From: Comamonas avium
Lineage (GTDB): Bacteria; Pseudomonadota; Gammaproteobacteria; Burkholderiales; Burkholderiaceae_C
Assembly (NCBI RefSeq): GCF_014836675.1
Contig: NZ_JACSQK010000009.1
Location: 1-64,000 of the forward strand
Reading direction: 5' to 3'
Length of the DNA: 64,000 nucleotides
The notes under the pieces: generated by a model
What the model was told of the DNA's origin: nothing
Databases searched by the model: none
The model's input: only the letters and a program-made list of their open reading frames with translations
Program-made: the position numbers and the translations under genes
In this document: one piece after another, positions 1 through 64,000 of the stretch
How positions within the stretch are numbered: the stretch's first letter is position 1
Layout: every line of letters begins with the position of its first letter

Positions 1-1302
1 GTTGGTAAGACGTACACGATTTTGTCGGCCAGCCAGATCAATGGCACCTTCGATGCTGCGACCTCCAACTTTGCCTACCTGGATGCCAAGCTGGATTACA
101 CGACAGCCAACCAAGTTGACTTGGAGCTCAAGCGTAAAAGCAATGGTGGCGGGCAAATGCACTTTGCCGATCTGGCCAACACCAACAACCAAGGCTCGAC
201 CGCCAACGCGCTGGAAAGCCTGCCCAGCACCAATGCGCTGTACCAGTATGTGGAAACATTGCCCGCAGGCACACCTCCTGCAGTGTTCAGCAGCCTGTCG
301 GGCGATGCGCACTCGACGGTTTTGGGCAGCGTAAACATGCTCAATGCACATGCGCCCAACATCAGCCAGCAGCATTTGCGCAACAACCTGACGGCAGGCC
401 TGCGTGCAGGTGCGCCCATTGCCCAGTCTGATGGGCCGCTGCCAGCCTCGGCTTTGCCATCGTCCAAGGCCCTGCCAGCATGGGTAGAGGTAGTGGGCCA
501 CTGGCAAAAGATGGACGGCAACAGCAACACCCCCGGTGTGAAGCAAAACACCACCGGTCTGTTCCTGGGTGCTGACGAAGAGGTGGGCAACAGTGGCTGG
601 CGTGTCGGTGGCTCGGTCGGTTACACCAGTGCCGATGCCAAGGTGAGCAGCCGTGATGCCTCGGCCGACATCAGCAGCTACAGCGCTGCGGTGTACACCG
701 GCAAGGGCTTTAGCCATGGCGCCAACCGTATCAACGTCATTGGTGGCTTGGCTTACACCAAGCACAGCATTGAGTCTGAGCGCAGTGTGGCCACACTGAA
801 CCAGAACCTCAAAGCTGACTACAGCGCCCACACGGCGCAGTTGTTTGCGGAAGTGGGCTACGCCATGGGCCAGTACGACAAGCAGGGGTTTGAGCCATTT
901 GTAGGCATCACGCTGGGTGAGCAGCGCTCGGACAGCTTCAAGGAAAGCGGCGGGTTTGCAGCACTGAGCAGCGAATCCAGCCGTGACACACTGGCCAGTA
1001 CCACGCTGGGTGTGCGTGCGCACAGTGACTTTGTGCTGGCAGGCAAAGACACCCGCGTGCGCGGCACTTTGGGCGTGCGCCATGCCTGGGGCAATTTGAG
1101 CCAGAACCGCACCATGGCGTTTGAAGGCTCCAACAGCTTTACCGTGGCTGGTGCCCCCCTGGCGCGCAACACGGCGCTGGTGGGCCTGCAGGCCGAGATG
1201 GCGTTGAGCCGTTACTCGGCCTTGGTGCTGGGCTACAACGGCGAGTACGGTAGCGGCAGCCGTGACCAGTCTGCCAGCGTGAAAGTGCGCTGGGCTTTCT
1301 AA
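1..1302 (+). CDS. Autotransporter C-terminal beta-barrel (partial, 5' end outside window)
   Basis: The reading frame is open from base 1, so this is the last 433 residues of a larger outer-membrane autotransporter (type Va secretion). The final 280 or so residues show the alternating hydrophobic/polar beta-strand pattern of an autotransporter translocator: glycine-rich strands such as GWRVGGSVGYTSADAK, a repeated VRGTLGVRHAWG-type segment, and a C-terminal strand ending in Trp-Ala-Phe. A terminal aromatic residue is the usual BAM recognition signal. The first 150 residues would be the end of the passenger and the linker. The passenger lies outside the window, so its function (adhesin, protease or esterase) cannot be told. 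A strong terminator follows directly. Confidence 0.85.
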   Translation, partial: VGKTYTILSASQINGTFDAATSNFAYLDAKLDYTTANQVDLELKRKSNGGGQMHFADLANTNNQGSTANALESLPSTNALYQYVETLPAGTPPAVFSSLSGDAHSTVLGSVNMLNAHAPNISQQHLRNNLTAGLRAGAPIAQSDGPLPASALPSSKALPAWVEVVGHWQKMDGNSNTPGVKQNTTGLFLGADEEVGNSGWRVGGSVGYTSADAKVSSRDASADISSYSAAVYTGKGFSHGANRINVIGGLAYTKHSIESERSVATLNQNLKADYSAHTAQLFAEVGYAMGQYDKQGFEPFVGITLGEQRSDSFKESGGFAALSSESSRDTLASTTLGVRAHSDFVLAGKDTRVRGTLGVRHAWGNLSQNRTMAFEGSNSFTVAGAPLARNTALVGLQAEMALSRYSALVLGYNGEYGSGSRDQSASVKVRWAF

Positions 1303-1325
1303 GCGCGCTATCTGTGCAAAGAACA

Positions 1326-1359
1326 AACCCCTGCCGGAGCAAGCTGGCAGGGGTTTTTT
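1326..1359 (+). terminator. Rho-independent terminator after the autotransporter gene
   Basis: Inverted repeat CCCCTGCC...GGCAGGGG with a short loop, followed by a run of six T, starting about 25 bases after the autotransporter stop codon. Confidence 0.85.
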
Positions 1360-1456
1360 ATTGGAGGGTGTCGCCGTCTGAGATGCCAACGACGAGGCAG
1401 AGTAGAGTGGCTGCAAGCATGCCTAAGCTTGCACGTAGAAGTTGCCACAGGCAAAC

Positions 1457-1483
1457 AAAAAAACCCGCCAAGGCGGGTTTTTT
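1457..1483. terminator. Bidirectional terminator between convergent units
   Basis: AAAACCCGCC-AA-GGCGGGTTTTTT hairpin with A-runs on the left and T-runs on the right. It can stop transcription in both directions. It lies just 3' of the minus-strand tRNA-Ser and is probably that gene's terminator. Confidence 0.8.
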
Positions 1484-1547
1484 ATGTGGGCATGCTTGTG
1501 GGCATGTCCTATTTCTTAACTGTAAGTTATTGAAATCACAGTATTAG

Positions 1548-1637
1548 TGGCGGAAGGGGCGGGATTCGAACCCGCGGTGGGGATTAACCCACACACGCTT
1601 TCCAGGCGTGCGACTTAAGCCACTCATCCACCCTTCC
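1548..1637 (-). tRNA. tRNA-Ser (anticodon GGA)
   Basis: On the minus strand the sequence starts GGAAGGGTGGATGAGTGG and ends GGTTCGAATCC...CCTTCCGCCA. It has a 7-bp acceptor stem, a D-loop, the anticodon loop CTGGAAA with anticodon GGA, a long variable arm (GTGTGGGTTAATCCCCAC region) typical of serine tRNAs, a T-loop TTCGAAT and an encoded CCA end. Total length is 90 nt. Confidence 0.95.
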
Positions 1638-1807
1638 TGGCAACATAGCAATGCTACGTGCTGAATGTAAAAGCCAAGCTGATGCTTGGCTTTGTATTTT
1701 CAAGCAAAAAGAAGAAATTGTGAATACTTCTTGGTGCTTCAAAACAAGTTCAATTGTAGCGCAGTTTGACCGCATGAAATGAAAGTGGCGCGCCTCACCC
1801 GTGGCGT

Positions 1808-2563
1808 TCAGGCGAAACCGCCGTTGGCACGCACGATCTGGGAATTGACCCATCCACCATCCTCGCTGGCCAGGAATGAAACCACTCGTGCAATGTCTTC
1901 GGGATGCCCCAGACGCTCCAGTGGTGTGGCCTTGCTGAGTTGAGCAATTTGCTCATCGCTCTTGCCGCTGAGAAACAGCTCTGTGGCAACAGGGCCAGGC
2001 GCCACGGCATTGACCGTAATGTTTCTGCCGCGCAACTCGTTGGCCAGAACATGCACCAATCCTTCAACGCCAGCTTTGGCTGCAATATAGGGTCCGTATT
2101 GGGGGAAAGACTTGGCAATCACGCTGGTTGAGATTGCAACAATGCGCCCGTTGGCCTGCAGGTGCTCAGCTGCATGGGCCAGGACCAGAAAAGCGCCTCG
2201 CAAATTGGTATGAATGGCGCGGTCAAAAACCTCGATGCTGTCAGGAGCGATGGATGCCAGGGGCATCGCACCAGCGCTATGCACAACGACGCTGGGGGTG
2301 CCGAAGGATTCGAGCGTGGTGGCAAATAGCCGCTGCACCTCGTCGGGTTCAGATACGTCGGCCTGTACAGCAATGGCTGCGCCGCCAGCTTCTTCAATCG
2401 TCTGCACCACTTCCTGTGCCTTGGCAGTGTTGCCAGCGTAGTTGACGACAATGTTGAAGCCATCAGCTGCCAGGCGCAGGGCAATGGCACGGCCAATGCC
2501 TCGCGAAGCTCCCGTAACAATGGCGGTCAGTTTGGGGGGTGTGATGCTAGAAAGCTTATGCAT
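1808..2563 (-). CDS. SDR-family NAD(P)-dependent oxidoreductase
   Basis: Classical short-chain dehydrogenase of 251 residues, presumably a cytoplasmic NAD(P)H-dependent oxidoreductase. Visible motifs are the Rossmann TGASRGIG near residue 17, the HSAGA segment in place of NNAG, the catalytic Ser in AISTSV, and YGPYIAAKAG, which supplies the catalytic Tyr and Lys. The end GGWVNSQIVRANGGFA matches the family C-terminus. I chose the start at 2563 (MHKLSS) because an AGGA stands 8 bases upstream and the longer frame adds a non-SDR, arginine/leucine-rich extension. It is divergently arranged with the broken LysR gene at 2887, the usual layout for a LysR regulator and its target. The substrate cannot be inferred. 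Confidence 0.88.
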   Translation of the reverse strand: MHKLSSITPPKLTAIVTGASRGIGRAIALRLAADGFNIVVNYAGNTAKAQEVVQTIEEAGGAAIAVQADVSEPDEVQRLFATTLESFGTPSVVVHSAGAMPLASIAPDSIEVFDRAIHTNLRGAFLVLAHAAEHLQANGRIVAISTSVIAKSFPQYGPYIAAKAGVEGLVHVLANELRGRNITVNAVAPGPVATELFLSGKSDEQIAQLSKATPLERLGHPEDIARVVSFLASEDGGWVNSQIVRANGGFA

Positions 2564-2886
2564 GATCAATCCTTGAAATGGCAGCAGGCGCAAGAGCACA
2601 CGACAACCGCAACGCAACCCCAGGCATGGTGGCAAGCGTTGCCTTGACAGCTTGATCTGTGAAGGCAGTGCTAGACACATTCTGAGGCTCAACTGCAAAA
2701 AATCGGTTTACGTTCATGGCTCAATGCTTACGGTGAATGCGAGAAGGTGCACTGAGGCACGGCGCTTTTCAGTCCAAAGAGCGTGTTGCTCGTGGGGCAT
2801 GAACGCAATGATCGTGATTGACTGCAAATGAATAAATGGTATGAAATTGACTTGTTAATTCAAAAAAAACCAACAATCAATATTTC

Positions 2887-3801
2887 ATGGATCGCTTCAG
2901 CGCTTTGCAACTTTTCACTCGCATTGTGTAGCTGGGCAGCTTTACTCAGGCAGCCAGCGCTTTGAATATTCCACGCGCAACGGCAACGCATGCCATCAAA
3001 GAATTAGAAAAAAAGCTGGGTGCGCGCTTGCTGGATCGCACCACGCGGCAGGTCAAGCCTACTTTGGATGGGCAATCTTTCTACGAACGCAGCAAGCAGA
3101 TACTGCTTGATCTGGAAGACGCACAAGCGTCTCTGAGTACGCATATCAAAAACCCCCATGGAACCCTGCGGCTGGATTTGCACGGAGCGCATGCCACGCT
3201 GATCATCTTGCCGCGCATTGGCCAGTTCAGGGCTCTGTATCCACAGATTGACGTGGTCATCAGCAGTGGCGACCGCCTGGTCGATCTGGTCAAGGAGGGT
3301 ATCGATTGCGTCGTACGCGCAGGCCATCCGCAAGACTCTTCGCTGGTTGCTCGCAAGCTGGCCGACATGCAGGAAATCATCTGTGCCAGCCCTGAATATC
3401 TGGCGCGACATGGCATGCCTGTACATCCCCGTGAACTGCAGGCACACCAGGGTGTTGGATTTTTCTCCAGAGGCAGCAGCAGTCGCTACCCTTTCACGGT
3501 CATTGTGGATGGGCAGGTCGCCGAATTTGAAGCGAGCGGCTGGCTCTCAGTCAACGATGCAGAGTGCTACACCAGTGCAGCACTTGCCGGTTGTGGACTG
3601 ATACAGGCCCCCCGCTTTCGCCTGCAAGAGCACCTGCAAGCCGGGCGTCTGGTGCAAGTGCTTGACAAATGGATGTGTCCTGCGCGTCCGGTTTTTGCGC
3701 TGTATCCATTTCACCATCAGCTTTCACCCAGAGTGCGGGTGTTTATCGATTGGGCCTGTGGTGTGTATGAAGACAAGTTCACTCCAGCGCAGGCTGGCTA
3801 A
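2887..3801 (+). pseudogene. LysR-family transcriptional regulator interrupted by a stop at codon 15
   Basis: From ATG at 2887 the translation is MDRFSALQLFTRIV, then TAG (2929-2931), then LGSFTQAASALNIPRAT in the same frame. LysR regulators normally have Glu at the stop position, so a single GAG-to-TAG change explains it. The rest is intact: the HTH remainder (NIPRATATHAIKELEKKLGA), the linker helix, and a substrate-binding domain to residue 305. The only in-frame restart is TTG at 2962, which would lose the first helix of the winged HTH and probably DNA binding. I call it a nonsense pseudogene, or less likely a suppressed or miscalled base. It would have controlled the divergent SDR gene at 1808-2563; the 323 bp between them must hold both promoters. 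Confidence 0.85.
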
Positions 3802-4018
3802 TGTCACCTGAAGCATTGAAATGTGGTTCCGAACGCCGGGGGCTTGTCTGAGGGGGTGCTGCGCGCCATGTGCGTGCATTCTTTCGCTGGCTCGGGTGCT
3901 GCTGCTTCCAAGGCCTTGTGCCTTCAGGCGCACTCGCGATATGTGCCAGTTTGCAAGTCCTGCCCATCTGCAGCGAAGGCCTCCAAAAGCGGCTGATATG
4001 GGCGTTCGGGAGATGGGC

Positions 4019-4273
4019 TCAGCACAAGGCAACGTTGTCGGCATCCAGTGACGGCGGGCGTAAAAGATCTTCGTTCACCCCCATCTCCAGGCTGGCGCGC
4101 TCGACAGCTTGCCAAAGTGTCGCTGGCATTTGCAGTATCTCTTCAGGGGACTCAGCACTGGCAATCCAGGCACTGATTTCACGGTGCTGTTCATGGGTCA
4201 GCAAGTCAAGATTCAGCATTTCGTCGATTGTTTTCATTGTTTGGCGATGGGTGATTTTTAGACGGACACTCAT
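4019..4273 (-). CDS. Small conserved-looking hypothetical protein
   Basis: 84 residues, or 72 if the internal Met at 4237 (MKTIDEML) is the start. It is acidic and helical, with no signal peptide or membrane segment. Segments such as LDLLTHEQHREISAWI and LWQAVERASLEMGVNEDLL look like an amphipathic helical bundle with normal codon use, which is why I keep it as a real gene. No Shine-Dalgarno sequence is clear in front of either start. I do not recognise the family. The flanking stretches 3802-4018 and 4274-4526 show no other supported gene. Confidence 0.5.
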   Translation of the reverse strand: MSVRLKITHRQTMKTIDEMLNLDLLTHEQHREISAWIASAESPEEILQMPATLWQAVERASLEMGVNEDLLRPPSLDADNVALC

Positions 4274-4526
4274 CCAAGATGGTGCCAGATGCTGTCAAAA
4301 CTAGAGCCGCGTGCTTGCCAATTACCAATTTAAGGCCGGGAATGCGAAGTATTGCCTCAACGGCCTTACCTGCCTCACAGGGCGCTTGGCACGACTGAAC
4401 TCCAATGGCCGCAATGTCGTGCACATGGCCAAGAGTGTTTTTGCAGCGCCAGTCTGGCAGTGGGGATGCGCGGCACGGTCTCTGTGCACCAGATGTCTGG
4501 CATCTGACTCTTATAATCAGCGCCTA

Positions 4527-4722
4527 CGAACGGGAGTCCTGCCGCGCAAACGCACGGCGGGGTGAAACGGGAAGTCCGGTGACCTCAAGGCTTTGGCCTT
4601 GAACATTCCGGCGCAGCCCCCGCTGCTGTAAGCCTGACAGACACACTTGAATGCCACTGGATGACATATCCGGGAAGGCGGTGTGCCCTGAATGACGGCG
4701 AGCCAGAATACCGACCTGTTCG
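4527..4722 (+). promoter_or_regulatory. Cobalamin (B12, AdoCbl-type) riboswitch
   Basis: This leader lies 130 bases upstream of cobO. CGAAC at 4527 pairs with GTTCG at 4718 to close the element (P1). Inside are the conserved core blocks: ACGGGAAGTCCGGTGA, then CCGGCGCAGCCCCCGCTGCTGTAA, then GCCACTGGATGACATATCCGGGAAGGC, and the 3' block GAGCCAGAATACCGACCTG. These match the order and wording of the B12-box riboswitch family. It should repress the downstream cobO-btu-cobWN operon when adenosylcobalamin is plentiful, presumably by sequestering the ribosome site or terminating in the 4723-4855 segment. Confidence 0.95.
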
Positions 4723-4855
4723 AACGCAGTTGTATGCCACGGGGTGTGGGCCGTTTGCTGACAGGCCCAGTCTCACCTCATTGTGTGGCCCAGGCCCGCC
4801 GCACACATCTCCTCCTCCTTGCATGCCTTTCATCGTGTAATGGCTCGGGGAGAGC

Positions 4856-5482
4856 ATGGACGAACAGTTCAAACAGCTGCATGCCGGGCGCATGCAGGAA
4901 AAAAAGGCACAGGTTCTGGCCGCAGTAGAGCGTGCCCAGACAGAGCGCGGCATCGTTGTGCTTCTCACAGGCCATGGCAAAGGCAAGACGACTTCTGCAT
5001 TCGGCATGCTGTACCGCGCACTGGGTCACGGGCTGCGTGCGGGTGTGGTGCAGTTCATCAAAGGCACGCACGCTACGGGTGAAATCACGTTCTTGCACCA
5101 CCTTGGTCTGCTCGGCCAAGGGCCAGCGTCTCAGGTGCAATACCACGCCATGGCAACAGGTTGCACCTGGCAGCGCAGCGACTGGGATGCCGACAAGCCC
5201 GCAGCCGATATAGCGTGGCAGGCAGCGCAACGCATGCTCTGTGATGACAGCCTGCGTCTGGTGGTGCTCGATGAATTGACTTTCATGCTGCAGTACGGCT
5301 ATCTGCAGATGGAGTACGTACTGCAAGCCATCAGAAACCGGCCCCAAGGGCAGACGGTGGTGATAACAGGTCGCTCTGCGCACGCGCAGCTGATAGCGCT
5401 GGCAGACACCGTCAGTGACATTGCAGAGACCAAGCATGCATTCAAAGCCGGGGTCAAGGCACAAGCGGGCGTAGATTTCTGA
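4856..5482 (+). CDS. cobO: Cob(I)yrinic acid a,c-diamide adenosyltransferase (CobO/BtuR/CobA type)
   Basis: This enzyme transfers the 5'-deoxyadenosyl group from ATP to the cob(I)alt of corrinoids, in de novo synthesis and in salvage. The 208-residue length is usual for the CobA/CobO family. Residues 35-50 hold the characteristic P-loop TGHGKGKTTSAFGMLYRA. Further on are FIKGTHATGE, the WQRSDWDAD segment, LVVLDELTFML (the Walker-B-like acidic cluster) and VVITGRSAH near the end. ATG 4856 follows a GGGGAGA ribosome site. It is the first gene after the cobalamin riboswitch, and its stop overlaps the next start (TGATG), so the two are translationally coupled. Confidence 0.95.
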   Translation: MDEQFKQLHAGRMQEKKAQVLAAVERAQTERGIVVLLTGHGKGKTTSAFGMLYRALGHGLRAGVVQFIKGTHATGEITFLHHLGLLGQGPASQVQYHAMATGCTWQRSDWDADKPAADIAWQAAQRMLCDDSLRLVVLDELTFMLQYGYLQMEYVLQAIRNRPQGQTVVITGRSAHAQLIALADTVSDIAETKHAFKAGVKAQAGVDF

Positions 5483-6360
5483 TGCGCTGGACTTTGCCTT
5501 CATGCGCGGTCGTGGCATTTTTGTGTGGGCCTTTGTGGGCTGATACGGCTCAGCTGCCAACTCTCATGTCCACCAATATCTGTGCCGATACCCTGGCATT
5601 GAGTCTGGCTGATCCTTCGCAAATTCTTTCGCTCTCGCGTCAGAGCCAAGATGCGCAGCGCTTTTCCATGGTGGCCCAGGCTAAAAAATTCCCGTCGAAC
5701 TTAGCTACCGCAGAAGATGTGCTGCACAGCAAGCCGCACATTGTGCTGGCCTCGCGCCGCTGGAATGCCCGCCACCAGACGGCACTGCTCAAACGGTACA
5801 ACGTCCAGATCGTGACCGTGCCATTTCCCACCGATTGGGACGGCATCTTCAGCAGCACCCGCCAGATAGGCAAAGCCCTGGGCAGAGAGCCGGCCGCGCA
5901 AGAGCTGCTGGAGAGTCTGTCGCTGCGTTTAGCGCAATTGCACCAAACTGCGCGCCCGTTCAATGCCCTGTATTTGCGGCCCAATGGTGGAAGTGCTGGC
6001 AAGCAGACCCATGTGGATGCGGTGCTGACGGCCGCTGGACTGCGCAACCACGCCACAGCACTGGGCCTGCATGGATGGGGGCGCATTGATCTGGAACGCA
6101 TCGTGCACAACCCTCCAGATATTTTCATCACCCCCGGTCTGGTCAACGACGTGGCATATGCCCGCTCTGGGCTGAGCCGACATCCACAGATGCAAAAGCT
6201 GCTCCAGCGCATTCCAGTGGTGGCCTTGGCGCATAACGACTGGGGTTGCAGCAACTGGCTGTTGATTGAAGCGGCAGAGTCGGTGGCCGCGCAGGTGGAT
6301 GCCTTGCAGCTGCCATTGGCCAGCACTCAGACTCTGGCGCACGAGGTGGGCAAACCATGA
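5482..6360 (+). CDS. btuF: Periplasmic corrinoid-binding protein of an ABC importer (BtuF-like)
   Basis: 292 residues with an N-terminal signal peptide (hydrophobic VVAFLCGPLWA, likely cleavage after Ala-20). It has the class III binding-protein fold of the BtuF/FhuD/FepB group: an N-terminal lobe with LMSTNICADTLAL and PHIVLASRRW, a long backbone helix around RQIGKALGREPAAQELL, and a C-terminal lobe with NDWGCSNWLLIEAAESVA. Sequence alone could also suit heme or siderophore uptake. The B12 riboswitch and the cob neighbours make corrinoid the likely ligand. It overlaps cobO upstream and the permease gene downstream (ATGA). No TonB-dependent receptor (btuB) is present in the window. Confidence 0.88.
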   Translation: MRWTLPSCAVVAFLCGPLWADTAQLPTLMSTNICADTLALSLADPSQILSLSRQSQDAQRFSMVAQAKKFPSNLATAEDVLHSKPHIVLASRRWNARHQTALLKRYNVQIVTVPFPTDWDGIFSSTRQIGKALGREPAAQELLESLSLRLAQLHQTARPFNALYLRPNGGSAGKQTHVDAVLTAAGLRNHATALGLHGWGRIDLERIVHNPPDIFITPGLVNDVAYARSGLSRHPQMQKLLQRIPVVALAHNDWGCSNWLLIEAAESVAAQVDALQLPLASTQTLAHEVGKP

Positions 6361-7397
6361 ATGCAATCCCCGTGCGAGCTGGGCTGTCAAATTTCTCGAA
6401 TGCCTGGGTTTTGAATGGTGCTCTATTGGCAGTGCTGCTGATGCTCAGCTGTATCTCGCTGGGCATCGGCTCGGTGTCCATCGGCGTCACCGACTGGTGG
6501 TCTGTGATCCTGCAGCAGCAGGCCACTGATTTGGCGCTGCGGCACCAGTCAATCATGCAGGAAATCCGCCTGCCCAGGGTCGTGCTGGCAGTGCTGGTGG
6601 GCATGTCGCTGGGCATGGCCGGGGCAGCTTTGCAAGGGCTGCTGCGCAACCCGCTGGCCGAACCGGGTCTGCTGGGTGTCAGCTCCAGCGCTGGTTTGGG
6701 CGCCGTGCTGTGCATCTATTTTGGGCTGTGGCACTGGAACCCCTGGCTGCTGCCTACCGTGGCTATGGGCTGTGCAGCAGCGGCAACCACGGTGCTCTAC
6801 CGTATTGCCAGCAAAGGCGCGAGCAACCTCACCTTGATTTTGGCGGGTGTCGCCATGTCGTCGCTGGCTGCTGCCTTGACATCTCTGGCGATCAATCTGG
6901 CACCCACGCCCACCGACATGCAAGACATCGTGCTATGGCTGATGGGGTCTTTGGCAGACCGCAGTTTTGATGAGGTGCGCCTGTGTCTGCCGTTTATCGC
7001 ACTGGGCCTGCTGATACTGGCCTTCAGTGGCCGCCAGCTCGATGCGCTGACGCTGGGTGAAGACGAAGCCGCCAGCATGGGCGTGAATTTGCCGCGACTG
7101 CGTGCACAAATCATTGCTGGTACAGCTTTGTGCGTGGGGGCCAGCGTGGCAGTCACCGGCTCCATAGGCTTTATCGGGCTGGTGGTGCCGCACCTGTTTC
7201 GCGGTCTTGTCGGGTATCGACCTTCACGGCTGATGCTGCCCAGCGCTCTGGGTGGCGCAGTGCTGTTACTCAGCGCTGATATTGCGCTGCGACTGCTCAG
7301 TGGCCGGGTAGAGCTGATGCTGGGCGTAGTCACAGCCTTGATTGGTGCCCCGTTCTTCTTTTATCTGGTGGTGCGTGAGCGCTGGAGGAGCCGCTGA
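6357..7397 (+). CDS. btuC: FecCD-family ABC permease, corrinoid import (BtuC-like)
   Basis: 346 residues, the standard length for BtuC/FecD permeases. There are about ten hydrophobic segments. The signature RLPRVVLAVLVGMSLGMAGA is followed by LQGLLRNPLAEPGLLGVSSSAGLGA, the best conserved stretch of the family. GFIGLVVPHLFRGLVG near residue 270 is the cytoplasmic coupling loop that contacts the ATPase. The protein forms the inner-membrane homodimeric channel. ATG 6357 overlaps the btuF stop by 4 bases, and the gene's own stop overlaps the next start (TGATG). Confidence 0.93.
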   Translation: MNAIPVRAGLSNFSNAWVLNGALLAVLLMLSCISLGIGSVSIGVTDWWSVILQQQATDLALRHQSIMQEIRLPRVVLAVLVGMSLGMAGAALQGLLRNPLAEPGLLGVSSSAGLGAVLCIYFGLWHWNPWLLPTVAMGCAAAATTVLYRIASKGASNLTLILAGVAMSSLAAALTSLAINLAPTPTDMQDIVLWLMGSLADRSFDEVRLCLPFIALGLLILAFSGRQLDALTLGEDEAASMGVNLPRLRAQIIAGTALCVGASVAVTGSIGFIGLVVPHLFRGLVGYRPSRLMLPSALGGAVLLLSADIALRLLSGRVELMLGVVTALIGAPFFFYLVVRERWRSR

Positions 7398-8185
7398 TGC
7401 GCACACTGGCCATTGAATCGCTGCAGGTTGACTGGGCTGGCAAGACCTGTGTGAAGGATTTGTCCTTTGAGGTGCAGTCCGGTGAGCTTTTCGCATTGAT
7501 AGGCCCCAATGGGGCCGGAAAAAGCACGGTGCTGCGTGCTATCGCGCAATTGCTGCCACACCAGGGCCGGGTGCTGCTGGATGGTCAGGACCTGGGGCGT
7601 CTTGCACCGGGCCAGCGGGCCAAACGGCTGGCTTATCTGTCTCAGGGTGACCAGGTAGCCTGGCCTTTGCAGGTGCGTGACTTTGTGGCGTTGGGGCGTT
7701 TGCCGCACCAAAGCCGGTTTGGCATCCGCTCAGCCTCAAGCGCCGATGAACAGGCCATTGATACAGCGCTGAGCGCGATGCACCTGCAAGCTTTTCAGCA
7801 CCGCCATCTCAATGAACTTTCAGGTGGTGAACGTGCCCGTGCCCGTCTGGCCCGCGCCATGGCTGTGCAGGCGCCGTTGCTGCTGGCCGATGAGCCCGTG
7901 GCTGCACTTGACCCCTACCACCAGCTCAGCGTGATGGAGCTGCTGCGCTCTCAGTGCAACGCCGGTCAGGCTGTTGTGGTGGTGCTGCACGACCTGACGC
8001 TGGCCAGCCGTTTCTGCGATCGGGTTTTACTGCTGCAAAGCGGCTCTGCCGTGGCCTGTGGTGCACCGCGCCATGTGCTCACGCCAGCAAATTTGCAGCA
8101 CGTCTATCAGGTACAGGCCATGCACGGCGAGCACGAGAGCCAGGGCTACGTTGTGCCGTGGCGCTGCCGGCCGGTCACTCAATGA
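7397..8185 (+). CDS. btuD: ABC transporter ATP-binding protein, corrinoid import (BtuD-like)
   Basis: 262 residues. Walker A GPNGAGKST is at residues 35-43, the Q-loop is near LSQGDQVAWPL, the ABC signature is LSGGERARARLARAMA, Walker B is LLLADEPVAALDP, and the switch His is in VVVVLHDLTLASRFCD. It powers the BtuC channel. It belongs to the FecE/BtuD/HmuV subfamily and is assigned to corrinoid transport by its overlapping position in the riboswitch-controlled operon. A 64-bp gap separates it from cobW, the only real spacing in the operon until the ChlD-like gene. Confidence 0.93.
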   Translation: MRTLAIESLQVDWAGKTCVKDLSFEVQSGELFALIGPNGAGKSTVLRAIAQLLPHQGRVLLDGQDLGRLAPGQRAKRLAYLSQGDQVAWPLQVRDFVALGRLPHQSRFGIRSASSADEQAIDTALSAMHLQAFQHRHLNELSGGERARARLARAMAVQAPLLLADEPVAALDPYHQLSVMELLRSQCNAGQAVVVVLHDLTLASRFCDRVLLLQSGSAVACGAPRHVLTPANLQHVYQVQAMHGEHESQGYVVPWRCRPVTQ

Positions 8186-8249
8186 AAACCTTTCCCGCGT
8201 GCGCTGCAAGCAAGCCACATTCTTTTGAACGAACAACAGGACACTCCAT

Positions 8250-9326
8250 ATGACAAGCAACCACAAAATCCCTGCAACCATCGTGACGGGTTTTCTGGGC
8301 AGTGGAAAAACGACGCTGTTGCGCCACATTCTGAACAACGCCAATGGCCGCCGTATCGCCGTAATCGTCAACGAGTTCGGCGAACTGGGTATTGATGGCG
8401 ACATCCTGCGCGGCTGTGGCATTGGCTGCGAGGATGAGCAGGGCGAGCAAAGCGGACAGCTGTATGAACTGGCCAACGGCTGCCTGTGCTGCACAGTGCA
8501 AGAAGAGTTCTATCCCGTGATGCGTGAGCTGATTGCGCGCCGTGGCGATATCGACCATATCCTGATCGAAACCAGCGGCCTGGCGCTGCCCAAACCTCTG
8601 GTTCAGGCCTTTAACTGGCCTGAAATCAAGAACGCCTGCACGGTAGATGCGGTGATCACCGTGGTCGATGTGCCCGCTACTGCTGCAGGCCAGTTCGCAG
8701 CCAATCCGGCAGCTGTGGATGCCCAGCGCAGGCAAGATCCAAATTTGGACCACGAGTCGCCCCTGCATGAGCTGTTTGAAGATCAGCTCATGTCCGCTGA
8801 CCTGGTGGTACTCACCAAGCTCGACCAGTCCAGCAGCGAAGATCGGGCCACAGTGGAGGCCATCGTGCGCCAGGAAGTGCCTGCACAGGTGAAGATTGTG
8901 GCTGCCGATCATGGCCAGATCGATCTGGCTGTGGTGCTTGGCCTGTTCAGCGCATCGGAAGAAAGCATTGATGAACGCCACAGCCACCATGGGCACGAAG
9001 AAGGTCAGGCGCACGACCACCACGACCATGACGAGTTCGACTCAATCGTCGTCAAGCTGCCTGAAATGGAGCGCGAAGCTTTGCTGGAAAAGCTGCAGGC
9101 CATTGTCTCCGAGCAAACCGTCTACCGCGTCAAAGGCTTTGTTGCCGTACCCGGCAAGCCTATGCGTCTGGTCGTACACGGCGTGGGCAAGCGTTTTGAC
9201 AGCTACTTTGACCGCCGCTGGACAGACACCGAAACGCGGCAGACCTATCTGGTGTTCATTGGCCACGATCTAGATGAAGCCGCTATTCATGCCCAGCTGG
9301 CCACCCTGACCGCTGGAGCGCACTGA
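8250..9326 (+). CDS. cobW: CobW-family metal-chaperone GTPase
   Basis: 358-residue G3E GTPase. Walker A is TGFLGSGKTTLL at residues 12-23. The CxCC metal motif occurs in NGCLCCTVQEEF, and the switch region is VNEFGELGIDGD. The guanine-specificity motif is TKLD. A histidine-rich linker (HSHHGHEEGQAHDHHDHD, about residues 247-264) precedes the C-terminal CobW_C domain. CobW proteins are thought to deliver Co2+ to the CobN chelatase. The gene directly precedes cobN, which it overlaps by one base. A good ribosome site is not evident, but ATG 8250 gives the standard N-terminus. Confidence 0.95.
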   Translation: MTSNHKIPATIVTGFLGSGKTTLLRHILNNANGRRIAVIVNEFGELGIDGDILRGCGIGCEDEQGEQSGQLYELANGCLCCTVQEEFYPVMRELIARRGDIDHILIETSGLALPKPLVQAFNWPEIKNACTVDAVITVVDVPATAAGQFAANPAAVDAQRRQDPNLDHESPLHELFEDQLMSADLVVLTKLDQSSSEDRATVEAIVRQEVPAQVKIVAADHGQIDLAVVLGLFSASEESIDERHSHHGHEEGQAHDHHDHDEFDSIVVKLPEMEREALLEKLQAIVSEQTVYRVKGFVAVPGKPMRLVVHGVGKRFDSYFDRRWTDTETRQTYLVFIGHDLDEAAIHAQLATLTAGAH

Positions 9327-12300
9327 TGCATTTGCTCGCAGTTCAGCCCGGCGGCTTTGTGGACGATGAAGCCTTTGTCTCCAGCCTCGGACAGTCGCCT
9401 GCCGATGTGGTGGTGCTCAGCGCTGCCGACACCACGCTGTCGTTGCTGGCCGACGCTTATGCCCACTTGCAAGGGCTGAACGGCGAGCAGTTACCCACGG
9501 TGCGGCTGGCCAATCTCATGCATTTGCGCCAGCCCGCTTCGGTAGATTTGTATGTAGATGAGGTGCTGCAGCACGCCAAGGTGATCGTGATTGACCATCT
9601 CGGTGGTGAAAGCTACTGGCCGTATGGCACAGAGCGCATCCGCGAAATCTGTCGCCTCAAGGCCATCACGCTGGTCATGTTCTCCGGGGACACCACGGAG
9701 GATCTGAATCTGCTGCGCAAAAGTACCGCGTCCATGGAGCAGTGCCGCAGCATCTGGCGGTATCTGCGCGAAGGTGGGGCAGCCAACGCGCGGGAGTTTT
9801 TTAACTACCTTTGGCATGGTTTTTTGGGTGGCGAGCAACCGGCGCTCCCACCCCGGCCCCTGCCATCCGTTGCGGTCTACCACCCCGAGCACGATGCCGC
9901 CTCCGTGCAGCAGTGGCTGCAACCGGGAGCCATGCAGTGGCAAGAAGGTGCCCCTGTGGTCATGGTGGTGTTTTACCGGGCGCATTTGCAGTCGGGCAAT
10001 ACGCAGGTATTCCAGGCACTGTGCCAGCAGCTGCTGGCGCAAGGCATGAACCCTCTGCCGCTGGCCTTGCTGTCGCTCAAGGACGCAAGCTGCATGGCTA
10101 TGCTGCACCAGCTGTGCACCGAGCATCAGGTGGAATTGATCCTGAACACCACGTCGTTTTCGCAATCCTCGCTGGAAACACCCGGCGACCACGCACTGGC
10201 TGGCGATATTGCGGTGCTGCAAGTCATCATGTCGGGCGGCAACGAGCAAAGCTGGCTGGCCGACACCCATGGGCTGCAGCCACGTGATATCGCCATGCAT
10301 GTGGCCATGCCCGAGGTGGACGGTCGCATCATCACCCGCGCTATCAGCTTCAAGGGCCTGTCACACCGCAGCGAGCTGACCCAGTCCGATGTGGTGCAGT
10401 ACCAGCCCCATGCCGAGCGCCTGGCCTTTGTCGTGGAGCTGGCCCAGCGCTGGTGCCGCCTGCGCCAGAAAGCCAATGCAGACAAGCGCCTGGCACTTAT
10501 TTTGGCCAACTACCCCACCAAGGAAGGCCGGCTTGGCAATGGCGTGGGGCTGGATACGCCTGCTTCCGTCATTCATATCCTGCAGTCGCTGCAGCAGCAA
10601 GGCTACGTGCTCGATGCTGTTCCCGCTGATGGTGACGTGTTGATGGAACACCTTCAACAGGGCATTACCAACGACCCCGATTCTTGGGGCGTGCGGCCCG
10701 CTCTGCAAAGTCTGGATCTGGCCACATACCAGACCTTTTTTGCCAGCCTGCCGGTACAGAACCAGCAAGCCGTGCTGCAGCGCTGGGGCGCACCGGATAG
10801 TGACCCCATGCTGCGCCAGGGCCGCTTCATGATTGCGGGCCTGCGCTGCGGTCAGGTGTTTGTGGGCATACAGCCTGCCCGTGGCTATCACCTGGACCCC
10901 ATGGCCAGCTACCACGACCCTGATCTGGTGCCGCCGCATTACTACCTGGCCTTTTATTACTGGCTGCGCACCGTCTGGAATGCAGACGCCATGGTCCACG
11001 TAGGCAAGCACGGCAATCTGGAATGGCTGCCCGGTAAAAGCGTGGCGCTGTCCAGTAGCTGCTGGCCCGATCTGGTGTTTGGCCCCATGCCGCACCTGTA
11101 CCCGTTCATCGTCAATGACCCGGGTGAGGGCACGCAGGCCAAGCGCCGCGCGCAGGCAGTGATCATCGACCATCTGATGCCGCCTCTGACCCGTGCCGAA
11201 AGTTACGGACCAACGCGCGATCTGGAGCGCATGGTCGATGAGTACTACGAAGCCGCCACCATGGACCGCCGGCGCGCAGAGCTTTTGCGCACGCAAATTC
11301 TGGAACATATCGTCGCCCACGATCTGCACCAGGATTTGGGCCTGCAAGCGCCCCGCAGCACAGATGAAGAACAGCAGCTACTGAACAAGACCGATGCCTA
11401 TCTGTGTGAGCTCAAGGAAAGCCAGATCCGCGACGGCCTGCATATCTTCGGCCAGTCGCCCCAGGGCCGGCTCGAGCGCGATACCCTGCTGGCGCTGGCC
11501 CGCCATCCTGTGGGCAATGGTCAGGGGGCCAGCAACAGCCTGATCCGCGCTCTGGCGCAGGACTTGTTGCCGGGCGTGAATTTTGATCCGCTGGATGCCG
11601 CCTGGGAAACCCCGTGGACCGGGCCATTTCCCGCGCTGCTGGCTGACGTAGACAGCCAGCCATGGCGCCATACGGGAGATACACGTGAGCGACTGGAAGT
11701 GCTGGCCCTTCAATTACTGGAGCTGCCAGCGCATGCGGTTGCTGCGCTTGAGCATGATTTGACCAATACCCTGCTGGTACTGCAGCGCATAGACACTGAT
11801 CTGCGCCCGCGCCTGCAAGCCTGCGGCACGCAGGAGATTTTGCAGCTCGGCCGGGGTCTGCAAGGGCGCTTTGTGCCCGCTGGCCCCAGCGGTGCACCTA
11901 CTCGAGGGCGGCCTGATGTATTGCCCACCGGGCGCAACTTCTTTTCTATCGACACGCGCGCCGTGCCCACGCCCACCAGCTGGACGCTTGGGCTCAAATC
12001 TGCCCAGTTGCTGGTAGAGAAATACACACAAGAGCACGGCGACTATCCGCGTGCGCTGGGCCTGTCGGTCTGGGGCACGGCCACCATGCGCACGGGCGGG
12101 GACGATATCGCTCAGGCCTTTGCCCTGCTGGGCGTGCGCCCCAAATGGGCCGATGGTAGCTGGCGCGTCAGCGACTTTGAAGTACTGCCCATGTCGGTGC
12201 TGGGCCGCCCTCGCGTGGACGTAACCTTGCGCGTCTCGGGCTTCTTCCGTGATGCCTTCACCAATGTGATTCGCATGTTTGATGCGGCAGTACAAAAGGT

Positions 12301-13135
12301 CGCAAGTCTGGACGATGAAGACGAGTTCACCAACCCCATACGCGCCCGTGTGCTCAAGGAGGCTGCGCAACTGCAGGCGCAGGGCATGGGCCAAGACGCT
12401 GCACGCCATCAGGCCGGACTGCGCGTGTTTGGTGCCAAGCCCGGCAGCTACGGCGCGGGCCTGCAAGGCCTGATTGACGGGCGCAATTGGGACAGTGACG
12501 AAGACCTGGCCGTGGCCTACCGCAACTGGGGTGCCTACGCCTATGGCCAGAAAGACGACGGCACCGCCGTGCCCGAGACCTTTGTGCGCCGCCTGACGGA
12601 TATTCAACTGGTGGTGCACAACCAGGACAACCGCGAGCACGACCTGCTGGACTCTGACGACTACTACCAGTTTCAGGGCGGCATGGCTGCGGCCGTGCGC
12701 CACTTCAGCGGCCAGCAGCCTGACCTGTACTTTGGTGACCACAGCAACCCCGAGTCGCCACGCATGCGCACCCTGCAAGAAGAAATCAGCCGTGTGGTGC
12801 GCTCGCGCGTGACCAATCCCAAGTGGATGGAAGGCATCAAGCGCCACGGCTACAAGGGCGCGTTTGAAGTGGCCGCCACGGTGGACTACCTGTTCGCCTT
12901 TGACGCCACAGCCCGTGTGGTGCGCGACGACCAGTACGCACGCGTGACCGACGCCTTTGTAGCCGATACCGGCATGCGAGACTTTTTGCAGCAGCACAAC
13001 CCCGCCGCTTTTCACGATATCTGCGAGCGCCTGCTGGAAGCCATTGGCCGTGGCCTGTGGGAGGACAGCGGTGACTACCAACCCTTGCTGGAGCAGCATC
13101 TGCTGGCCACTGAGCAATTACTAGAGAGCCGATGA
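9326..13135 (+). CDS. cobN: Cobaltochelatase large subunit CobN
   Basis: 1269 residues, the normal length for CobN/ChlH-type chelatase subunits. CobN binds hydrogenobyrinic acid a,c-diamide and inserts Co2+ at the expense of ATP hydrolysed by its AAA+ partners (aerobic, late-insertion pathway). Recognisable pieces are LANYPTKEGRLGNGVGLDTP near residue 390, MVHVGKHGNLEWLPGKSVAL near 555, RDLERMVDEYYEAA near 635, GRNFFSIDTRAVPTP near 870, the VWGTATMRTGGDDIAQA segment, and NREHDLLDSDDYYQFQGGM near 1110. Its ATG overlaps the cobW stop and its stop overlaps the chlI-like start (ATGATGA). Confidence 0.97.
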   Translation: MHLLAVQPGGFVDDEAFVSSLGQSPADVVVLSAADTTLSLLADAYAHLQGLNGEQLPTVRLANLMHLRQPASVDLYVDEVLQHAKVIVIDHLGGESYWPYGTERIREICRLKAITLVMFSGDTTEDLNLLRKSTASMEQCRSIWRYLREGGAANAREFFNYLWHGFLGGEQPALPPRPLPSVAVYHPEHDAASVQQWLQPGAMQWQEGAPVVMVVFYRAHLQSGNTQVFQALCQQLLAQGMNPLPLALLSLKDASCMAMLHQLCTEHQVELILNTTSFSQSSLETPGDHALAGDIAVLQVIMSGGNEQSWLADTHGLQPRDIAMHVAMPEVDGRIITRAISFKGLSHRSELTQSDVVQYQPHAERLAFVVELAQRWCRLRQKANADKRLALILANYPTKEGRLGNGVGLDTPASVIHILQSLQQQGYVLDAVPADGDVLMEHLQQGITNDPDSWGVRPALQSLDLATYQTFFASLPVQNQQAVLQRWGAPDSDPMLRQGRFMIAGLRCGQVFVGIQPARGYHLDPMASYHDPDLVPPHYYLAFYYWLRTVWNADAMVHVGKHGNLEWLPGKSVALSSSCWPDLVFGPMPHLYPFIVNDPGEGTQAKRRAQAVIIDHLMPPLTRAESYGPTRDLERMVDEYYEAATMDRRRAELLRTQILEHIVAHDLHQDLGLQAPRSTDEEQQLLNKTDAYLCELKESQIRDGLHIFGQSPQGRLERDTLLALARHPVGNGQGASNSLIRALAQDLLPGVNFDPLDAAWETPWTGPFPALLADVDSQPWRHTGDTRERLEVLALQLLELPAHAVAALEHDLTNTLLVLQRIDTDLRPRLQACGTQEILQLGRGLQGRFVPAGPSGAPTRGRPDVLPTGRNFFSIDTRAVPTPTSWTLGLKSAQLLVEKYTQEHGDYPRALGLSVWGTATMRTGGDDIAQAFALLGVRPKWADGSWRVSDFEVLPMSVLGRPRVDVTLRVSGFFRDAFTNVIRMFDAAVQKVASLDDEDEFTNPIRARVLKEAAQLQAQGMGQDAARHQAGLRVFGAKPGSYGAGLQGLIDGRNWDSDEDLAVAYRNWGAYAYGQKDDGTAVPETFVRRLTDIQLVVHNQDNREHDLLDSDDYYQFQGGMAAAVRHFSGQQPDLYFGDHSNPESPRMRTLQEEISRVVRSRVTNPKWMEGIKRHGYKGAFEVAATVDYLFAFDATARVVRDDQYARVTDAFVADTGMRDFLQQHNPAAFHDICERLLEAIGRGLWEDSGDYQPLLEQHLLATEQLLESR

Positions 13136-14220
13136 TGCACACTGAATCCGCTGAGCCTGTGGGCTTTCCATTTACCGCCATTGAAGGCCAGCCGCAGCTG
13201 CAAATGGCATTGCTGCTGGCAGCCATTGACCCGTTACTGGGCGGGGTGCTGGTTGAAGGGCCGCGCGGCACAGCCAAGTCCACCAGTGCACGTGCGCTCG
13301 CTGCCTTGCTGCCTGCAGGCCGTTTTGTAAACTTGCCGCTAGGCGCAACCGAAGAGCAACTGGTAGGGTCCATTGATCTGGAGGCCGCTTTGCAGCGCAG
13401 CGCCGTGCAGTTTCGAGCCGGTCTGCTGGCGAAGGCCCACCAGGGCATCCTGTATGTCGATGAGGTCAATTTGCTGGCCGATGGGCTGGTGGACTTGCTG
13501 CTCGATGTCAGCGCCAGCGGCATCAACCGCATCGAGCGCGACGGCGTCTCCCACCAGCACGATGCACGCATCACCTTGATTGGCACCATGAACCCCGAGG
13601 AAGGCCAGTTGCGCCCGCAACTGCTCGATCGCTTTGGCCTGTTTGTGCGGCTGGAGAATGTGCCCAGCACGGCCATGCGCAAAGCCATTGTCAAGACCCG
13701 CATGGCCTTTGACGCAGACCCGCAAGGCTTTTTTACGGCACACGCAGATGCGCAGGCAGCGCTGGCAGCACAAGTGGCAGCCGCCCGTAGGGCACTGGCA
13801 GACGTACAGTGGCCAGACGCTATTCATGACCAGGTTGCCCAGCTGTGCCAGGACGCAGGCGTGGAAGGTGTGCGCGCTGATCTGGTCATGCTGCGTGCGG
13901 CACGGGCGCATGCAGCGCTGCAGGGCCGATCTCAGGTGGCAACGGCGGATGTACATGCCGTAGCCCAGCTGGCACTGGCGCACCGCCGGACACAGGCTGC
14001 GCCAGTTTCTCAGGAAGGCGATGAACCAGCGCCCGACTCCGGTGGTGCGCAGACTTCGCAGCTTTCTGGTCAGACTGCGCATCAAAGTACAGATGGCAGA
14101 CAGCCCCCACCTTTGCCCCAGTCGGCCAATGCACAAGATTGGGGGGAGATGTCTGCGCCACAGGCAGTGCCCATCCAGACAGTTAAAGCACTGAGGCCTT
14201 TCTCGTCAAAAAAAGCCTGA
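13132..14220 (+). CDS. AAA+ chelatase subunit, ChlI/BchI type (CobS-role partner of CobN)
   Basis: 362 residues. Walker A is EGPRGTAKSTSARAL (residues 43-57), Walker B is GILYVDEVNLLADGLVD, and an arginine-finger/sensor region appears in TLIGTMNPEEGQLRPQLLDRFGL. These are typical of the magnesium-chelatase I subunit family. The C-terminal 80 residues are low-complexity and rich in Gln, Ala and Pro, resembling the linker that joins the I- and D-type domains in fused versions. In many bacteria a ChlI/ChlD pair replaces CobS/CobT next to CobN, and the overlap with cobN supports that here. The first in-frame ATG (13132) overlaps the cobN stop. Confidence 0.92.
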   Translation: MMHTESAEPVGFPFTAIEGQPQLQMALLLAAIDPLLGGVLVEGPRGTAKSTSARALAALLPAGRFVNLPLGATEEQLVGSIDLEAALQRSAVQFRAGLLAKAHQGILYVDEVNLLADGLVDLLLDVSASGINRIERDGVSHQHDARITLIGTMNPEEGQLRPQLLDRFGLFVRLENVPSTAMRKAIVKTRMAFDADPQGFFTAHADAQAALAAQVAAARRALADVQWPDAIHDQVAQLCQDAGVEGVRADLVMLRAARAHAALQGRSQVATADVHAVAQLALAHRRTQAAPVSQEGDEPAPDSGGAQTSQLSGQTAHQSTDGRQPPPLPQSANAQDWGEMSAPQAVPIQTVKALRPFSSKKA

Positions 14221-14255
14221 CGCGCTCTACCCCAGCCAACCATGCGGGCCAGGCC

Positions 14256-14888
14256 ATGGTGGGGCGCGATACCAATACAACTCGCAAAGGCCGTCGGCAG
14301 GGCACTATCAGTCGTAGCCTTGACTGGGCTGCCACGCTGGCCTCCAAAGGGCAGGGCGTGCTGGGTGTGCAGCACTTGCACTATCGTCGCCAGCCCGCAG
14401 GCACCCAGACCACCCACTTTGTGCTGCTGGATCTGTCTGCATCCATGCTGCGTGGCCAAAAACTGGCCTGGGCCAAAGGCTGTCTGCTGGCTTTAACCGC
14501 AATGTTCTACCGTAGCCGCGATCACATGGCCGTTATCGGCTTTGCGGGTCAGCAGGCGCAGTGGCTGCAAAACCCTGCACGGGTGCCTGCTTTCAATGAG
14601 CACTGGATTGCGCCATTGCGAGGGGGCGGCGCTACGCCCATCCAGTCGGCAATCGACGCTGTGAACGCCGAACTCAAGCGGCATGGGCCAGACAGGCACG
14701 CCTGCATCTGGCTGCTTACCGACGGCAGGTTTGACCCATTGCCTGCGCGCCCTGAGCACATTGAAGAATGCTACGTCATCGACTTTGAAGAAGATGTAGT
14801 GACGCTTGAGCGTTGCAGGCGTCTTGCCCAGCAATGGCAGGGACATCTTTTGCCCGCATCCCAGTTCGGCTGCCGGTCAGCGCATTGA
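14256..14888 (+). CDS. VWA-domain chelatase subunit, ChlD-like (CobT-role partner of CobN)
   Basis: 210 residues forming a von Willebrand A domain. The MIDAS motif is LLDLSASM (DxSxS) near residue 53, the conserved Thr is in GGGATPIQSAI, and the third metal residue is in LLTDGRFDP. The preceding basic stretch KGRRQGTISRSLDWAATLASKG is the usual ChlD lead-in. The protein should couple the AAA+ subunit to CobN. The frame stays open upstream through the chlI stop, so a non-ATG start between 14202 and 14256 is possible. The C-terminus (QFGCRSAH) is short, and no recognisable cob gene follows. Confidence 0.85.
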   Translation: MVGRDTNTTRKGRRQGTISRSLDWAATLASKGQGVLGVQHLHYRRQPAGTQTTHFVLLDLSASMLRGQKLAWAKGCLLALTAMFYRSRDHMAVIGFAGQQAQWLQNPARVPAFNEHWIAPLRGGGATPIQSAIDAVNAELKRHGPDRHACIWLLTDGRFDPLPARPEHIEECYVIDFEEDVVTLERCRRLAQQWQGHLLPASQFGCRSAH

Positions 14889-15236
14889 TGGCAATGCTGG
14901 CCATGCCTGCGCTGCAATAGCGGCGCTGCTGCCGGGGTGCCCGTAGCAGGTAGAAGGTGCGCAAATCACAGCCATGCTCAGCCGTTTGAAGCACTGCCTC
15001 ACTGCTCCCCCTTGATGGCAGCCCAACCTTGGCGGTTGCCCGCATCTGTAGTGCTGCCTGTGCATCAATGCCAGCAACGCTGGCTGTAACGTTCACCGCC
15101 TTGCTTTGGCTCATCCATTCGCCTTCGCCGCGCAACAAGCGCTGGTTCAATGCATCAGCAAAACAATCTTGCCATCTGACTGGGAATGTTGAGCCAGCCC
15201 TGACGGCACAAAAGGCACAAAAGGCGGTCAAGGTGC
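14889..15236. other. Stretch without a supported gene, 3' of the cobalt chelatase operon
   Basis: GC-rich sequence. A minus-strand frame (to 14776) and a plus-strand frame (15029-15430) are open but have no recognisable domain and no ribosome site, and their composition is uneven. It could be a decayed cobalamin-synthesis gene, but I could not match it in any of the frames I read. Confidence 0.4.
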
Positions 15237-15317
15237 TCAAGCCTCAAGCCTCAAGCCTCAAGCCTCAAGCCTCAAGCCTCAAGCCTCAAGCCTCAAGCCT
15301 CAAGCCTCAAGCCTCAA
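15237..15317 (+). repeat. Tandem 7-bp repeat (TCAAGCC), 11 full copies plus TCAA
   Basis: Perfect head-to-tail heptamer TCAAGCC covering 81 bases. Because 7 is not a multiple of 3, a reading frame through it would cycle with a 21-base, 7-residue period (LKPQASS), and gain or loss of one unit would shift the frame. Such perfect short repeats are prone to slippage. No confident gene surrounds it, so it could be a contingency locus or an inert microsatellite. Confidence 0.95.
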
Positions 15318-15784
15318 ACCAGAAAGCACCAAAACGGCTTGCTATTCCTGCAGCCAGTCGCCTGTCTCTAGGGCAGGGCAGACAGATTTTGATGAACAAA
15401 AAAACGCAATCGCGCCATCACAGATGTTGAGCGCGGCCCCCGCGTTCGTTTCAAAAATAAAAATATACGGCTGGCCTGCCAGATAAACAGCAAGCCCGCA
15501 ATATATTTGTTAACAATTTCTGTATGGCGCTCAAAGCTGTTTATGTAGTAGAGGTTTTTTCTATATGCTGGACTGAGAAATTATTTTTACCTGTTTTTTC
15601 GCTGGCAATACTCTATTTCATTAAAAAGCGCCATGTTGAATATCAACAAACAACAGAATATTTAATATTATTAGTATGTAATTTTTGTTTTAGATCAAAC
15701 TCACTCATCCGTGAAGGTGAATATATTGGTTGGATATTAATTTTCGCTCGCGAAGTTAATGAGCTTCCAAACAAATAGTTACGG
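15318..15784. other. A+T-rich spacer at the left edge of the lipoprotein array
   Basis: Composition drops sharply from GC-rich to A+T-rich near 15440, marking the start of the foreign-looking array. One plus-strand frame (15524-15778, 84 residues, two hydrophobic stretches) is open but has no ribosome site and no recognisable family, so I do not call it a gene. Confidence 0.4.
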
Positions 15785-16135
15785 GTGGCGGTTTTGATCT
15801 TTATTAACTTTCACAAAACATTTTATAACAAATGTTTTGTAATAATTATTTTTGTTGCATTAATTACAAGTGCTGCCCGTGCTCAGTCTGACTTGAGCCC
15901 GGTAATCAGAAGCGACCTGGAGCAGCGCCGGGCCTTGGAGCGTGAACAGGCTCAAAGAGAGCTTCTGCAGAAAACGCCAGATGCCATGCAGCCAGCAGCA
16001 CCTGCCGCCAGCCTTCCCTGGCCGCAGGCAGAAACGCCATGCTTTGTAATTCACTCCATTGTCTTAAGCGGGGCGACGGAAACTATGGGTATGAAGGGAA
16101 AGGGCAATCACACAAAGAATTTGTTGAAGGTTTAA
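15785..16135 (+). pseudogene. N-terminal fragment of a two-partner-secretion transporter (CdiB/FhaC/ShlB type)
   Basis: After a hydrophobic signal-like segment ending in ITSAARA, the translation reads QSDLSPVIRSDLEQRRALER, then QREL, then a proline/alanine stretch, then PQAETPCFVIHSIVLSG. This is the layout of mature ShlB/FhaC/CdiB N-termini: a periplasmic helix rich in Arg, Glu and Gln, a short linker, and the first POTRA strand starting CFxIxxIxLxG. Homology stops at about 16068, where the sequence joins the 3' part of a lipoprotein gene in another frame, so the POTRA and barrel domains are deleted. The TpsB partner of a CDI-type exoprotein has therefore been lost, and almost certainly its TpsA/CdiA gene too. 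Confidence 0.75.
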
Positions 16136-16218
16136 ATGCTCACTCCGATCAGGTAGATGCGTGTATGAAGGGCAAGGGCTACGTCCATCTGAACCAGTGC
16201 GATGCCCGCTGTTTCTAA
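16070..16218 (+). pseudogene. 3' fragment of an A-type lipoprotein gene
   Basis: Directly after the cdiB-like fragment, in a different frame, the sequence encodes GDGNYGYEGKGQSHKEFV, then EGLNAHSDQVDACMKGKG, then the terminal CDARCF. These match residues 55 to the end of the intact A-type lipoproteins downstream. The signal peptide and first half are missing. The junction with cdiB marks a deletion or recombination point. Confidence 0.85.
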
Positions 16219-16291
16219 CGTTGCATTAATCGCAAAGCGAGCTGCCTTCGGTAGGTATGCCATGCCATTTCTATTTTGCTGAGGGGGCGGG

Positions 16292-16603
16292 ATGAAGCGT
16301 CGGATAGTTTGTACGGTGGCAGCGGCCTTATTGCTTTCTGGCTGTCTTCTTGAAGGCGCTGCGCCAGTAGAGAGGAATCCCAAACCCTACAGTGCGTATT
16401 GGATCAAAGAAGGGGTAACGAAAGAAAGCGTGTTGGCAGATTGGATTCAGTGTGGGGGTGGGGCCAATGGAAACTATGGTTATGAAATTCAGCAAGGCCA
16501 ATCAAACAAAGAATTTTTTGACGGTTTAATTGCTCACACGAATCGGGTCGATACGTGTATGAAGGGCAAGGGCTACGTCGAGCTGTATCCCCGCTTGCGC
16601 TGA
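16292..16603 (+). CDS. A-type small lipoprotein, copy 1
   Basis: 103 residues. A signal peptide MKRRIVCTVAAALLLSGC with lipobox LSGC gives an acylated Cys-18. The mature part carries the family core KPYSAYWIKEGVT, DWIQCGG, GNYGYEIQQGQS and CMKGKGY. The last residues (YVELYPRLR) differ from the other copies, which end in a Cys-x-x-x-Cys motif (CDARC); a small indel near 16580 has shifted the frame at the very end. A GAGGGGG ribosome site precedes it, inside a short remnant of the exoprotein tail. Function is unknown. Likely periplasm-facing and anchored in the membrane. Confidence 0.8.
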   Translation: MKRRIVCTVAAALLLSGCLLEGAAPVERNPKPYSAYWIKEGVTKESVLADWIQCGGGANGNYGYEIQQGQSNKEFFDGLIAHTNRVDTCMKGKGYVELYPRLR

Positions 16604-16666
16604 TGGGAAAGGGAGCTACCTTTGGTGGGTATGGCAGGCCATTTCTATTCTGCTGAAGGGGGCGAG

Positions 16667-17029
16667 ATGATGCGTCGGATTTTTTGTACGGTGGCAGCGG
16701 CCTTATTGCTTTCTGGCTGTCTTCTTGAAAGCGTTGGGCAATTAGATAATAGTGTTAGGCCCTACGGTGCGCATTGGTTTAAAGAGGGGATGACGAGGGA
16801 GGCTCGGAGGGCTGACTTGGCAGCTTGTGGTGCTCTGAATGGCGAAGAAAAAATTAGATTTCACTCTGAGCAAATCAGTGCTGCAAAGAAACCAAGCGAC
16901 CCGAATGAGATTGCTGCATATGTTCGGCTCAGAGATCAAGTTGGCTTATGCATGCAGGGTAAAGGCTACATACCTATCGGTGATATTAAATTTCTTAACG
17001 ATTGCGATGAACGCTGCATGTACCCGTGA
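16667..17029 (+). CDS. A-type small lipoprotein, copy 2 (long variant)
   Basis: 120 residues. The lipobox LSGC is at Cys-18, followed by LLESVGQLDN and the core RPYGAHWFKEGMTREARR. A variable middle (NGEEKIRF...SDPNEIAAYVRL) replaces the Gly-Asn-Tyr-Gly segment of the other copies. The end is CMQGKGYIPIGDIKF and CDERCMYP. I start at ATG 16667 after a GAAGGGGG ribosome site; the longer frame only adds exoprotein-tail sequence. It differs from copy 5 (18537-18899) at just six residues, so one is a recent duplicate of the other. Confidence 0.85.
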   Translation: MMRRIFCTVAAALLLSGCLLESVGQLDNSVRPYGAHWFKEGMTREARRADLAACGALNGEEKIRFHSEQISAAKKPSDPNEIAAYVRLRDQVGLCMQGKGYIPIGDIKFLNDCDERCMYP

Positions 17030-17035
17030 AATATT

Positions 17036-17118
17036 TCCTTTGGCTGCACCTTTTCAGCAGCTGAAGGCTTGCCATTGGCTATATACATCTGAATCAGTGC
17101 GATACCCGTTGTTTATAA
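17036..17118 (+). pseudogene. Exoprotein-tail scrap fused to the 3' end of an A-type lipoprotein
   Basis: ATTTCCTTTGGCTGCACC...GCAGCTGAAGGCTTGCC matches the tail sequence seen intact at 22177-22305. It runs directly into codons for GYIHLNQCDTRCL and a stop, the last residues of an A-type lipoprotein. Both pieces are truncated, so this is a recombination scar between units of the array. Confidence 0.7.
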
Positions 17119-17191
17119 CGTTGCGCTACTGGCAGAGAGGGTAGCCTTCGGTGCATATGGCAGGCCATTTCAATTTGGCAAAAGGGGCGGA

Positions 17192-17512
17192 ATGATGCGT
17201 TGGATAGTTTGTAGCGTGGCGACGGCCTTATTGCTTTCTGGCTGTCTTCTTGAAAGCGTTAGGCCAGTGGAGAGGAATCCCAAACCTTACGTTCATTACT
17301 TGGTCAAAGAGGGGGTGACGAAAGAGAGTCGGTTGGCAGACTGGATCCAGTGTGGGGGGAGGACCAATGGAAACTATGGTTATGAAATTCAGAAAGGTCA
17401 ATCACACAAAGATTTTTTTGAAGGTTTCAATGCTTACACGAATCAGGTGCGCGCGTGTATGCGCAACCTTGGTTACACCCGTCTTCAGGAGTGCGATGCC
17501 CGCTGTTTATAA
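17192..17512 (+). CDS. A-type small lipoprotein, copy 3
   Basis: 106 residues beginning MMRWIVCSVATALLLSGC (lipobox LSGC). The core KPYVHYLVKEGVTKES, DWIQCGG, GNYGYEIQKGQSHKDFF and the terminal CDARCL are all present, so this is a complete member of the family. A short tail-like stretch (CATTTCAATTTGGCAAAAGGGGCGG) supplies the ribosome site. Two conserved cysteine pairs in the mature part suggest disulfides in the periplasm. Function unknown. Confidence 0.85.
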   Translation: MMRWIVCSVATALLLSGCLLESVRPVERNPKPYVHYLVKEGVTKESRLADWIQCGGRTNGNYGYEIQKGQSHKDFFEGFNAYTNQVRACMRNLGYTRLQECDARCL

Positions 17513-17586
17513 CGTTGAATTAATGGAAAAGCGAGCTGCCCTTGGTGGGTATGGCATGTCATTTCTATTTTTCGGAAGGAATCGAG

Positions 17587-17904
17587 ATGAAGCGTCGGAT
17601 AGTTTGTACGGTAGCAGCGGCCTTATTGCTTTCTGGCTGTCTTCTTGAAGGCGCTGGGCCGTTGAGAGATCCCAAGCCCTTCGGTGCGCAATGGGCCCAA
17701 GAAGGAGTGACGAAGGAGAAATGGCTGGCAGATTGGGTCCAGTGTGGGGGGGCTGCCAATGGAAACTATGATTATGAAATTCAGAAAGGCCAACCACACA
17801 AAGAATTTTTTGAAGGTTTAAATGCTTACACGGATCAATTAGGTGTGTGCATGCGAAATCTTGGCTATAAATATCTGAACGAGTGCGATGCCCGCTGTAG
17901 ATAA
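17587..17904 (+). CDS. A-type small lipoprotein, copy 4
   Basis: 105 residues. Signal peptide MKRRIVCTVAAALLLSGC and core KPFGAQWAQEGVTKEKW, DWVQCGG, GNYDYEIQKGQPHKEFF, CMRNLGYKYLNECDARCR. Start ATG 17587 follows a GGAAGG ribosome site; the upstream extension is tail remnant. It is separated by 73 bases from the first intact B-type lipoprotein, which has its own degraded tail in front. Function unknown. Confidence 0.85.
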   Translation: MKRRIVCTVAAALLLSGCLLEGAGPLRDPKPFGAQWAQEGVTKEKWLADWVQCGGAANGNYDYEIQKGQPHKEFFEGLNAYTDQLGVCMRNLGYKYLNECDARCR

Positions 17905-17977
17905 CGTTGCGCTACTTACAGTGGGGGCTGCTTCCGGTCGTGCTGAATACCATTTCAGTTTTACTGAGGGTGGTTAA

Positions 17978-18349
17978 ATGAAGCGATTTATGCAATTAAA
18001 TGCCGTGCTCTGGCTATCCGTTTTATTGACAGGTTGCGGCATTGGATTGGGGCTTTTTCCGAATGCTACATCATATTCAACAAAGCCTTATTTACAGTAT
18101 TGGGAGAAAGAAGGCATTACTTCAAGCGCCAGGCAGAGCGACTCTCGCGAATGCGGCTCTACACTCTTACCCAGTGCACCACATCAAGATGGTATTTCCA
18201 TGGTTCGAAAAGGCATGAAACATGATGAAGCATCTTATGATCGTGCGATGGCTGCGTGGCAGCGTTGCATGATTAACAAAGGGTATCAATATACCGGTGT
18301 TTGCAAAAGCGATGATGCAAAAAGTTGGCCTGCGTGCGGTGCGCCATAA
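17978..18349 (+). CDS. B-type small lipoprotein, copy 1
   Basis: 123 residues with signal peptide and lipobox LLTGC (acylated Cys-20), then GIGLGLFPNA. The core KPYLQYWEKEGITSSARQSD and RECGSTLLPSAPHQDGI leads to WQRCMINKGYQYTG and the end WPACGAP. The pattern KPYxxYWxKEGxT...CG...CMxxKGY is shared with the A-type family, so the two families are probably distant homologues. The gene is the first of three B genes followed by the same tail/A-type arrangement. Function unknown; an envelope lipoprotein is inferred. Confidence 0.85.
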   Translation: MKRFMQLNAVLWLSVLLTGCGIGLGLFPNATSYSTKPYLQYWEKEGITSSARQSDSRECGSTLLPSAPHQDGISMVRKGMKHDEASYDRAMAAWQRCMINKGYQYTGVCKSDDAKSWPACGAP

Positions 18350-18375
18350 AAATGAAACGCCTAAATCTCTAATAA

Positions 18376-18540
18376 CTCGCTTCAGATTATAGTTTGTGTT
18401 TTTTCTCCGCAGAGCGCGCTATTTACGACAACGTCATCACCGTGGGGGCCATTCCTTTGGCGGCACCTTTTGTGGCAGCGGAACTGTTGTCTCCGGCGGT
18501 GTGGCAAGCCATTTCAATTTTTCTGAAGGGGGTGAAATGA
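18376..18540 (+). pseudogene. Exoprotein C-terminal tail fragment (T), copy 1
   Basis: The open frame ends ERAIYDNVITVGAIPLAAPF, then VAAELLSPAVWQAISIFLK, then GVK and TGA. It has no start codon or signal and closely matches the fragments at 20576-20740 and 22177-22305. I believe it is the extreme C-terminus of a large CdiA/FHA-like exoprotein, by similarity to the longer tail at 19909, which has the FGGTHDLIGG segment. Its stop overlaps the next lipoprotein start (ATGA), the spacing expected when the two genes were an operon. Confidence 0.65.
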
Positions 18541-18899
18541 TGCGTCGAATAGTTTGTACGGCGGCGGCTGCCTTATTGCTTTCTGGCTGTCTTCTTGAAA
18601 GCGTTGGGCCATTGAATAATAGTGGCAGACCCTACGGTGCGCACTGGTTTAAAGAGGGGATGACTAGGGAGGCTCGGAGGGCTGACTTGGCAGCTTGTGG
18701 TGCTCTGAATGGCGAAGAAAAAATTAGATTTCACCCTGAGCAAATCAGTGCTGCAAAGAAACCAAGCGACCCGAATGAGATTGCTGCATATGTTCGGCTC
18801 AGAGATCAAGTTGGCTTATGCATGCAGGGTAAAGGCTACATACCTATCGGTGATATTAAATTTCTTAACGATTGCGATGAACGTTGCATGTACCCATGA
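18537..18899 (+). CDS. A-type small lipoprotein, copy 5 (long variant)
   Basis: 120 residues, a near twin of copy 2 (six differences). Signal MMRRIVCTAAAALLLSGC, core RPYGAHWFKEGMTREARR, variable middle NGEEKIRFHPEQIS, end CDERCMYP. The start ATG at 18537 overlaps the stop of the preceding tail fragment by 4 bases. The downstream 15 bases (GAAATATTTCCTTTGG) are also shared with copy 2, showing that the duplicated block extends past the gene. Function unknown. Confidence 0.85.
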   Translation: MMRRIVCTAAAALLLSGCLLESVGPLNNSGRPYGAHWFKEGMTREARRADLAACGALNGEEKIRFHPEQISAAKKPSDPNEIAAYVRLRDQVGLCMQGKGYIPIGDIKFLNDCDERCMYP

Positions 18900-18975
18900 A
18901 ATATTTCCTTTGGGGTAGCGGAGGGATTGCCTCCGTTAGTGTGGCATGCCATATCAATTTTGCTGAGGAGAAAAT

Positions 18976-19101
18976 TAATCGATTTATAAAAGTAAATGCC
19001 GTGCTCTGGCTGTCCATTTATTGACAGGTTGCGGTATTGGTCTGGGGATTTTTCCGTACGCATTAAACCATAATGTAAAACCTTATTTTTAGTATTAGGG
19101 G
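18976..19101 (+). pseudogene. B-type lipoprotein, degenerate copy 2
   Basis: The DNA matches the first third of the B-type genes (CGATTTATAAAAGTAAATGCCGTGCTCTGG, then TTGACAGGTTGCGGTATTGG). It lacks an ATG and has lost one T before the lipobox, which shifts the frame. It breaks off at the codons for KPYLQYW, where a toxin-terminus fragment begins. It is preceded by another short tail remnant (18912-18975). Confidence 0.8.
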
Positions 19102-19108
19102 AGATTAA

Positions 19109-19246
19109 GGCTTGCTGCCAAATGGAACTCGAGTAATAATTAGACCCGGTAGTAGTGATGTAGCACCCGAAATACAAATCATAGATATTAATAGACCAAA
19201 GCCACGAACAGTTCAAGAAATTCGTTTTGGACAAGGTGAAAAATGA
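19109..19246 (+). pseudogene. C-terminal fragment of a polymorphic (CdiA-CT-like) toxin
   Basis: 45 codons after an in-frame stop and without a start: LLPNGTRVIIRPGSSDVA, PEIQIIDINRPKP, then TVQEIRFGQGEK. The motif G-T-x-V-I-I-R-P-x-S-S-D followed by a short beta hairpin is familiar from the C-terminal ends of several polymorphic toxins (my recollection, not a search). The fragment ends in ATGA, overlapping the next gene's start, which is the normal toxin-immunity junction. Only the last part of the toxin domain remains, so it should be inactive. Confidence 0.6.
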
Positions 19247-19871
19247 AAAATTACCTTAATAAAGAAAATCTAAGGAAAACTCTGGAAATAAAATTCTTCA
19301 AGGAAATTGAAAATAAAAAAATAGATCAACTGGATGGGAGCCTATTGCCAAATAATGGGTTTAATAAATTTTGGCTTGAAAAAATGAAATGGGAAACATG
19401 CCATTCACTCAATGGAGATCCAAGTTGGTATGATGTGATAAGTCTAATTCGATATTGCAATAATATTGGGGCAAGAAAAATAATCTCTATACCCACAGAA
19501 TATATGAATTCAAAGGAGAATAAAAAAATGACTTCAGAATATTTAATGCTTCTTTGAGAGGTTTTTCTCAAGCTTTGTGGGGAATTCATGATGTAAAGAA
19601 TAATAATCCATTCTATGATTCTTTGCATCAAGCATCTTTAGAGACTTTCGTAATGTTTCCTGATGCGGATTTATTAGAATTTTGTTTCATCAGAGAACTT
19701 GGTGTTGGCGTCTCACTAGCTGGTCCTCGTGAATTTCTGGAATATATTACTTCAAGATCGAAAGTGGAGTGGTATGTCAACAGCTCTTTGAATGGATTCT
19801 CCGAATTACAAAAATTTATTCCACGAAAGGATAGAAAAACTGCGATACGGGAAGAGAAAATGAAATGCTGA
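19243..19871 (+). pseudogene. Immunity-like gene with a frameshift in a run of seven A
   Basis: The first frame starts at ATG 19243 (MKNYLNKENLRKTLEIKFF) and ends prematurely at 19557. A second frame reads NDFRIFNASLRGFSQALWG onward to 19871 (ending REEKMKC). The two join perfectly if the A7 run at 19522-19528 has one more A, giving ENKKNDFRIFN and a protein of about 209 residues. It is A+T-rich and acidic/aromatic, without a signal peptide, and is coupled by ATGA to a toxin terminus. All of this fits a cytoplasmic CdiI-type immunity protein. It may be a true pseudogene, a slippage (phase-variable) form or a sequencing error. Confidence 0.7.
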
Positions 19872-19908
19872 TAGTGGCAGGGCTGGCAGGTGGCTTCAGG
19901 GTTGGTAA

Positions 19909-20181
19909 GGTACGCTTTTTGGGCGCCCCTACGCAGCGGGGAGCTGGCAGGACAAGTTAATGGAATCCTTTGGCGGGACGCATGACCTAATCGGTGGGCA
20001 GCTTGTCGGCGGTTATGACGCACAGGGTGATACCAAGCGCGGCATGAGCGAAACAGAAACATTTATTCGGGATCGGTGGTCAGAGGTAGCATTAATTCCT
20101 TCCGCCCCATTTGCAATGGCTGAGCTATTGTCGCCAGAGGCATGGAAGGCAATTTCTATCTTTCTAAAGGGGGTTAAATGA
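19909..20181 (+). pseudogene. Longest exoprotein C-terminal tail fragment (T')
   Basis: An open frame after a stop reads LFGRPYAAGSWQDKLMESFG, then GTHDLIGGQLVGGYDAQGD, TKRGMSETETFIRDRW, SEVALIPSAPFAMAELLS, PEAWKAISIFLKGVK. I associate the FGGTHDxIGG...YDxQGxxxRG...PxxPFAMAELLxPExWxA pattern with the ends of large haemagglutinin/CdiA-like exoproteins; this is from memory. There is no start or signal peptide. Its stop overlaps the start of the following B-type lipoprotein (ATGA), which ties the lipoprotein family to the exoprotein locus. Confidence 0.65.
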
Positions 20182-20549
20182 AGCGAATTCTGAAAATAAA
20201 TTTCGTGCTCTGGTTGTCCATTTTTTTGGCAGGTTGCGGTATTGGACTGGGTCTTTTTCCATACGCGGTATCACATAACCCAAAGCCTTATTTACAATAT
20301 TGGGAGAAAGAAGGCATAACTTCAAGCGCCAGGCAGAGCGACTCTCGAGAATGTGGCTCTACTCTTTTACCAAGCGCGCCGTATCAAGATGGTATTACAT
20401 TTATTTCAAAAGAAATGAAATATGATGAAGCGGCTTATGACCGTGCAAAACTTGCGTGGCAGCGCTGCATGATTAAAAAAGGATATCGCTATAACGGTGA
20501 CTGCAGCAGTGAAGTTGCTAAAAGCCGGCCTGCGTGCGGTGCGCCATAA
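20178..20549 (+). CDS. B-type small lipoprotein, copy 3
   Basis: 123 residues, signal peptide ending FLAGC (lipobox), GIGLGLFPYAVSHN, core KPYLQYWEKEGITSSARQSD, RECGSTLLPSAPYQDGI, WQRCMIKKGYRYNGDC, end RPACGAP. Start ATG 20178 overlaps the stop of the T' tail and sits behind AAAGGGGG. Most of the middle is identical to copies 1 and 4, while the linker after TLLPSAP varies. Function unknown. Confidence 0.87.
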   Translation: MKRILKINFVLWLSIFLAGCGIGLGLFPYAVSHNPKPYLQYWEKEGITSSARQSDSRECGSTLLPSAPYQDGITFISKEMKYDEAAYDRAKLAWQRCMIKKGYRYNGDCSSEVAKSRPACGAP

Positions 20550-20575
20550 AGATGATTTGCATAAATTTATAATAA

Positions 20576-20740
20576 TTAGATTTTGATTATCGTTTCTATT
20601 TTTTCTACGCAGAGTGCGCCATTTACGACAACGTCATCACCGTGGGGGCCATTCCTTTGGCGGCACCTTTTGCAGCAGCAGAGTTGTTGTCTCCGGCGGT
20701 GTGGCAGGCTATTTCAATTTTACTAAAGGGGGCGAGATGA
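20576..20740 (+). pseudogene. Exoprotein C-terminal tail fragment (T), copy 2
   Basis: No start codon. It ends CAIYDNVITVGAIPLAAPF, AAAELLSPAVWQAISILLK, GAR and TGA, nearly the same as the copy at 18376-18540. The stop overlaps the start of the truncated A-type lipoprotein at 20737 (ATGA). Confidence 0.65.
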
Positions 20741-20775
20741 TGCGTCGGATAGTTTGTACGGTGGCTGCGGCATAG
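20737..20775 (+). pseudogene. A-type lipoprotein, truncated after 12 codons
   Basis: ATG at 20737 begins MMRRIVCTVAAA exactly as in the intact copies, then meets TAG. The sequence after it (CCACGGCTGGGGTTTGG) is unrelated to the family. The break falls inside the signal-peptide codons and marks where the immunity-gene segment was inserted or recombined in. Confidence 0.85.
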
Positions 20776-20885
20776 CCACGGCTGGGGTTTGGGGAAGTTC
20801 GCCCTGAAAGTGATTTATGCAACAACGCCATAGTGGTTTTAGAAAAGCAATAGATAAGGGGTTTTTTAGCTACTTAGGAGAAAAA

Positions 20886-21368
20886 ATGATAAAAATGAAT
20901 AAAAAAATGATTAATCTTATAAATAAAACAAACCATGCAGGCAGTCAATTGCCTAAAGAGTTAGAAGATTTGATTGACCAAGGATTTGTTGAGGAGGATG
21001 GGTGTTTTTTCATTTTTTCTCAGTTTGAGAAAATGACAAATGCTAGTAAATCTAATTTTCAGGATAAAACAGGGCACGAATGTTTTATTAACTCAATACA
21101 TATAGATGATTTTGTAAAAAAAGATTATATTATTAATTCTCTTTTGTTTGTGAATTCAATTTTTTGTAAACTTCCTGCAGATAAAAATAAAATTAAAGCG
21201 ATAGTTGTCGCAGATGATGCTGGGGCTTTGGTGAAAATACATTCCATCCGCGAAGGAGAATTCTGGATTGATGATAATCTTGATGAATATGCAGATGCTG
21301 TTTTCACAGCGGAATTTATTGATATATTTGAAATATCAAAAATCATAGAGAGCCGGTCGCGGATCTGA
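20886..21368 (+). CDS. Orphan immunity-like protein
   Basis: 160 residues, cytoplasmic (no signal), acidic, A+T-rich. ATG 20886 follows TTAGGAG at good spacing; the longer frame from 20817 has no ribosome site. Segments include GSQLPKELEDLIDQGFVEED and FWIDDNLDEYADAVF, a two-layer alpha/beta look common to small immunity proteins. Support is contextual: it sits between exoprotein tails, differs in composition from the flanking genes, and has no other partner. The cognate toxin is absent apart from possible scraps in 20776-20885. It might instead be an unrelated cargo gene. Which immunity family it belongs to I cannot say. Confidence 0.6.
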   Translation: MIKMNKKMINLINKTNHAGSQLPKELEDLIDQGFVEEDGCFFIFSQFEKMTNASKSNFQDKTGHECFINSIHIDDFVKKDYIINSLLFVNSIFCKLPADKNKIKAIVVADDAGALVKIHSIREGEFWIDDNLDEYADAVFTAEFIDIFEISKIIESRSRI

Positions 21369-21396
21369 AGCGCACCGCCTGTTGCGCAAACAAATT

Positions 21397-21579
21397 TTAT
21401 AATTCACAGTTCGTGCCTTGTGGTCGGCCTTGCCAGCAATGAGGCCCAGTACCAGTAATTAATGCATGCTTCAACGCTGCACTGTCGTCTTTGCTAAAAC
21501 CGCTTAGACCAGAGATATTATTCGGTAAGTGACTAAGTAGGCCAACGATTCTGACAGCAGCGCCATGAAAGATGTGGTC
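21397..21579 (-). pseudogene. Minus-strand coding remnant of about 60 codons
   Basis: Read on the minus strand after a stop, the frame gives DHIFHGAAVRIVGLLSHLP, NNISGLSGFSKDDSAALKH, then GTGPHCWQGRPQGTNCEL. No start codon is present. The composition looks coding, so it may be the end of another gene brought in with the array. Family not recognised. Confidence 0.3.
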
Positions 21580-21602
21580 TTAAAACTAGGGTGAAATCCG
21601 TT

Positions 21603-21731
21603 AGAGGCATGAGCGAAACAGAAACCTTTATTCGAGATCGGTGGTCAGAGGTGGCGTTAATTCCTTCCGCCCCATTCGTAATGGCTGAGCTATTGTCGCC
21701 AGAGGTATGGAAGGCAATTTCTATTTTCTAA
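21603..21731 (+). pseudogene. Exoprotein C-terminal tail fragment (T'), second copy with a 1-base deletion
   Basis: RGMSETETFIRDRWSEVAL, then PSAPFVMAELLSPEVWKA and ISIF before TAA. Relative to the copy at 19909-20181, one base is missing in the ATTTTCTAAAG run, so the stop comes three codons early and the ATGA overlap with the next lipoprotein is lost. It lacks the upstream FGGTHD segment. Confidence 0.65.
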
Positions 21732-21741
21732 AGGGCTTTAA

Positions 21742-22113
21742 ATGAAGCGAATCCTGAAAATAAATTCCGTGCTCTGGATGTCCATTTTATTGACAGGTTG
21801 CGGCATTGGTCTGGGACTTTTCCCGTATGCGGTAAACCATAATATAAAACCTTATTTGCAGTATTGGGAGAAAGAAGGTGTAACTTCAAGCGCCAGGCAG
21901 AGCGACTCTCGGGAATGTGGCTCTACTCTCTTGCCCAGTGCACCGCATCAAGATGATATTACTTTTATTTCAAAAGACACGAAACATGATGACGCGGCTT
22001 ATGATCGTGCAAGACTTGTGTGGCAGCGCTGCATGATTAACAAGGGGTATCGCTATAACGGTGATTGCAGTAGCGATTATGCAAAAAGTCGCCCTGCATG
22101 CGGTGCTCCATAA
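21742..22113 (+). CDS. B-type small lipoprotein, copy 4
   Basis: 123 residues, lipobox LLTGC, GIGLGLFPYAVNHN, core KPYLQYWEKEGVTSSARQSD, RECGSTLLPSAPHQDDI, WQRCMINKGYRYNGDC, end RPACGAP. A weak AAAGGGC ribosome site precedes ATG 21742. Unlike copy 3 it is no longer coupled to the preceding tail, because the tail's stop has moved upstream. Function unknown. Confidence 0.87.
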   Translation: MKRILKINSVLWMSILLTGCGIGLGLFPYAVNHNIKPYLQYWEKEGVTSSARQSDSRECGSTLLPSAPHQDDITFISKDTKHDDAAYDRARLVWQRCMINKGYRYNGDCSSDYAKSRPACGAP

Positions 22114-22176
22114 AGATGACACGCATAAATTTATAATAACTCGTGTCAGATTATAGTTTCTGTTTTTTTCTACCCA

Positions 22177-22305
22177 GAGCGCGCTATTTACGGCAACGTC
22201 ATCACCGTGGGGGCCATTCCTTTGGCGGCACCTTTTGCCGCAGCTGAAGGGTTGCCGCCGGCTGTATGGCAGGCCATTTCAATTTTATTAAAGGGGGCGA
22301 GATGA
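22177..22305 (+). pseudogene. Exoprotein C-terminal tail fragment (T), copy 3
   Basis: ERAIYGNVITVGAIPLAAPF, AAAEGLPPAVWQAISILLK, GAR, TGA. It is the third copy of the segment that always lies between a B-type and an A-type lipoprotein. The stop overlaps the A-type start at 22302 (ATGA). Confidence 0.65.
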
Positions 22306-22622
22306 TGCGTCGGATAGTTTGTACGGTAGCAGCGGCCTTATTGCTTTCTGGCTGTCTTCTTGAAAGCGTTGGGCCAGTGAATAGGAATGAAAAACATTTT
22401 AGTGCGGACTGGGTCAAGGAAGGGATGACGAGGGAGGGCAGGCAGGCAGCTTGGGTCGAGTGCGGAGGTGCTGCAAGTGGACGCTATGGCTATGAAATTC
22501 AGAATGGCCAATCACACAAAGATTTTTTTGAAGGTCTTAATGCTCACGTGACACAAATAAACGCATGCATGAAAAAGCTTGGCTATACACATCTGAACGA
22601 TTGCGATGCCCGCTGTTTCTAA
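22302..22622 (+). CDS. A-type small lipoprotein, last copy
   Basis: 106 residues. Signal MMRRIVCTVAAALLLSGC, core KHFSADWVKEGMTREGRQAA, WVECGG, GRYGYEIQNGQSHKDFF, CMKKLGYTHLNDCDARCF. ATG 22302 overlaps the stop of the preceding tail by 4 bases and sits behind AAAGGGGG. It closes the array: beyond 22622 the sequence becomes ordinary chromosome with minus-strand genes. Function unknown. Confidence 0.87.
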   Translation: MMRRIVCTVAAALLLSGCLLESVGPVNRNEKHFSADWVKEGMTREGRQAAWVECGGAASGRYGYEIQNGQSHKDFFEGLNAHVTQINACMKKLGYTHLNDCDARCF

Positions 22623-22781
22623 GCTTGTGATTTTTATGCGGTGAGCAAGAGTGGCTGGGAGGCGCTGTTTGTGGTGCCAAAGCACGGCACCAAAGTATTG
22701 GTGATGAAGAAGAGCTTGCAGGCCGTGGGCCTTGAGCAATGACGGTTTGCTGCTGGCTGCGACTGGAGCGAGCGAATGCGG

Positions 22782-23144
22782 TCACTGGCGAAATATTCGG
22801 CTCGAAACGCTGATCGAGTTTCCGTCGGGATCTTTTGTATTGGCAAATGCGTAGCCATTTGCTTGGTGAACAGCGCCAAAAGCTAGGCCACCAAGCATGG
22901 CGGAATCAACGAATGCCTGGACATCAGAAACTGAAAATGACAGCTTGATGGCCGCTGAGCCAAGCTTCAGGCTCTTGGCGGCCTTGTGGATCAAAATGTC
23001 AGCGCCCCCGGAAGACGGGTGAAGTTCGATCAATCCTTCGTTAATCTCGCCGCTCGTTTCGTAACCAAAATGGGTGCTGTAAAACTGCGCGCTGCGGTGC
23101 ATGTCCTTGGCATAGATGATGATGGTGCTGAGCCGGATGTTCAT
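22782..23144 (-). CDS. VOC-family (glyoxalase/bleomycin-resistance fold) protein
   Basis: 120 residues starting MNIRLSTIIIYAKDMHRSAQ, which is the typical first strand and helix of a VOC module, followed by FGYETSGEINEGLIELHP, a second beta-alpha-beta-beta-beta unit, and TKDPDGNSISV near the end (the usual metal Glu position is occupied by Ser/Val). The start at 23144 is chosen because the longer frame adds a Cys/Arg-rich non-family leader. It may bind or modify a small molecule; the substrate is unknown. A second, unrelated VOC gene lies 116 bases upstream on the same strand. Confidence 0.8.
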   Translation of the reverse strand: MNIRLSTIIIYAKDMHRSAQFYSTHFGYETSGEINEGLIELHPSSGGADILIHKAAKSLKLGSAAIKLSFSVSDVQAFVDSAMLGGLAFGAVHQANGYAFANTKDPDGNSISVSSRIFRQ

Positions 23145-23260
23145 TGAGGCCACGATGTATGGTTGGCAGACGAAGTTATTTTTTGAAGTCGCTTGTGGCG
23201 CGGCTGTGCGTACGCGGCCATTGGCCGCCATGCGCCGTTTGTGATTGCAGCAACACGGCC

Positions 23261-23647
23261 TTAAACAGTCCTTGCGAGGGCATTGAGCGATTGTGGCGTT
23301 GACTGGTTCAAGCCGAGAGTGCATCCAAAAGGGTCCAGGAGGATTGCTGCCTTTGCGCCAAAGCTGGTGGTGATGGGGCCACGATATAAGACGGCACCTT
23401 TTAGTTCAAGCTCCCTGATGGTTGCTGGCAAATTTGCGACCTCCCAGTAGATCGTTGTACCACCGGGCCCACCGGGACACTTGCTGTCCAATGGGTGAAA
23501 GCCGAGCAGGCATCCCGGTGCCTGAATGAATGCGTATTGGGCGTTTTCGCGTTGAACCTCTGTTTGAAACAGGTCGGCATACCAGGAAGCCGCTATGTCA
23601 ATGTCGGGGACAAATAAAACAACAGATTCAAGTTGCTTGAACAGCAT
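23261..23647 (-). CDS. VOC-family protein
   Basis: 128 residues from MLFKQLESVVLFVPDIDIAA. VPDIDIAASWYADLF is the standard VOC opening, FIQAPGCLLGFHPLD holds a His at a possible metal site, and ATIRELELKGAVLYRGPI, AKAAILLDPFGCTLGL form the second half. The longer upstream frame has no family similarity and the start sits after a weak purine-rich site. The function is unknown, probably a small-molecule-binding or isomerase-like protein. Confidence 0.8.
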   Translation of the reverse strand: MLFKQLESVVLFVPDIDIAASWYADLFQTEVQRENAQYAFIQAPGCLLGFHPLDSKCPGGPGGTTIYWEVANLPATIRELELKGAVLYRGPITTSFGAKAAILLDPFGCTLGLNQSTPQSLNALARTV

Positions 23648-23850
23648 CGGACTCCAGAAACAATGGCAACGAGCAAGCTGGCACTGTAGTCCAGATTGCC
23701 TGCCGCTGGCTGATGGGTTGCGCGCACCGATCGATCTCGATGCGCCTTTCGTAGCAGTTAGATAACCCCCAAGCCATGGCTGTGAAATTTTGTCCATGCT
23801 GGCAACTGGCCGAGCCGCTGGCGCCCATTGCTTGCCCCGATTGCTTGTGG

Positions 23851-24387
23851 CTAGGCGTCACCACCGAGTCGTTCTGCCCGATAGAAGTGATGGAGCGCAC
23901 TTGTCGTCAGCAAGCAGCGCTTGGGTAGATCGGTGCGCTCGTAAAGTGCAAGCAAGCGGCGGCGATTGGGCGGTGTGACGACGGCGATGTGGTGCAGCAT
24001 TTTCCACTTCACCGTATCGCGTCCCCCAGCGAGTGCACCTGGCCTGTCTTGCTCGAACCATGTACGACGCAAATAGCGCCACAGGCTGGTGGTCGTCGGG
24101 GTATCCAGCAGGATGAGCCCGGTTGCACGGGCCAGGCGCTGCGGCAGCGTTCGGCTGTAGTTGCCATCCATCACCCACTGCTCTTGCGCTATTGCCGCGT
24201 CATGCAGGTGAACGAACTCTTGTGCAGGCCGGGGAATCCAGTCTGTATGTGGCGTGTGAAAAAGCTGGTCCAGATGTATCGCGGGTAAATCGCGTTTACC
24301 AGCGATCGCTTCAGCAAGCGTGGACTTTCCGCTGTTTGACGGCCCCAGAATGCAGATGCGTGGGCCCAGCTCATCTAAAGTTGTCAT
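23851..24387 (-). CDS. Small P-loop kinase-like protein (adenylate kinase-related)
   Basis: 178 residues starting MTTLDELGPRICILGPSNSG. Walker A is GPSNSGKSTLAEAIAG. It then has IHLDQLFHTPHTDW (an acceptor-site-like stretch), WVMDGNYSRTLPQRLARA, LILLDTPTTTSLWRYLRRTW, and a C-terminal basic region. This is the layout of the FlaR/'topology modulation' group of adenylate kinase-like proteins. The real substrate of that group is not established. Start 24387 is the first Met before the P-loop domain. Confidence 0.75.
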   Translation of the reverse strand: MTTLDELGPRICILGPSNSGKSTLAEAIAGKRDLPAIHLDQLFHTPHTDWIPRPAQEFVHLHDAAIAQEQWVMDGNYSRTLPQRLARATGLILLDTPTTTSLWRYLRRTWFEQDRPGALAGGRDTVKWKMLHHIAVVTPPNRRRLLALYERTDLPKRCLLTTSALHHFYRAERLGGDA

Positions 24388-24569
24388 AAAGTCAGGTGGC
24401 AATGTCTGCTTTTGGCCGTGCTGCCGTGCTGCCGTCTGCAACCGGCGCCAAGGCCCGCCTTGGTGGGGGCTTCGGGTCATCGGGCGGCTGCTGTATCAAG
24501 CATGCGGCATGCATGCATCTTGGCGTATGCAGCACTGTCGTGCTTACCAACGGCAGTTGGCCTCGCCCA

Positions 24570-25208
24570 TCAACTCAGTTTATGCCGAGTCTTGAGCAGG
24601 CTCAGGCCCAGCGCAATGAAAGTGCCGCCTACGATGCGGTTGAACAGCTTTGCGCGCGCGACCACATGGCCTTTGATCACTGAGATGAGTGCCACATAGA
24701 AGGCATGCGAGATCAGCGCGCAAATGGCAAATGTCGTGGTCAGCAGCAAGTATTGCGTGAGCAGTGGTGCGCCGGGCACGATGAACTGCGGAAACAAGGC
24801 GGAGAAGAAAAGGATTGACTTGGGATTGGTCAGCGAAACAGTCAGCCCCTGCGCAGCCAGTTGCCAGTTTTTGCGCTCACGACGCTCTGAGGGCGCAAGG
24901 CCTTCTTCGCTGCTGAACAGACCGTCCTTGCTGCGCCAGCGTTTGACGCCCAGCCAAATCAGATACATCGCACCGGCTACCTTCATCACAAGGAACGCAT
25001 TCGCGGACAAGCTGAGTATGGTCCCCATGCCGATCATCGCCAGTGCGGAGATGACGAAAATACCAGCCGAGCTGCCCAGCGAACTGAATGCGGTCCGCCT
25101 AGCCCCAACGTCCACCGAGTTTGAAATCGCCAGCAGCACTGCAGGGCCAGGCGTGAAACACATCAACAACGAGACGCCGCAGAAAAGGAGCCAGTGGGTG
25201 ATTGTCAT
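24570..25208 (-). CDS. LysE/RhtB-family amino-acid exporter
   Basis: 212 residues, six hydrophobic segments, with the family hallmark CFTPGPAVLLAISNSV at residues 16-31 and GSSAGIFVISALAMIG in the second helix. LSLTNPKSILFFSALFPQF-type sequence in the middle is also typical (here VSLTNPKSILFFSALFPQF). It is an inner-membrane proton-driven exporter of amino acids or their derivatives. I start at 25208 (MTITHWLLF), which gives the normal N-terminus. Confidence 0.9.
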   Translation of the reverse strand: MTITHWLLFCGVSLLMCFTPGPAVLLAISNSVDVGARRTAFSSLGSSAGIFVISALAMIGMGTILSLSANAFLVMKVAGAMYLIWLGVKRWRSKDGLFSSEEGLAPSERRERKNWQLAAQGLTVSLTNPKSILFFSALFPQFIVPGAPLLTQYLLLTTTFAICALISHAFYVALISVIKGHVVARAKLFNRIVGGTFIALGLSLLKTRHKLS

Positions 25209-25329
25209 GATGGGGGCGAATTTAGTTGCCTTAAACAGTAAATATTCTCGTTCAGTCAAGGCATTCAAAAAATGCTTGCCCCTAATACCCTGCCGAGATT
25301 GGATGGCAGTTTTGGCTCTGAGCCGCGCA

Positions 25330-25447
25330 CACCCCCTTGCTGCGTCGTTGCAATGTCGTAGCGCAGTACTGCTGTACTGCCTGCGGCTTTGCGCCTTGTC
25401 TCAAACGCAAACCTTCGGTTTGCGCAGTTGTGTTAGCCGCTCTTAGA
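25330..25447. repeat. Dispersed intergenic repeat, copy 1
   Basis: Shared blocks with 27022-27145: CTGTACTGCCT-CGGCTT, a short CGCAAA...TTTGC hairpin (AACCTTCGGTT in this copy) and GTGTTAGCCGCTCTTAGAAG at the end. It lies between the LysE and cho genes. No transposase is present, so it looks like a non-autonomous, family-specific intergenic repeat. Confidence 0.65.
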
Positions 25448-25482
25448 AGTTTTGCCGCTAACGAGGGCGAGCAGGGCAGGGG

Positions 25483-26340
25483 CTACAGGGCAATGACTCG
25501 GGCTTGTCCTGTCAAGATGGGGCGGCACAGGATTTTGTAGCCATCGGCATCAAACCCCGCAGCTACCTTGGCCAGCTTGCGCGCTGCCTGTCTGGTGTCT
25601 GCGCTGCCCAGATAGCACCAGTTGCGCACCACGTGGATCTGCTGCATGTCTTCGCAGGTTTCTTCAAGACCAATGGCGCCAGGGTAGGGCCAGGTGGCCA
25701 CACGCAAAGTCTCCAGCGCGCTGACCAGGCGCTGGGCATGATCGGCTTCGCTTTCGCGGCCACAGCACACGCCGTTGCACTGGTTGAGCATGGCTCTGAA
25801 GCAGGCGCGGCCTTTGGGGAGTTTTTCTAAACCGAGAGCGGCGTAGCAAAGCTGGTGCATGTCGGCCAGATCGCGCAAGCCCTGCAGCGCACTGGTGCGG
25901 CTGCCAAACAGGCCATAAAGATCAGGCTCCACCGCAAAGTCCATGTCGCGTGAATAGACGACCTCGGGCTTGCCTTCGCTCAGGCGCAATGCGCACAGCT
26001 GGCGATTGCGGCGAAGCTTCTGGTTGTAAAGGGGTTGCAGCTGTTTGATGAGCTGGGCTTCCAGCAGCAGCGCGCCAATTTCTCCAGCCGTGCGGATGTA
26101 GCTGATGCGTGCAGCCTGGCGCAGCATGCGGGCTTCGTCAGCATTGCGCATGTGGGAAAGCAGCCGGGAGCGCAGATTGACGCTCTTGCCTATGTACAGG
26201 GGCAGGGTGCCTTCGGCGGCATGAAAAATGTACACACCGGGCTTTGCAGGCATGTCCAGCAGCGAGGCGCGCAGGTGCTCCGGGTATTCGTAGATGCGAG
26301 CCTCGTCAAACTCGGGCCTTCTGCGTGCGGGCATGTGCAT
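25483..26340 (-). CDS. cho: Excinuclease Cho-like / UvrC N-terminal-type nuclease (GIY-YIG)
   Basis: 285 residues. The GIY-YIG domain is at residues 30-110: KPGVYIFHAAEGTLPLYIGK, then SVNLRSRLLSHMRN (catalytic Arg), and a Glu in ALLLEAQLIKQLQPLYNQ. The remainder resembles the Cho/UvrC middle region, with a Cys cluster in ACFRAMLNQCNGVCCG. There is no UvrC C-terminal RNase-H-like domain, so it is Cho-like. Cho makes the 3' incision during nucleotide excision repair after UvrAB loading. The 2-bp gap from the umuD-like gene and the LexA box imply SOS control of both. Confidence 0.88.
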   Translation of the reverse strand: MHMPARRRPEFDEARIYEYPEHLRASLLDMPAKPGVYIFHAAEGTLPLYIGKSVNLRSRLLSHMRNADEARMLRQAARISYIRTAGEIGALLLEAQLIKQLQPLYNQKLRRNRQLCALRLSEGKPEVVYSRDMDFAVEPDLYGLFGSRTSALQGLRDLADMHQLCYAALGLEKLPKGRACFRAMLNQCNGVCCGRESEADHAQRLVSALETLRVATWPYPGAIGLEETCEDMQQIHVVRNWCYLGSADTRQAARKLAKVAAGFDADGYKILCRPILTGQARVIAL

Positions 26341-26342
26341 GA

Positions 26343-26789
26343 TTACTTGCTGAAGCGTTTGATGCAGGAGGTGACTACGCCCCAGATTTCGATGGCGTAC
26401 TCGTCCTTGAGAACGATGTCGGGGCAGCTGGGGTCGCCCGCCTTGAGGTGGGTGACACCGTCCGCCTGGTACAGATACTTCACTGTGAACTCGCTGTCCA
26501 CGATAGCCACCACGATGTGGCCATGGCGCGCTTGAATGGCGCGATCCACCACGATCAGATCGCCATCAACCATACCGTATTCCTGCATCGAGGGGCCAGC
26601 CACGCGCAAAAGGCAGGTGCTCTGCGGGTGCTCAACCAGCAGGGCAGAGATATCGAGCTGCTTGCCGCTGAAGTCTTGTGCAGTAGAGGGGGTGATGCCC
26701 CGGTGCACCGCACAGTCCAGCAATGACAAGGTGATGGAGGAGGCGGTGATGGGCACGGGCATGCCGGCCAAAAGACGATTGCTGTACAT
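26343..26789 (-). CDS. umuD: UmuD-like S24 peptidase (SOS mutagenesis accessory)
   Basis: 148 residues from 26789, or 139 from the internal Met at 26762 (MPVPITASS). The S24/LexA-type domain shows the catalytic Ser in AGPSMQEYGM and the catalytic Lys in EFTVKYLYQ, with DGDLIVVDRAI between. RecA-stimulated self-cleavage normally converts UmuD to the form that works with polymerase V. The cut site (Cys/Ala-Gly) may be the AQDF-SGK region, but this is uncertain. A LexA operator overlaps the first start codon, which favours the downstream start. The usual partner umuC is missing; a Cho-like gene follows instead. Confidence 0.88.
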   Translation of the reverse strand: MYSNRLLAGMPVPITASSITLSLLDCAVHRGITPSTAQDFSGKQLDISALLVEHPQSTCLLRVAGPSMQEYGMVDGDLIVVDRAIQARHGHIVVAIVDSEFTVKYLYQADGVTHLKAGDPSCPDIVLKDEYAIEIWGVVTSCIKRFSK

Positions 26790-26797
26790 GCATACAG
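26782..26797. promoter_or_regulatory. LexA (SOS) operator
   Basis: CTGTACATGCATACAG fits the CTG-N10-CAG LexA consensus with an alternating A/T-rich spacer. It overlaps the 5' end of the umuD-like gene. It should repress umuD-cho until DNA damage. Confidence 0.85.
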
Positions 26798-27021
26798 TGT
26801 ACAGCGATGCTGATATTTGACTTGTAACGCAAGCCTGATGCCGGGCATCTTGTTGGTGGTTTCGGCCAGAAGTGGCCTTGCAGTCATTGATTTGGTGTAC
26901 CCATCAAAGACCTGGATCAAGGTTTAAAGGTTTGTCTAAACACTGCCACATCTAATTTGCCTGCCAGGTTGCAAGCTCCTACAGTTTCAGGCGAGCCAGG
27001 CATGCCTGTCGCTTGTCTTCT

Positions 27022-27145
27022 AAGAGCCGCTAACACCACCTCTGATACGTCGTTGTTTCGCCTTGTCGTACGCCTGTACTGCCTACGGCTTCACGTCTCG
27101 TCTCCGTCGCAAATCTGCAATTTGCTAGGTGGTGTTAGCCGCTTT
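27022..27145. repeat. Dispersed intergenic repeat, copy 2
   Basis: Begins AAGAGCCGCTAACACCACC and ends GGTGGTGTTAGCCGCTTT, so the outer ends are an inverted repeat. Inside, CTGTACTGCCTACGGCTT and CGCAAATCTGCAATTTGC match copy 1 at 25330-25447. The copy is more complete than copy 1 and shows that the element has palindromic ends. Confidence 0.7.
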
Positions 27146-27165
27146 AAATCTAGGTAGCCCAAGTT

Positions 27166-27822
27166 ATGTCGCTTAAACATTTATTCAGGCTTATTTCTGC
27201 AATCAGTTTTTCGCTGACAAGTATTGGCACCATGGCACAAAGCTTGTCACTTACGAGTGAAAACTACATGCAGGACGGAGCAAACAAGGGGGTTGTTCTG
27301 CTTTCTGTTCGTTGGGACAGAAAGTGGAAATGTGCCGGTTTTGAGAACGCCCAGCTTCGATTGCTGGGCTTCGATTTCTTTCCGTCCACGCGGCCTGTCG
27401 ATGATGAAGGCGCTGATCTTTTGCTCGACGATGCGCCATTGTTATTGACCAAACCTCGATTTGATGACTATGCGTTCTTGGTCGAACCTGGGCAATACGC
27501 GTTGAGTAAGCTGCACATCAAAGTTGCAAGATCAGTCAGAGATGTCGGGATAGCCAAAGTTGGCCGAGAAACTCTGCTGCAAGAGGGCGCTTCCGTTGGG
27601 GGCACATTTAACGTTGACGCTGGAGAGGTCGTCTACATTGGCCACTTCTCTATTGATTGCTTCCAGGAACCAAGCCTGTGGCGCGTCTATCTTAAGGATA
27701 GAGAGAGCTTCAATGAGTATTTGGCCGATCAAAAGAAGAAAGTGCCAGAGCTCGATACCAGCAAAGCCAGCTTCAGACTATTCAAATCGAGTTACTTTGG
27801 CCGCGACTTTGAGCTTGAGTAG
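27166..27822 (+). CDS. Secreted or periplasmic hypothetical protein
   Basis: 218 residues with an N-terminal signal peptide (hydrophobic SAISFSLTSIGTMAQS, cleavage probably after Ala-24). The mature part is beta-rich with two Cys (WKCAGFENAQ, SIDCFQEP) and a phrase GEVVYIGHFSIDC that recurs in uncharacterised periplasmic proteins. The end is ASFRLFKSSYFGRDFELE. The family is not recognised by name and the gene has no same-strand neighbours. It follows a repeat element. Confidence 0.7.
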   Translation: MSLKHLFRLISAISFSLTSIGTMAQSLSLTSENYMQDGANKGVVLLSVRWDRKWKCAGFENAQLRLLGFDFFPSTRPVDDEGADLLLDDAPLLLTKPRFDDYAFLVEPGQYALSKLHIKVARSVRDVGIAKVGRETLLQEGASVGGTFNVDAGEVVYIGHFSIDCFQEPSLWRVYLKDRESFNEYLADQKKKVPELDTSKASFRLFKSSYFGRDFELE

Positions 27823-28205
27823 CCCTGTGGCTGACCTTTCGCTCAAGCGGGGCCAGCTTTCGGCATTTCCCTTGCCTTCCGCGTTAGCGAATGTGTGCAG
27901 TGGGTTGATTTGCGCCTGCCGCAGTCCGGCCATAAGCAGTCGGCCACCAACTTTGCCTGGCGCAATGCTCCAGGCCGGTTGCAGTCGATCAACTCAATAT
28001 GGTCAATGACTGCTGCCACCCAGAGCAGTCATTGCAATGAAACTTCCTTGCAGATCCGCGTCACGCCTCAAAGCTGTCACTCGTCCCGCGTCAGGCCAAG
28101 CGTCAGCTTTTGCATGCGTTGAAGTGGTGCTATCGACCCTAAACAGCCATTCGATTTCGGCATACAGTGCACCAACTTATTGCGCCCTCTTGTTGTTAGT
28201 AATTT
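27823..28205. other. Intergenic stretch with no supported gene
   Basis: 383 bases between two convergent genes. Short frames are open on both strands, but none has a ribosome site or recognisable content. No clear terminator is seen. Confidence 0.5.
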
Positions 28206-29165
28206 TCAAAATTGCACGCGCATCATTTGACCCGAATCGGCCTCATGCCTTGCGGGCAGCAAAGCAAATAACTCAGCCATGCAGCGTGCTTCTTCTGCAG
28301 GGCTGCGGCCAAAAAAACGTTTGAATTCGCGGCTGAACTGGGACTGGCTCTCATAGCCCACGCGGGCCGCCGCTGCGGCCGCGGTTTGTCTGTCGCGGAT
28401 CATCATCAAGCGGGCATGGTGTAAGCGGATCGACTTGATGTATTGGATGGGTGAGGTGCGTGTCACCGACTTGAAATGATTGTGGAATGCCGCCACGCTC
28501 AAACCGGCGTCATGCGCCAGATCTCCGACATTCAGCGGCTGTGAATAGTGGGCATGGATGCGCCTAAGCACTCGCGCAATTCGCCCGAAATACCCTTGAA
28601 GGCTCAAGGCAGATCGAAGTGCTACGCCTTGTTCACCGAGCAAGACCCGAAAGTACATCTCTCGCACGATAGATGGGGCCAGCACCTTGGCCTCCAAAGG
28701 CGATGCCAAGGCTTCAAGCAGTCGCAGGGTAACCTGTTGCAGATGGTGATCGAGCGGTGTTGACACAATGCCGACGGGCGGCATAAGGTGCGGCGCACCT
28801 TCCCCGGCCAGCGCGATAAGAAGCTCTGCCAATAAAGTCATATCAAGACGAATGGAAACCGCCAGCATGGGCTTTTCGGCAGTGGCGTCAGTTTCAGACG
28901 AGAAAGGCAATGGAACCGAGAGTACAAGGTAATGCTGCGCGTCATACAGATAAACCTGCCCATCGAGGTAGCCACGCTTGGTTCCGTGGCAGACGATAAC
29001 GATGCTTGGTTCGTACAGCACAGGTGTACGTGCAACGGGCTGATTGCAGCGTAGAAAACGCACCCCTTCGAGCCGTGATTGTGTATAGCCCTCCAGAGGG
29101 GCTAGATAGCGCAGTAAATCGCCCATGCGCTGTTCGCATTCAGCAGGCGTCATGACGTACTCCAT
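28206..29165 (-). CDS. AraC-family transcriptional regulator
   Basis: 319 residues. The N-terminal AraC_N domain runs roughly 20-180 with VARTPVLYEPSIVIVCHG and GYLDGQVYLYDAQHYLVLS. The C-terminal double HTH domain covers about 210-300, with NVGDLAHDAGLSVAAFHNHF and AARVGYESQSQFSREFKRFF, both signature helices of AraC regulators. It is divergent from the SDR gene at 29334 (168 bp apart), so it probably regulates that gene. The inducer is unknown; aldehyde-type stress is typical for this AraC_N subgroup. Confidence 0.9.
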   Translation of the reverse strand: MEYVMTPAECEQRMGDLLRYLAPLEGYTQSRLEGVRFLRCNQPVARTPVLYEPSIVIVCHGTKRGYLDGQVYLYDAQHYLVLSVPLPFSSETDATAEKPMLAVSIRLDMTLLAELLIALAGEGAPHLMPPVGIVSTPLDHHLQQVTLRLLEALASPLEAKVLAPSIVREMYFRVLLGEQGVALRSALSLQGYFGRIARVLRRIHAHYSQPLNVGDLAHDAGLSVAAFHNHFKSVTRTSPIQYIKSIRLHHARLMMIRDRQTAAAAAARVGYESQSQFSREFKRFFGRSPAEEARCMAELFALLPARHEADSGQMMRVQF

Positions 29166-29333
29166 CTTGAAAAAAGGCCTTCATCGTATCCAAGTCTCGT
29201 GCGTACATCATCAAAACATAGGGACTGGAAATAGGATTAGGCAAGTATGGCAGAGCATTGCATCTGCTCTTTTGCATAGCTTCTCCATAGCATCGAAAGA
29301 CCGAAATTTCATGCGACATAAAGGAGAAAAGCT

Positions 29334-30065
29334 ATGTCAATTCATAACCAAAAAGTCATTCTGATAACAGGTGCAAGCAGCGGTATCGGTGAAGCTACAG
29401 CCAAAGTGCTGGCTCAGACAGGTCACGCCGTCATGTTGGGTGCGCGCCGCATCGAACGGCTGCAGACCTTGGCTCGCGCCATCACCGACACTGGTGGTAC
29501 AGCGCGGTTCCAAAGTTTGGACGTCAGCTCGCGCGAAGACGTTCAGCGTTTTGTGAGCGAGGCGTTGTCTACTTTTGGGCGTATCGACGTGATGATCAAC
29601 AATGCTGGCGTCATGCCACTGTCCCCTATGATTTCCCTCAAGCTCGATGAGTGGGAGCGCATGATCGATGTGAACATCAAAGGCGTTCTATATGGCGTTG
29701 CCGCAGTGTTGCCCGCAATGAACGAGCAGGGATATGGACAGATAATCAATGTGTCCTCCATCGGGGGCTTGAGTGTTGTGCCCACAGCAGCCGTCTATTG
29801 CGCCACTAAGTACGCTGTGCGTGCTATCTCGGACGGCTTGCGGCAAGAGAACGACAAGCTGCGCGTCACATGCGTATATCCAGGTGTGGTGGAGTCGGAA
29901 TTGGCCAACTCTATTACCGATGTGGCTGCAGCACAGGCGATGCAAAGTTACAGAAAGATTGCGCTCAAGCCTGAGGCTATCGCAAATGCCATCGCACATG
30001 TGATTTCGCAGCCCGCCGATGTGGATACAAGCGAGATTGTGGTGCGACCTACAGCTTGTTTGTAG
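29334..30065 (+). CDS. SDR-family oxidoreductase
   Basis: 243 residues. TGASSGIGEATAKVLA holds the NAD(P) motif. NNAGVMPLSPM, the catalytic Ser in INVSSIGG, and YCATKYAVRAISDGLR (YxxxK) follow, then YPGVVESELANSI. This matches the YdfG/SDR group. A ribosome site AAAGGAGAAAAGCT precedes ATG 29334. The gene is alone on the plus strand and divergent from the AraC regulator. Likely an NADP-dependent reductase of small carbonyl or hydroxyacid substrates. Confidence 0.92.
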   Translation: MSIHNQKVILITGASSGIGEATAKVLAQTGHAVMLGARRIERLQTLARAITDTGGTARFQSLDVSSREDVQRFVSEALSTFGRIDVMINNAGVMPLSPMISLKLDEWERMIDVNIKGVLYGVAAVLPAMNEQGYGQIINVSSIGGLSVVPTAAVYCATKYAVRAISDGLRQENDKLRVTCVYPGVVESELANSITDVAAAQAMQSYRKIALKPEAIANAIAHVISQPADVDTSEIVVRPTACL

Positions 30066-30296
30066 CTTGTCGCTTAGCAATTGGAATGACGCTTGATAGT
30101 GCGCACCTTTCAGGTGCCAGTCTTAACTGGTAGAGCGCCGTTAAATGGCTGCTTATGGCCGGGGGCGGTAGTTCAAAGACACGCCAGTTAGCAGCCGTTC
30201 GTCTGAGAATTTATAGAGTTGAAGCACGGCCAGTGCATCGACTTTCTGGCCAATTAAGCGCATTTTTGTTCCCCCTCAACTTGATGGGAGAACATC

Positions 30297-30920
30297 ATGG
30301 AATCCGTAGCCAACGCCATCCATCGCGAGCCGTGGAACAAGGGAAAAATTGTGGGGCAGAAGGCTCCGTTCAAGGTCAAAGACATTTGGGCGCTTCGTGT
30401 ACGTCTGCAGATGGAGCACCGAATCCGCGAACTTGCGCTTTTCAACCTAGGCATCGACAGCAAATTGCGGGGCTGTGACCTCGTGGCATTGAAGGTCAGG
30501 GACGTATGCCACGGTGATCAGTTGGCGACACGCGCAATCGTCATGCAACATAAAACTCAGCGCCCTGTGCAGTTTGAAATCACATCAACGACACAGGATG
30601 CCCTGCAAGCGTGGATCAAGCATGCAGGACTGAAATCCGATAGCTTTTTGTTCCCCAGTCGGATTCACAACTCCCCTCATCTGGGAACACGCCAATATGC
30701 CCGTATCCTGGGACATTGGGTGGAGGAATTGGGTCTGGAGCGGGCCAGCTACGGCACCCATTCGATGCGACGAACCAAGGCTACTCTAATCTATCGACGA
30801 ACCAAGAACCTGCGCGCCGTTCAGCTGCTGCTTGGGCATTCCAAGCTGGAGTCGACCGTCCGATATCTCGGCATAGAGGTTGACGATACGTTGGAGATTT
30901 CCGAGCAAACCGAAATCTGA
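30297..30920 (+). CDS. Minimal tyrosine recombinase (phage-integrase family)
   Basis: 207 residues that are almost only the catalytic domain. The active-site set can be followed: Arg in GIDSKLRGCDLVAL, Lys in MQHKTQRPVQF, His/Arg in THSMRRTKAT, His in LLLGHSKLESTV, and Tyr in RYLGIEVDDT. The N-terminal arm-binding and core-binding domains are missing, so it is one of the short recombinases found scattered in genomes rather than a full integrase. RBS is GATGGGAGAACATC before ATG 30297. No flanking direct repeat or attachment site is seen. It precedes the dat-ddc segment and could have played a role in its arrival, though this is speculative. Confidence 0.85.
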   Translation: MESVANAIHREPWNKGKIVGQKAPFKVKDIWALRVRLQMEHRIRELALFNLGIDSKLRGCDLVALKVRDVCHGDQLATRAIVMQHKTQRPVQFEITSTTQDALQAWIKHAGLKSDSFLFPSRIHNSPHLGTRQYARILGHWVEELGLERASYGTHSMRRTKATLIYRRTKNLRAVQLLLGHSKLESTVRYLGIEVDDTLEISEQTEI

Positions 30921-31180
30921 GCCAGGCTTACGGTCGTGCTGTCTTTGTCAGGGACCAAGCGGCACGACTTGAACGGCTGCTTTACGGCGAAGGCCCTGAA
31001 TGACACACTCGGCCATCAACAGTCATGCAGAGGTTAGATGCGATGTTTGTCTGTGGAGCAATTTGCGTCAATTCGCGTGTTCAGCGCCGCTCCCACTGCT
31101 GATAAATCCAAATACCTACCTGGTAGTCAAGCCAGGTTGCCGTAAAGTTAGCCGGGCGTTATTCATGAGGAAATGCAGCA

Positions 31181-31951
31181 ATGAATGTCTCTAACGGAGT
31201 TCTGGTTTTTGCTGTGCTTGGGGCCCTTTTGACGATCTCCAGTGGGGCATCTGCTCAAGCACCTTCCGCAATTGCTGACTTGGTCGGCGCGCGCGCAAGC
31301 TCTGGTGAAACACAACTGGAGGCCAGGGGGTATCAGTTCATCAAAGGCAATACTGTGCGAGGCGAGAAGTGGACTTTCTGGTGGAGTGCTGAGCAGCGTC
31401 AGTGCGTGCAGGTCGCAACTTTGGACGGACGCTATAGCGCCATCCAGGCTGTTCCCGCAGCGAACTGTGGTCAGGTTGGTGAGCAAGGGCCTGTGACTGC
31501 ATTTGGTCGGCAGGACGAAGCGCGCAATGAGCAAAGCACCACCCTGACGCTCATTTGCTACGGTGAGGGCAGCAAGCCTTCCGTGGAGGCTCACTCGGGC
31601 TATCGGTGGAATTCAAGGCGAGACCGCTATGAACCCATCAATGAGATCACCAACGGAGTACAGGGCTTCGATTCGGAAGTTCAGGTTGAAATCACTGGTC
31701 AGCGCGGACGCATTCATCTCACGGGAAAGCTCATTGCCCCCATTCATTCCGGTGGCAACAACAACTGGTGGAACCTGGACGAACTCCAGGTGAATAGTGA
31801 TCGCATAACTGCAAGGTATGCCATGAACGGGCTCAACAAGCCCAAGGTCGATATCGATAGGCGCAGTGGGCGAATTCACATTGACGGCATCGAGCACTTC
31901 AAGGGCGAGTGCGATGAAGGTAACTGGGCTGACAGCGGCCACCGGTTCTGA
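31181..31951 (+). CDS. Secreted hypothetical protein
   Basis: 256 residues with a signal peptide (VFAVLGALLTISSGASAQA, cleavage near Ala-27). The mature region contains EARGYQFIKGNTVRGEKWTF and WWSAEQRQCVQVATLDGRY, then a beta-rich second half with RIHLTGKLIAPIHSGG and NWWNLDELQVNSDRITARYA. Such proteins occur as uncharacterised periplasmic proteins in several Proteobacteria. No ligand or enzyme motif is visible. It is not obviously in an operon. Confidence 0.75.
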   Translation: MNVSNGVLVFAVLGALLTISSGASAQAPSAIADLVGARASSGETQLEARGYQFIKGNTVRGEKWTFWWSAEQRQCVQVATLDGRYSAIQAVPAANCGQVGEQGPVTAFGRQDEARNEQSTTLTLICYGEGSKPSVEAHSGYRWNSRRDRYEPINEITNGVQGFDSEVQVEITGQRGRIHLTGKLIAPIHSGGNNNWWNLDELQVNSDRITARYAMNGLNKPKVDIDRRSGRIHIDGIEHFKGECDEGNWADSGHRF

Positions 31952-32028
31952 CCATCAGTCCCCACGGATTCAAGTATGGTTTGAGCTACATCGCTCTGTT
32001 TATGGGCCAATATCCAATAATTAATCAT

Positions 32029-32059
32029 AAAAAAAGGAGCTCGGTTGAGCTCCTTTTTT
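32029..32059. terminator. Bidirectional terminator after ddc
   Basis: AAAAAGGAGCTC-GGTT-GAGCTCCTTTTT, a perfect 12-bp stem with A and T runs. It is 14 bases beyond the ddc stop and sits between it and the convergent secreted-protein gene. Confidence 0.9.
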
Positions 32060-32072
32060 ACGACACCAGCAA

Positions 32073-33605
32073 TTAATCAATTGCAGGCGTATAAGTACCT
32101 TGCGCGATTGCTTCTTTAATACGATTCGCTTCGCTCAGAACAAGGGTAAGCAAGTTCTTTACGTTGTCTAAGGTCGCAACCGGGCTTAGGGTGGTCATTT
32201 TCAGGGATTGAACTTGACCAACTTTAGTCACTCCAATATTTGCTTCACCACGTGCAAATAATTCATCGGCTACGTTCTGGTTGAGCGTATCTAGAAGTTC
32301 TGTTGGGTAGCCTTCAGGGATCACACGGAACAATACCGATGCAAACTGAGGATCAACCAGCATTTCTAAACCGTCAGTTGCTGCAATGTAGTCAGCAACT
32401 TCACGAGTTAAAGTAACACCGTGGTCAATCATCGAGCCATACAGATCTTCACCCAATGCTTCAATAGTCATCCAAAGTTTCAGCGCATCAAAACGGCGCG
32501 TGGTTTGTAATGACTTCGATACCAGATTGGGCACACCATGCTCTTCGTCATAAGCGGAGTTTAAATACTCTGCTTCGTAGTGCATGAAACGATAGTTCGC
32601 TTCGTCTTTTAACAAGAAGGCGCCACAAGAGATGCTCTGGAAGTAATGCTTGTGGAAATCAAGCGTGATGGAGTCGGAAAGCTCAATGCCAGCCAACATA
32701 TCACGGTGATGATTGGACAGAATTAAAGCACCACCCCATGCTGCATCAATATGCATCCATGCGCCATATTTGTTGCTGATATCACGTACTTGACGCAGTG
32801 GATCAATGGCGCCCGCATCGGTTGTGCCCGCAGTTGCAACCACACACGCAACAATCTTGCCTTCAGCCTGAAGGCGAGCCATGGTGCTGTCAAGTGCTTG
32901 CATGTCCATGCGTGCGTTGGCATCAACAGGAACAGTCACGACCGATTGGAAGCCCATACCCATCATGGCCATGTTCTTTTGCACAGAGAAGTGTGTATTT
33001 TCAGAACAGATGACTTTTACGTTGCGCATTGCGTCCGCAGGCACGCCGTCACGCTGAACTGACCACGGATTGCCGTTTTCGTCTTTCCAGTTTTTAGCAA
33101 TACATGCATCACGAGCAAGAAGCACACCCATCAGGTTCGACTGTGTTCCACCAGAAGTGAACACACCGGCTTGACCTGCTGCATAGCCCACTTTTTGACG
33201 TAACCAGTCAATCAGCTGCACTTCCATCAATGAACCAGCAGGGCTTTGATCCCATGAGTCCATAGATTGGTTGGTGGCGTTAATCAGCACTTCTGCAATC
33301 TGGCTTGTGACCATCGTTGGGCAGTGCAAATGCGCGAGTGAGTGCGGATGATGCACTTTCAAGCTCTTGTTGAGGAATAACTCAACCATGCGCTCTAAAG
33401 ATTTTTCAACGCCCAGACCTTCTTTGGAAGGATTAAAAGCAATTGCACTGCGCAGCTCTTTGATGCTGCCACCCGTGTACATCTTGTCGTTTTGTAACCA
33501 TGCTGCAACGGCTTTCGTTGCTTGATCCATTGCCGACGTGTAGTCAGCAATGGATGCAGCATCATTACAGAGCAACGCTTTACGGTGTTCTGCAAAATCA
33601 ACCAT
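32073..33605 (-). CDS. ddc: L-2,4-diaminobutyrate decarboxylase
   Basis: 510-residue PLP enzyme of the group II decarboxylase family. It converts 2,4-diaminobutyrate to 1,3-diaminopropane. Motifs include [30 protein letters not shown] and [16 protein letters not shown] with the PLP Lys; the C-terminal domain is complete. Length and wording match the Acinetobacter Ddc. It follows dat by only 3 bases in the same direction. The codon use and base composition are clearly A+T-richer than in the neighbouring chromosome, so I infer recent acquisition. Confidence 0.93.
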
Positions 33606-33608
33606 GAG

Positions 33609-34982
33609 TTATGCGCCTCGAACTGCAACAAGTGCTTGAGCAACCGATTTCTTAAAGCGTGCGATGACTTCTTCGCATTCTGCTTGCGTGATAATCAGTG
33701 GGCACAGTAAACGGATTACTGTACCGTTACGGCCACCTTTTTCTAACAACAATTTGTTGTTAAAACATGCAGTCTGAATGGCTGCTGCAAGTCGAGAATC
33801 TGCAGGAAGTGAACCCATATGGTCTGCTGCTTGGCGCTCATCTACAATTTCCACGCCAATCATTAAGCCACGGCCACGCACGTTACCAATACATGGGAAC
33901 TGAGCCGCCATTTTTTTAATTTCAGCTTGCAAGAAGTCGCCACGCTCTTGTGAATTTTTCGCAAGATTTTCTTCTTTGATGGTTTTGAGCGTTGCAAGAC
34001 CAGTACCCATTGCCAATTGGTTGCCACGGAAAGTGCCTGTGTGACCTGCTGGCTGCCAGACATCAAACTTGCGCTTGATACCGAGCACTGCAAGTGGCAG
34101 GCTACCGCCTACGGCTTTAGACATCACCACAATATCTGGCTCGATGCCCGCATGTTCGAATGCAAACATTTTTCCCGAACGCGCAAAGCCTGCTTGAACT
34201 TCGTCAAGAATCAGCACAATGTCGTGCTTTTCAGTGACCTCGCGAATTTTCTTCAACCATTTCGCAGGCGCAGTCACCACGCCGCCTTCACCTTGAATGG
34301 CTTCCAGGATGACAGCAGCTGGTTTCGTTACACCACTTTCTACGTCTTCAATGAAGTTTTCGAAGAAGTAAGTCAAAGCATTCACACCCGCTTCACCGCC
34401 GAGACCCAGTGGGCAGCGGTATTCGTGCGGGTAGGGCATGAACTGCACGCCTGGCATTAAACCGTTCACTGCATTTTTAGCCGACAGGTTACCTGTCATT
34501 GCCAGTGAGCCATGCGTCATGCCATGGTAGCCACCCGAGAAGCTGATCACTGTGCTGCGACCTGTATATGTCTTTGCAAGCTTAATTGCAGCTTCTGTTC
34601 CGTCTGCGCCAGATGGGCCGCAGAACTGCAGGCAATACTCTTCTTTCCCACCGGGCAACTGCTCAAGCAATGCTTCAGTAAACGCATCTTTTAAAGGTGT
34701 CGTTATGTCTAAAGTATGTAATGGCAGACCACTTGCAACCGTATCTTGAATACTCTGAATAACCGCAGGATGGTTATGACCCAATGCTAAGGTACCTGCT
34801 CCAGCTAAACAATCAAGGTAATCAGTACCTTCAACATCGGTAACCCAACATCCTTGCGCTTTGGCGATTGCTAACGGTAGTTTGCGCGGATAACTACGTA
34901 CGTTAGATTCCATCTGACTTTGGCGAGTCAAATAGTATTTGTTAGTGGGGGTGGAAACTGGATTTACTGGAATAACGCTCAT
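33609..34982 (-). CDS. dat: L-2,4-diaminobutyrate:2-oxoglutarate aminotransferase
   Basis: 457-residue class III aminotransferase. It makes 2,4-diaminobutyrate from aspartate semialdehyde and glutamate, the step before ddc. Landmarks are [70 protein letters not shown] and [14 protein letters not shown] with the PLP Lys. A ribosome site GAGATGG lies ahead of ATG 34982. As with ddc, its composition is unlike the rest of the window and like Acinetobacter. Confidence 0.94.
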
Positions 34983-35446
34983 ATCGAATTACCATCTCTG
35001 ATATGGGTAGAAGAAATAAGTCGGGGAGCTTGTGATCTTTGACTCGGTGCTTTATATCTAGTCAGACTGTCTTGTTGGTCATAACTAGGTGCGCGATGAT
35101 ACCTAATGACACCTCACAAACCCTCGGTCTGGGCCATAGACCAGCGGTTTCGTACGGTAGATGGAGCGCAAGACCGGTCCACGTAATGCCCTGAAGCGGC
35201 GTCGTAGCGATGAATCGAGCAGTGGTTTGTAGATAGTTCGCGGGCCGCAGACTGCGCTGACTGCTGTTCAGCGGAACGCAGGCCCGGGGATCTACTGACG
35301 TGGTGCCTGGGATATGTGCTGTCTGGCTTGAAGTGGCAGCTTGCCTGGTGAACATGATTTTTTGTTCAAGGCAGGATGGCTTCACCCGCAGGCACATCAT
35401 GAGCGGCAGCAACGGGTTTGTCAGTAACTACTGAAACCGCAGCAAA
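34983..35446. other. Intergenic stretch upstream of dat; right edge of the A+T-rich insertion
   Basis: About 460 bases with no supported gene. Composition returns to GC-rich within the first 100 bases. A minus-strand frame of 116 codons (35062-35412) is open, but its sequence has no family and no ribosome site. Confidence 0.4.
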
Positions 35447-35450
35447 TCAG

Positions 35451-35475
35451 TAAAAAGCCTTCTTTCGAGGGCTTT
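35451..35475 (-). terminator. Terminator after the 35507-35785 gene
   Basis: On the minus strand AAAGCC-CTCGAAAGAA-GGCTTTTT, a short stem followed by T's, 32 bases past the stop of the 92-residue gene. Confidence 0.6.
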
Positions 35476-35506
35476 GCTATTTCTCGATGCTATTTCTCGA
35501 ACTGGG

Positions 35507-35785
35507 TCACCCTTGGGGCCACTGTTGTTCGCCTTCATCTTCATCAAAGAAGGCAGGAGGCAGCGTGACTTCATCACCATCGAGGCCTCGAATTCTTGCG
35601 GCAATGTCTGCAGGAATGGGCGCATCAAAGGAAACTAGATAGCCATAAATCAGATCGTCATCACCAGCCATCTCTTCCACGCTGGGCTCCAGAGAGATGT
35701 ATTCTTCATAAGTGATGCCCAGAAAGCGGGCCACTTTCTGATCGTTTTCACGGTCCATCTGCTCTTCCAGTTGCCCATTGCTCAT
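35507..35785 (-). CDS. Small acidic hypothetical protein
   Basis: 92 residues, strongly acidic (VEEMAGDDDLIYGYLVSFD, FFDEDEGEQQW), with an N-terminal MSNGQLEEQMDREND. No signal peptide or membrane segment. A clear ribosome site (AAGGAGCCGTC) precedes ATG 35785 and the gene has its own terminator, so it is well supported as a gene, but no function is recognised. Confidence 0.75.
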   Translation of the reverse strand: MSNGQLEEQMDRENDQKVARFLGITYEEYISLEPSVEEMAGDDDLIYGYLVSFDAPIPADIAARIRGLDGDEVTLPPAFFDEDEGEQQWPQG

Positions 35786-35884
35786 GACGGCTCCTTAGAT
35801 GCAAGGTTGTGGAAAATAAATCCTAGCAGAACAATGTTTCAGCTATCAACCCACTCGCAGGGCATTGTTTCAAAAGACTTCCGT

Positions 35885-36076
35885 ATGAATCTCTTTCAAA
35901 CGGCCATCGCGGTCACCTGTCTGGCAATTACTGGCTGCACGAGCAGCCCCAGCGCGCCCCAGCCGTCAGTCGAGACACCCGAGTGCATGCAGTACCGATC
36001 CATGATGACCGCGCCGATGCCACCGGATGCCATCGAGAGGCTACAACAGAGGTGCCAGGCATCGCGGCATCAGTAG
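35885..36076 (+). CDS. Very small lipoprotein
   Basis: 63 residues from MNLFQTAIAVTCLAITGCTS, with lipobox ITGC, so Cys-18 is the likely acylation site. The mature peptide (about 45 residues) is Pro/Ser/Gln-rich and contains two Cys (ETPECMQYR, RLQQRCQAS). A terminator follows at once. Likely an outer- or inner-membrane-anchored peptide of unknown role. It is the shortest gene I support in this section. Confidence 0.65.
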   Translation: MNLFQTAIAVTCLAITGCTSSPSAPQPSVETPECMQYRSMMTAPMPPDAIERLQQRCQASRHQ

Positions 36077-36091
36077 GTGCCGTGTGCAGCA

Positions 36092-36120
36092 ACAAAAAGC
36101 CATCTTTTGAGGGCTTTTTT
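36092..36120 (+). terminator. Terminator after the small lipoprotein
   Basis: AAAAAGCC-ATCTTTTGAG-GGCTTTTTT: a short A/T-rich stem and T-run starting 16 bases after the lipoprotein stop. Confidence 0.75.
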
Positions 36121-36199
36121 GTTGAATACAAAGCCCATAAATTTTCTCGGTTCAGCCATGGTTTTCGCTTCCGAACGAGGCTGCTGATAACGGCGTTGT

Positions 36200-36598
36200 C
36201 TACCGGTAGCCATAAATCAAAATTGAGCCATTAGACTTTTCGTAGGGTTGCCGAAGCGATTGCAATGCAAACTCCAGATCGGTCTGGCAATCGATAACGA
36301 CTTTAGGGAGCAGCTGGGCAGCATGTCGAACATATCTTGGGCGGATTCGAATCCATTCAATCGAAAACAATGGATGAATTCCTTCGGTCCAATCACCAAG
36401 ATAGCTAACGTCAGAATCAAAGGTTTCTGGCTCGGGCACTAACTGAAGCACATCCTTTCGCTGGTAAGGCGGAGGAAATGGAAGTCTTGCAATTTCGGCA
36501 ATGAGTTTTCGCCATTTGGTGTCATTCATATACGAGCCCAGCCCCCGGTTTGTCAGGGCCTCTCGAACATCAAGCCTGTGTTTGTCTGAGTCATACAT
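36200..36598 (-). CDS. DUF6678-like hypothetical protein
   Basis: 132 residues. The core MNDTKWRKLIAEIARLPF, then PPPYQRKDVL, DWTEGIHPLFSIEWIRI and DCQTDLEFALQSLRQPY resembles the DUF6678 family as I remember it (NDTKW...IEWI pattern). The function of that family is unknown, and some members look like immunity or housekeeping orphans. No signal peptide. Start ATG 36598; an internal Met at MNDTKW (36529) is an alternative. Confidence 0.65.
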   Translation of the reverse strand: MYDSDKHRLDVREALTNRGLGSYMNDTKWRKLIAEIARLPFPPPYQRKDVLQLVPEPETFDSDVSYLGDWTEGIHPLFSIEWIRIRPRYVRHAAQLLPKVVIDCQTDLEFALQSLRQPYEKSNGSILIYGYR

Positions 36599-36637
36599 GG
36601 GAAGGCCTAACGCTGAAGCTGAGCCGCGAGCGACTGG

Positions 36638-37165
36638 TTAGCCCTCATGGCGCTCAATATGGGTGACTCTTGGAGATTGAGCATCCATGAACATGAAGCA
36701 CCGCCCAAACAATGCCTTCTTTCCGAAGTCGTCAAACACGTTGTGCCCAAGCGAGCTGATCAAGACTTCCGAAGTGGCAAGGGCGCGTTGATGCTGCTTG
36801 TCAATCTCTGCCCAGTTCTGGTCGACAACATCTGACAGCACGAGGCTGGCCACGTCATGGTTGTACTGGATGAGGATATTGCCGTCCTTCATATTCATTG
36901 GGTTCATGTCGGGGTGGGCATGAAAGACCCTGTGCAGGGCCAGTTCGGCATGCTTAGTGGCTTCGCCATCAGAAAGGCCTTCTGGAAGTATTGCAGCTGT
37001 TCCGTGTTCAAAGACTGCGAAGTCGCGCGCTCCGTTTGTGTAAAAGCGCAAGCGCTCAACGATGCGCTCCAGCGGCTGAATGATTTGCGGGCGCCAGTCC
37101 GGAACCGGCGGCAATTGCCTGGGTTGCTCGGGCGGCGGCTGTTTCTTGCTGAATAGGCCGAACAA
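36638..37165 (-). CDS. Hypothetical protein, TTG start
   Basis: 175 residues from TTG 37165 (MFGLFSKKQPPPEQPRQLP), placed 9 bases after a good AGGAG; the ATG frame further upstream has no ribosome site. After a Pro-rich linker the body reads LERIVERLRFYTNGARDFAV, FEHGTAAILPEGLSDGE, and DGNILIQYNHDVASLVLSD, ending with FMDAQSPRVTHIERHEG. Cytoplasmic, possibly a DUF domain related to suppressor-of-fused-like immunity proteins, but no confident assignment. Confidence 0.65.
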   Translation of the reverse strand: MFGLFSKKQPPPEQPRQLPPVPDWRPQIIQPLERIVERLRFYTNGARDFAVFEHGTAAILPEGLSDGEATKHAELALHRVFHAHPDMNPMNMKDGNILIQYNHDVASLVLSDVVDQNWAEIDKQHQRALATSEVLISSLGHNVFDDFGKKALFGRCFMFMDAQSPRVTHIERHEG

Positions 37166-37396
37166 GGCAGATTTCTCCTGAGGGCTAACTAGGTGGAGAC
37201 GACACTCCACGCAGGCGTGTCGTTCGAGTAAAAAATTTGATTGCGGCAATGATAGTGAACAGGGCGGCACTGTCTTTTTAGATCAGCCTGAAAAATTCAA
37301 GATCGCAGTTTGTGATGTGCACAGGTAAGCAATGGTAGGCTGTCGTGTTCTGGGCGGGTGAGGCTGGCGCTGGTCGATGGATGCCCACTGGCTGCG

Positions 37397-37822
37397 TCAC
37401 ACGAGTAATTTGGCGGCGATATATTTCAGAGCACCCTGGAACAGCCAGTGCCATTGATCATTTGGCTGTTGTGACAATGGATACCAAAAGAACTTGAAGT
37501 CATGCCCACCATCGTCGCTAGTGCGATGACTCCAAGATTGAGGTGGGCAATCTACTTCACATAGATGAAATGCCCATATTTGGTTCGCGTAGCCAGAAGT
37601 CCAAATTCCCAAGTCTGCGGAGACATTTGACGCAATCAGTCCACTTTCTTCGCGTAATTCACGCAGTGCAGCATCTCTGGAACTTTCGCCAGACTCAATC
37701 GTCCCCTTGACAAGTTGCAGACCTGCAAGTGGGTGCTCAAAAGCTAATATTTCGATAGCGCCTTGGCCTCGAATGACTACTGGACAGGCCTTGCCTGGGT
37801 GTAATGGAGTTTCCGGTTTCAT
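37397..37822 (-). CDS. NUDIX hydrolase
   Basis: 141 residues from MKPETPLHPGKACPVVIRG. The Nudix box is complete: GTIESGESSRDAALRELREE-SGLI (G-x5-E-x7-REL-x-EE-x-G-L). Family members hydrolyse nucleoside diphosphates linked to another group, using Mg2+ at the box glutamates. The longer frame to 38068 is not family-like, so I start at 37822. The substrate is not inferable from sequence. Confidence 0.88.
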   Translation of the reverse strand: MKPETPLHPGKACPVVIRGQGAIEILAFEHPLAGLQLVKGTIESGESSRDAALRELREESGLIASNVSADLGIWTSGYANQIWAFHLCEVDCPPQSWSHRTSDDGGHDFKFFWYPLSQQPNDQWHWLFQGALKYIAAKLLV

Positions 37823-38200
37823 GGCACTATTTTCATCTGCGCCGATGGCTGCTTCTGGCAGTAAGAAGGCCATCACCGAACACGCAAATTTCTGCCGATG
37901 GACCCCGCGATTAAGTGAGTCGATGCTGACCTTGATGCTAGTTTGTCCCCGACTATGGCGAAGCAAATCTACGACGGAGCACGTGCGCAAGCACGCCGCT
38001 TTTTGGCTGTACCTGACTGATGAGGTGTAGCGCTCGTGGCTTGATTGCAGTTTGCAGGTTTGCCACAAAGGGGGGGGCTTGATTTGAGCAAACTTGATTG
38101 CAGGATTCCCGCAATGGACTGCCTCAGTCGGGTAGACATCCCCCGGCTATCCTTGAATCACCTGCAACGAGCTCATGCTCGACCAGAGCTGCCATCACTG

Positions 38201-39322
38201 CTAAGCATGCTGTGCTCCACGCGCCTGCGCTACCGTGGGCAGTAGGCGGCGCTGCTGCAATTGGCCGAACCATTTGCGGAACATATCCTCGGTGTCCATG
38301 CAGGCATGAAAGCCCGCCTGGCGGATCTTTACCGAGCTCATGATCACCGGTGGCAGAGGGCCGGTTTTTCCATGGTTCATCTGAAAGTCGGCATATGCCG
38401 CGCCCTGGCCGATAAAGGCGGTCAGATCACGTGGCACTGCCAGCCGGTACTTGTCCACCAAGCGCTCCCAAGCGGGCTGCTGATTGGCCAGCGCGGTAGC
38501 CACCGAGTGGGGCTCAGGCTCGCCCATAGGGATGCCCAGTGCGTCTGCGATGGTGGGCCAGACGTTTTGCCATACGAACACGTCGCCGTTTTCTAGGTTG
38601 AAGGTCTCGTTGCGTGCGTTGGGCGACTCGGCGGCCCAGGCGCAGGCCTGGGCAATCAGGTCAGCGTCGACAGCCTGGTTCACGCGCGCCGGGCCTCCGG
38701 GATAGGCCAGCGGCAGGCCCTGCTCGTGACGCAGCCATGCATATACGCCGATGGCTGGGATGGGATTCATGTTGCTACCCGCTGCGTCGCCGAACACGAT
38801 GCGCGGGCGCATGATGGTGAAGTGCCATTGGCGCTTGGCTTGGCGCTCGCGCAGGAAGTCTTCCTGCAGCCAGTAGAAGTTCTCGTGTGGGTCGCGCGGC
38901 CAGTGTTCGCGTGCGGGCACAGCTAGCTGTGGGTGGATATGCACGCCGTAGGCCTTGCCGCCCTGCATGATGGTTACGTGGCGCAGCGGGCCGCCGTGGC
39001 GGTCCAGCGGCTCGACCACGTTGCGCAGCATTTGGAGGTTGATGCCCATCTGCTCCTGGTCACGCCAACCGCCGACCAGCCCGCCGGGCTGTTCGTACAC
39101 GGCGGCATAGACCACATGGGTGATGTCGTCCCGCGCACCCAGCACAGCCTGGCAGGCTGCCGAGTCTTGCAAGTCTAGCTGTAGCGCGGATGCGCCCACT
39201 GGCAGGTCGATGGCACGGCGTGCCACACCCACGGCGTGCCAGCCGGGCAGGGCAGCGAAGTGACGGAGGCAGGCTTGGCCTACGACGCCTGTGGCGCCCA
39301 CAATGAGTACTGTGTTCGTCAT
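38201..39322 (-). CDS. PRISE-type SDR reductase (progesterone 5-beta-reductase / iridoid synthase-like)
   Basis: 373 residues. NAD(P)-binding VGATGVVGQACLRHFAAL at the N-terminus. YAAVYEQPGG, an Asn-Phe-Tyr-Trp motif (HENFYWLQEDFL) in the position of the PRISE catalytic NFYYxxED, and a C-terminal substrate lid with MDTEDMFRKWFGQLQ. PRISE enzymes reduce activated C=C bonds (enones) with NADPH. Start 39322 (MTNTVL) overlaps the binding-protein stop by 4 bases (ATGA), so it is operon-coupled with it. It is the last gene of the minus-strand arm of the catabolic cluster. Confidence 0.82.
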   Translation of the reverse strand: MTNTVLIVGATGVVGQACLRHFAALPGWHAVGVARRAIDLPVGASALQLDLQDSAACQAVLGARDDITHVVYAAVYEQPGGLVGGWRDQEQMGINLQMLRNVVEPLDRHGGPLRHVTIMQGGKAYGVHIHPQLAVPAREHWPRDPHENFYWLQEDFLRERQAKRQWHFTIMRPRIVFGDAAGSNMNPIPAIGVYAWLRHEQGLPLAYPGGPARVNQAVDADLIAQACAWAAESPNARNETFNLENGDVFVWQNVWPTIADALGIPMGEPEPHSVATALANQQPAWERLVDKYRLAVPRDLTAFIGQGAAYADFQMNHGKTGPLPPVIMSSVKIRQAGFHACMDTEDMFRKWFGQLQQRRLLPTVAQARGAQHA

Positions 39323-40563
39323 TTTTTCACCATGGAGCACTTAGACTGCGACAGCGGCAGGAACGCCTTGTCGCCGGGCACTGTGGCCATGAGCTTGTAG
39401 TAGTCCCAGGGGTATTTGGACTCATCCTGCGACTTGACCTCGAACAGGTACATGTCATGCACCATGCGACCGTCTTCGCGGATGCGGCCATTCTTGGCGA
39501 AGAAGTCGTTGATGGGGGTGGACTTCATCTTGGCCATGACCTGCGCCGTTTCGTCGGTCTTGCTGGCCTGCACGGCCTTCAGGTAGTGCATGGTTGAGGA
39601 ATAGGCGCCCGCCTGACTCATGTTGGGCATTTTTTTCATTTTTTCGAAGTAGCGCTTGGACCAGGCACGCGTCTCATCGTTCATGTCCCAGTAAAAGCCT
39701 TCGGTGAGCATCAGACCGCCAGCCGTGCGCAGGCCTATGGCATGAATATCGTTGATGTACATGAGCAGACCTGCCAATGTCTGCTTGTTCTTGCCCGTGG
39801 TCAGGCCGAACTCGCGCGCTGCCTTGATGGTGTTCACAGTGTCACTACCCGCGTTGGCCAGCCCAACGACCTGGGCCTTGCTGCTCTGAGCACTCAGCAG
39901 GAATGAGGCGAAGTCCGTCGCGCCAATGGGGTGTTTTGCGGCCCCCAGCACTTTGCCACCCTGGGCCGTCACCACGGCGCTGGCCTGCTCTTGCAGGCTG
40001 TGGCCGAAGGCGTAGTCAGCCGTGACAAAAAACCAGTCCTTGCCGCCACGTTGCGTGATGGCGCTGGCCGTCACGTTGGCCAGCGCATAGGTGTCGTAGA
40101 CATAGTGCACGGTGCTGGGCATGCACAGGTCGTTGGTCAGGCGGTCAAGGCCGGGTCCATTGAAGATGATTACCTTCTGTTTTTGTTTGGCAATTTCGAG
40201 CACCGCGAGCGCGGGGGCGGAGACGGCTACATCCATGATGGCGTCTACCTTGCCAGTGTCGAACCATTCGCGCGCCTTGCTGGAGGCGATGTCGGCCTTG
40301 TTTTGGTGATCTGCCACCACCAGTTCGATTTTCTTGCCCAGTACCTGGCCGCCGAAGTCGTCAATGGCCATCTGGATAGCTGCGGCGCTGCCAGGCCCGG
40401 TGATGTCGGCAAAGGGGCCATTCAGGTCGGTCAGGATGCCCAGGCGCACCAGGTCGTCAGAAATTTTCATATCCTGGGCGGTAGCGGCGGCCGTGGCAGC
40501 CAGCAGTGCGAGACTAGTGCACAGCGCGCGGCAGGCGCGACTCAGGGGAGTGTGGCGGTTCAT
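39319..40563 (-). CDS. Branched-chain-amino-acid-type ABC substrate-binding protein
   Basis: 414 residues. Signal peptide with ALLAATAAATA then the mature start QDMKISDDLVRLGILTDLNG. The Peripla_BP_6/LivJ-like body has VLGKKIELVVADHQNKADIA, FNGPGLDRLTNDLCMPSTVH, and FFVTADYAFGHSLQEQASA, which are typical of aromatic/aliphatic acid binding homologues such as those in lignin or phenylpropanoid clusters. The permease and ATPase genes (livHMGF) are not in this cluster, so it must share a transporter or is an orphan. It is coupled to the PRISE gene. Confidence 0.88.
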   Translation of the reverse strand: MNRHTPLSRACRALCTSLALLAATAAATAQDMKISDDLVRLGILTDLNGPFADITGPGSAAAIQMAIDDFGGQVLGKKIELVVADHQNKADIASSKAREWFDTGKVDAIMDVAVSAPALAVLEIAKQKQKVIIFNGPGLDRLTNDLCMPSTVHYVYDTYALANVTASAITQRGGKDWFFVTADYAFGHSLQEQASAVVTAQGGKVLGAAKHPIGATDFASFLLSAQSSKAQVVGLANAGSDTVNTIKAAREFGLTTGKNKQTLAGLLMYINDIHAIGLRTAGGLMLTEGFYWDMNDETRAWSKRYFEKMKKMPNMSQAGAYSSTMHYLKAVQASKTDETAQVMAKMKSTPINDFFAKNGRIREDGRMVHDMYLFEVKSQDESKYPWDYYKLMATVPGDKAFLPLSQSKCSMVKK

Positions 40564-40596
40564 GGTTGTCTCCTTCGTTGGTGTGTCTACTGGGAA

Positions 40597-41685
40597 TCAA
40601 AGGGTGGCAATGGGTGTCACCGGCGAGCCCAATGCGCCCGGCAGGCGTAGAGGTGGCGCGGTGAGCAGAAAGCGGGTGCGTCCGAGAGCGTGCAGGTGGT
40701 CGGCCAACTCCTTCAGGTACCACAGCTCGCCCAAAGGTAGGCCCAGCTTGAACAGACAGTGCTCGTGCAGCGGCAGTACGGGGTAGAGGGCGCCGTCCTC
40801 GGGTACGCGCCGAGGCGGGTGGCGCTCCACGGCATAGTTGTCGGCAATGAGCGCTGCGATGCCGCTGTCTGTGATCCACTGCAGCAGCTTGTCGTCGCCT
40901 CCGTCCAGTGCTGCGCAGCTGTGGTGCAGAAGGTGCGCATCGGGCTGGCGCTGCATGGACAGCACCAGCTCGGCAAAGCCGGTGCGCAGCAGAAGCATGT
41001 CGCCGGGCTCTACGCTGGCACCGCTGCACTCCATGGCATGCATGAGTTCGTCGTAGCCGATGTCGCGAAAGTCGGTGCCGTAGATACGTTCCAGGTCAAC
41101 CAGCACTCCGCGCCCCTGCATGCCCTTCACGGCCAGGTGCTCCACGCCCAGTGCGCTTGCTACGCTTTCGTCTGGCGCGCGGCCAGTGCAACATACGGGC
41201 TGGTAGCGCGCCGCCGCACCATCACTATTGCGTGCAGGAATGCCATGATCCTGCGGGCCCAGGATGTGCTCGTGACCGCGGTAGCCGTTGTAGTACGTGG
41301 TGCGCAACTGGCCGTTGCCGTCGGAGTCGAACAGTGCCCCCACATGCGCCAGCGAGTCCCATTGCGTGGAGTACTGCAGCGACAGCAGCACCTGATCGTC
41401 GCTGACGACGTCGGTGGCGCCAGGGTACACATGGCCCAGCGGATAGTTGACGTACGGAACGCCTTCGCGCCGTGTCGGGCGCAACTGCGGTGGTAGTCGC
41501 CGCGCGTTCAGTGCATTGCCGCCGGGGTAGTCCAGCGGTAGCGACAGGCACAGGCTGATCCCCTCGCGTACTTCCAGAGCGCCTTTGCGTACCTGCACAG
41601 GTCCGATCAGGTTGGCGCGCCCCAACTGGTCATCGGGCCCGAAATCACCCCAGTTGGAGCCGGCGGGGCGTTGTCTCCATCGCAT
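40597..41685 (-). CDS. Cyclase-family protein (kynurenine formamidase-like metal hydrolase)
   Basis: 362 residues from MRWRQRPAGSNWGDFGPDD. The characteristic early metal-ligand motif is degenerate or variant: STQWDSLAHVGALFDSDGNG matches the family's QxxTHxDxxxH region with D/H ligands rearranged (TQWDSLAHVG, D and H visible). Further on are GRGVLVDLERIYG, EPGDMLLLRTGFAE, and IADNYAVERHPPR before HEHCLFKLGLPLGELW, all standard. The family hydrolyses amide or lactone bonds with Mn/Zn. It is the first gene of the minus-strand operon, divergent from IclR. Confidence 0.85.
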   Translation of the reverse strand: MRWRQRPAGSNWGDFGPDDQLGRANLIGPVQVRKGALEVREGISLCLSLPLDYPGGNALNARRLPPQLRPTRREGVPYVNYPLGHVYPGATDVVSDDQVLLSLQYSTQWDSLAHVGALFDSDGNGQLRTTYYNGYRGHEHILGPQDHGIPARNSDGAAARYQPVCCTGRAPDESVASALGVEHLAVKGMQGRGVLVDLERIYGTDFRDIGYDELMHAMECSGASVEPGDMLLLRTGFAELVLSMQRQPDAHLLHHSCAALDGGDDKLLQWITDSGIAALIADNYAVERHPPRRVPEDGALYPVLPLHEHCLFKLGLPLGELWYLKELADHLHALGRTRFLLTAPPLRLPGALGSPVTPIATL

Positions 41686-42555
41686 ATTGGTGTCTCCAGC
41701 GCCGCGGGTGGGGGCGGCTTGGAGGCAATGGTGTTGGCGCAGATGACAGCACGTCAATCAAGATTTAAAAAGTTTTGCTGGATGAAATCATCGCTCGGGG
41801 AAACCCTGTTGTTCGATTTTCATGACGCTCAAGGTGGTTTTACCGAGCAAAAACCGGGTCGTGCCTGGATGTATGGACTGAGTGATGTGGTTGGGCATCA
41901 GCGCTCACCCGCGCTAGACCCACCAAGTCTGGCCGCAGGGAGGGCACAGCCAAGCTGTCACTATCAATAGCGCTGTAGTTAACCAGTGCCAGAGCGCGTG
42001 TTGAGCCACACAAATTGTGTCGCTGCAGGCCAAGCCAGCGGCGGTGCTGCTGTCGGTGGCACACAGCACCGTTGCTTTTCAAACGTAGCACGGGAAAGCG
42101 ATCCAAGTAAGAACCTTGCGGAGCAGCTTGCGTGCCTTGGGCCAGGTAGGGCGTCCAACGCTGCAGCAGCGACCAGGATGCTGGCGGCGTATCTCTTTGG
42201 TTCTCGCAAGCAGGTTGTTGTGCCACTCCATGTATCTCTCACTCAGTCACGCCAGACCCTGAACTCAGTGTGCGTTCTTTCAATGCACAAGGTGTGACCC
42301 AGCATGGGAAGCGATCAGTCAGCTGGTGTTGCTGGGGTACAGCGTTTTGGCGTCGTGCATTTACCAGACGCAGGTTTGTGCACGTCGCCAGCAGTGGGCG
42401 CTGCACGCACATGCAGTGGCTGTGAACCAGCACGAACAGCTAGCAGTTCGGGTGCATTTACTGCGGGTATTCACTGGGATTGAACTAAAGATGTTTTATT
42501 GATTGAAATTTCATTCTCGGTTTTTGACGTTAATAACCAATAGAACCTAAATTTC
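41686..42555. other. Long divergent intergenic region of the catabolic cluster
   Basis: About 870 bases between cyclase and iclR. No supported gene; a minus-strand frame at 41840-42226 has no recognisable family. The bases next to IclR (42470-42555) are A+T-rich and are the likely promoter/operator zone. The rest may include a decayed gene. Confidence 0.4.
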
Positions 42556-42591
42556 ATGCCATTCAATATTTCATTGAAAGAAATAAACCAA

Positions 42592-43449
42592 ATGTCCACC
42601 GCTGCCCGCCCGAAAGCCATGGTCAATCACCCCCCTGGAAGCAGTACCTCCACCGTGGAGCGCGCCATGCGCGTGTTGCGGGTGATGTCAGAGGGGGGCA
42701 ACGCACGGTTGACCGACATCGCAGCGGCGGCCGAGCTGGACAAGGCCACCACGCTGCGCCTGCTGGAGGTGATGGTGCGCGACGGTTTTGTGGCGCGTGA
42801 TGTGCAGAGTAAGCAGTTCTCGCTGGGGCCCGAACTCATGGTATTGGGCGCAGCCGCGCTGAGGAGATTTGACCCGCGGCCGCTGGCGCGTCCCAGTTTG
42901 CTGCGGCTGGTGGGGCAGTTCGAGGATAGCGTGGTGCTGTCCATACCCAGTGGTGTGGAGTCGTTGTGTATCGACGTGGAGGAAGGAACCTACCCCATTC
43001 GCGCCAACTACCTGCGCGTGGGCAGCCGTCGCCCGCTGGGTGCAGGGGCCGGCAGCCTTGCGTTACTGGCCTGGATGCCTGAGGCCGAGCGCGAGGCAGC
43101 ACTGGAGATTCTCGCAAGCCAGATGAGCCGTTACCCGCGCATCACCCCTGCGTTGCTGCGCGAGCGTATCTCCGATGCGCGTGAACGTGGCCACGTGGTA
43201 CTGCTGGACGTTGTGGTCGAACGCATGGGGGGTATTGCCGTGCCCGTGCTCGACCCCGAGGGGCGCCCCGTAGCAGCACTGAGCATTGCCGCGCTGAATG
43301 ACCGCATTCTTGCGCGTCAAGCCGCCATGGCCCAGGCGCTGGTGCGCGAGTCCACGGTATGCCAGGTGCGATGGGCCGAGGCGGTGCGCACCAGCCGCCT
43401 GGCCGGTGCACGCACTCCTTCAAAAACTACTCCGGAGACTTTGCGATGA
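42592..43449 (+). CDS. IclR-family transcriptional regulator
   Basis: 285 residues from MSTAARPKAMVN (start 42592; an ATG at 42556 would add 12). The winged HTH is at about 20-80 (TVERAMRVLRVMSEGGNARL, AAELDKATTLRLLEVMV), then the effector domain with RVGSRRPLGAGAGSLALLAW, RERGHVVLLDVVVERMGGIA and LDPEGRPVAALSIAAL. These are hallmarks of IclR proteins that sense aromatic or short-chain acids. Its stop overlaps the thiolase start (ATGA), so it is probably autoregulated and controls the flanking operons. Confidence 0.92.
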   Translation: MSTAARPKAMVNHPPGSSTSTVERAMRVLRVMSEGGNARLTDIAAAAELDKATTLRLLEVMVRDGFVARDVQSKQFSLGPELMVLGAAALRRFDPRPLARPSLLRLVGQFEDSVVLSIPSGVESLCIDVEEGTYPIRANYLRVGSRRPLGAGAGSLALLAWMPEAEREAALEILASQMSRYPRITPALLRERISDARERGHVVLLDVVVERMGGIAVPVLDPEGRPVAALSIAALNDRILARQAAMAQALVRESTVCQVRWAEAVRTSRLAGARTPSKTTPETLR

Positions 43450-44597
43450 ACCCACTACCCACCGCCTACCTGCGCGGCGCGGGCAGCACCTCCTTTGGCC
43501 GCCACGAAGGGTGGGGCGCACTTGACCTGATGGCCGACGCAGCCCGGCAGGCGGTGGTCAGTGCTGATGTGGCGCGCACCGATATCGATGGTGTGTTGTG
43601 CGGCTATGCCACTACGCTGCCTCACCTGATGCTGTCCACGCTGTTCTGTGAGCGCTTTGCGCTGGCGCCGCGCTACGCGCACAGTATGCAAGCAGGCGGA
43701 GCCACGGGCGCTGCTATGGTGATGGCAGCTCGCGAACTGGTGCGTTCGGGCCGTTGCCGCAACGTGCTGGTGGTGGCGGGCGAGAACCGACTCACGGGCC
43801 AGTCGCGCGACAGCTCCATTCAGACCCTAGCCCAGGTGGGTGACGCTGATTACGAGGTGCCAAATGGTGCCAGCGTACCCGCGTACTACGCACTGATGGC
43901 TTCGGAGTACATGCACCGCACTGGCATCACCAGCGCCGATTTGGCCGAGTTTGCCGTGCTGATGCGTGCCAATGCCGCATGTCACCCTGGGGCACACCTG
44001 CGCACGCCTATCACCCATGCCGAGGTGCGTGCCGCCAAGTCCATCGCCGCACCGCTGTCGCTTCTGGACTGCTGTCCTATTTCCGACGGCGCTATGGCAT
44101 TCGTCGTCTCTGCCGAGCGGGGCCCGCACACTACGGTGCGCGTAGTGGGCGCGGGTCAGGCACATCGCCATCAGCATCTGACTGCCATGGTGGATGTGAT
44201 GCAGTGTGGAGCGGCAGACGCCGCCGGCCTGGCCTTTGCTGAGGCTGGTCTGACTGTGGCGGACATCGACTACCTGGGCATCTATGACTCGTTCACGATC
44301 ACGCTGGTGATGCTGCTGGAGGAGATCGGCTTCGCACCGAGGGGCGGTGCCGCCGCCCGGGTGCGCACAGGCGACTTCGCGCCTACAGGCGCGCTGCCGC
44401 TGAATACGCACGGCGGCTTGCTGTCGTTCGGCCACTGCGGCGTGGCTGGCGGCATGGCGCATATAGCAGAGGCCTGGCGACAGATGACGGGCCAGTCTGG
44501 GGAGCGCCAGATACGTGCGCCGCAGCGCGCCTTCATACATGCCGACGGGGGCGTAATGTCGTCCCACGTGAGCCTTGTTCTTTCAACGGAGGGCTGA
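43446..44597 (+). CDS. Thiolase-family protein (SCP-x-like)
   Basis: 383 residues from MNPLPTAYLRGAGSTSFGRH. It has the non-decarboxylating/thiolase superfamily layout: the nucleophile Cys position seems replaced in HSMQAGGATGAAMVMAARE, then VLVVAGENRLTGQSRDS, LSLLDCCPISDGAMAFVVSA, YDSFTITLVMLLEEIGF, and NTHGGLLSFGHCGVAGGMAHI with His/Cys near the C-terminus. This matches the thiolase C-terminal active-site region of 'acetyl-CoA acetyltransferase-like' proteins that work with a DUF35 partner. ATG 43446 is coupled to iclR. It would cleave or condense an acyl-CoA. Confidence 0.88.
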   Translation: MNPLPTAYLRGAGSTSFGRHEGWGALDLMADAARQAVVSADVARTDIDGVLCGYATTLPHLMLSTLFCERFALAPRYAHSMQAGGATGAAMVMAARELVRSGRCRNVLVVAGENRLTGQSRDSSIQTLAQVGDADYEVPNGASVPAYYALMASEYMHRTGITSADLAEFAVLMRANAACHPGAHLRTPITHAEVRAAKSIAAPLSLLDCCPISDGAMAFVVSAERGPHTTVRVVGAGQAHRHQHLTAMVDVMQCGAADAAGLAFAEAGLTVADIDYLGIYDSFTITLVMLLEEIGFAPRGGAAARVRTGDFAPTGALPLNTHGGLLSFGHCGVAGGMAHIAEAWRQMTGQSGERQIRAPQRAFIHADGGVMSSHVSLVLSTEG

Positions 44598-44602
44598 GCG
44601 TC

Positions 44603-44968
44603 ATGACTTCGCTGGCAACCCCTTTCAATGACGGCCTGCGCGCAGGCGTGGTGCTATTTCAAAGCTGCTGCGCCTGCGGCCATGCCCAGACCCTAGCGCG
44701 CTATGCGTGCCAACGCTGTGGCCACGAGAGGCTGGACTGGCGCGACGCTGTCGGTACCGCAACTGTGCGTGCTACCACGGTGGTGGCGCGCGCTCCCTCG
44801 GAGGACTTTCGCGCCTTGGCGCCCTACACGTTAGTGATCGTGCAACTCGACGAGGGGCCACGCCTCATGGGTCACGCGGCGGCGGGCGTGCAGATCGGCG
44901 AGCGCGTGCGCGCGGAATTCTTCGAGCACCTGGGTCGGCCCCTGTTGCGCTTCGTGCCAGCCGCCTGA
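44603..44968 (+). CDS. DUF35 (Zn-ribbon/OB-fold) thiolase partner
   Basis: 121 residues. An N-terminal rubredoxin-like Zn ribbon has two CxxC-type pairs (CCACGHAQTLARYACQRCGH). An OB-fold follows (VGTATVRATTVVARAPSEDF, LVIVQLDEGPRLMGHAAAG). DUF35 proteins bind acyl-CoA thiolases and often aldolases and organise substrate transfer. It lies 5 bases after the thiolase, matching this pairing. Confidence 0.92.
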   Translation: MTSLATPFNDGLRAGVVLFQSCCACGHAQTLARYACQRCGHERLDWRDAVGTATVRATTVVARAPSEDFRALAPYTLVIVQLDEGPRLMGHAAAGVQIGERVRAEFFEHLGRPLLRFVPAA

Positions 44969-45004
44969 TCGTTTTTTCACCACAACTAGTAAGGAGACAA
45001 AGAC

Positions 45005-46000
45005 ATGCCCAAGACCACCACCAACACTCCGCGTCGCCATGTCATTGGCGTTGTTTGCGCCGCGCTTTGCGCTGCTGCAGCCTCGCCCCTTGCCTGGGCC
45101 AGCGATTATCCGAACAAGCCCGTGAAACTGGTCGTTCCCTACCCTCCGGGCGGCCCTACCGACATCGTTGCACGCGTGGTGGCACAAAAACTCCAGGAGC
45201 AGATGGGGCAGTCCTTTTTCATCGAAAATCGCCCCGGCGCTGGCGCCAACATCGGCGCCGAGGCTGTGGCGCGCAGCCCCGCAGACGGTTATACGCTGGT
45301 GGTGGCGACCACGGCGCATGCCATCAACCCTTCGCTTTTCGCGAAGCTCAGCTATTCCATCACCAAGGACTTTGCCCCCATCTCGCAGCTCACCAGCGGG
45401 CCGCTGGTCATCGTGACCAACCCGGCAACGCCAGCGAACAACGTGAAGGAGCTGATCGCGCTGGCCAAGTCCAAGCAGGGTGGGCTCAACTACGCGTCTT
45501 CCGGTAACGGGCAGTCCACACACCTGTCGGCCGAGCTGTTCAACGCCATGGGCGGCGTGAAGATGGCCCACGTGCCCTATAAGGGCAGCGCCCCTGCGCT
45601 CACCGATGTGATGGGGGGGCAGGCAGACCTGATGTTCGACACCATGCTTTCGTCCATGCCGCATGTGAAGGCCGGCAAGCTCAAGGCGCTGGCCGTGACC
45701 AGCAGCCAGCGTTCACCCAGCGCGCCGGGCATTCCCACTGTGGCCGAGTCTGGACTGCCCGGCTACGAGGCCATCGCCTGGAACGGCCTGCTGGCGCCCG
45801 CCGGTACGCCCAAGGAGGTGGTGGATCGCTTGAGTGCCGAGCTGAAGAAAGTGCTGGACAACCCCGAGGTGGCGCAGCGCTTCGAGGCGCAGGGCTTCGC
45901 CGCCGCCTGGAACACGCCCACCGCCTACGCCGGTTTCCTGCAGGCCGAGGTGGACAAGTGGGGCAAGGTTGTCAAGGCCTCTGGTGCCCGGATTGACTGA
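45005..46000 (+). CDS. Bug/TctC-type periplasmic carboxylate-binding protein
   Basis: 331 residues with a signal sequence ending in SPLAWA. The mature start SDYPNKPVKLVVPYPPGGPT is the family signature, followed by NRPGAGANIGAEAVARSPAD, YTLVVATTAHAINPSL and AHVPYKGSAPALTDVMGGQ. Bug proteins scavenge organic acids and may feed tripartite tricarboxylate transporters. The TctA/TctB membrane genes are absent here, as is common for Bug orphans in Burkholderiales. RBS AAGGAGACAAAG precedes ATG 45005. It is consistent with uptake of the cluster's substrate. Confidence 0.93.
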   Translation: MPKTTTNTPRRHVIGVVCAALCAAAASPLAWASDYPNKPVKLVVPYPPGGPTDIVARVVAQKLQEQMGQSFFIENRPGAGANIGAEAVARSPADGYTLVVATTAHAINPSLFAKLSYSITKDFAPISQLTSGPLVIVTNPATPANNVKELIALAKSKQGGLNYASSGNGQSTHLSAELFNAMGGVKMAHVPYKGSAPALTDVMGGQADLMFDTMLSSMPHVKAGKLKALAVTSSQRSPSAPGIPTVAESGLPGYEAIAWNGLLAPAGTPKEVVDRLSAELKKVLDNPEVAQRFEAQGFAAAWNTPTAYAGFLQAEVDKWGKVVKASGARID

Positions 46001-46195
46001 TTCCCGCTGAATGACTACGCCGTGCTCCACGCGCTCGCTGTGCCGGGCGCTGTGCGGCTGGCTTCAGGCCCCCTGACGGTTTACCGCCAAGCTGGCATGT
46101 GCCAGCTGACTGTGCTGTGTTCCTATAACTGCCATTGCATTCCACGGCCCTGCCAGCGGCGGGGCGACGGAGCGCACAACGTCTCACAACCCATC

Positions 46196-48283
46196 ATGTC
46201 TGACCTTCTCACCTCTGCACTCAACCCCCGCTCGGTCGCCATCGTTGGCGCCTCCGAGAACATCCACAAGATCGGTGGCCGACCTATCCACTATATGCAG
46301 CGCCACGGCTACCAGGGCACGATCTATCCCATCAACCCGGCGCGCGAGGAAGTTCAGGGCTACAAGAGCTACGCCGGCGTGAGCGCGCTGCCCGAGGTGC
46401 CCGACCTGGCGCTGATCGCCGTGGGCGGCGACAAGACCGTTGCCGCCGTGGAGGAATGCGCCGCACGCGGCGTGAAGTCCGCTGTGGTGATCGCCTCGGG
46501 CTTTGGCGAGACGGGCCCTGCAGGGCGCGAGCTGCAGGATCACATGGTGGCTACCGCGCGCGCCTCAGGCATGCGCCTGTACGGGCCCAATACGCAGGGG
46601 CTGGCTAACTTCGGAACGGGTGCCATCGCGGGATTTTCCACCATGTTCATTGAGGTGCCGCCTATGGACGGCCCGGTGGGCATCGTCAGCCAGAGCGGCG
46701 GCATGAGTGCCATGGCCTATGGTCTGCTGCGCGGGCGCGGCCTCGGCGTGCGCCATGTACACGCCACGGGCAACGAGGCCGATGTGACCGCATCAGAGAT
46801 GGCTTGGGCCGTGGCGCATGACCCCGACGTCAAACTGCTGCTGCTGTACCTGGAGAACATCGCCAACCCAGAGATGCTGGCCGCCACTGCCGCCTATGCG
46901 CGCGAACGTGACCTGCCCATCGTCGCGGTGAAGGCCGGTCGATCAGCCAGTGGGCAGAAGGCCGCTTCGTCGCACACGGGCGCGCTGGCCAATGAGGACC
47001 GCACGGTGGACGCATTTTTCAAGCACCATGGCATCTGGCGTGTGCGTGACCCGCATGAGCAGGCGCGTGCTGCCCATGCCTACCTGAAGGGCTGGCGCCC
47101 CGAGGGGCGGCGTCTGGTGGTGATCAGCAACTCCGGCGCTAGCTGCGTGATGGGCGCTGACGCAGCCGAAGACATGGGCCTGTCCTTGGCCGAGCTGAGT
47201 CCTGTCACACAGGCCGACGTGGCCTCCAAGCTGCCAGGGTTTGCCACTGCAAGCAATCCGATTGATGTGACGGCCGCGCTGCTGTCCAACAGTGGCTTGT
47301 TCGGCGACGTCCTGCCTGCCGTGGCGCAGGATCCGGCGGCGGACCTCTTTTTCCTGAACATTCCTGTGGCCGGTGCGGGCTACGACGTGGACCGTTTCGC
47401 CCGTGACGCTGCCGCATTCGAGGCTGCTACTGCCAAGCCCGTAGCCGTGGCCGCTTGGCAGGAAACCGTGGCCGAGCCCTTCCGCCAGCATGGCATTGCC
47501 ACCTTCCCCAACGAGGGCGAGGCTATCGCTGTGCTAGCCCAGGTGGCCAAGCACACCGAGCTCATGCGCCGTTCACGCGTGCAGTGGGACGCGCTGCCGC
47601 ATGTACAGGTACCTGCTGGCACGCAAGGTTTTCTCAATGAAGTGGACAGCTTGGGACTGCTGGCACGCCATGGTGTGCCCACGGTCCCCATGCACCTGTG
47701 CCGTTCGGCAGACGAGGCGCGCACTGCATTCGACGCGATCGGTGCACCCGCTGTGGTCAAGGCCTGCTCGGCCGAGGTACCGCACAAATCCGAGCACGGG
47801 TTGGTGGCCTTGAATGTGCAGACACGCGAACAGGCTGCCGAGTTGTTCGAGCAGTTCTGGACCAAAATGGACGACATGGGGGTGCAGCGCGACGGCGTGA
47901 TCGTGGCGGCAACGCGCAAGGCTCAACACGAGTTCATGGTGGGCGCGCGTATGGACCCGATCTTTGGCCCTGTGGTGGTGGTGGGCGACGGCGGCAAGTA
48001 CGTGGAGGCGCTCAAGGACTGTGCCGTGCTGCTGCCCCCGTTCTCCGAGGCCGACGTGCAGGCTGCGCTGCGCACGCTGCGCATCGCCCCGCTGCTGGAC
48101 GGAGTACGCGGCGAGCCGCCGCTAGACGTGCAGGCCCTCTCGCGCATCACTGTGGCAGTGGGTCAAGTGATTGTGGGCGCCAGCGGCGCCATCGCCTCGC
48201 TGGATCTCAACCCCGTGATGGTTGGGGGCACGAGTCAGGGGGCCGTAGTCGTGGATGCGCTGGTGGAATTGTCAAAAGGATAG
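46196..48283 (+). CDS. ADP-forming acyl-CoA ligase / acetate-CoA ligase-family protein
   Basis: 695 residues from MSDLLTSALNPRSVAIVGAS. Three parts can be seen: the CoA-binding Rossmann domain (SVAIVGASENIHKIGGRP), a succinyl-CoA-ligase-like middle with the catalytic His in AASSHTGALANEDRTVDAFF, and a C-terminal ATP-grasp (VVKACSAEVPHKSEHGLVAL, VVVVGDGGKYVEALKD, IASLDLNPVMVGG). It forms an acyl-CoA from a carboxylate, ATP and CoA. Start 46196 is chosen over the earlier ATG at 46022 since the extra residues are not family-like. It is the last intact gene of the plus-strand arm and would activate the imported acid. Confidence 0.9.
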   Translation: MSDLLTSALNPRSVAIVGASENIHKIGGRPIHYMQRHGYQGTIYPINPAREEVQGYKSYAGVSALPEVPDLALIAVGGDKTVAAVEECAARGVKSAVVIASGFGETGPAGRELQDHMVATARASGMRLYGPNTQGLANFGTGAIAGFSTMFIEVPPMDGPVGIVSQSGGMSAMAYGLLRGRGLGVRHVHATGNEADVTASEMAWAVAHDPDVKLLLLYLENIANPEMLAATAAYARERDLPIVAVKAGRSASGQKAASSHTGALANEDRTVDAFFKHHGIWRVRDPHEQARAAHAYLKGWRPEGRRLVVISNSGASCVMGADAAEDMGLSLAELSPVTQADVASKLPGFATASNPIDVTAALLSNSGLFGDVLPAVAQDPAADLFFLNIPVAGAGYDVDRFARDAAAFEAATAKPVAVAAWQETVAEPFRQHGIATFPNEGEAIAVLAQVAKHTELMRRSRVQWDALPHVQVPAGTQGFLNEVDSLGLLARHGVPTVPMHLCRSADEARTAFDAIGAPAVVKACSAEVPHKSEHGLVALNVQTREQAAELFEQFWTKMDDMGVQRDGVIVAATRKAQHEFMVGARMDPIFGPVVVVGDGGKYVEALKDCAVLLPPFSEADVQAALRTLRIAPLLDGVRGEPPLDVQALSRITVAVGQVIVGASGAIASLDLNPVMVGGTSQGAVVVDALVELSKG

Positions 48284-48299
48284 TCTGCTCAGCGCTCTA

Positions 48300-48578
48300 G
48301 GGGTGTCCAGCCAGGCTGGGTTGATTCACGGAAGTGCTCAGCCCAGCCCTGATGCGCAGGTGTGGCGTGAATTTGAGTTCACCAGTACGCGCCGTTCGGT
48401 GGAGCACCTGCACCCACAGACGGAACTGATCGAGGGTGAGAAGTGGTCGGGCAAACACTTGCACGCGCTCGGCAATTTGTGTCTGGTCAGCTATGCAATG
48501 AATTCGCACCTGGGCAACTCGGGGCCGCAAGATAAGTTCAAGCAGCTGCTGGGCGAGAAAAAGAGTTTGATGAATTGA
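48300..48578 (+). pseudogene. 3' fragment of a DUF262/DUF1524 (GmrSD-like) restriction enzyme gene
   Basis: The translation contains RRSVEHLHPQTELIEGEKW, then HLHALGNLCLVSYAMNSHLG and GPQDKFKQLLGEKKSLM. The SxEHxxPQ...LGNLxLxSxxxNSxLG pattern is that of the DUF1524 HNH nuclease domain in GmrSD type IV restriction enzymes. No start codon or N-terminal DUF262 domain precedes it, and it follows within 20 bases of the acyl-CoA ligase stop. It is a remnant left after deletion or insertion. Confidence 0.7.
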
Positions 48579-48621
48579 TCGACCTAGGCATCGCTCAGAC
48601 CAAGTAGAAGGAAGGGGTGCT

Positions 48622-48858
48622 GTGACGCAACACTTGGAGCAATTGATGCAGCTTCTCCAGAAGGCGTCTGGGGCGCTCTGTGTGAGCTGGATACAGCGGC
48701 GACTGCGCTTGGGCTATTCCAAAGCCTGCGGTTTGTGCGATGAAGCACTGAACGCGGGTCTGGTCATGCTTGCGAATCGCGAAACGACAGATGGCTCAAA
48801 AGAGTTTGCCTATGTGCAGCCAGGACACGCGCCGCAGATGACGCTTGCTGCTCCCTGA
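48622..48858 (+). CDS. Small FtsK-gamma-like winged-helix protein
   Basis: 78 residues from GTG 48622, preceded by AGGAAGGGG. The segment ALCVSWIQRRLRLGYSKAC, then GLCDEALNAGLV resembles the DNA-binding gamma domain of FtsK (xxLQRRLRIGYNRAARLxxxLE) as a stand-alone unit. It could be a small DNA-binding regulator linked to the restriction-system remnant. Function unproven. Confidence 0.6.
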   Translation: MTQHLEQLMQLLQKASGALCVSWIQRRLRLGYSKACGLCDEALNAGLVMLANRETTDGSKEFAYVQPGHAPQMTLAAP

Positions 48859-49085
48859 GTTTGAGATCCGTGTGCGGTGCACACTTGATCGGCAAATGCT
48901 GGATTGAGGTGGCAGTACGTGGCTTGTCAAACGGTGGAACGAATCCAGTCTCCGTGCGCTGTTTGGGCTGTGTGACTGGTGCAGACCAGAGCCAGTCGTC
49001 TAAAAAATCGTCTTAATTCGCCCTTACGTCGTCGGAAAAAACAAAGCCTCGATATGTTTTTCATAGCGAGGCTTCTTTATTTCAA

Positions 49086-49161
49086 TGGTGCCGGAGACAT
49101 GAATCGAACACGCGACCTTCTCATTACGAATGAGCTGCTCTACCGACTGAGCTACACCGGC
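49086..49161 (-). tRNA. tRNA-Thr (anticodon CGT)
   Basis: Minus-strand 76-nt gene from GCCGGTGTAGCTCAGTCGGT to the encoded CCA end. The acceptor stem, D-arm (GCTCAGTCGGTAGAGC), anticodon loop TTCGTAA with anticodon CGT, and T-loop TTCGATT are present, though the acceptor and T stems hold one or two mismatches (T-T near base 6; G-T pairs). Confidence 0.9.
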
Positions 49162-49179
49162 AACCTGCAAAAATTATAG

Positions 49180-50196
49180 TTACTTTTGATCAGCTTCGAG
49201 GTGGTAACGGGTAACGCGTTCCACTTCATTTTTGGAGCCAAGCACCACGCTGACACGCTGGTGCAGCTCGGTGGGCTGAATGTCAAGGATGCGTTCGCGG
49301 CAATTGGTAGCAGCGCCGCCAGCTTGTTCAATCAGCCAGCTCATGGGGTTGGCTTCATACATCAGGCGCAGCTTGCCGGATTTGTGGGGCTCGCGCTTGT
49401 CCCATGGGTACATAAAGACGCCACCACGGCACAAAATGCGGTGTACGTCAGCCACCATGGCAGCCACCCAGCGCATGTTGAAGTTTTTGCCACGCGGGCC
49501 GTCTTCGCCTGCCAGGCATTCATCGATATAGCGCTTCATCGGCTCGTCCCAATGGCGCATGTTGGACATGTTGATGGCGAACTCTTTGGTGTCTTCAGGG
49601 ATCTTGACGTTTTCTTCGATCAAGATGAAAGAGCCTTGCTCACGGTCGAGCGTGAACATGGCTACGCCATCACCCACGGTGAGTACCAGCGTGGTCTGGG
49701 GGCCGTAGATGCAATAACCCGCCGCAACTTGCTGGGTGCCAGGCTGCATGAAGTCGCTGTCGTGCACACCGGGGTGGCTGTCGTGCTTTTTCAGAACGCT
49801 GAAGATGGTGCCAATCGACATGTTGATGTCGATGTTGGACGAGCCGTCCAGAGGGTCGAACATCAGCAGGTATTCACCTTGGGGGTAGCGGTTGGGCACC
49901 ACGTAGATGCCTTCCATTTCTTCTGATGCCATGGCGGCCAGGTGGCCACCCCATTCGTTGGCTTCAATCAGCGTTTCGTTGGCAATGATGTCCAGTTTTT
50001 TCTGAACTTCGCCTTGCACATTTTCACTGCCGGCAGTGCCCATGACTTCGCCCAGTTCGCCTTTGTTGACGGCAAAGCTGATGCGTTTGCAGGCACGGGC
50101 AACGACTTCCAGCAGCAAGCGAAGCTGTGGAGGTATGCGCCCATCAACGCGTTGCTGTTCAACCAGATAGCGGGTGAGGCTGACACGACGTGTCAT
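49180..50196 (-). CDS. fbp: Fructose-1,6-bisphosphatase, class I
   Basis: 338 residues. It hydrolyses fructose-1,6-bisphosphate to fructose-6-phosphate (gluconeogenesis). The metal-binding motif is [58 protein letters not shown], and [20 protein letters not shown] are all standard for class I FBPase. RBS AAGGAGAATCCTT precedes ATG 50196. It is downstream of pepN on the minus strand. Confidence 0.97.
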
Positions 50197-50253
50197 AAGG
50201 ATTCTCCTTGTGGGGCAGCAATTAGGAGGCTGCCTGATATTTGAAATTGATAG

Positions 50254-50284
50254 CTGCTATCGCTTTGTTTTCAAGCGATAGCAG
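50254..50284. repeat. Palindromic intergenic repeat (CTGCTATCGCTT)
   Basis: CTGCTATCGCTT-TGTTTTC-AAGCGATAGCAG, a 12-bp inverted repeat between pepN and fbp. I recognise it as the kind of hairpin repeat widespread in Comamonadaceae intergenic DNA. It might act as a weak terminator or mRNA stabiliser. Confidence 0.7.
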
Positions 50285-50289
50285 TGGAT

Positions 50290-52986
50290 TCATGCTAAAT
50301 CTTTACCCAGCGCACGTGTCACCACTTCGCGCACGTCGTTGCTCAAGTCGGGTTTGGCCGCAACACGTGCAATGGCTTCGCGGGCTGCCGTGCGATAGGG
50401 CTCAGCCAGCTTGCGCCAGCGGTCCAGCCCACGGGCCAGGCGGGCAGCGACCTGTGGGTTGATGGCATCGAGCTCCAGTACGCGGTCACTCCAAAAGACA
50501 TAGCCTGCAGCGTCTGCGCGGTGGAATGCTCCGGGATTGGCGCTGCAGTAGCTGAAGATCAGGCTGCGGGCACGGTTGGGGTTCTTCAGGCTGAAGTCTG
50601 GGTGCTTGAGCAGTTGCTTGACCGCAGGCAGCACATTGCCGCCACGGTCACACGCGCCAGCTTGCAGGCTGAACCATTTGTCGATGACCAGGGGCTCATT
50701 CCTGAACAGTGCGTGAAAGCGCTCCAGCGCGGGTTGGGCCAAAGTGGCTCCGCTGTAGACCAATGCTGACAGGGCGTTGAAGCGGTCCGTCATGTTGCCT
50801 GCATCTTTAAAGCGCTGGTATGTCTTGCCGGGCCAGAGTGTGTCAGAAGAATCACGTGCAGCCAGACACAGCATGAGCAGCGCGCTGCCAGTGAGCGAGC
50901 GACGCCCTGCAGATACGGGGTCTGGGCGGTATGCGCCGGTGTCGCTGTGTGCATCAAATGCCCACGCCCAGTCCGCCTGCAATGCCACAGCCAGTTGCTG
51001 GCGCATGGATTCGCGCACAGCGTGAATGCGCTGAGGGTCTACCACCTCGAGCTGCTCGGCCATGTAGCTTTCAGATGGCAGTGTCAGAACCAGATCTTTG
51101 TAGGCGGCATCCAAAGTCGGGTGGCGCAGCACATCGCGCAAGGCGCTGATGAAGGCTGCGGGCATGACATCAGATGCGACTTCACCTTGCGTGCGGATGG
51201 CTTGGAGTGCATAGCGCAGTGCCAGACGCTGGCCTGCTTCCCAGCGGTTGAAGGCGTCGGTGTCGTGAGCCAGCTGCGTGAGCAACTCTGCATCACTAAA
51301 GTCATATTCCAGCACCACCGGTGCACTGAAGCCGCGCAGCAGCGAAGGCACAGGCGCTTGTGCCACATTGGCAAACACCCAGGTTTGTTCTGCTTGTGTC
51401 AGCACCAAGGTGTGGCTCGATGAGGTGACGGCCTCTCCTTGCAACTGCAGGGGCAGAGCAGCGCCATCTTGCCCCAGCAAACCCATTTCAACCGGAATCA
51501 CAAAAGGCAGCTTCTCGGGCTGGTCTGCCGTTGCAGCGCAGCTTTGCGAGAGTGTCAGTGTGTATGTGCACGCCGTGGGATCGTACTGGCCGCTGGCCTT
51601 GACCAAAGGGGTGCCAGATTGGCTGTACCAGCGCTTGAATTGTTGCAGGTGCTGCGTCAGTGGGCTGGCAGGGTTGGCGTCTGCCATGGCCTGCACGAAA
51701 TCATCACATGTCACTGCACTGCCATCGTGGCGGTCAAAGTACAGTTTCATGCCTTCGGCAAAACCGTCACGGCCGACCAGGTTGTGCTGCATGCGCACAA
51801 CCTCAGAGCCTTTTTCGTAAATCGTAACGGTGTAGAAGTTATTGATTTCGATATAGCTGTCCGGGCGTACGGGGTGCGCCATGGGGCCTGCATCTTCCGG
51901 GAACTGCACCGTGCGCAGTACGCGTACATCTTCAATGCGCTTGACCGCACGGGCCGAAGGTGTGCCCGCCATGTCCATGCTGAATTCCTGGTCACGGAAA
52001 ACAGTCAGGCCTTCTTTCAAGCTTAGCTGGAACCAGTCGCGGCAGGTAATGCGGTTACCTGTCCAGTTGTGGAAATACTCGTGGCCCACCACGCTTTCGA
52101 CATTGGCAAAGTCAACATCGGTTGCGGTGGACTGACTGGCCAAGACGTACTTGGTATTGAAGATATTGAGGCCCTTGTTTTCCATCGCGCCCATGTTGAA
52201 GTCGCTGGTGGCGACGATCATGAAACGGTCCAGATCCAGGCTGAGGCCAAAGCGTGCCTCATCCCATGCGACAGAGTGCATGAGCGAGTTCATCGCATGT
52301 TCGGTTTTTTCCAGATCGCCGGGGCGTACATACACCTGCAGCAAGTGATCGCGGCCAGCGCGACTCTTGATTTTTTGCTCACGAGCAACGAGCTTGCCTG
52401 CAACCAGTGCAAACAGGTAGCAAGGCTTTTTATGAGGGTCAACCCACTTGGCAAAGTGACGGCCATCATCCAGATCGCCTTCGTCCACCAGATTGCCGTT
52501 GGACAGCAGCACCGGGTAGTCATTTTTACTGGCACGCAATGTCACGGTGTACATGGCCATGACATCGGGGCGGTCCAGGAAGTAGGTAATACGGCGGAAG
52601 CCTTCCGCTTCACACTGTGTAAAGAACGTACCTTCGCTCACATACAAGCCCATGAGCTTGGTGTTCTGGATGGGAGAGCAGGTGGTGAAAATTTCCAGAT
52701 CAAGGGGTTCATGCCCCTCGGGGAGGTTTTCCAAAACCAGCTGGTTGCCATCCATCTTGAACGAGCTGCCCCCGCCGTTGACCATCACGCGGGCCAGATT
52801 GAGCTCATCGCCATCCAGACGCAGTGCTTGCGCAGGTACGTCAGGGTTGCGACGGATGCGCATCTTGTTGAGAACGCGGGTTTTGGCCGGGTCGAGGTCG
52901 AATGCCAGGTCGACAGTTTCAATCCACCAAGCGGGGGCTTGATAGTCAGCCCGTTGAATGGCTGTGGCTTGTCCTTCACGCAGCAT
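50290..52986 (-). CDS. pepN: Aminopeptidase N
   Basis: 898 residues, usual length for bacterial PepN (M1 family). It removes N-terminal residues from peptides in the cytoplasm. The substrate-binding GAMEN motif is in FNMGAMENKGLNIFN, the Zn motif is VVGHEYFHNWTGNR (HEYFH) and the third ligand Glu is in LKEGLTVFRDQEF. The N-terminal beta saddle and the C-terminal helical domain (ending DVREVVTRALGKDLA) are complete. It lies 11 bases downstream of prfB on the same strand and may be cotranscribed with it. Confidence 0.97.
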   Translation of the reverse strand: MLREGQATAIQRADYQAPAWWIETVDLAFDLDPAKTRVLNKMRIRRNPDVPAQALRLDGDELNLARVMVNGGGSSFKMDGNQLVLENLPEGHEPLDLEIFTTCSPIQNTKLMGLYVSEGTFFTQCEAEGFRRITYFLDRPDVMAMYTVTLRASKNDYPVLLSNGNLVDEGDLDDGRHFAKWVDPHKKPCYLFALVAGKLVAREQKIKSRAGRDHLLQVYVRPGDLEKTEHAMNSLMHSVAWDEARFGLSLDLDRFMIVATSDFNMGAMENKGLNIFNTKYVLASQSTATDVDFANVESVVGHEYFHNWTGNRITCRDWFQLSLKEGLTVFRDQEFSMDMAGTPSARAVKRIEDVRVLRTVQFPEDAGPMAHPVRPDSYIEINNFYTVTIYEKGSEVVRMQHNLVGRDGFAEGMKLYFDRHDGSAVTCDDFVQAMADANPASPLTQHLQQFKRWYSQSGTPLVKASGQYDPTACTYTLTLSQSCAATADQPEKLPFVIPVEMGLLGQDGAALPLQLQGEAVTSSSHTLVLTQAEQTWVFANVAQAPVPSLLRGFSAPVVLEYDFSDAELLTQLAHDTDAFNRWEAGQRLALRYALQAIRTQGEVASDVMPAAFISALRDVLRHPTLDAAYKDLVLTLPSESYMAEQLEVVDPQRIHAVRESMRQQLAVALQADWAWAFDAHSDTGAYRPDPVSAGRRSLTGSALLMLCLAARDSSDTLWPGKTYQRFKDAGNMTDRFNALSALVYSGATLAQPALERFHALFRNEPLVIDKWFSLQAGACDRGGNVLPAVKQLLKHPDFSLKNPNRARSLIFSYCSANPGAFHRADAAGYVFWSDRVLELDAINPQVAARLARGLDRWRKLAEPYRTAAREAIARVAAKPDLSNDVREVVTRALGKDLA

Positions 52987-52997
52987 GAGTGCTTCCC

Positions 52998-54102
52998 TTA
53001 AACGCCTTGCTTGAGCGAGGCTTCGATGAACACGTCCAGATCGCCGTCCAGCACCTTTTGGGTGGCCGAGACTTCAACGTTGGTGCGCAGGTCCTTGATG
53101 CGGCTGTTATCCAGCACATAGGAGCGAATTTGATGACCCCAGCCCACATCGGTCTTGGTGTCTTCCAGTTTTTGCTGCTCTTCCTGGCGCTTGCGCATTT
53201 CGTAGTCATACAGGCGCGAGCGCAGGCGTTGCCAGGCAACGTCGCGGTTGCTGTGTTGCGAGCGGCCATCCTGGCACTGCACCACAATGCCTGTAGGCAT
53301 GTGGGTCAGGCGCACGGCGGAGTCTGTCTTGTTGATGTGCTGACCACCCGCACCTGAAGCGCGGTAAGTGTCGGTGCGTACATCAGCGGGGTTGATGTTG
53401 ATCTCGATCGAGTCATCAATTTCTGGATAGACAAACAGTGACGAGAAGCTGGTGTGGCGCCCGCCCGAAGAGTCGAAAGGTGACTTGCGTACCAAGCGGT
53501 GGACACCAGTTTCAGTGCGCAGCAAACCAAATGCGTATTCGCCTTCAACCCTGATGGTCGCGCTTTTGATGCCAGCGACATCGCCTGGCGTTTCTTCTTC
53601 TACCGTTGCCTTGAAGCCTTTGCGCTCTGCATACTTGAGGTACTGGCGCAGCAGCATGCTGGCCCAGTCGCACGCTTCAGTGCCACCAGCGCCCGCCTGA
53701 ATATCAATAAAGCAGTTCAGTGGGTCAGCCTCATGGCTGAACATACGGCGGAATTCCAGCTCTTCGATCAGTGGCCGAAGTTTGGCGGTTTCGCCTTCAA
53801 TGGTCTCCAGGCCTGCATCATCACCTTCTTCTTTGCTCATTTCAAAGAGTTCGGTGTTGTCTGCCAGTTCGGTGGTGAGCTTTTGCAGTGTCAGTACAAC
53901 GCTGTTGAGTGACTTTTGTTCTTTGCCCAGTTCTTGGGCTTTTTTAGGGTCATTCCAAACCGCAGGGTCTTCTAGCGATGCGTTGACTGTGCGCAGGCGT
54001 TCAAACTTTGCATCGTAGTCAAAGATACCTCCGTAGCTCTTCGGTCCGGGTGGACAGATCAGCGAGGGTGGCTTCGATTTGATTAACGCGTTCGGCTTCC
54101 AT
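52998..54102 (-). CDS. prfB: Peptide chain release factor 2 (with programmed +1 frameshift)
   Basis: Recognises UGA and UAA. Translation starts at ATG 54102 ([20 protein letters not shown]), reaches CTT-TGA after 27 codons (TGA at 54021-54019), and after a +1 shift continues as [19 protein letters not shown] to 52998, about 367 residues in all. Landmarks are the SPF tripeptide in [15 protein letters not shown] and the peptidyl-hydrolysis motif [10 protein letters not shown]. It must be annotated as a joined CDS. A single-frame call would give only a 280-residue fragment beginning at an internal Met. Confidence 0.96.
54018..54033 (-). other. prfB programmed frameshift site
   Basis: On the minus strand: CGGAGGTATCTTTGAC. 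A Shine-Dalgarno-like GGAGG sits 4-6 bases ahead of the slippery CTT-TGA-C, the canonical RF2 autoregulatory site. When RF2 is low, the ribosome slips +1 past the UGA. Confidence 0.95.
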
Positions 54103-54323
54103 GTGTATTCCTTGTTTGTCGTTGTGCCTGACAGTGTTGCGAAGTCTCAAACGGAGCCTGCACAAAAACTGCGGTAAACAGTGATTTTCGCATGTACAGG
54201 GAGGCTATGCCCCAATAAGGCAGATGTAGGCAGCCTCCAGCACTGACCTGTGCACCTGCAAAGCCAGTAATGCTGAATGTCTGACGTGGCGAACAGGCAG
54301 TTTTTTTGTGATCGCAGTGCTAC

Positions 54324-54358
54324 AAAAAAACGCCACACCTGTAGCAGGTAGTGGCGTT
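54324..54358 (-). terminator. Terminator after the FimV-like gene
   Basis: On the minus strand AACGCCAC-TACCTGCTACAG-GTGTGGCGTTTTTTTG: 6-8-bp stem with T7, about 30 bases beyond the stop of the FimV-like gene. Confidence 0.8.
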
Positions 54359-54387
54359 GGCGAGGCTCCTGTCGAGCTTGTTGGTGC

Positions 54388-56550
54388 TTATTGCCCTTTG
54401 TCCCGTGGCGGAGAAGCAGGCAGATCTCGCTCATCCATGGTGAAAAAGTCTATTTCTTCATCAATCGATGAAGAGTCAGTGGCAGGCGTTGGGGGAGCCT
54501 CAGTTTTTGAGGTGTCCCAATCCAAGGAGAGATCATCCACCAGCACTTCGCTGGGCGCAAAATGCGCCGGGCTCTGGAAGGGGGAGTCGTTTTGCAGGCT
54601 GGATGCGGGCAGCGGGGCATGCATTGGCGTTGCAGTCAGCATGTCCAGGTGCGCCTCGTGCAGGGGCAGCGGCGCGCTTGCCAGCGTTGCTGTGGGCCCA
54701 GGGCTGTTCGAAGATTGCATGGCTGGCGCTGGGGGGCTGTCAAAGGCAAGTTCTGGCAATGGAACTTCCAGCGGCGTCATGCGAACACGCCCCGGCAGTT
54801 GACCCCGGCTTGACGCAGGCGTTGTCTGCGCCACGTTGTAAAGCATGAGCAAATCATCAAACGCAGCAAGGTCGAAGCGAGTATTGGTTTCTGTATGGTT
54901 TGGAGCTGGGCGGCGAACAATCAGGTCGCGCATCAAACCTTGCACTTCATCGGTGGGCCACAAGGCTTCAATCTGGCCGAGAACTTCGGGGTAAGCGCTG
55001 AGATCTCGTCCTTTGCGCGAAAAGCCCAAGAAGTTAGGCACCTGGACATTGAAGTGTGCTTCGAATTTTTCGCGTACCTCTTCAAAAGCCTCTGTGCGGC
55101 TGAGGCGGTAGAGCAATTGCAGCAGCTCTATGTAAGCCAGGGGGGCTGAGGCCGCATGTTCGGCAATGTGTGCTTGCAGTATCTGAATGGCCTGGTCGTT
55201 TTCTCCGATCGAGGCGTAAAACTCAGCCTGTTCTTGAACATCAAACAATGCCTGTGCTGTCAGAACTTCGGCGATGGAGGGTAACGGTGGTGCTTGCTCG
55301 GCGGCAGGAGGGGGCGAAGCGGGTTGCTCAAACGCGGCATAAAAATCTGCCTCTTCAAGGTCTGGCAGTGCTGGTGCAGGCTGCGTATCTGTGCCAGAAG
55401 TGCGAGTGTCTGCGGGGCCGGCTTCTACGGCAGAAAAGGCACTTGCCGCTGGGGTGCTCTGGCGCTCGGCCTCGTGCAATGCCGGTACGGACGCGGTAGG
55501 GCGTGTGTCAACGGAGGCAGCGTGCAAGGAGTCTTCGACCGCCAATACGGTGTTGGCCCAACTGCTTTGTGCCGTTTGACGCTCTTTTTTAATGCGTTGC
55601 AGTAACCACGCGATGGTGGCAAGCGCAAGTGCCAGCAGCCCCAGCAGGATATGGACCCACAAGGGTAGATCCGGGTTTTGCGCCTGGACTAGCTGGCTTT
55701 GCAGGTTGGCAGTTGCTGCACGGTTGCTGGTCAGTTGCGATTGCATGGAGAGCAGCTGCTTTTCCAGTGCTTCTAGGCGTGTTTGGTTGGCATCCAGAAT
55801 GGCCTGCGTTTGCGTGTCGATCTCTGCGCTGGTGAAAGACTGCGCTTCACCCTGGTTCGGTGGCGTGCTTTCTGGCGGAGTGTCCAATCCGTCCAGTGGC
55901 TCAATGCGCAGGCGTGATTTTTCTGCGCTTGCAGGCGCGGCAGCGGGCTCTTGGGTACTTTCTTTGGGAGCCACTGGCTCGGCAATCACTGTTTGAGCAG
56001 CGGCAGCGGCAGCTGGGGCCAATGGCTGCGCCAGAGCTGCTGTGGGATTGACGGCTTTTTTTGCTACACGAGGTGCTTTGTTTGCTGCCGCTGTGTTTTT
56101 GACCGCAGCAGGGCGTAGAGCTGTAACTGCAGTTGCCGCTGGAGGGCTGGCTTGAATGGTGCTCAGGTCAATAGGCTCGACAGAGGCTGCTAGAGATTTT
56201 GGGGGATCTGCAAAGAAGGTGTAGCTGCGAGAAACTGCGTTCACGCAGCCGGCGCGCAGTTTCAGCGTGATCAAAGGTTCGTACACCGGTGCGGTGGAGC
56301 GTACACGCACAGACTTGTCTTGGGCGGTCACCAAGACTTGACTACCGGTCAATGCCGCATTTCCCATCCAGATTTCGGCAGTGATGCAACTGCTGTCGGC
56401 AGTTTGCCCGGCATCTGGTTGAATCGGAAACACCAAGTCAATCGGTGAGCCAAGCTGCACTTGCCCTTGTGTATTACCTAAAGACAGGGCGCTCACATGC
56501 GATGCGGCAGCGACGCTGCCAGCGAGGATGAGAAAGTCGCGAATTTTCAC
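54388..56550 (-). CDS. FimV-like polar scaffold protein
   Basis: 720 residues, likely start GTG 56550 (KIRDFLILAGSVAAASHVSA signal peptide); a GTG at 56589 would add 13. The N-terminal region LSLGNTQGQVQLGSPIDLVF is the FimV/LysM-adjacent signature. After it come an Ala/Pro-rich stretch, a coiled coil (ILDANQTRLEALEKQLLSMQ), one TM helix (LWVHILLGLLALALATIAWL), and a long acidic, low-complexity cytoplasmic part with a TPR-like block (EQAEFYASIGENDQAIQILQ). FimV organises type IV pili and cell-pole functions. Terminator follows. Confidence 0.85.
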   Translation of the reverse strand: MKIRDFLILAGSVAAASHVSALSLGNTQGQVQLGSPIDLVFPIQPDAGQTADSSCITAEIWMGNAALTGSQVLVTAQDKSVRVRSTAPVYEPLITLKLRAGCVNAVSRSYTFFADPPKSLAASVEPIDLSTIQASPPAATAVTALRPAAVKNTAAANKAPRVAKKAVNPTAALAQPLAPAAAAAAQTVIAEPVAPKESTQEPAAAPASAEKSRLRIEPLDGLDTPPESTPPNQGEAQSFTSAEIDTQTQAILDANQTRLEALEKQLLSMQSQLTSNRAATANLQSQLVQAQNPDLPLWVHILLGLLALALATIAWLLQRIKKERQTAQSSWANTVLAVEDSLHAASVDTRPTASVPALHEAERQSTPAASAFSAVEAGPADTRTSGTDTQPAPALPDLEEADFYAAFEQPASPPPAAEQAPPLPSIAEVLTAQALFDVQEQAEFYASIGENDQAIQILQAHIAEHAASAPLAYIELLQLLYRLSRTEAFEEVREKFEAHFNVQVPNFLGFSRKGRDLSAYPEVLGQIEALWPTDEVQGLMRDLIVRRPAPNHTETNTRFDLAAFDDLLMLYNVAQTTPASSRGQLPGRVRMTPLEVPLPELAFDSPPAPAMQSSNSPGPTATLASAPLPLHEAHLDMLTATPMHAPLPASSLQNDSPFQSPAHFAPSEVLVDDLSLDWDTSKTEAPPTPATDSSSIDEEIDFFTMDERDLPASPPRDKGQ

Positions 56551-56779
56551 AATAATTTCTTTACTGCCAAAGTGTTTGGGCCAAGGCACTGTTTAGCTCA
56601 AATAGTTCTGGTTCAACTGTGGGTGAACCTTTTTCACACTGGGGAGAATGTGCCGAATTGTCAGACTTGTGTCTTTGTTTTCTTGCAAGCACATGGCAAA
56701 AAACATGTCTGTTGTCGTAGAGGGACTAAATGTCAACCATTCATAACCACGCAAGTCGGTATATGGAGTGCATGGAAAT

Positions 56780-57808
56780 CTAGCTATTCAAACGCTGAAG
56801 CTGCTCGGCCAGTGATTGGATCGACTGTGGTGCACAGCCCTCGGCATCATTGCTGATCGTGACAAACGCAGTCTGACCTGCTTGGGTTATCCCGCGGATA
56901 GTGGACGCTAATACCGATCGCGTATGCGGGTCAGGTGTACGAAGCTCATTGAATGGCTGGTGTTTTTCCTGTGCATCTGCGTAGCCAAAAGGACCAAAAC
57001 AGTGGTTGAGGTTCCAGCGACAAACGAAAGGTGAGGGCCACAGTTTGCGCAGGATTGGCAGTTGTTGCTCAATGGGGGGCATTTTTCCGTGCAACCCCAG
57101 GCACATGGTGGCGTTGTGTGCTTTGAGCACTTGGGCAAAGCCATCTTCAAGCAAGAGGGGGTCTCGCACCTCCACCGCCACGATCACATGGGGCGCATGC
57201 TGCAAAGCCTGGCGTGTGGCGGCCAGAACCAGGCCCAACTGGTCAAAGAGCTGCTGGCTCTTGCACAGCAAATCCCAGGGCAAGGGGCTGAGCTGGTATA
57301 CAAGGACGCCCAGTTTGTCACCTAAGCCTTGCAAGGCGGGGGTGACAAATTGCTCGACTGCCAAAGAGGCATTTAAAAAAGCGCGATTGCGTTGCTGGCC
57401 TTTGCCCTCTTCGGAGCGAACCATGGCATCGGTGACTACGTTGGGGCACTTCACAACAAAGCGAAAGTCTGGCGGAACTTGGGCCGCCATTTTTGCGTAC
57501 TGCTCTACGCTCAACGGGCGCCAGAAAGAGCGGTCTACACATACGGTGCGCATGAGCGGGTGCTGGCTCAGTGCGGTCAAGCCTGTGCGCGATAGGACGG
57601 AAGCGTCGTAGGCGCCATCCCAGACCAGGCCTTCCCAGCCGGGATAAGACCAGGTGGAAACACCCATGCGCAGTGACAGGGGTAGAGATTGGGCCAAAAC
57701 ACGCAGCGTCTCGGTTGCTGGAGCCGGGAGTACGCCCTTGGCCTTTCGGGGCGGCGCAGAAGATGGCTGCGGTAACGCAGCATCTGTGCCAAACAGATCG
57801 TCTTGCAT
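56780..57808 (-). CDS. DUF72-family protein (YecE-like)
   Basis: 342 residues. The DUF72 barrel is visible: RMGVSTWSYPGWEGLVWDGA, MRTVCVDRSFWRPLSVEQY, FRFVVKCPNVVTDAMV, and the C-terminal RWNLNHCFGPFGYADAQEKH. A unique Pro-rich N-terminal 25 residues precede it. Function is unknown for the family although it is widespread; a TIM-barrel enzyme related to uroporphyrinogen-like folds has been suggested for structure only. Confidence 0.88.
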   Translation of the reverse strand: MQDDLFGTDAALPQPSSAPPRKAKGVLPAPATETLRVLAQSLPLSLRMGVSTWSYPGWEGLVWDGAYDASVLSRTGLTALSQHPLMRTVCVDRSFWRPLSVEQYAKMAAQVPPDFRFVVKCPNVVTDAMVRSEEGKGQQRNRAFLNASLAVEQFVTPALQGLGDKLGVLVYQLSPLPWDLLCKSQQLFDQLGLVLAATRQALQHAPHVIVAVEVRDPLLLEDGFAQVLKAHNATMCLGLHGKMPPIEQQLPILRKLWPSPFVCRWNLNHCFGPFGYADAQEKHQPFNELRTPDPHTRSVLASTIRGITQAGQTAFVTISNDAEGCAPQSIQSLAEQLQRLNS

Positions 57809-57976
57809 ATCAAAGAATAATTTGAACGATTTTGCAGTTCAACGCAGGTATGGCTACCGCTTCTTGCTATCAATTAAGTATGTATGCAATCGGTAACTTA
57901 AAGAAGGTAGCAAGCACTTGTGTCTATGGCACACTTGCCCGCTTCCGGAGAACAAGCGCCGCGGGGCGTGTAACGC

Positions 57977-60352
57977 ATGCAAAAAATCATTGGGCAGATT
58001 GCCACAGAGATCAAAGTCAGTGTGCAGCAAGTGAATGCTGCAGTGGAGTTGCTGGATGGTGGTGCCACCGTTCCATTTATTGCCCGCTACCGAAAGGAAG
58101 TTACAGGCGGTCTGGACGATGTGCAGTTGCGAGAGCTGGAGGCACGGCTGTCTTACTTGCGCGAGCTGGAAGACCGTCGTGGCACGGTGCTCAAAGCGAT
58201 TGATGAGCAAGGCAAGCTGACAGATGCACTGCGTCTGGCTATTGCCAGCGCGCCGACCAAGCAAGAGCTGGAGGACATTTACCTGCCTTTCAAGCAAAAG
58301 CGTCGCACCAAAGGGCAGATTGCCAAGGAGTTTGGTCTGGAGCCGCTGGCTGACATGCTGTTTGCGGACCCGAGCCTTGATCCGCACAAAGAGGCTGAGG
58401 CTTTTTGCAAGCCCGCCACGGTGCTGGATGACGGCAAGCCGGGCCCCGATTTTTCGACTACCTTTGCTGTGCTCGATGGTGTGCGCGACATTTTGTCGGA
58501 GCGCTGGGCCGAAGACCCGGCTTTGGTGCAAAAGTTGCGCGAGTGGTTGTGGGCCGAAGGCCTGCTGCGCTCCAAGAAGGTGGAAAGCAAGAACGAGGCT
58601 GATGCAGAGGTCGCTAAATTCCGCGATTACTTTGATTACGACGAGCCCATTGGCCGTGTGCCTTCGCACCGTGCTTTGGCGGTGTTTCGTGGGCGTGCAC
58701 TGGAGATTCTCGAAGCCAAGCTGGTGCAGCCGGTCGAGCCTGAAGTGGGGCAGCCAAGCCTGGCTGAAGGCCACATTGCCTTGCACCTGGGATGGAGCCA
58801 TGCCAAACGTGCCTCGGACGATTTGCTGCGCAAGTGCGTGGCCTGGACGTGGCGCGTCAAGCTGAGCCTGTCCACTGAGAGAGATTTGTTCAGCCGTCTG
58901 CGTGAAGATGCTGAAAAAGTGGCTATCAAGGTGTTTGGTGACAATCTGCGTGATTTGCTGCTGGCAGCTCCAGCAGGTTCACGTACGGTCATGGGTCTTG
59001 ACCCGGGTATCCGTACGGGCGTGAAGGTGGCTGTTGTGGATAGCAATGGCAAGCTGGTGGATACCGCAACGGTGTACCCGCACGAACCACGCAAGGACTG
59101 GGAAGGTTCTCTGCATACCTTGGCCAAGCTGGTAGAAAAACACGGTGTAAATCTGATTGCTATTGGCAATGGAACGGCCAGTCGCGAGACCGATAAGCTG
59201 GCTGCTGACCTGATCAAGCTGGCTGGGAAGGCTGAAAAATCGATCGAAAAGGTTGTGGTCAGTGAGGCGGGTGCTTCGGTGTATTCGGCCAGTGAATTTG
59301 CCTCGCAGGAGTTGCCAGATGTGGATGTCAGCCTGCGTGGTGCAGCCAGCATTGCTCGCCGGCTGCAGGACCCTCTGGCTGAACTGGTGAAGATTGACCC
59401 CAAGAGCATTGGCGTAGGCCAGTATCAGCATGACGTGAACCAGAGCGAGCTGGCGCGCCAGCTCGATGCTGTGGTGGAAGACTGTGTCAACTCTGTGGGC
59501 GTGGATTTGAATACGGCTTCGGCACCGCTGCTGAGCCGTGTTTCGGGATTAAGTGGTTCGGTTGCCAAGTCGGTGGTGCGCTGGCGCGATGCCAATGGCT
59601 CTTTCAAAAGTCGCAAGCAACTGATGGAAGTGTCTGGACTGGGCGCCAAGACGTTTGAGCAAGCGGCAGGTTTCTTGCGCATTCGTGATGGCGTGAACCC
59701 ACTGGACATGACTGGCGTGCACCCTGAGACCTATTCGGTGGTGGAGCAAATTATTGCTACCACTGGCAAGCCGGTCGATCAGCTGATGGGCAGAAGTGAC
59801 GTTATCAAGACCTTGAAGCCTGAGCAGTTTGCCAACGAGCAGTTCGGCGCCATCACCGTCAAAGATATTTTGGGTGAGTTGGAAAAACCCGGTCGCGACC
59901 CGCGTCCTGACTTTGTGGTTGCCCGCTTTAATGATGATGTGGAAGACATCAAGGACCTGAAAGAGGGCATGACGCTGGAGGGTACGGTGAGCAACGTGGC
60001 GCAGTTTGGCGCGTTTGTGGATCTGGGCGTGCACCAGGACGGTCTGGTACATGTCAGCCAGATGAGCCACAAGTTCATTGAGGATGCGCGCGAAGTGGTC
60101 AAGACGGGCCAGATTGTCAAAGTGAGGGTGCTGGAGGTGGATGCGGCGCGCAAACGCATCAGTTTGACCATGAAGCTTGACTCTGCACCTGCCCGCCGCG
60201 ATGGCCCTCGGGACAATCGCTTTGAGAGTGCGGGCCGTGGTCACAGCAGTGCGCGCAGTGGTGGCTCCGGACAGCCACAGCGCCGGGATGCGCCGCAGGC
60301 ACAAAATGCCATGGCTTCGGCGTTCGCCAAATTGCAGAGCCTCAAGAAGTAA
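57977..60352 (+). CDS. tex: Tex-family transcription accessory / RNA-binding protein
   Basis: 791 residues. Layout: N-terminal Tex helical domain (IGQIATEIKVSVQQVNAAVE, TVPFIARYRKEVTGGLDD), YqgF/RNase H-like domain (VMGLDPGIRTGVKVAVVDSN), helix-hairpin-helix units (GVDLNTASAPLLSRVSGLSG, FKSRKQLMEVSGLGAKTFEQ) and a C-terminal S1 domain (GMTLEGTVSNVAQFGAFVDL, LVHVSQMSHKFIEDAREVV), then a basic Gly/Arg tail. Tex binds RNA and RNA polymerase. No nearby partner; it is divergent from the DUF72 gene. Terminator follows at 60376. Confidence 0.96.
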   Translation: MQKIIGQIATEIKVSVQQVNAAVELLDGGATVPFIARYRKEVTGGLDDVQLRELEARLSYLRELEDRRGTVLKAIDEQGKLTDALRLAIASAPTKQELEDIYLPFKQKRRTKGQIAKEFGLEPLADMLFADPSLDPHKEAEAFCKPATVLDDGKPGPDFSTTFAVLDGVRDILSERWAEDPALVQKLREWLWAEGLLRSKKVESKNEADAEVAKFRDYFDYDEPIGRVPSHRALAVFRGRALEILEAKLVQPVEPEVGQPSLAEGHIALHLGWSHAKRASDDLLRKCVAWTWRVKLSLSTERDLFSRLREDAEKVAIKVFGDNLRDLLLAAPAGSRTVMGLDPGIRTGVKVAVVDSNGKLVDTATVYPHEPRKDWEGSLHTLAKLVEKHGVNLIAIGNGTASRETDKLAADLIKLAGKAEKSIEKVVVSEAGASVYSASEFASQELPDVDVSLRGAASIARRLQDPLAELVKIDPKSIGVGQYQHDVNQSELARQLDAVVEDCVNSVGVDLNTASAPLLSRVSGLSGSVAKSVVRWRDANGSFKSRKQLMEVSGLGAKTFEQAAGFLRIRDGVNPLDMTGVHPETYSVVEQIIATTGKPVDQLMGRSDVIKTLKPEQFANEQFGAITVKDILGELEKPGRDPRPDFVVARFNDDVEDIKDLKEGMTLEGTVSNVAQFGAFVDLGVHQDGLVHVSQMSHKFIEDAREVVKTGQIVKVRVLEVDAARKRISLTMKLDSAPARRDGPRDNRFESAGRGHSSARSGGSGQPQRRDAPQAQNAMASAFAKLQSLKK

Positions 60353-60375
60353 GCACTGGGTGTGTACAAAACGAA

Positions 60376-60400
60376 AAAGGCAGCAGTTGCTGCCTTTTTT
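60376..60400. terminator. Terminator between tex and the convergent Sel1-like gene
   Basis: AAAGGCAGCA-GT-TGCTGCCTTTTTT; the A-rich left arm and T-rich right arm allow function in both directions. Confidence 0.85.
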
Positions 60401-60441
60401 GTTTTTGCGGTTTTGTGTTTTGCTTTTTTGCTTCAGGTTTG

Positions 60442-61545
60442 CTACTTGCGCCAGCGTGCGTCAATGTAGTCGTACAGCGGCGTGGGATCACGCTGCAAGC
60501 TGGTGGGGGCGCTGGGTGAATGAATCGGCGTATTGCTGTTTTTACTGACGTCGGCATAGGCTAATTGCTGCATCCAGGCAGTATCCAGACTGCCATCTGC
60601 TAGCGGACGCGAGTAGATCAGGGCCAGCATGCGCCTGGCTTGGATGTTGCCCATGTCTGAGGCGCGTTTGTAGAGCCTTATTGCTTCTGTGTAATTGGCC
60701 GGTACGCCTTCTCCCCGGTGATAGATGCGCGCTTGGCGAAAGGTTTGCCAGGCGCTGCCAGCCTGGCCGATATTGCCACTGGCATGCATGCGCTGGCTGC
60801 TCTGCTCTGCCATGACCTGCATATTGCGGCGTGCAGCTTCAGAGGTGGCTGAGGCCGCGCGAAACTGTGCAAGCGCTTGGCTGGTCTGGTTTTCTGCGGC
60901 CAGCTCCAGACCCCATTCCACGCGCGCATGGGGGTCATTGGCTTTCACTGCACGTTGCAGGGCCTGCTGTTTGCGTTGCTGCATGGCGTTGTTGACTTGC
61001 GGGGAGGTCGATGCCACATCTGCATCCATCGGGGCTACGTCCTCCAGAAGCAGCCAGTCAAGGTATGCAGCGCGGCCTGGGTCCTGCTGGCGCAGCTCCT
61101 GCAGCCACCTTGGAGCTTTACTGGGCTGGGGGCGCTGACCACAGCCATCAATAGCACACCAGGCCAGGCCTGCACTCGCCAGCGGATGACCGAGTGCATG
61201 GGCACGCTCGAACATGATGTTTGCCTGCGCAGGATCCAGCGGCACATGCAATCCATGCAGCTGTAGCAGACCGAGCTGCCAGATCGCTTGTGCCTGCTGT
61301 TTTCGGGCCTGGGCAGTGCGCGGGGCAGGTGCATTGGCAAGGCTTTGCAGCTCTGCCAGGGCTGGAGACACTGCAGGGGTGCTGGCATCCATGCCGGCAC
61401 TTGGCTTTTGCAACTGCTCAGAGTCAATGCGCGGTGGTGTTTGCGCTTCTTGCACGCTAATGACTGCACGTGGCTGGGCACTTGCTGCGCCCATTGCTAT
61501 GCCAGCCAGCAAAGCGACCACTGTACGTATATAGGGGTGGCTCAT
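60442..61545 (-). CDS. Sel1-like repeat (SLR/TPR) secreted protein
   Basis: 367 residues from MSHPYIRTVVALLAGIAMGA, with a signal peptide cleaved near ASAQ. Helical repeats include ANIMFERAHALGHPLASAGL (the AxxxGxxxAxxxLAxxY type Sel1 pattern), RVEWGLELAAENQTSQALAQ and YTEAIRLYKRASDMGNIQAR. It ends in DPTPLYDYIDARWRK. Likely a periplasmic protein-protein interaction module. It lies 10 bases after the CsgG-like lipoprotein gene, so it is probably in the same operon. Confidence 0.8.
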   Translation of the reverse strand: MSHPYIRTVVALLAGIAMGAASAQPRAVISVQEAQTPPRIDSEQLQKPSAGMDASTPAVSPALAELQSLANAPAPRTAQARKQQAQAIWQLGLLQLHGLHVPLDPAQANIMFERAHALGHPLASAGLAWCAIDGCGQRPQPSKAPRWLQELRQQDPGRAAYLDWLLLEDVAPMDADVASTSPQVNNAMQQRKQQALQRAVKANDPHARVEWGLELAAENQTSQALAQFRAASATSEAARRNMQVMAEQSSQRMHASGNIGQAGSAWQTFRQARIYHRGEGVPANYTEAIRLYKRASDMGNIQARRMLALIYSRPLADGSLDTAWMQQLAYADVSKNSNTPIHSPSAPTSLQRDPTPLYDYIDARWRK

Positions 61546-61555
61546 GATGGTGCTC

Positions 61556-63199
61556 TTATTGCGGGGCAGCTGCGGAAGCTTTGGGTGCTGTGACCTGCCA
61601 CTTGAGGCTGCTTTGACCAACGAGGCTGTCACCACCCGCTGCCTGGCGCAGCTGCACTCCAATGTCTTCCAGAGAGGAGGCCCCCTGCAATGGGCGAAAT
61701 GCTGGTTGCTGCAAGCTGGCAGGCAGCTTGCCTGTCAGGTCATTGGCACTGGCAAAACAGGCTACCCGCTCTTGCCCTGGTATGCCGGCATCAAGCACAA
61801 AACCTGGTGTAGGACTCATCCAGTCCGGGATGCGAATGGCCTGATTGGCGGCAATCCAGCCAGAGCTATTGGTTGCGTTGGGTAACAGGCGGATAACCTG
61901 TTTTTCAGCGTTCTCCATGTAGCAGTACAGGTAGGAGGTGCGTGAGACGGTCGCTGACAAGAAGATTTGCTCACCTGGAAGAAAGTGCTCACGCCCGACC
62001 ATCAGATTTTCTATCTGCATATCAATGTGCGCAGGCTGCCCTTGCTGGCTGGTGTCTGCGGCCATGCTGATGCCAGCGTTATTGACCCAGCCAACGCGCT
62101 GCAAATGACCTTGGGGTGTCAGGCTGACAAAGTTGCGCATGGCCCGTTCGTAGGTCGGGAAATCTAAAACCCCTGTCACCACGAGACGTTCATCTGCCTG
62201 GAATTGGGTCAGAGCCTGGCGCAGTGCGCTGTCATCGGGGGTTTCAGTCTCCAGGTAGCCACGGCGAACCAGCGAGCGACGCACGAGCAGGCTGCGGTTG
62301 GCAGGCCCTGCATCTTCAAACCATTCACGCATCTGTCGAATAAATTCAGGGTGGGTTTGCTCAAGAGTCAGGCATTGCCAATAGGGCACCCGGGCCCACT
62401 TGCCCAAAAGCTCAATCATGGCCAGCTCTACCAATGTACGGATGGCGGGGCCTGAGCCCTGCGCGTAATCCCTGCCGACGTTGAACTGCACACCGTAATT
62501 GCCAATACGCCCTGATAAATCCAGCCCCTGACCTCCGCTGCCAATCACAATTTCGTTGGCTGAATCCAGGCCGGGAATAAAGGTACGGCTGCGAAAGTCA
62601 CCCAGGTGCATTTCAAGGCCAATCACCGTCGAGCGCTTGTTTTGGCTGTACCCCGTCTCCAGGCGCGAGGCAGAGGTGCCTACCTCGACGTTGTTGCTGA
62701 TCACTTGCTGGTCAACGAAAGCCACCGCCCCAGAAACATAGAGTGCAGGTCGCTGCAAGCGAATTTGGTTGTTGTTGAGCAAAAGGGTGGTGAGGTTTTG
62801 TACGGTATCTTGCTGGGCGATATTCACTTCGTAATCCACGAAGCGAAAAGCATTGCTCACGCGAGACATTTGCGACAGGGCCGTCACAATCATTTCTTTG
62901 GTTGCTACCGCAATGCGGCCTGAATAGTCAGGAATGGATTTGCTGGTAATCAGCACCGTTCCCATGCCGCTTTCTCTAAACAGGTGATCCATGCACATCA
63001 AGGAGTCTGAGAAACTGCTCAGCGACCTTGTCGGGCGTACTGCGGGGCGGTTGATTTCAGGTGCGCGCGCATGATAGGGCGCATCTTTGGCGGGACTCAT
63101 CGGTGCACAGCCTGCGAGCAGGCCCACAGCGCTTAGCAAAGCGATCGCGGCTTGCCAGCGGGGATGGCTCGTCAAAGAGAAAGTAGGTAGGTAGGGCAT
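61556..63199 (-). CDS. CsgG-like lipoprotein with PG-binding and DUF4384 domains
   Basis: 547 residues from MPYLPTFSLTSHPRWQAAIA. Lipobox LLAGC near residue 29. The CsgG-like region (about 60-300) contains SLSSFSDSLMCMDHLF, FRFVDYEVNIAQQDTVQN and ALYVSGAVAFVDQQVISNN, ending with IRTLVELAMIELLGKW, as in the curli secretin family. It is followed by a peptidoglycan-binding module (DDSALRQALTQFQADERLVV) and then a DUF4384 domain (REHFLPGEQIFLSATVSRTS, IRIPDWMSPTPGFVLDAG). It probably sits in the outer membrane as a channel or assembly factor. The downstream Sel1 gene and the upstream secreted-protein genes may be its partners. Confidence 0.8.
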   Translation of the reverse strand: MPYLPTFSLTSHPRWQAAIALLSAVGLLAGCAPMSPAKDAPYHARAPEINRPAVRPTRSLSSFSDSLMCMDHLFRESGMGTVLITSKSIPDYSGRIAVATKEMIVTALSQMSRVSNAFRFVDYEVNIAQQDTVQNLTTLLLNNNQIRLQRPALYVSGAVAFVDQQVISNNVEVGTSASRLETGYSQNKRSTVIGLEMHLGDFRSRTFIPGLDSANEIVIGSGGQGLDLSGRIGNYGVQFNVGRDYAQGSGPAIRTLVELAMIELLGKWARVPYWQCLTLEQTHPEFIRQMREWFEDAGPANRSLLVRRSLVRRGYLETETPDDSALRQALTQFQADERLVVTGVLDFPTYERAMRNFVSLTPQGHLQRVGWVNNAGISMAADTSQQGQPAHIDMQIENLMVGREHFLPGEQIFLSATVSRTSYLYCYMENAEKQVIRLLPNATNSSGWIAANQAIRIPDWMSPTPGFVLDAGIPGQERVACFASANDLTGKLPASLQQPAFRPLQGASSLEDIGVQLRQAAGGDSLVGQSSLKWQVTAPKASAAAPQ

Positions 63200-63242
63200 G
63201 GTGGCTCTCAGGGGTTGTGGGGCTTTACTGAAAACCTGCTTT

Positions 63243-63644
63243 TCAACGGCAAATATTGACCAGATCCCCGCGCAACACCACGATCTGATCTCTGCCGCCA
63301 ACGCCAGAGGGGGGCGCTACATTACTGCCAACATCCTGGATGCAGGTTTTACGATTGGCTTGGGTCTCGACCATGCGGTTCACGTCACCGTCGGTATAAA
63401 TTCCATCTTTCTGGTCACTGAACGTCTTCGCTTCATACCGGACAATCTTGGCCTTCAAGCTGGTGGGAATGCCATCGCCTTCCTGATCCAGACCTTTGGA
63501 TACGCCAGGGCCGCCAATCGGCAACTGAAGGTGTTCAACCGGATTTTTAAGCTGAATGGTGTCTTCGCCTGGCGCAGACCAGGAGGCAGGGGCCATCAAG
63601 CTAAGGCCAGCTGCCAAGATCCAACGGGTGATCTGGATACGCAT
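63243..63644 (-). CDS. Small secreted hypothetical protein
   Basis: 133 residues, clear signal peptide (WILAAGLSLMAPASWSAP, cleavage near Ala-24). The mature part is acidic and has two Cys (NRKTCIQDVG, VNICR) at the end. It sits between the CsgG-like gene and the repeat protein in the same direction; the 44-base gap suggests one operon. No family recognised. Could be the chaperone, nucleator or minor subunit of a surface fibre, which is inference from position only. Confidence 0.7.
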   Translation of the reverse strand: MRIQITRWILAAGLSLMAPASWSAPGEDTIQLKNPVEHLQLPIGGPGVSKGLDQEGDGIPTSLKAKIVRYEAKTFSDQKDGIYTDGDVNRMVETQANRKTCIQDVGSNVAPPSGVGGRDQIVVLRGDLVNICR

Positions 63645-63731
63645 GATGCTCTCCTGTGTGCCAGCAATGACACGAAGATGCTGGTGTCAGCGTCTTCGTG
63701 TTCAAGGGGGGGCTTGTGAAGGCCGCACTAT

Positions 63732-64000
63732 TTACTGGCAAGTTACGCAAGCGTTGTTTGTGGAGATGTTCTGCACAGCGGATGACTGGTCAGAGGCATA
63801 GTTGCGCACGGATGTGTTCTTGAGCAGAACCACCTGGGTCAAAGCCTGCTTGACGTCAACATTGCCAACGTTGCTGGCCAGGTTCTGCGAAGCGTAGGCC
63901 TGATCTTCAGCGTAGTTGCTGATGTACGCGCCTTTGCCCACTGTGGCCTGCGTAAGAGCTGCACCGACTTTCACCCCTGCAGTGTTGGAGGAGATGTTCT
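63732..64000 (-). CDS. Repeat-rich secreted protein (partial, 5' end outside the window)
   Basis: Open on the minus strand to the window edge; ends at 63732. Two copies of a roughly 45-residue repeat are visible: ALTQATVGKGAYISNYAEDQ with AYASQNLASNVGNVDVK, and ALTQVVLLKNTSVRNYASDQ with SSAVQNISTN, then the C-terminus NACVTCQ. Alternating polar and small residues, conserved Asn, Gln and Ala (xNYAxDQxxAxQNxxxN), look like a beta-helix or amyloid-type subunit. It ends in a CxxC motif. Likely the major exported subunit of the system encoded with the CsgG-like lipoprotein. Confidence 0.65.
   Translation of the reverse strand, partial: NISSNTAGVKVGAALTQATVGKGAYISNYAEDQAYASQNLASNVGNVDVKQALTQVVLLKNTSVRNYASDQSSAVQNISTNNACVTCQ

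Follow-up and report, generated by a model that had tools for sequence, protein, structure and literature searches.

The stretch of DNA analysed here (the window) comprises 64,000 nucleotides of Comamonas avium contig NZ_JACSQK010000009.1. At its end lie four collinear genes, all on the minus strand, which encode a repeat protein, a small secreted protein, a CsgG-like lipoprotein and a Sel1-repeat protein, as the first-pass annotation had described. The cluster had also been expected to continue past the window, and the upstream genome sequence indeed completes the repeat gene to 160 aa. The features, in window positions, are the following.

63732-64000, minus strand: C-terminal 88 aa of the repeat protein (ORF call; whole gene at window-equivalent positions 64214-63732)
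63669-63701, minus strand: stem-loop in the transcript, directly 3' of the repeat gene (RNA folding, z -3.24)
63243-63644, minus strand: small secreted protein of 133 aa with two cysteines (ORF, signal-peptide heuristic, conserved linkage)
61556-63199, minus strand: CsgG-like lipoprotein of 547 aa, lipobox LAGC, Cys31 (Pfam, profiles, model, tree)
62336-63025, minus strand: CsgG-fold domain, residues 59-288 of the lipoprotein (profile comparison, structure model)
62147-62281, minus strand: PG_binding_1 domain, residues 307-351 of the lipoprotein (Pfam)
61745-61984, minus strand: DUF4384 domain, residues 406-485 of the lipoprotein (Pfam)
60442-61545, minus strand: Sel1-repeat protein of 367 aa with a signal-peptide-like start (ORF, Pfam, heuristic)
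60374-60399, no strand assigned: terminator-like stem of 11 pairs with a T-run, in the gap between the Sel1 and tex genes, which converge

The order repeat-small-channel-Sel1 together with a divergent two-component pair (six genes) is found whole at 18 of the 21 named loci, and contig ends interrupt it in the remaining 3. For the stem-loop 3' of the repeat gene, z is negative in all 12 folded loci and below -2 in 7 of them; terminator-like sites in the region are as many as in shuffled sequence (5 seen, shuffle mean 5.0). PADLOC gave no result for the cluster, and a literature search that covered open-licence papers found no description of it.

For the lipoprotein, the start was taken as the ATG at 63199, and a longer ORF has a TTG start from 63301. 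The protein fails the signal-peptide heuristic, with no K or R in the first ten residues from this ATG, and its lipobox is clear. The two accessory domains claimed for it were recovered by Pfam (PG_binding_1, 25.3 bits with a cut-off of 23; DUF4384, 49.3 bits with a cut-off of 27), as was the claimed Sel1 protein (45.9 bits, cut-off 30.7). The name “CsgG-like” is supported by profile comparison and the structure model; the Pfam CsgG model is silent at E <= 1, and the Pfam, NCBIfam and PDB sequence searches alone made no CsgG call. In profile-profile comparison, HfaB reached prob 97.4 and CsgG 89.6, with clean shuffled and reversed controls. The AlphaFold2 model is closest to CsgG pores (Z 16.1, 193 residues, 4.4 A, spanning residues 59-288), and the next folds are FlgT (Z 11.0) and PelC (Z 10.8). 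Judged by profile and model, the N-terminal domain is a member of the CsgG superfamily (CsgG/HfaB).

The loop of CsgG forms a constriction of roughly 12 A. In our alignment this loop is gapped in 42 of 43 channel relatives versus 0 of 14 CsgG sequences, while HfaB retains a shortened loop. In the tree, the lipoprotein falls into a 60-member clade apart from both CsgG and HfaB (support 0.996). The constriction residues of CsgG are given as Tyr66, Asn70 and Phe71 in PMC7304575. Since the loop is absent, the pore of the lipoprotein may work otherwise, or the protein may be no pore. The latter would suit a non-secretory ring in the periplasm or outer membrane, comparable to FlgT and PelC, with the repeat protein as a structural partner within the envelope; the shared fold, the lost constriction and the PG-binding and DUF4384 domains, which point to the periplasm, are all in line with it. 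However, the CsgG pores stand five Z units above these folds and the aligned span covers residues 59-288, and such a ring appears quite improbable to us, also in view of the survey described below. The CsgG model also matches the same genome on another contig, adjoining a GNA1162-like lipoprotein; that region served as one of the controls in our repeat test and yielded no repeat ORF.

With HfaB as the closest channel profile match, a role like that of the Caulobacter holdfast anchor (HfaABD) was considered as well. Here the channel would deliver both secreted proteins, repeat and small, to the outer membrane, where their compact complex would tether an exopolysaccharide, like HfaB with HfaA and HfaD, and no long fibres would be made. 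The surface localisation of HfaA and HfaD requires HfaB (PMC6707917), which favours this reading. On the other hand, the NCBIfam HfaB model NF037935 scores 13.7 bits on the lipoprotein with a cut-off of 300, and a plain reading of the listed neighbours showed no polysaccharide genes.

It turned out that the full repeat protein consists of three 38-aa repeats, with a best internal period of 38 (score 142, versus at most 48 among 200 shuffles). The motif xNYAxDQxxAxQNxxxN, which had been proposed for it, matches the second and third repeats by direct reading. For the first-pass annotation, lack of a signal peptide would have counted against its reading; by a home-made heuristic, a signal-peptide-like start is found in the repeat protein and in 17 of 17 aligned relatives. 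Structure prediction, suggested as a check at the same time, gave a beta-solenoid model with Asn/Gln in register (pLDDT blocks of 84-95 across residues 41-150). Its best structural match is FapC, and a weak one (Foldseek E 4.2e-3, prob 0.30, TM-score 0.14); FapC aligns to the model with Z 4.2 over 102 residues at 3.3 A, with an adhesin at the same level (Z 3.8). FapC and the repeat protein both have three repeats, with a solenoid layer for each repeat and conserved Asn/Gln positions, but a profile search of PDB sequences with the repeat protein reached a best E of 0.11 and found no FapC sequence homology among PDB chains. FapC is exported through FapF and is not known to use a CsgG-type channel.

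The minimal repeat of curlin is X6QXGX2NX10 (PMC3521004). The curlin motif QxGxxN occurs 0 times in the repeat protein of the window and as a single match in 2 of 37 relatives, the repeat period being 38-40, and the Pfam curlin model does not match the window's protein. The repeat had been said to differ from CsgA, and profile comparison likewise finds no relation (prob 14, reversed control 3); with a CsgF profile, prob was 32 over 32 columns (reversed control 0.2). The comparison with HfaA gave prob 0.22 with a profile of only two HfaA sequences, which may argue against the holdfast-anchor-like role, whereas the short subunits with two repeats only, found at some loci, argue for it. The repeat-unit profile of the window picks up the second genus version (L058, L059, L061) and none of the other distant subunits, and among 274 class-level genomes screened by the repeat profile, the own genome was the only match. 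By these sequence profiles, the repeat family thus looks lineage-bound.

The small two-cysteine protein is encoded directly before the channel gene and has a signal-peptide-like start by the heuristic. By profile, it has no detectable relation to CsgE, CsgF or CsgC (CsgE prob 0.10), and prob was 0.18 with the two-sequence HfaA profile. Its own profile alone matches distant members weakly (E 0.03-0.1, best reversed control 0.26), so that distant homologues needed profile-profile comparison; a C-terminal pattern was also found, at 15 of the 26 loci and in 15 ORFs out of 2209. Ordinary curli whose subunit happens to be unusual, that is, an orthologue of csgBA-csgEFG, would account for the homology of the lipoprotein to CsgG and for the curlin-type QxGxxN repeats of some relatives. 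We find this hardly credible and rejected canonical curli: CsgF and curlin repeats were matched in 0 of 53 genus genomes with a positive E. coli control, the small protein does not resemble the Csg proteins compared by profile, and the channel belongs to a separate clade.

We applied a repeat test to 26 loci with a channel gene, hand-picked from search matches (G984, among others, was left out, and for the second genus version four loci were fetched and two used), with a preset spacing range of 34-41 and on the strand of the channel gene only. By the rule alone, 14 of the 26 loci pass. The L125 match, a channel-adjoining gene resembling DUF2807 proteins, and both L055 matches, one a Sel1 protein and the other an ORF running antisense to the true repeat gene, were dropped, which left 12 loci; L055 (opposite strand) and L125, L126 and L128 (whose spacing of about 31 falls beyond the preset range) were added afterwards. 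Sel1 ORFs (L094, L095) and a pentapeptide protein (L058) also satisfied the rule but were left out of the subunit count. In total, secreted repeat proteins lie near the channel gene in 16 of 26 loci, not all independent (same-genus pairs L124/L132 and L094/L095), versus 0 of 70 control ORFs; the window's own family contributes 4 of 7 loci and the others 12 of 19. No repeat protein was found on the channel strand in the other 10 loci (L121, L123, L127, L113, L129, L130, L056, L057, L096, L097), of which L113, L096 and L127 are on contigs below 7 kb and L129, L130 and L057 are of a shorter type without DUF4384; the subunit candidate tested in L097 shows no repetition, 20 of 200 shuffles doing equally well.

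Subunits of five loci outside the window's family contain 4-12 QxGxxN motifs each, and these units show no relation beyond the motif to the window repeat unit, CsgA or CsgB. Repeat subunits recur beside the channel, sometimes in tandem copies and some with the curlin motif, which speaks against the envelope ring. Besides, the subunits of distant relatives have many repeats, contrary to a compact tether, and we regard the holdfast-anchor-like role as unlikely.

Compared with known systems, the cluster shares with curli a CsgG-fold lipoprotein, a secreted repeat protein with a solenoid model, a small secreted protein gene before the channel gene and a LuxR-type regulator nearby. It differs from curli in a channel without the constriction loop and with PG-binding and DUF4384 domains added, in a repeat period of 38-40 without QxGxxN, and in a genus without CsgF or curlin-repeat matches. 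With Hfa it has in common a small operon of channel and secreted proteins, and no profile matches its channel domain better than that of HfaB, but the clade and the accessory domains are different and, by the two-sequence HfaA profile, the repeat may be as well. The description “curli-like export cluster” therefore stands for the CsgG-fold lipoprotein, the secreted solenoid-model repeat protein and the conserved linkage, and falls for curli proper, given the lack of CsgF and curlin-repeat matches in the 53 genus genomes, the own clade and the loop loss.

The best reading is that subunit export in the CsgG superfamily has a third branch here, curli-like in its working but not curli; the cluster looks like an undescribed curli cousin and may build surface fibres. 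We lean, by a modest margin, towards a dedicated CsgG-superfamily export module made of a channel, a secreted repeat subunit and a small secreted protein, which would produce a surface fibre or matrix. Of this module we infer the pore, the match of substrate to channel, fibre formation, what the small protein does and how the operon is regulated. In such a module, the CsgG-fold domain would form an oligomeric outer-membrane channel, the PG-binding domain would hold the lipoprotein to the cell wall, and DUF4384 and the Sel1 protein may serve as a periplasmic scaffold. The repeat protein would reach the periplasm by Sec and leave through the channel; its repeats would stack into a beta-solenoid whose Asn/Gln positions are in register, as they are in curlin and FapC, and the subunits would assemble into a fibre or matrix at the surface. 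The small two-cysteine protein might act as channel adaptor, gate or nucleator, and the divergent LuxR-type two-component pair probably controls the operon. A wider version, which we hold possible though somewhat short of probable, is a third export branch beside curli and Hfa, with a pore lacking the curli constriction, in which different lineages export sequence-unrelated families of solenoid subunits with periods of 31-40 residues, of which some carry the curlin motif and others are FapC-like.

To our knowledge, few routes take fibre subunits across the outer membrane. If the third-branch reading is true, the curli exporter and Fap-like subunits would be joined in one kind of system, and either the small two-cysteine protein or the periplasmic domains bound to the wall would have taken over gating. 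A channel of the CsgG type that lacks the constriction loop would probe pore gating and the need for unfolded subunits. CsgG is in wide use as a nanopore for sequencing, which makes natural variants with a different constriction of practical interest. The surveys of curli and Fap consulted rely on curlin, Csg and Fap models and would probably overlook the present cluster, so the tally of functional amyloids in Burkholderiales may be too low.

The contig comprises 154,839 bases (the window being its bases 1-64000), and an apparent operon on the minus strand runs from past the window edge down to 60442. The first-pass annotation had described a collinear lipoprotein (with peptidoglycan-binding and DUF4384 domains), Sel1 protein, small secreted protein and repeat protein, continuing outside the window. 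All of them are present, and the whole repeat gene does start past the edge at 64000:

Equivalent of 64214-63732, minus strand, partly beyond the window: repeat gene, 160 aa, signal-peptide-like start
63644-63243, minus strand: small secreted protein, 133 aa, two cysteines
63199-61556, minus strand: lipoprotein, 547 aa, lipobox LAGC
61545-60442, minus strand: Sel1 protein
60374-60399: terminator-like stem between the operon and the convergent tex gene

The regional frequency of terminator-like stems is not above that of shuffles. Divergent from the repeat gene lie genes for a REC-LuxR response regulator, a histidine kinase (HisKA_3, HATPase) and an HDOD protein (4497-6991 of L002, the own-genome locus reaching past the edge). 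Nearby, a large protein close to tex (54388-56589) resembles FimV_N weakly, with a score under the cut-off, and L002 7129-9618 (67129-69618 in window numbering, beyond the window) encodes an AI-2E-family transporter with a fused C-terminal GAF domain.

Pfam recognizes only PG_binding_1 and DUF4384 in the lipoprotein, and its CsgG model is reached weakly by two distant relatives (E 0.044 and 0.083, neither passing the cut-off). Though Pfam is silent, the proposed likeness to CsgG holds up in profile and structure comparisons. A profile built from 43 relatives and covering residues 28-290 hits those of HfaB (7 sequences; prob 97.4, E 1.1e-11) and CsgG (14 sequences; prob 89.6, E 1.9e-6); the controls, made by reversing the profile or by shuffling its columns five times, stay at prob 1.4 or below. 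With the AlphaFold2 model (built on 36 sequences; pLDDT 75.8 on average, below 50 at residues 169-187 and 223-246) as query, CsgG chains fill rows 1-21, 23 and 25 of the Foldseek output (best E 1.3e-7), and VIA-align places model residues 59-288 on the CsgG-CsgF complex with Z 16.1 (193 residues, 4.4 A), the next folds being FlgT (Z 11.0) and PelC (Z 10.8). The lipoprotein almost certainly has the CsgG fold. A Hfa-like anchor is a possible reading, since HfaB is the nearest relative of the channel and the surface localisation of HfaA and HfaD depends on HfaB (PMC6707917).

If, as we prefer, the lipoprotein is the channel of an exporter, its main mechanistic difference from curli would be the missing constriction loop. 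By FastTree (up to 202 columns), 60 relatives, 14 CsgG and 7 HfaB separate from each other with supports of 0.996, 0.992 and 0.974. In E. coli CsgG, Tyr66, Asn70 and Phe71 of one loop form the three rings of the constriction of about 12 A (PMC7304575). Of 43 relatives, 42 show a gap at this loop in the alignment; none of the 14 CsgG or 7 HfaB sequences does, the loop of HfaB being only shortened, so the putative channel would have to be constricted by something else. The segments aligned with the two membrane hairpins, at what we take to be their position in CsgG, are about as long as in CsgG.

The repeat protein opens with a signal-peptide-like segment, followed by a linker rich in Pro and Thr, three repeats of 38 residues (period score 142; the best of 200 shuffles reaches 48) and a C-terminal CxxC. 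A heuristic finds such a start in all 17 aligned relatives, which agrees with secretion. Its motif occurs 2 to 5 times per protein, mostly 38-40 residues apart, in 37 distinct relatives, and several in-register residues (Asn, Gln and Ala) do not vary. The minimal curli repeat is X6QXGX2NX10 with the core QxGxxN (PMC3521004), which occurs singly in two of the 37. The AlphaFold2 model (17 sequences), a structure prediction suggested earlier, is a solenoid with four strands per repeat (block pLDDT 84-95, residues 41-150), and FapC, reported to stack one repeat in each solenoid layer with conserved Asn/Gln holding the structure (PMC12392863), has the same design. In Foldseek nothing reaches E 0.001; the FapC fibril is best (E 4.2e-3, prob 0.30, TM-score 0.14) and CsgA fifth (E 0.25). 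In VIA-align, FapC (Z 4.2 over 102 residues at 3.3 A) is level with a streptococcal-type adhesin domain of L. reuteri (Z 3.8), and CsgA scores 2.8; any solenoid could give such weak matches to the model. C-terminal cysteine pairs are found in the window's protein (63732-63750) and in the otherwise different subunits of L094 and L095, possibly as cross-links or end caps.

The channel occurs in 28 of 100 genomes searched around the own genome; 24 of these 28 belong to the 53 genomes of the genus, own genome counted. Among 21 named loci, which take in Comamonas, Delftia, Acidovorax, Polaromonas, Diaphorobacter, Corticibacter and others, 18 have the complete order (kinase-regulator, divergent repeat-small-channel-Sel1) and contig ends cut the other three. 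To the nearest relative, identity is 84% for the channel, 93% for Tex and 54% for the repeat protein, which would fit a surface-exposed subunit. The stem-loop after the repeat gene has a negative z-score in all 12 loci folded (below -2 in seven), with unrelated stem sequences, and would allow an excess of subunit over channel. A second version, in seven genus genomes, has a 99-aa subunit with two repeats; the three examined at full length (L058, L059, L061) also encode a longer, weakly repetitive secreted protein, and L058 a secreted pentapeptide-repeat protein, the two flanking its cluster (8742-9173 and 4304-4939, respectively). The cluster-bearing record L034, titled Pantoea sp. 18069, matches G039, a genome classified in the same genus as the window, and its title is probably a misnomer.

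Further away, the channel profile has hits in 17 of 349 genomes (13 of 147 genera) of the order and in 7 of 369 of the class, own genome counted. Of 26 examined loci, 16 have secreted internal-repeat proteins close to the channel gene (after by-hand removals from and additions to the rule), including 12 of the 19 outside the window's family; among 70 control signal-peptide ORFs from elsewhere, 0 have such repeats. Several loci (L094, L095, L098, L122) carry two or three tandem copies. At least three QxGxxN occur in just 6 of 2209 ORFs, all within L124, L125, L126, L128 and L132 (4 to 12 copies, mostly 30-35 residues apart); in L126 secreted proteins with 12 and 6 copies (6954-8498 and 3514-4149) flank the channel gene. 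The Pfam curlin model matches none of the five QxGxxN proteins tested, and in profile comparison the motif is all that they share with CsgA. The accessory proteins differ between loci (Sel1, OmpA, DUF2807, pentapeptide). A shorter CsgG-like relative, whose match ends before DUF4384, is found in L129, L130, L131 and L057, in the last beside a DUF2807 protein, and is perhaps a sister system. Unrelated to the cluster, L054 4165-5755 (own genome, contig C13) has a CsgG-model match adjoining a GNA1162-like lipoprotein gene.

The C-terminal pattern of the small protein, written after several members had been seen, fits a single ORF per locus in 15 of the 26 loci and no other among 2209 ORFs; profile comparison shows three distant versions to be homologous (prob 94.4, E 9.4e-8; 0.08 for the reversed control). 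In profile comparison it resembles none of CsgE, CsgF and CsgC, and neither CsgF nor the curlin repeat has a match in 53 genus genomes (E. coli control positive), which on the features compared excludes curli proper. The suggested curli-like export cluster is supported in part, as to its CsgG-fold lipoprotein and secreted repeat protein, and so is the remark that the repeat differs from CsgA. A recent survey of curli and Fap, as far as its described screening goes, used curlin/Fap repeat models and csg/fap gene models (PMC12822426) and probably would not see the cluster; a curli structure paper likewise begins from curlin repeat signatures (PMC10192328).

Across loci the pair of small protein and channel recurs with a changing set of secreted repeat proteins, and the best explanation is an exporter that has an adaptor of its own and would serve fibre-like subunits. 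The repeat protein is likely its substrate and rather probably a polymer on the surface, with an even chance that this polymer is of amyloid type. The cluster appears to be a new variant that falls outside the definitions of both curli and Hfa and would work like one or the other.
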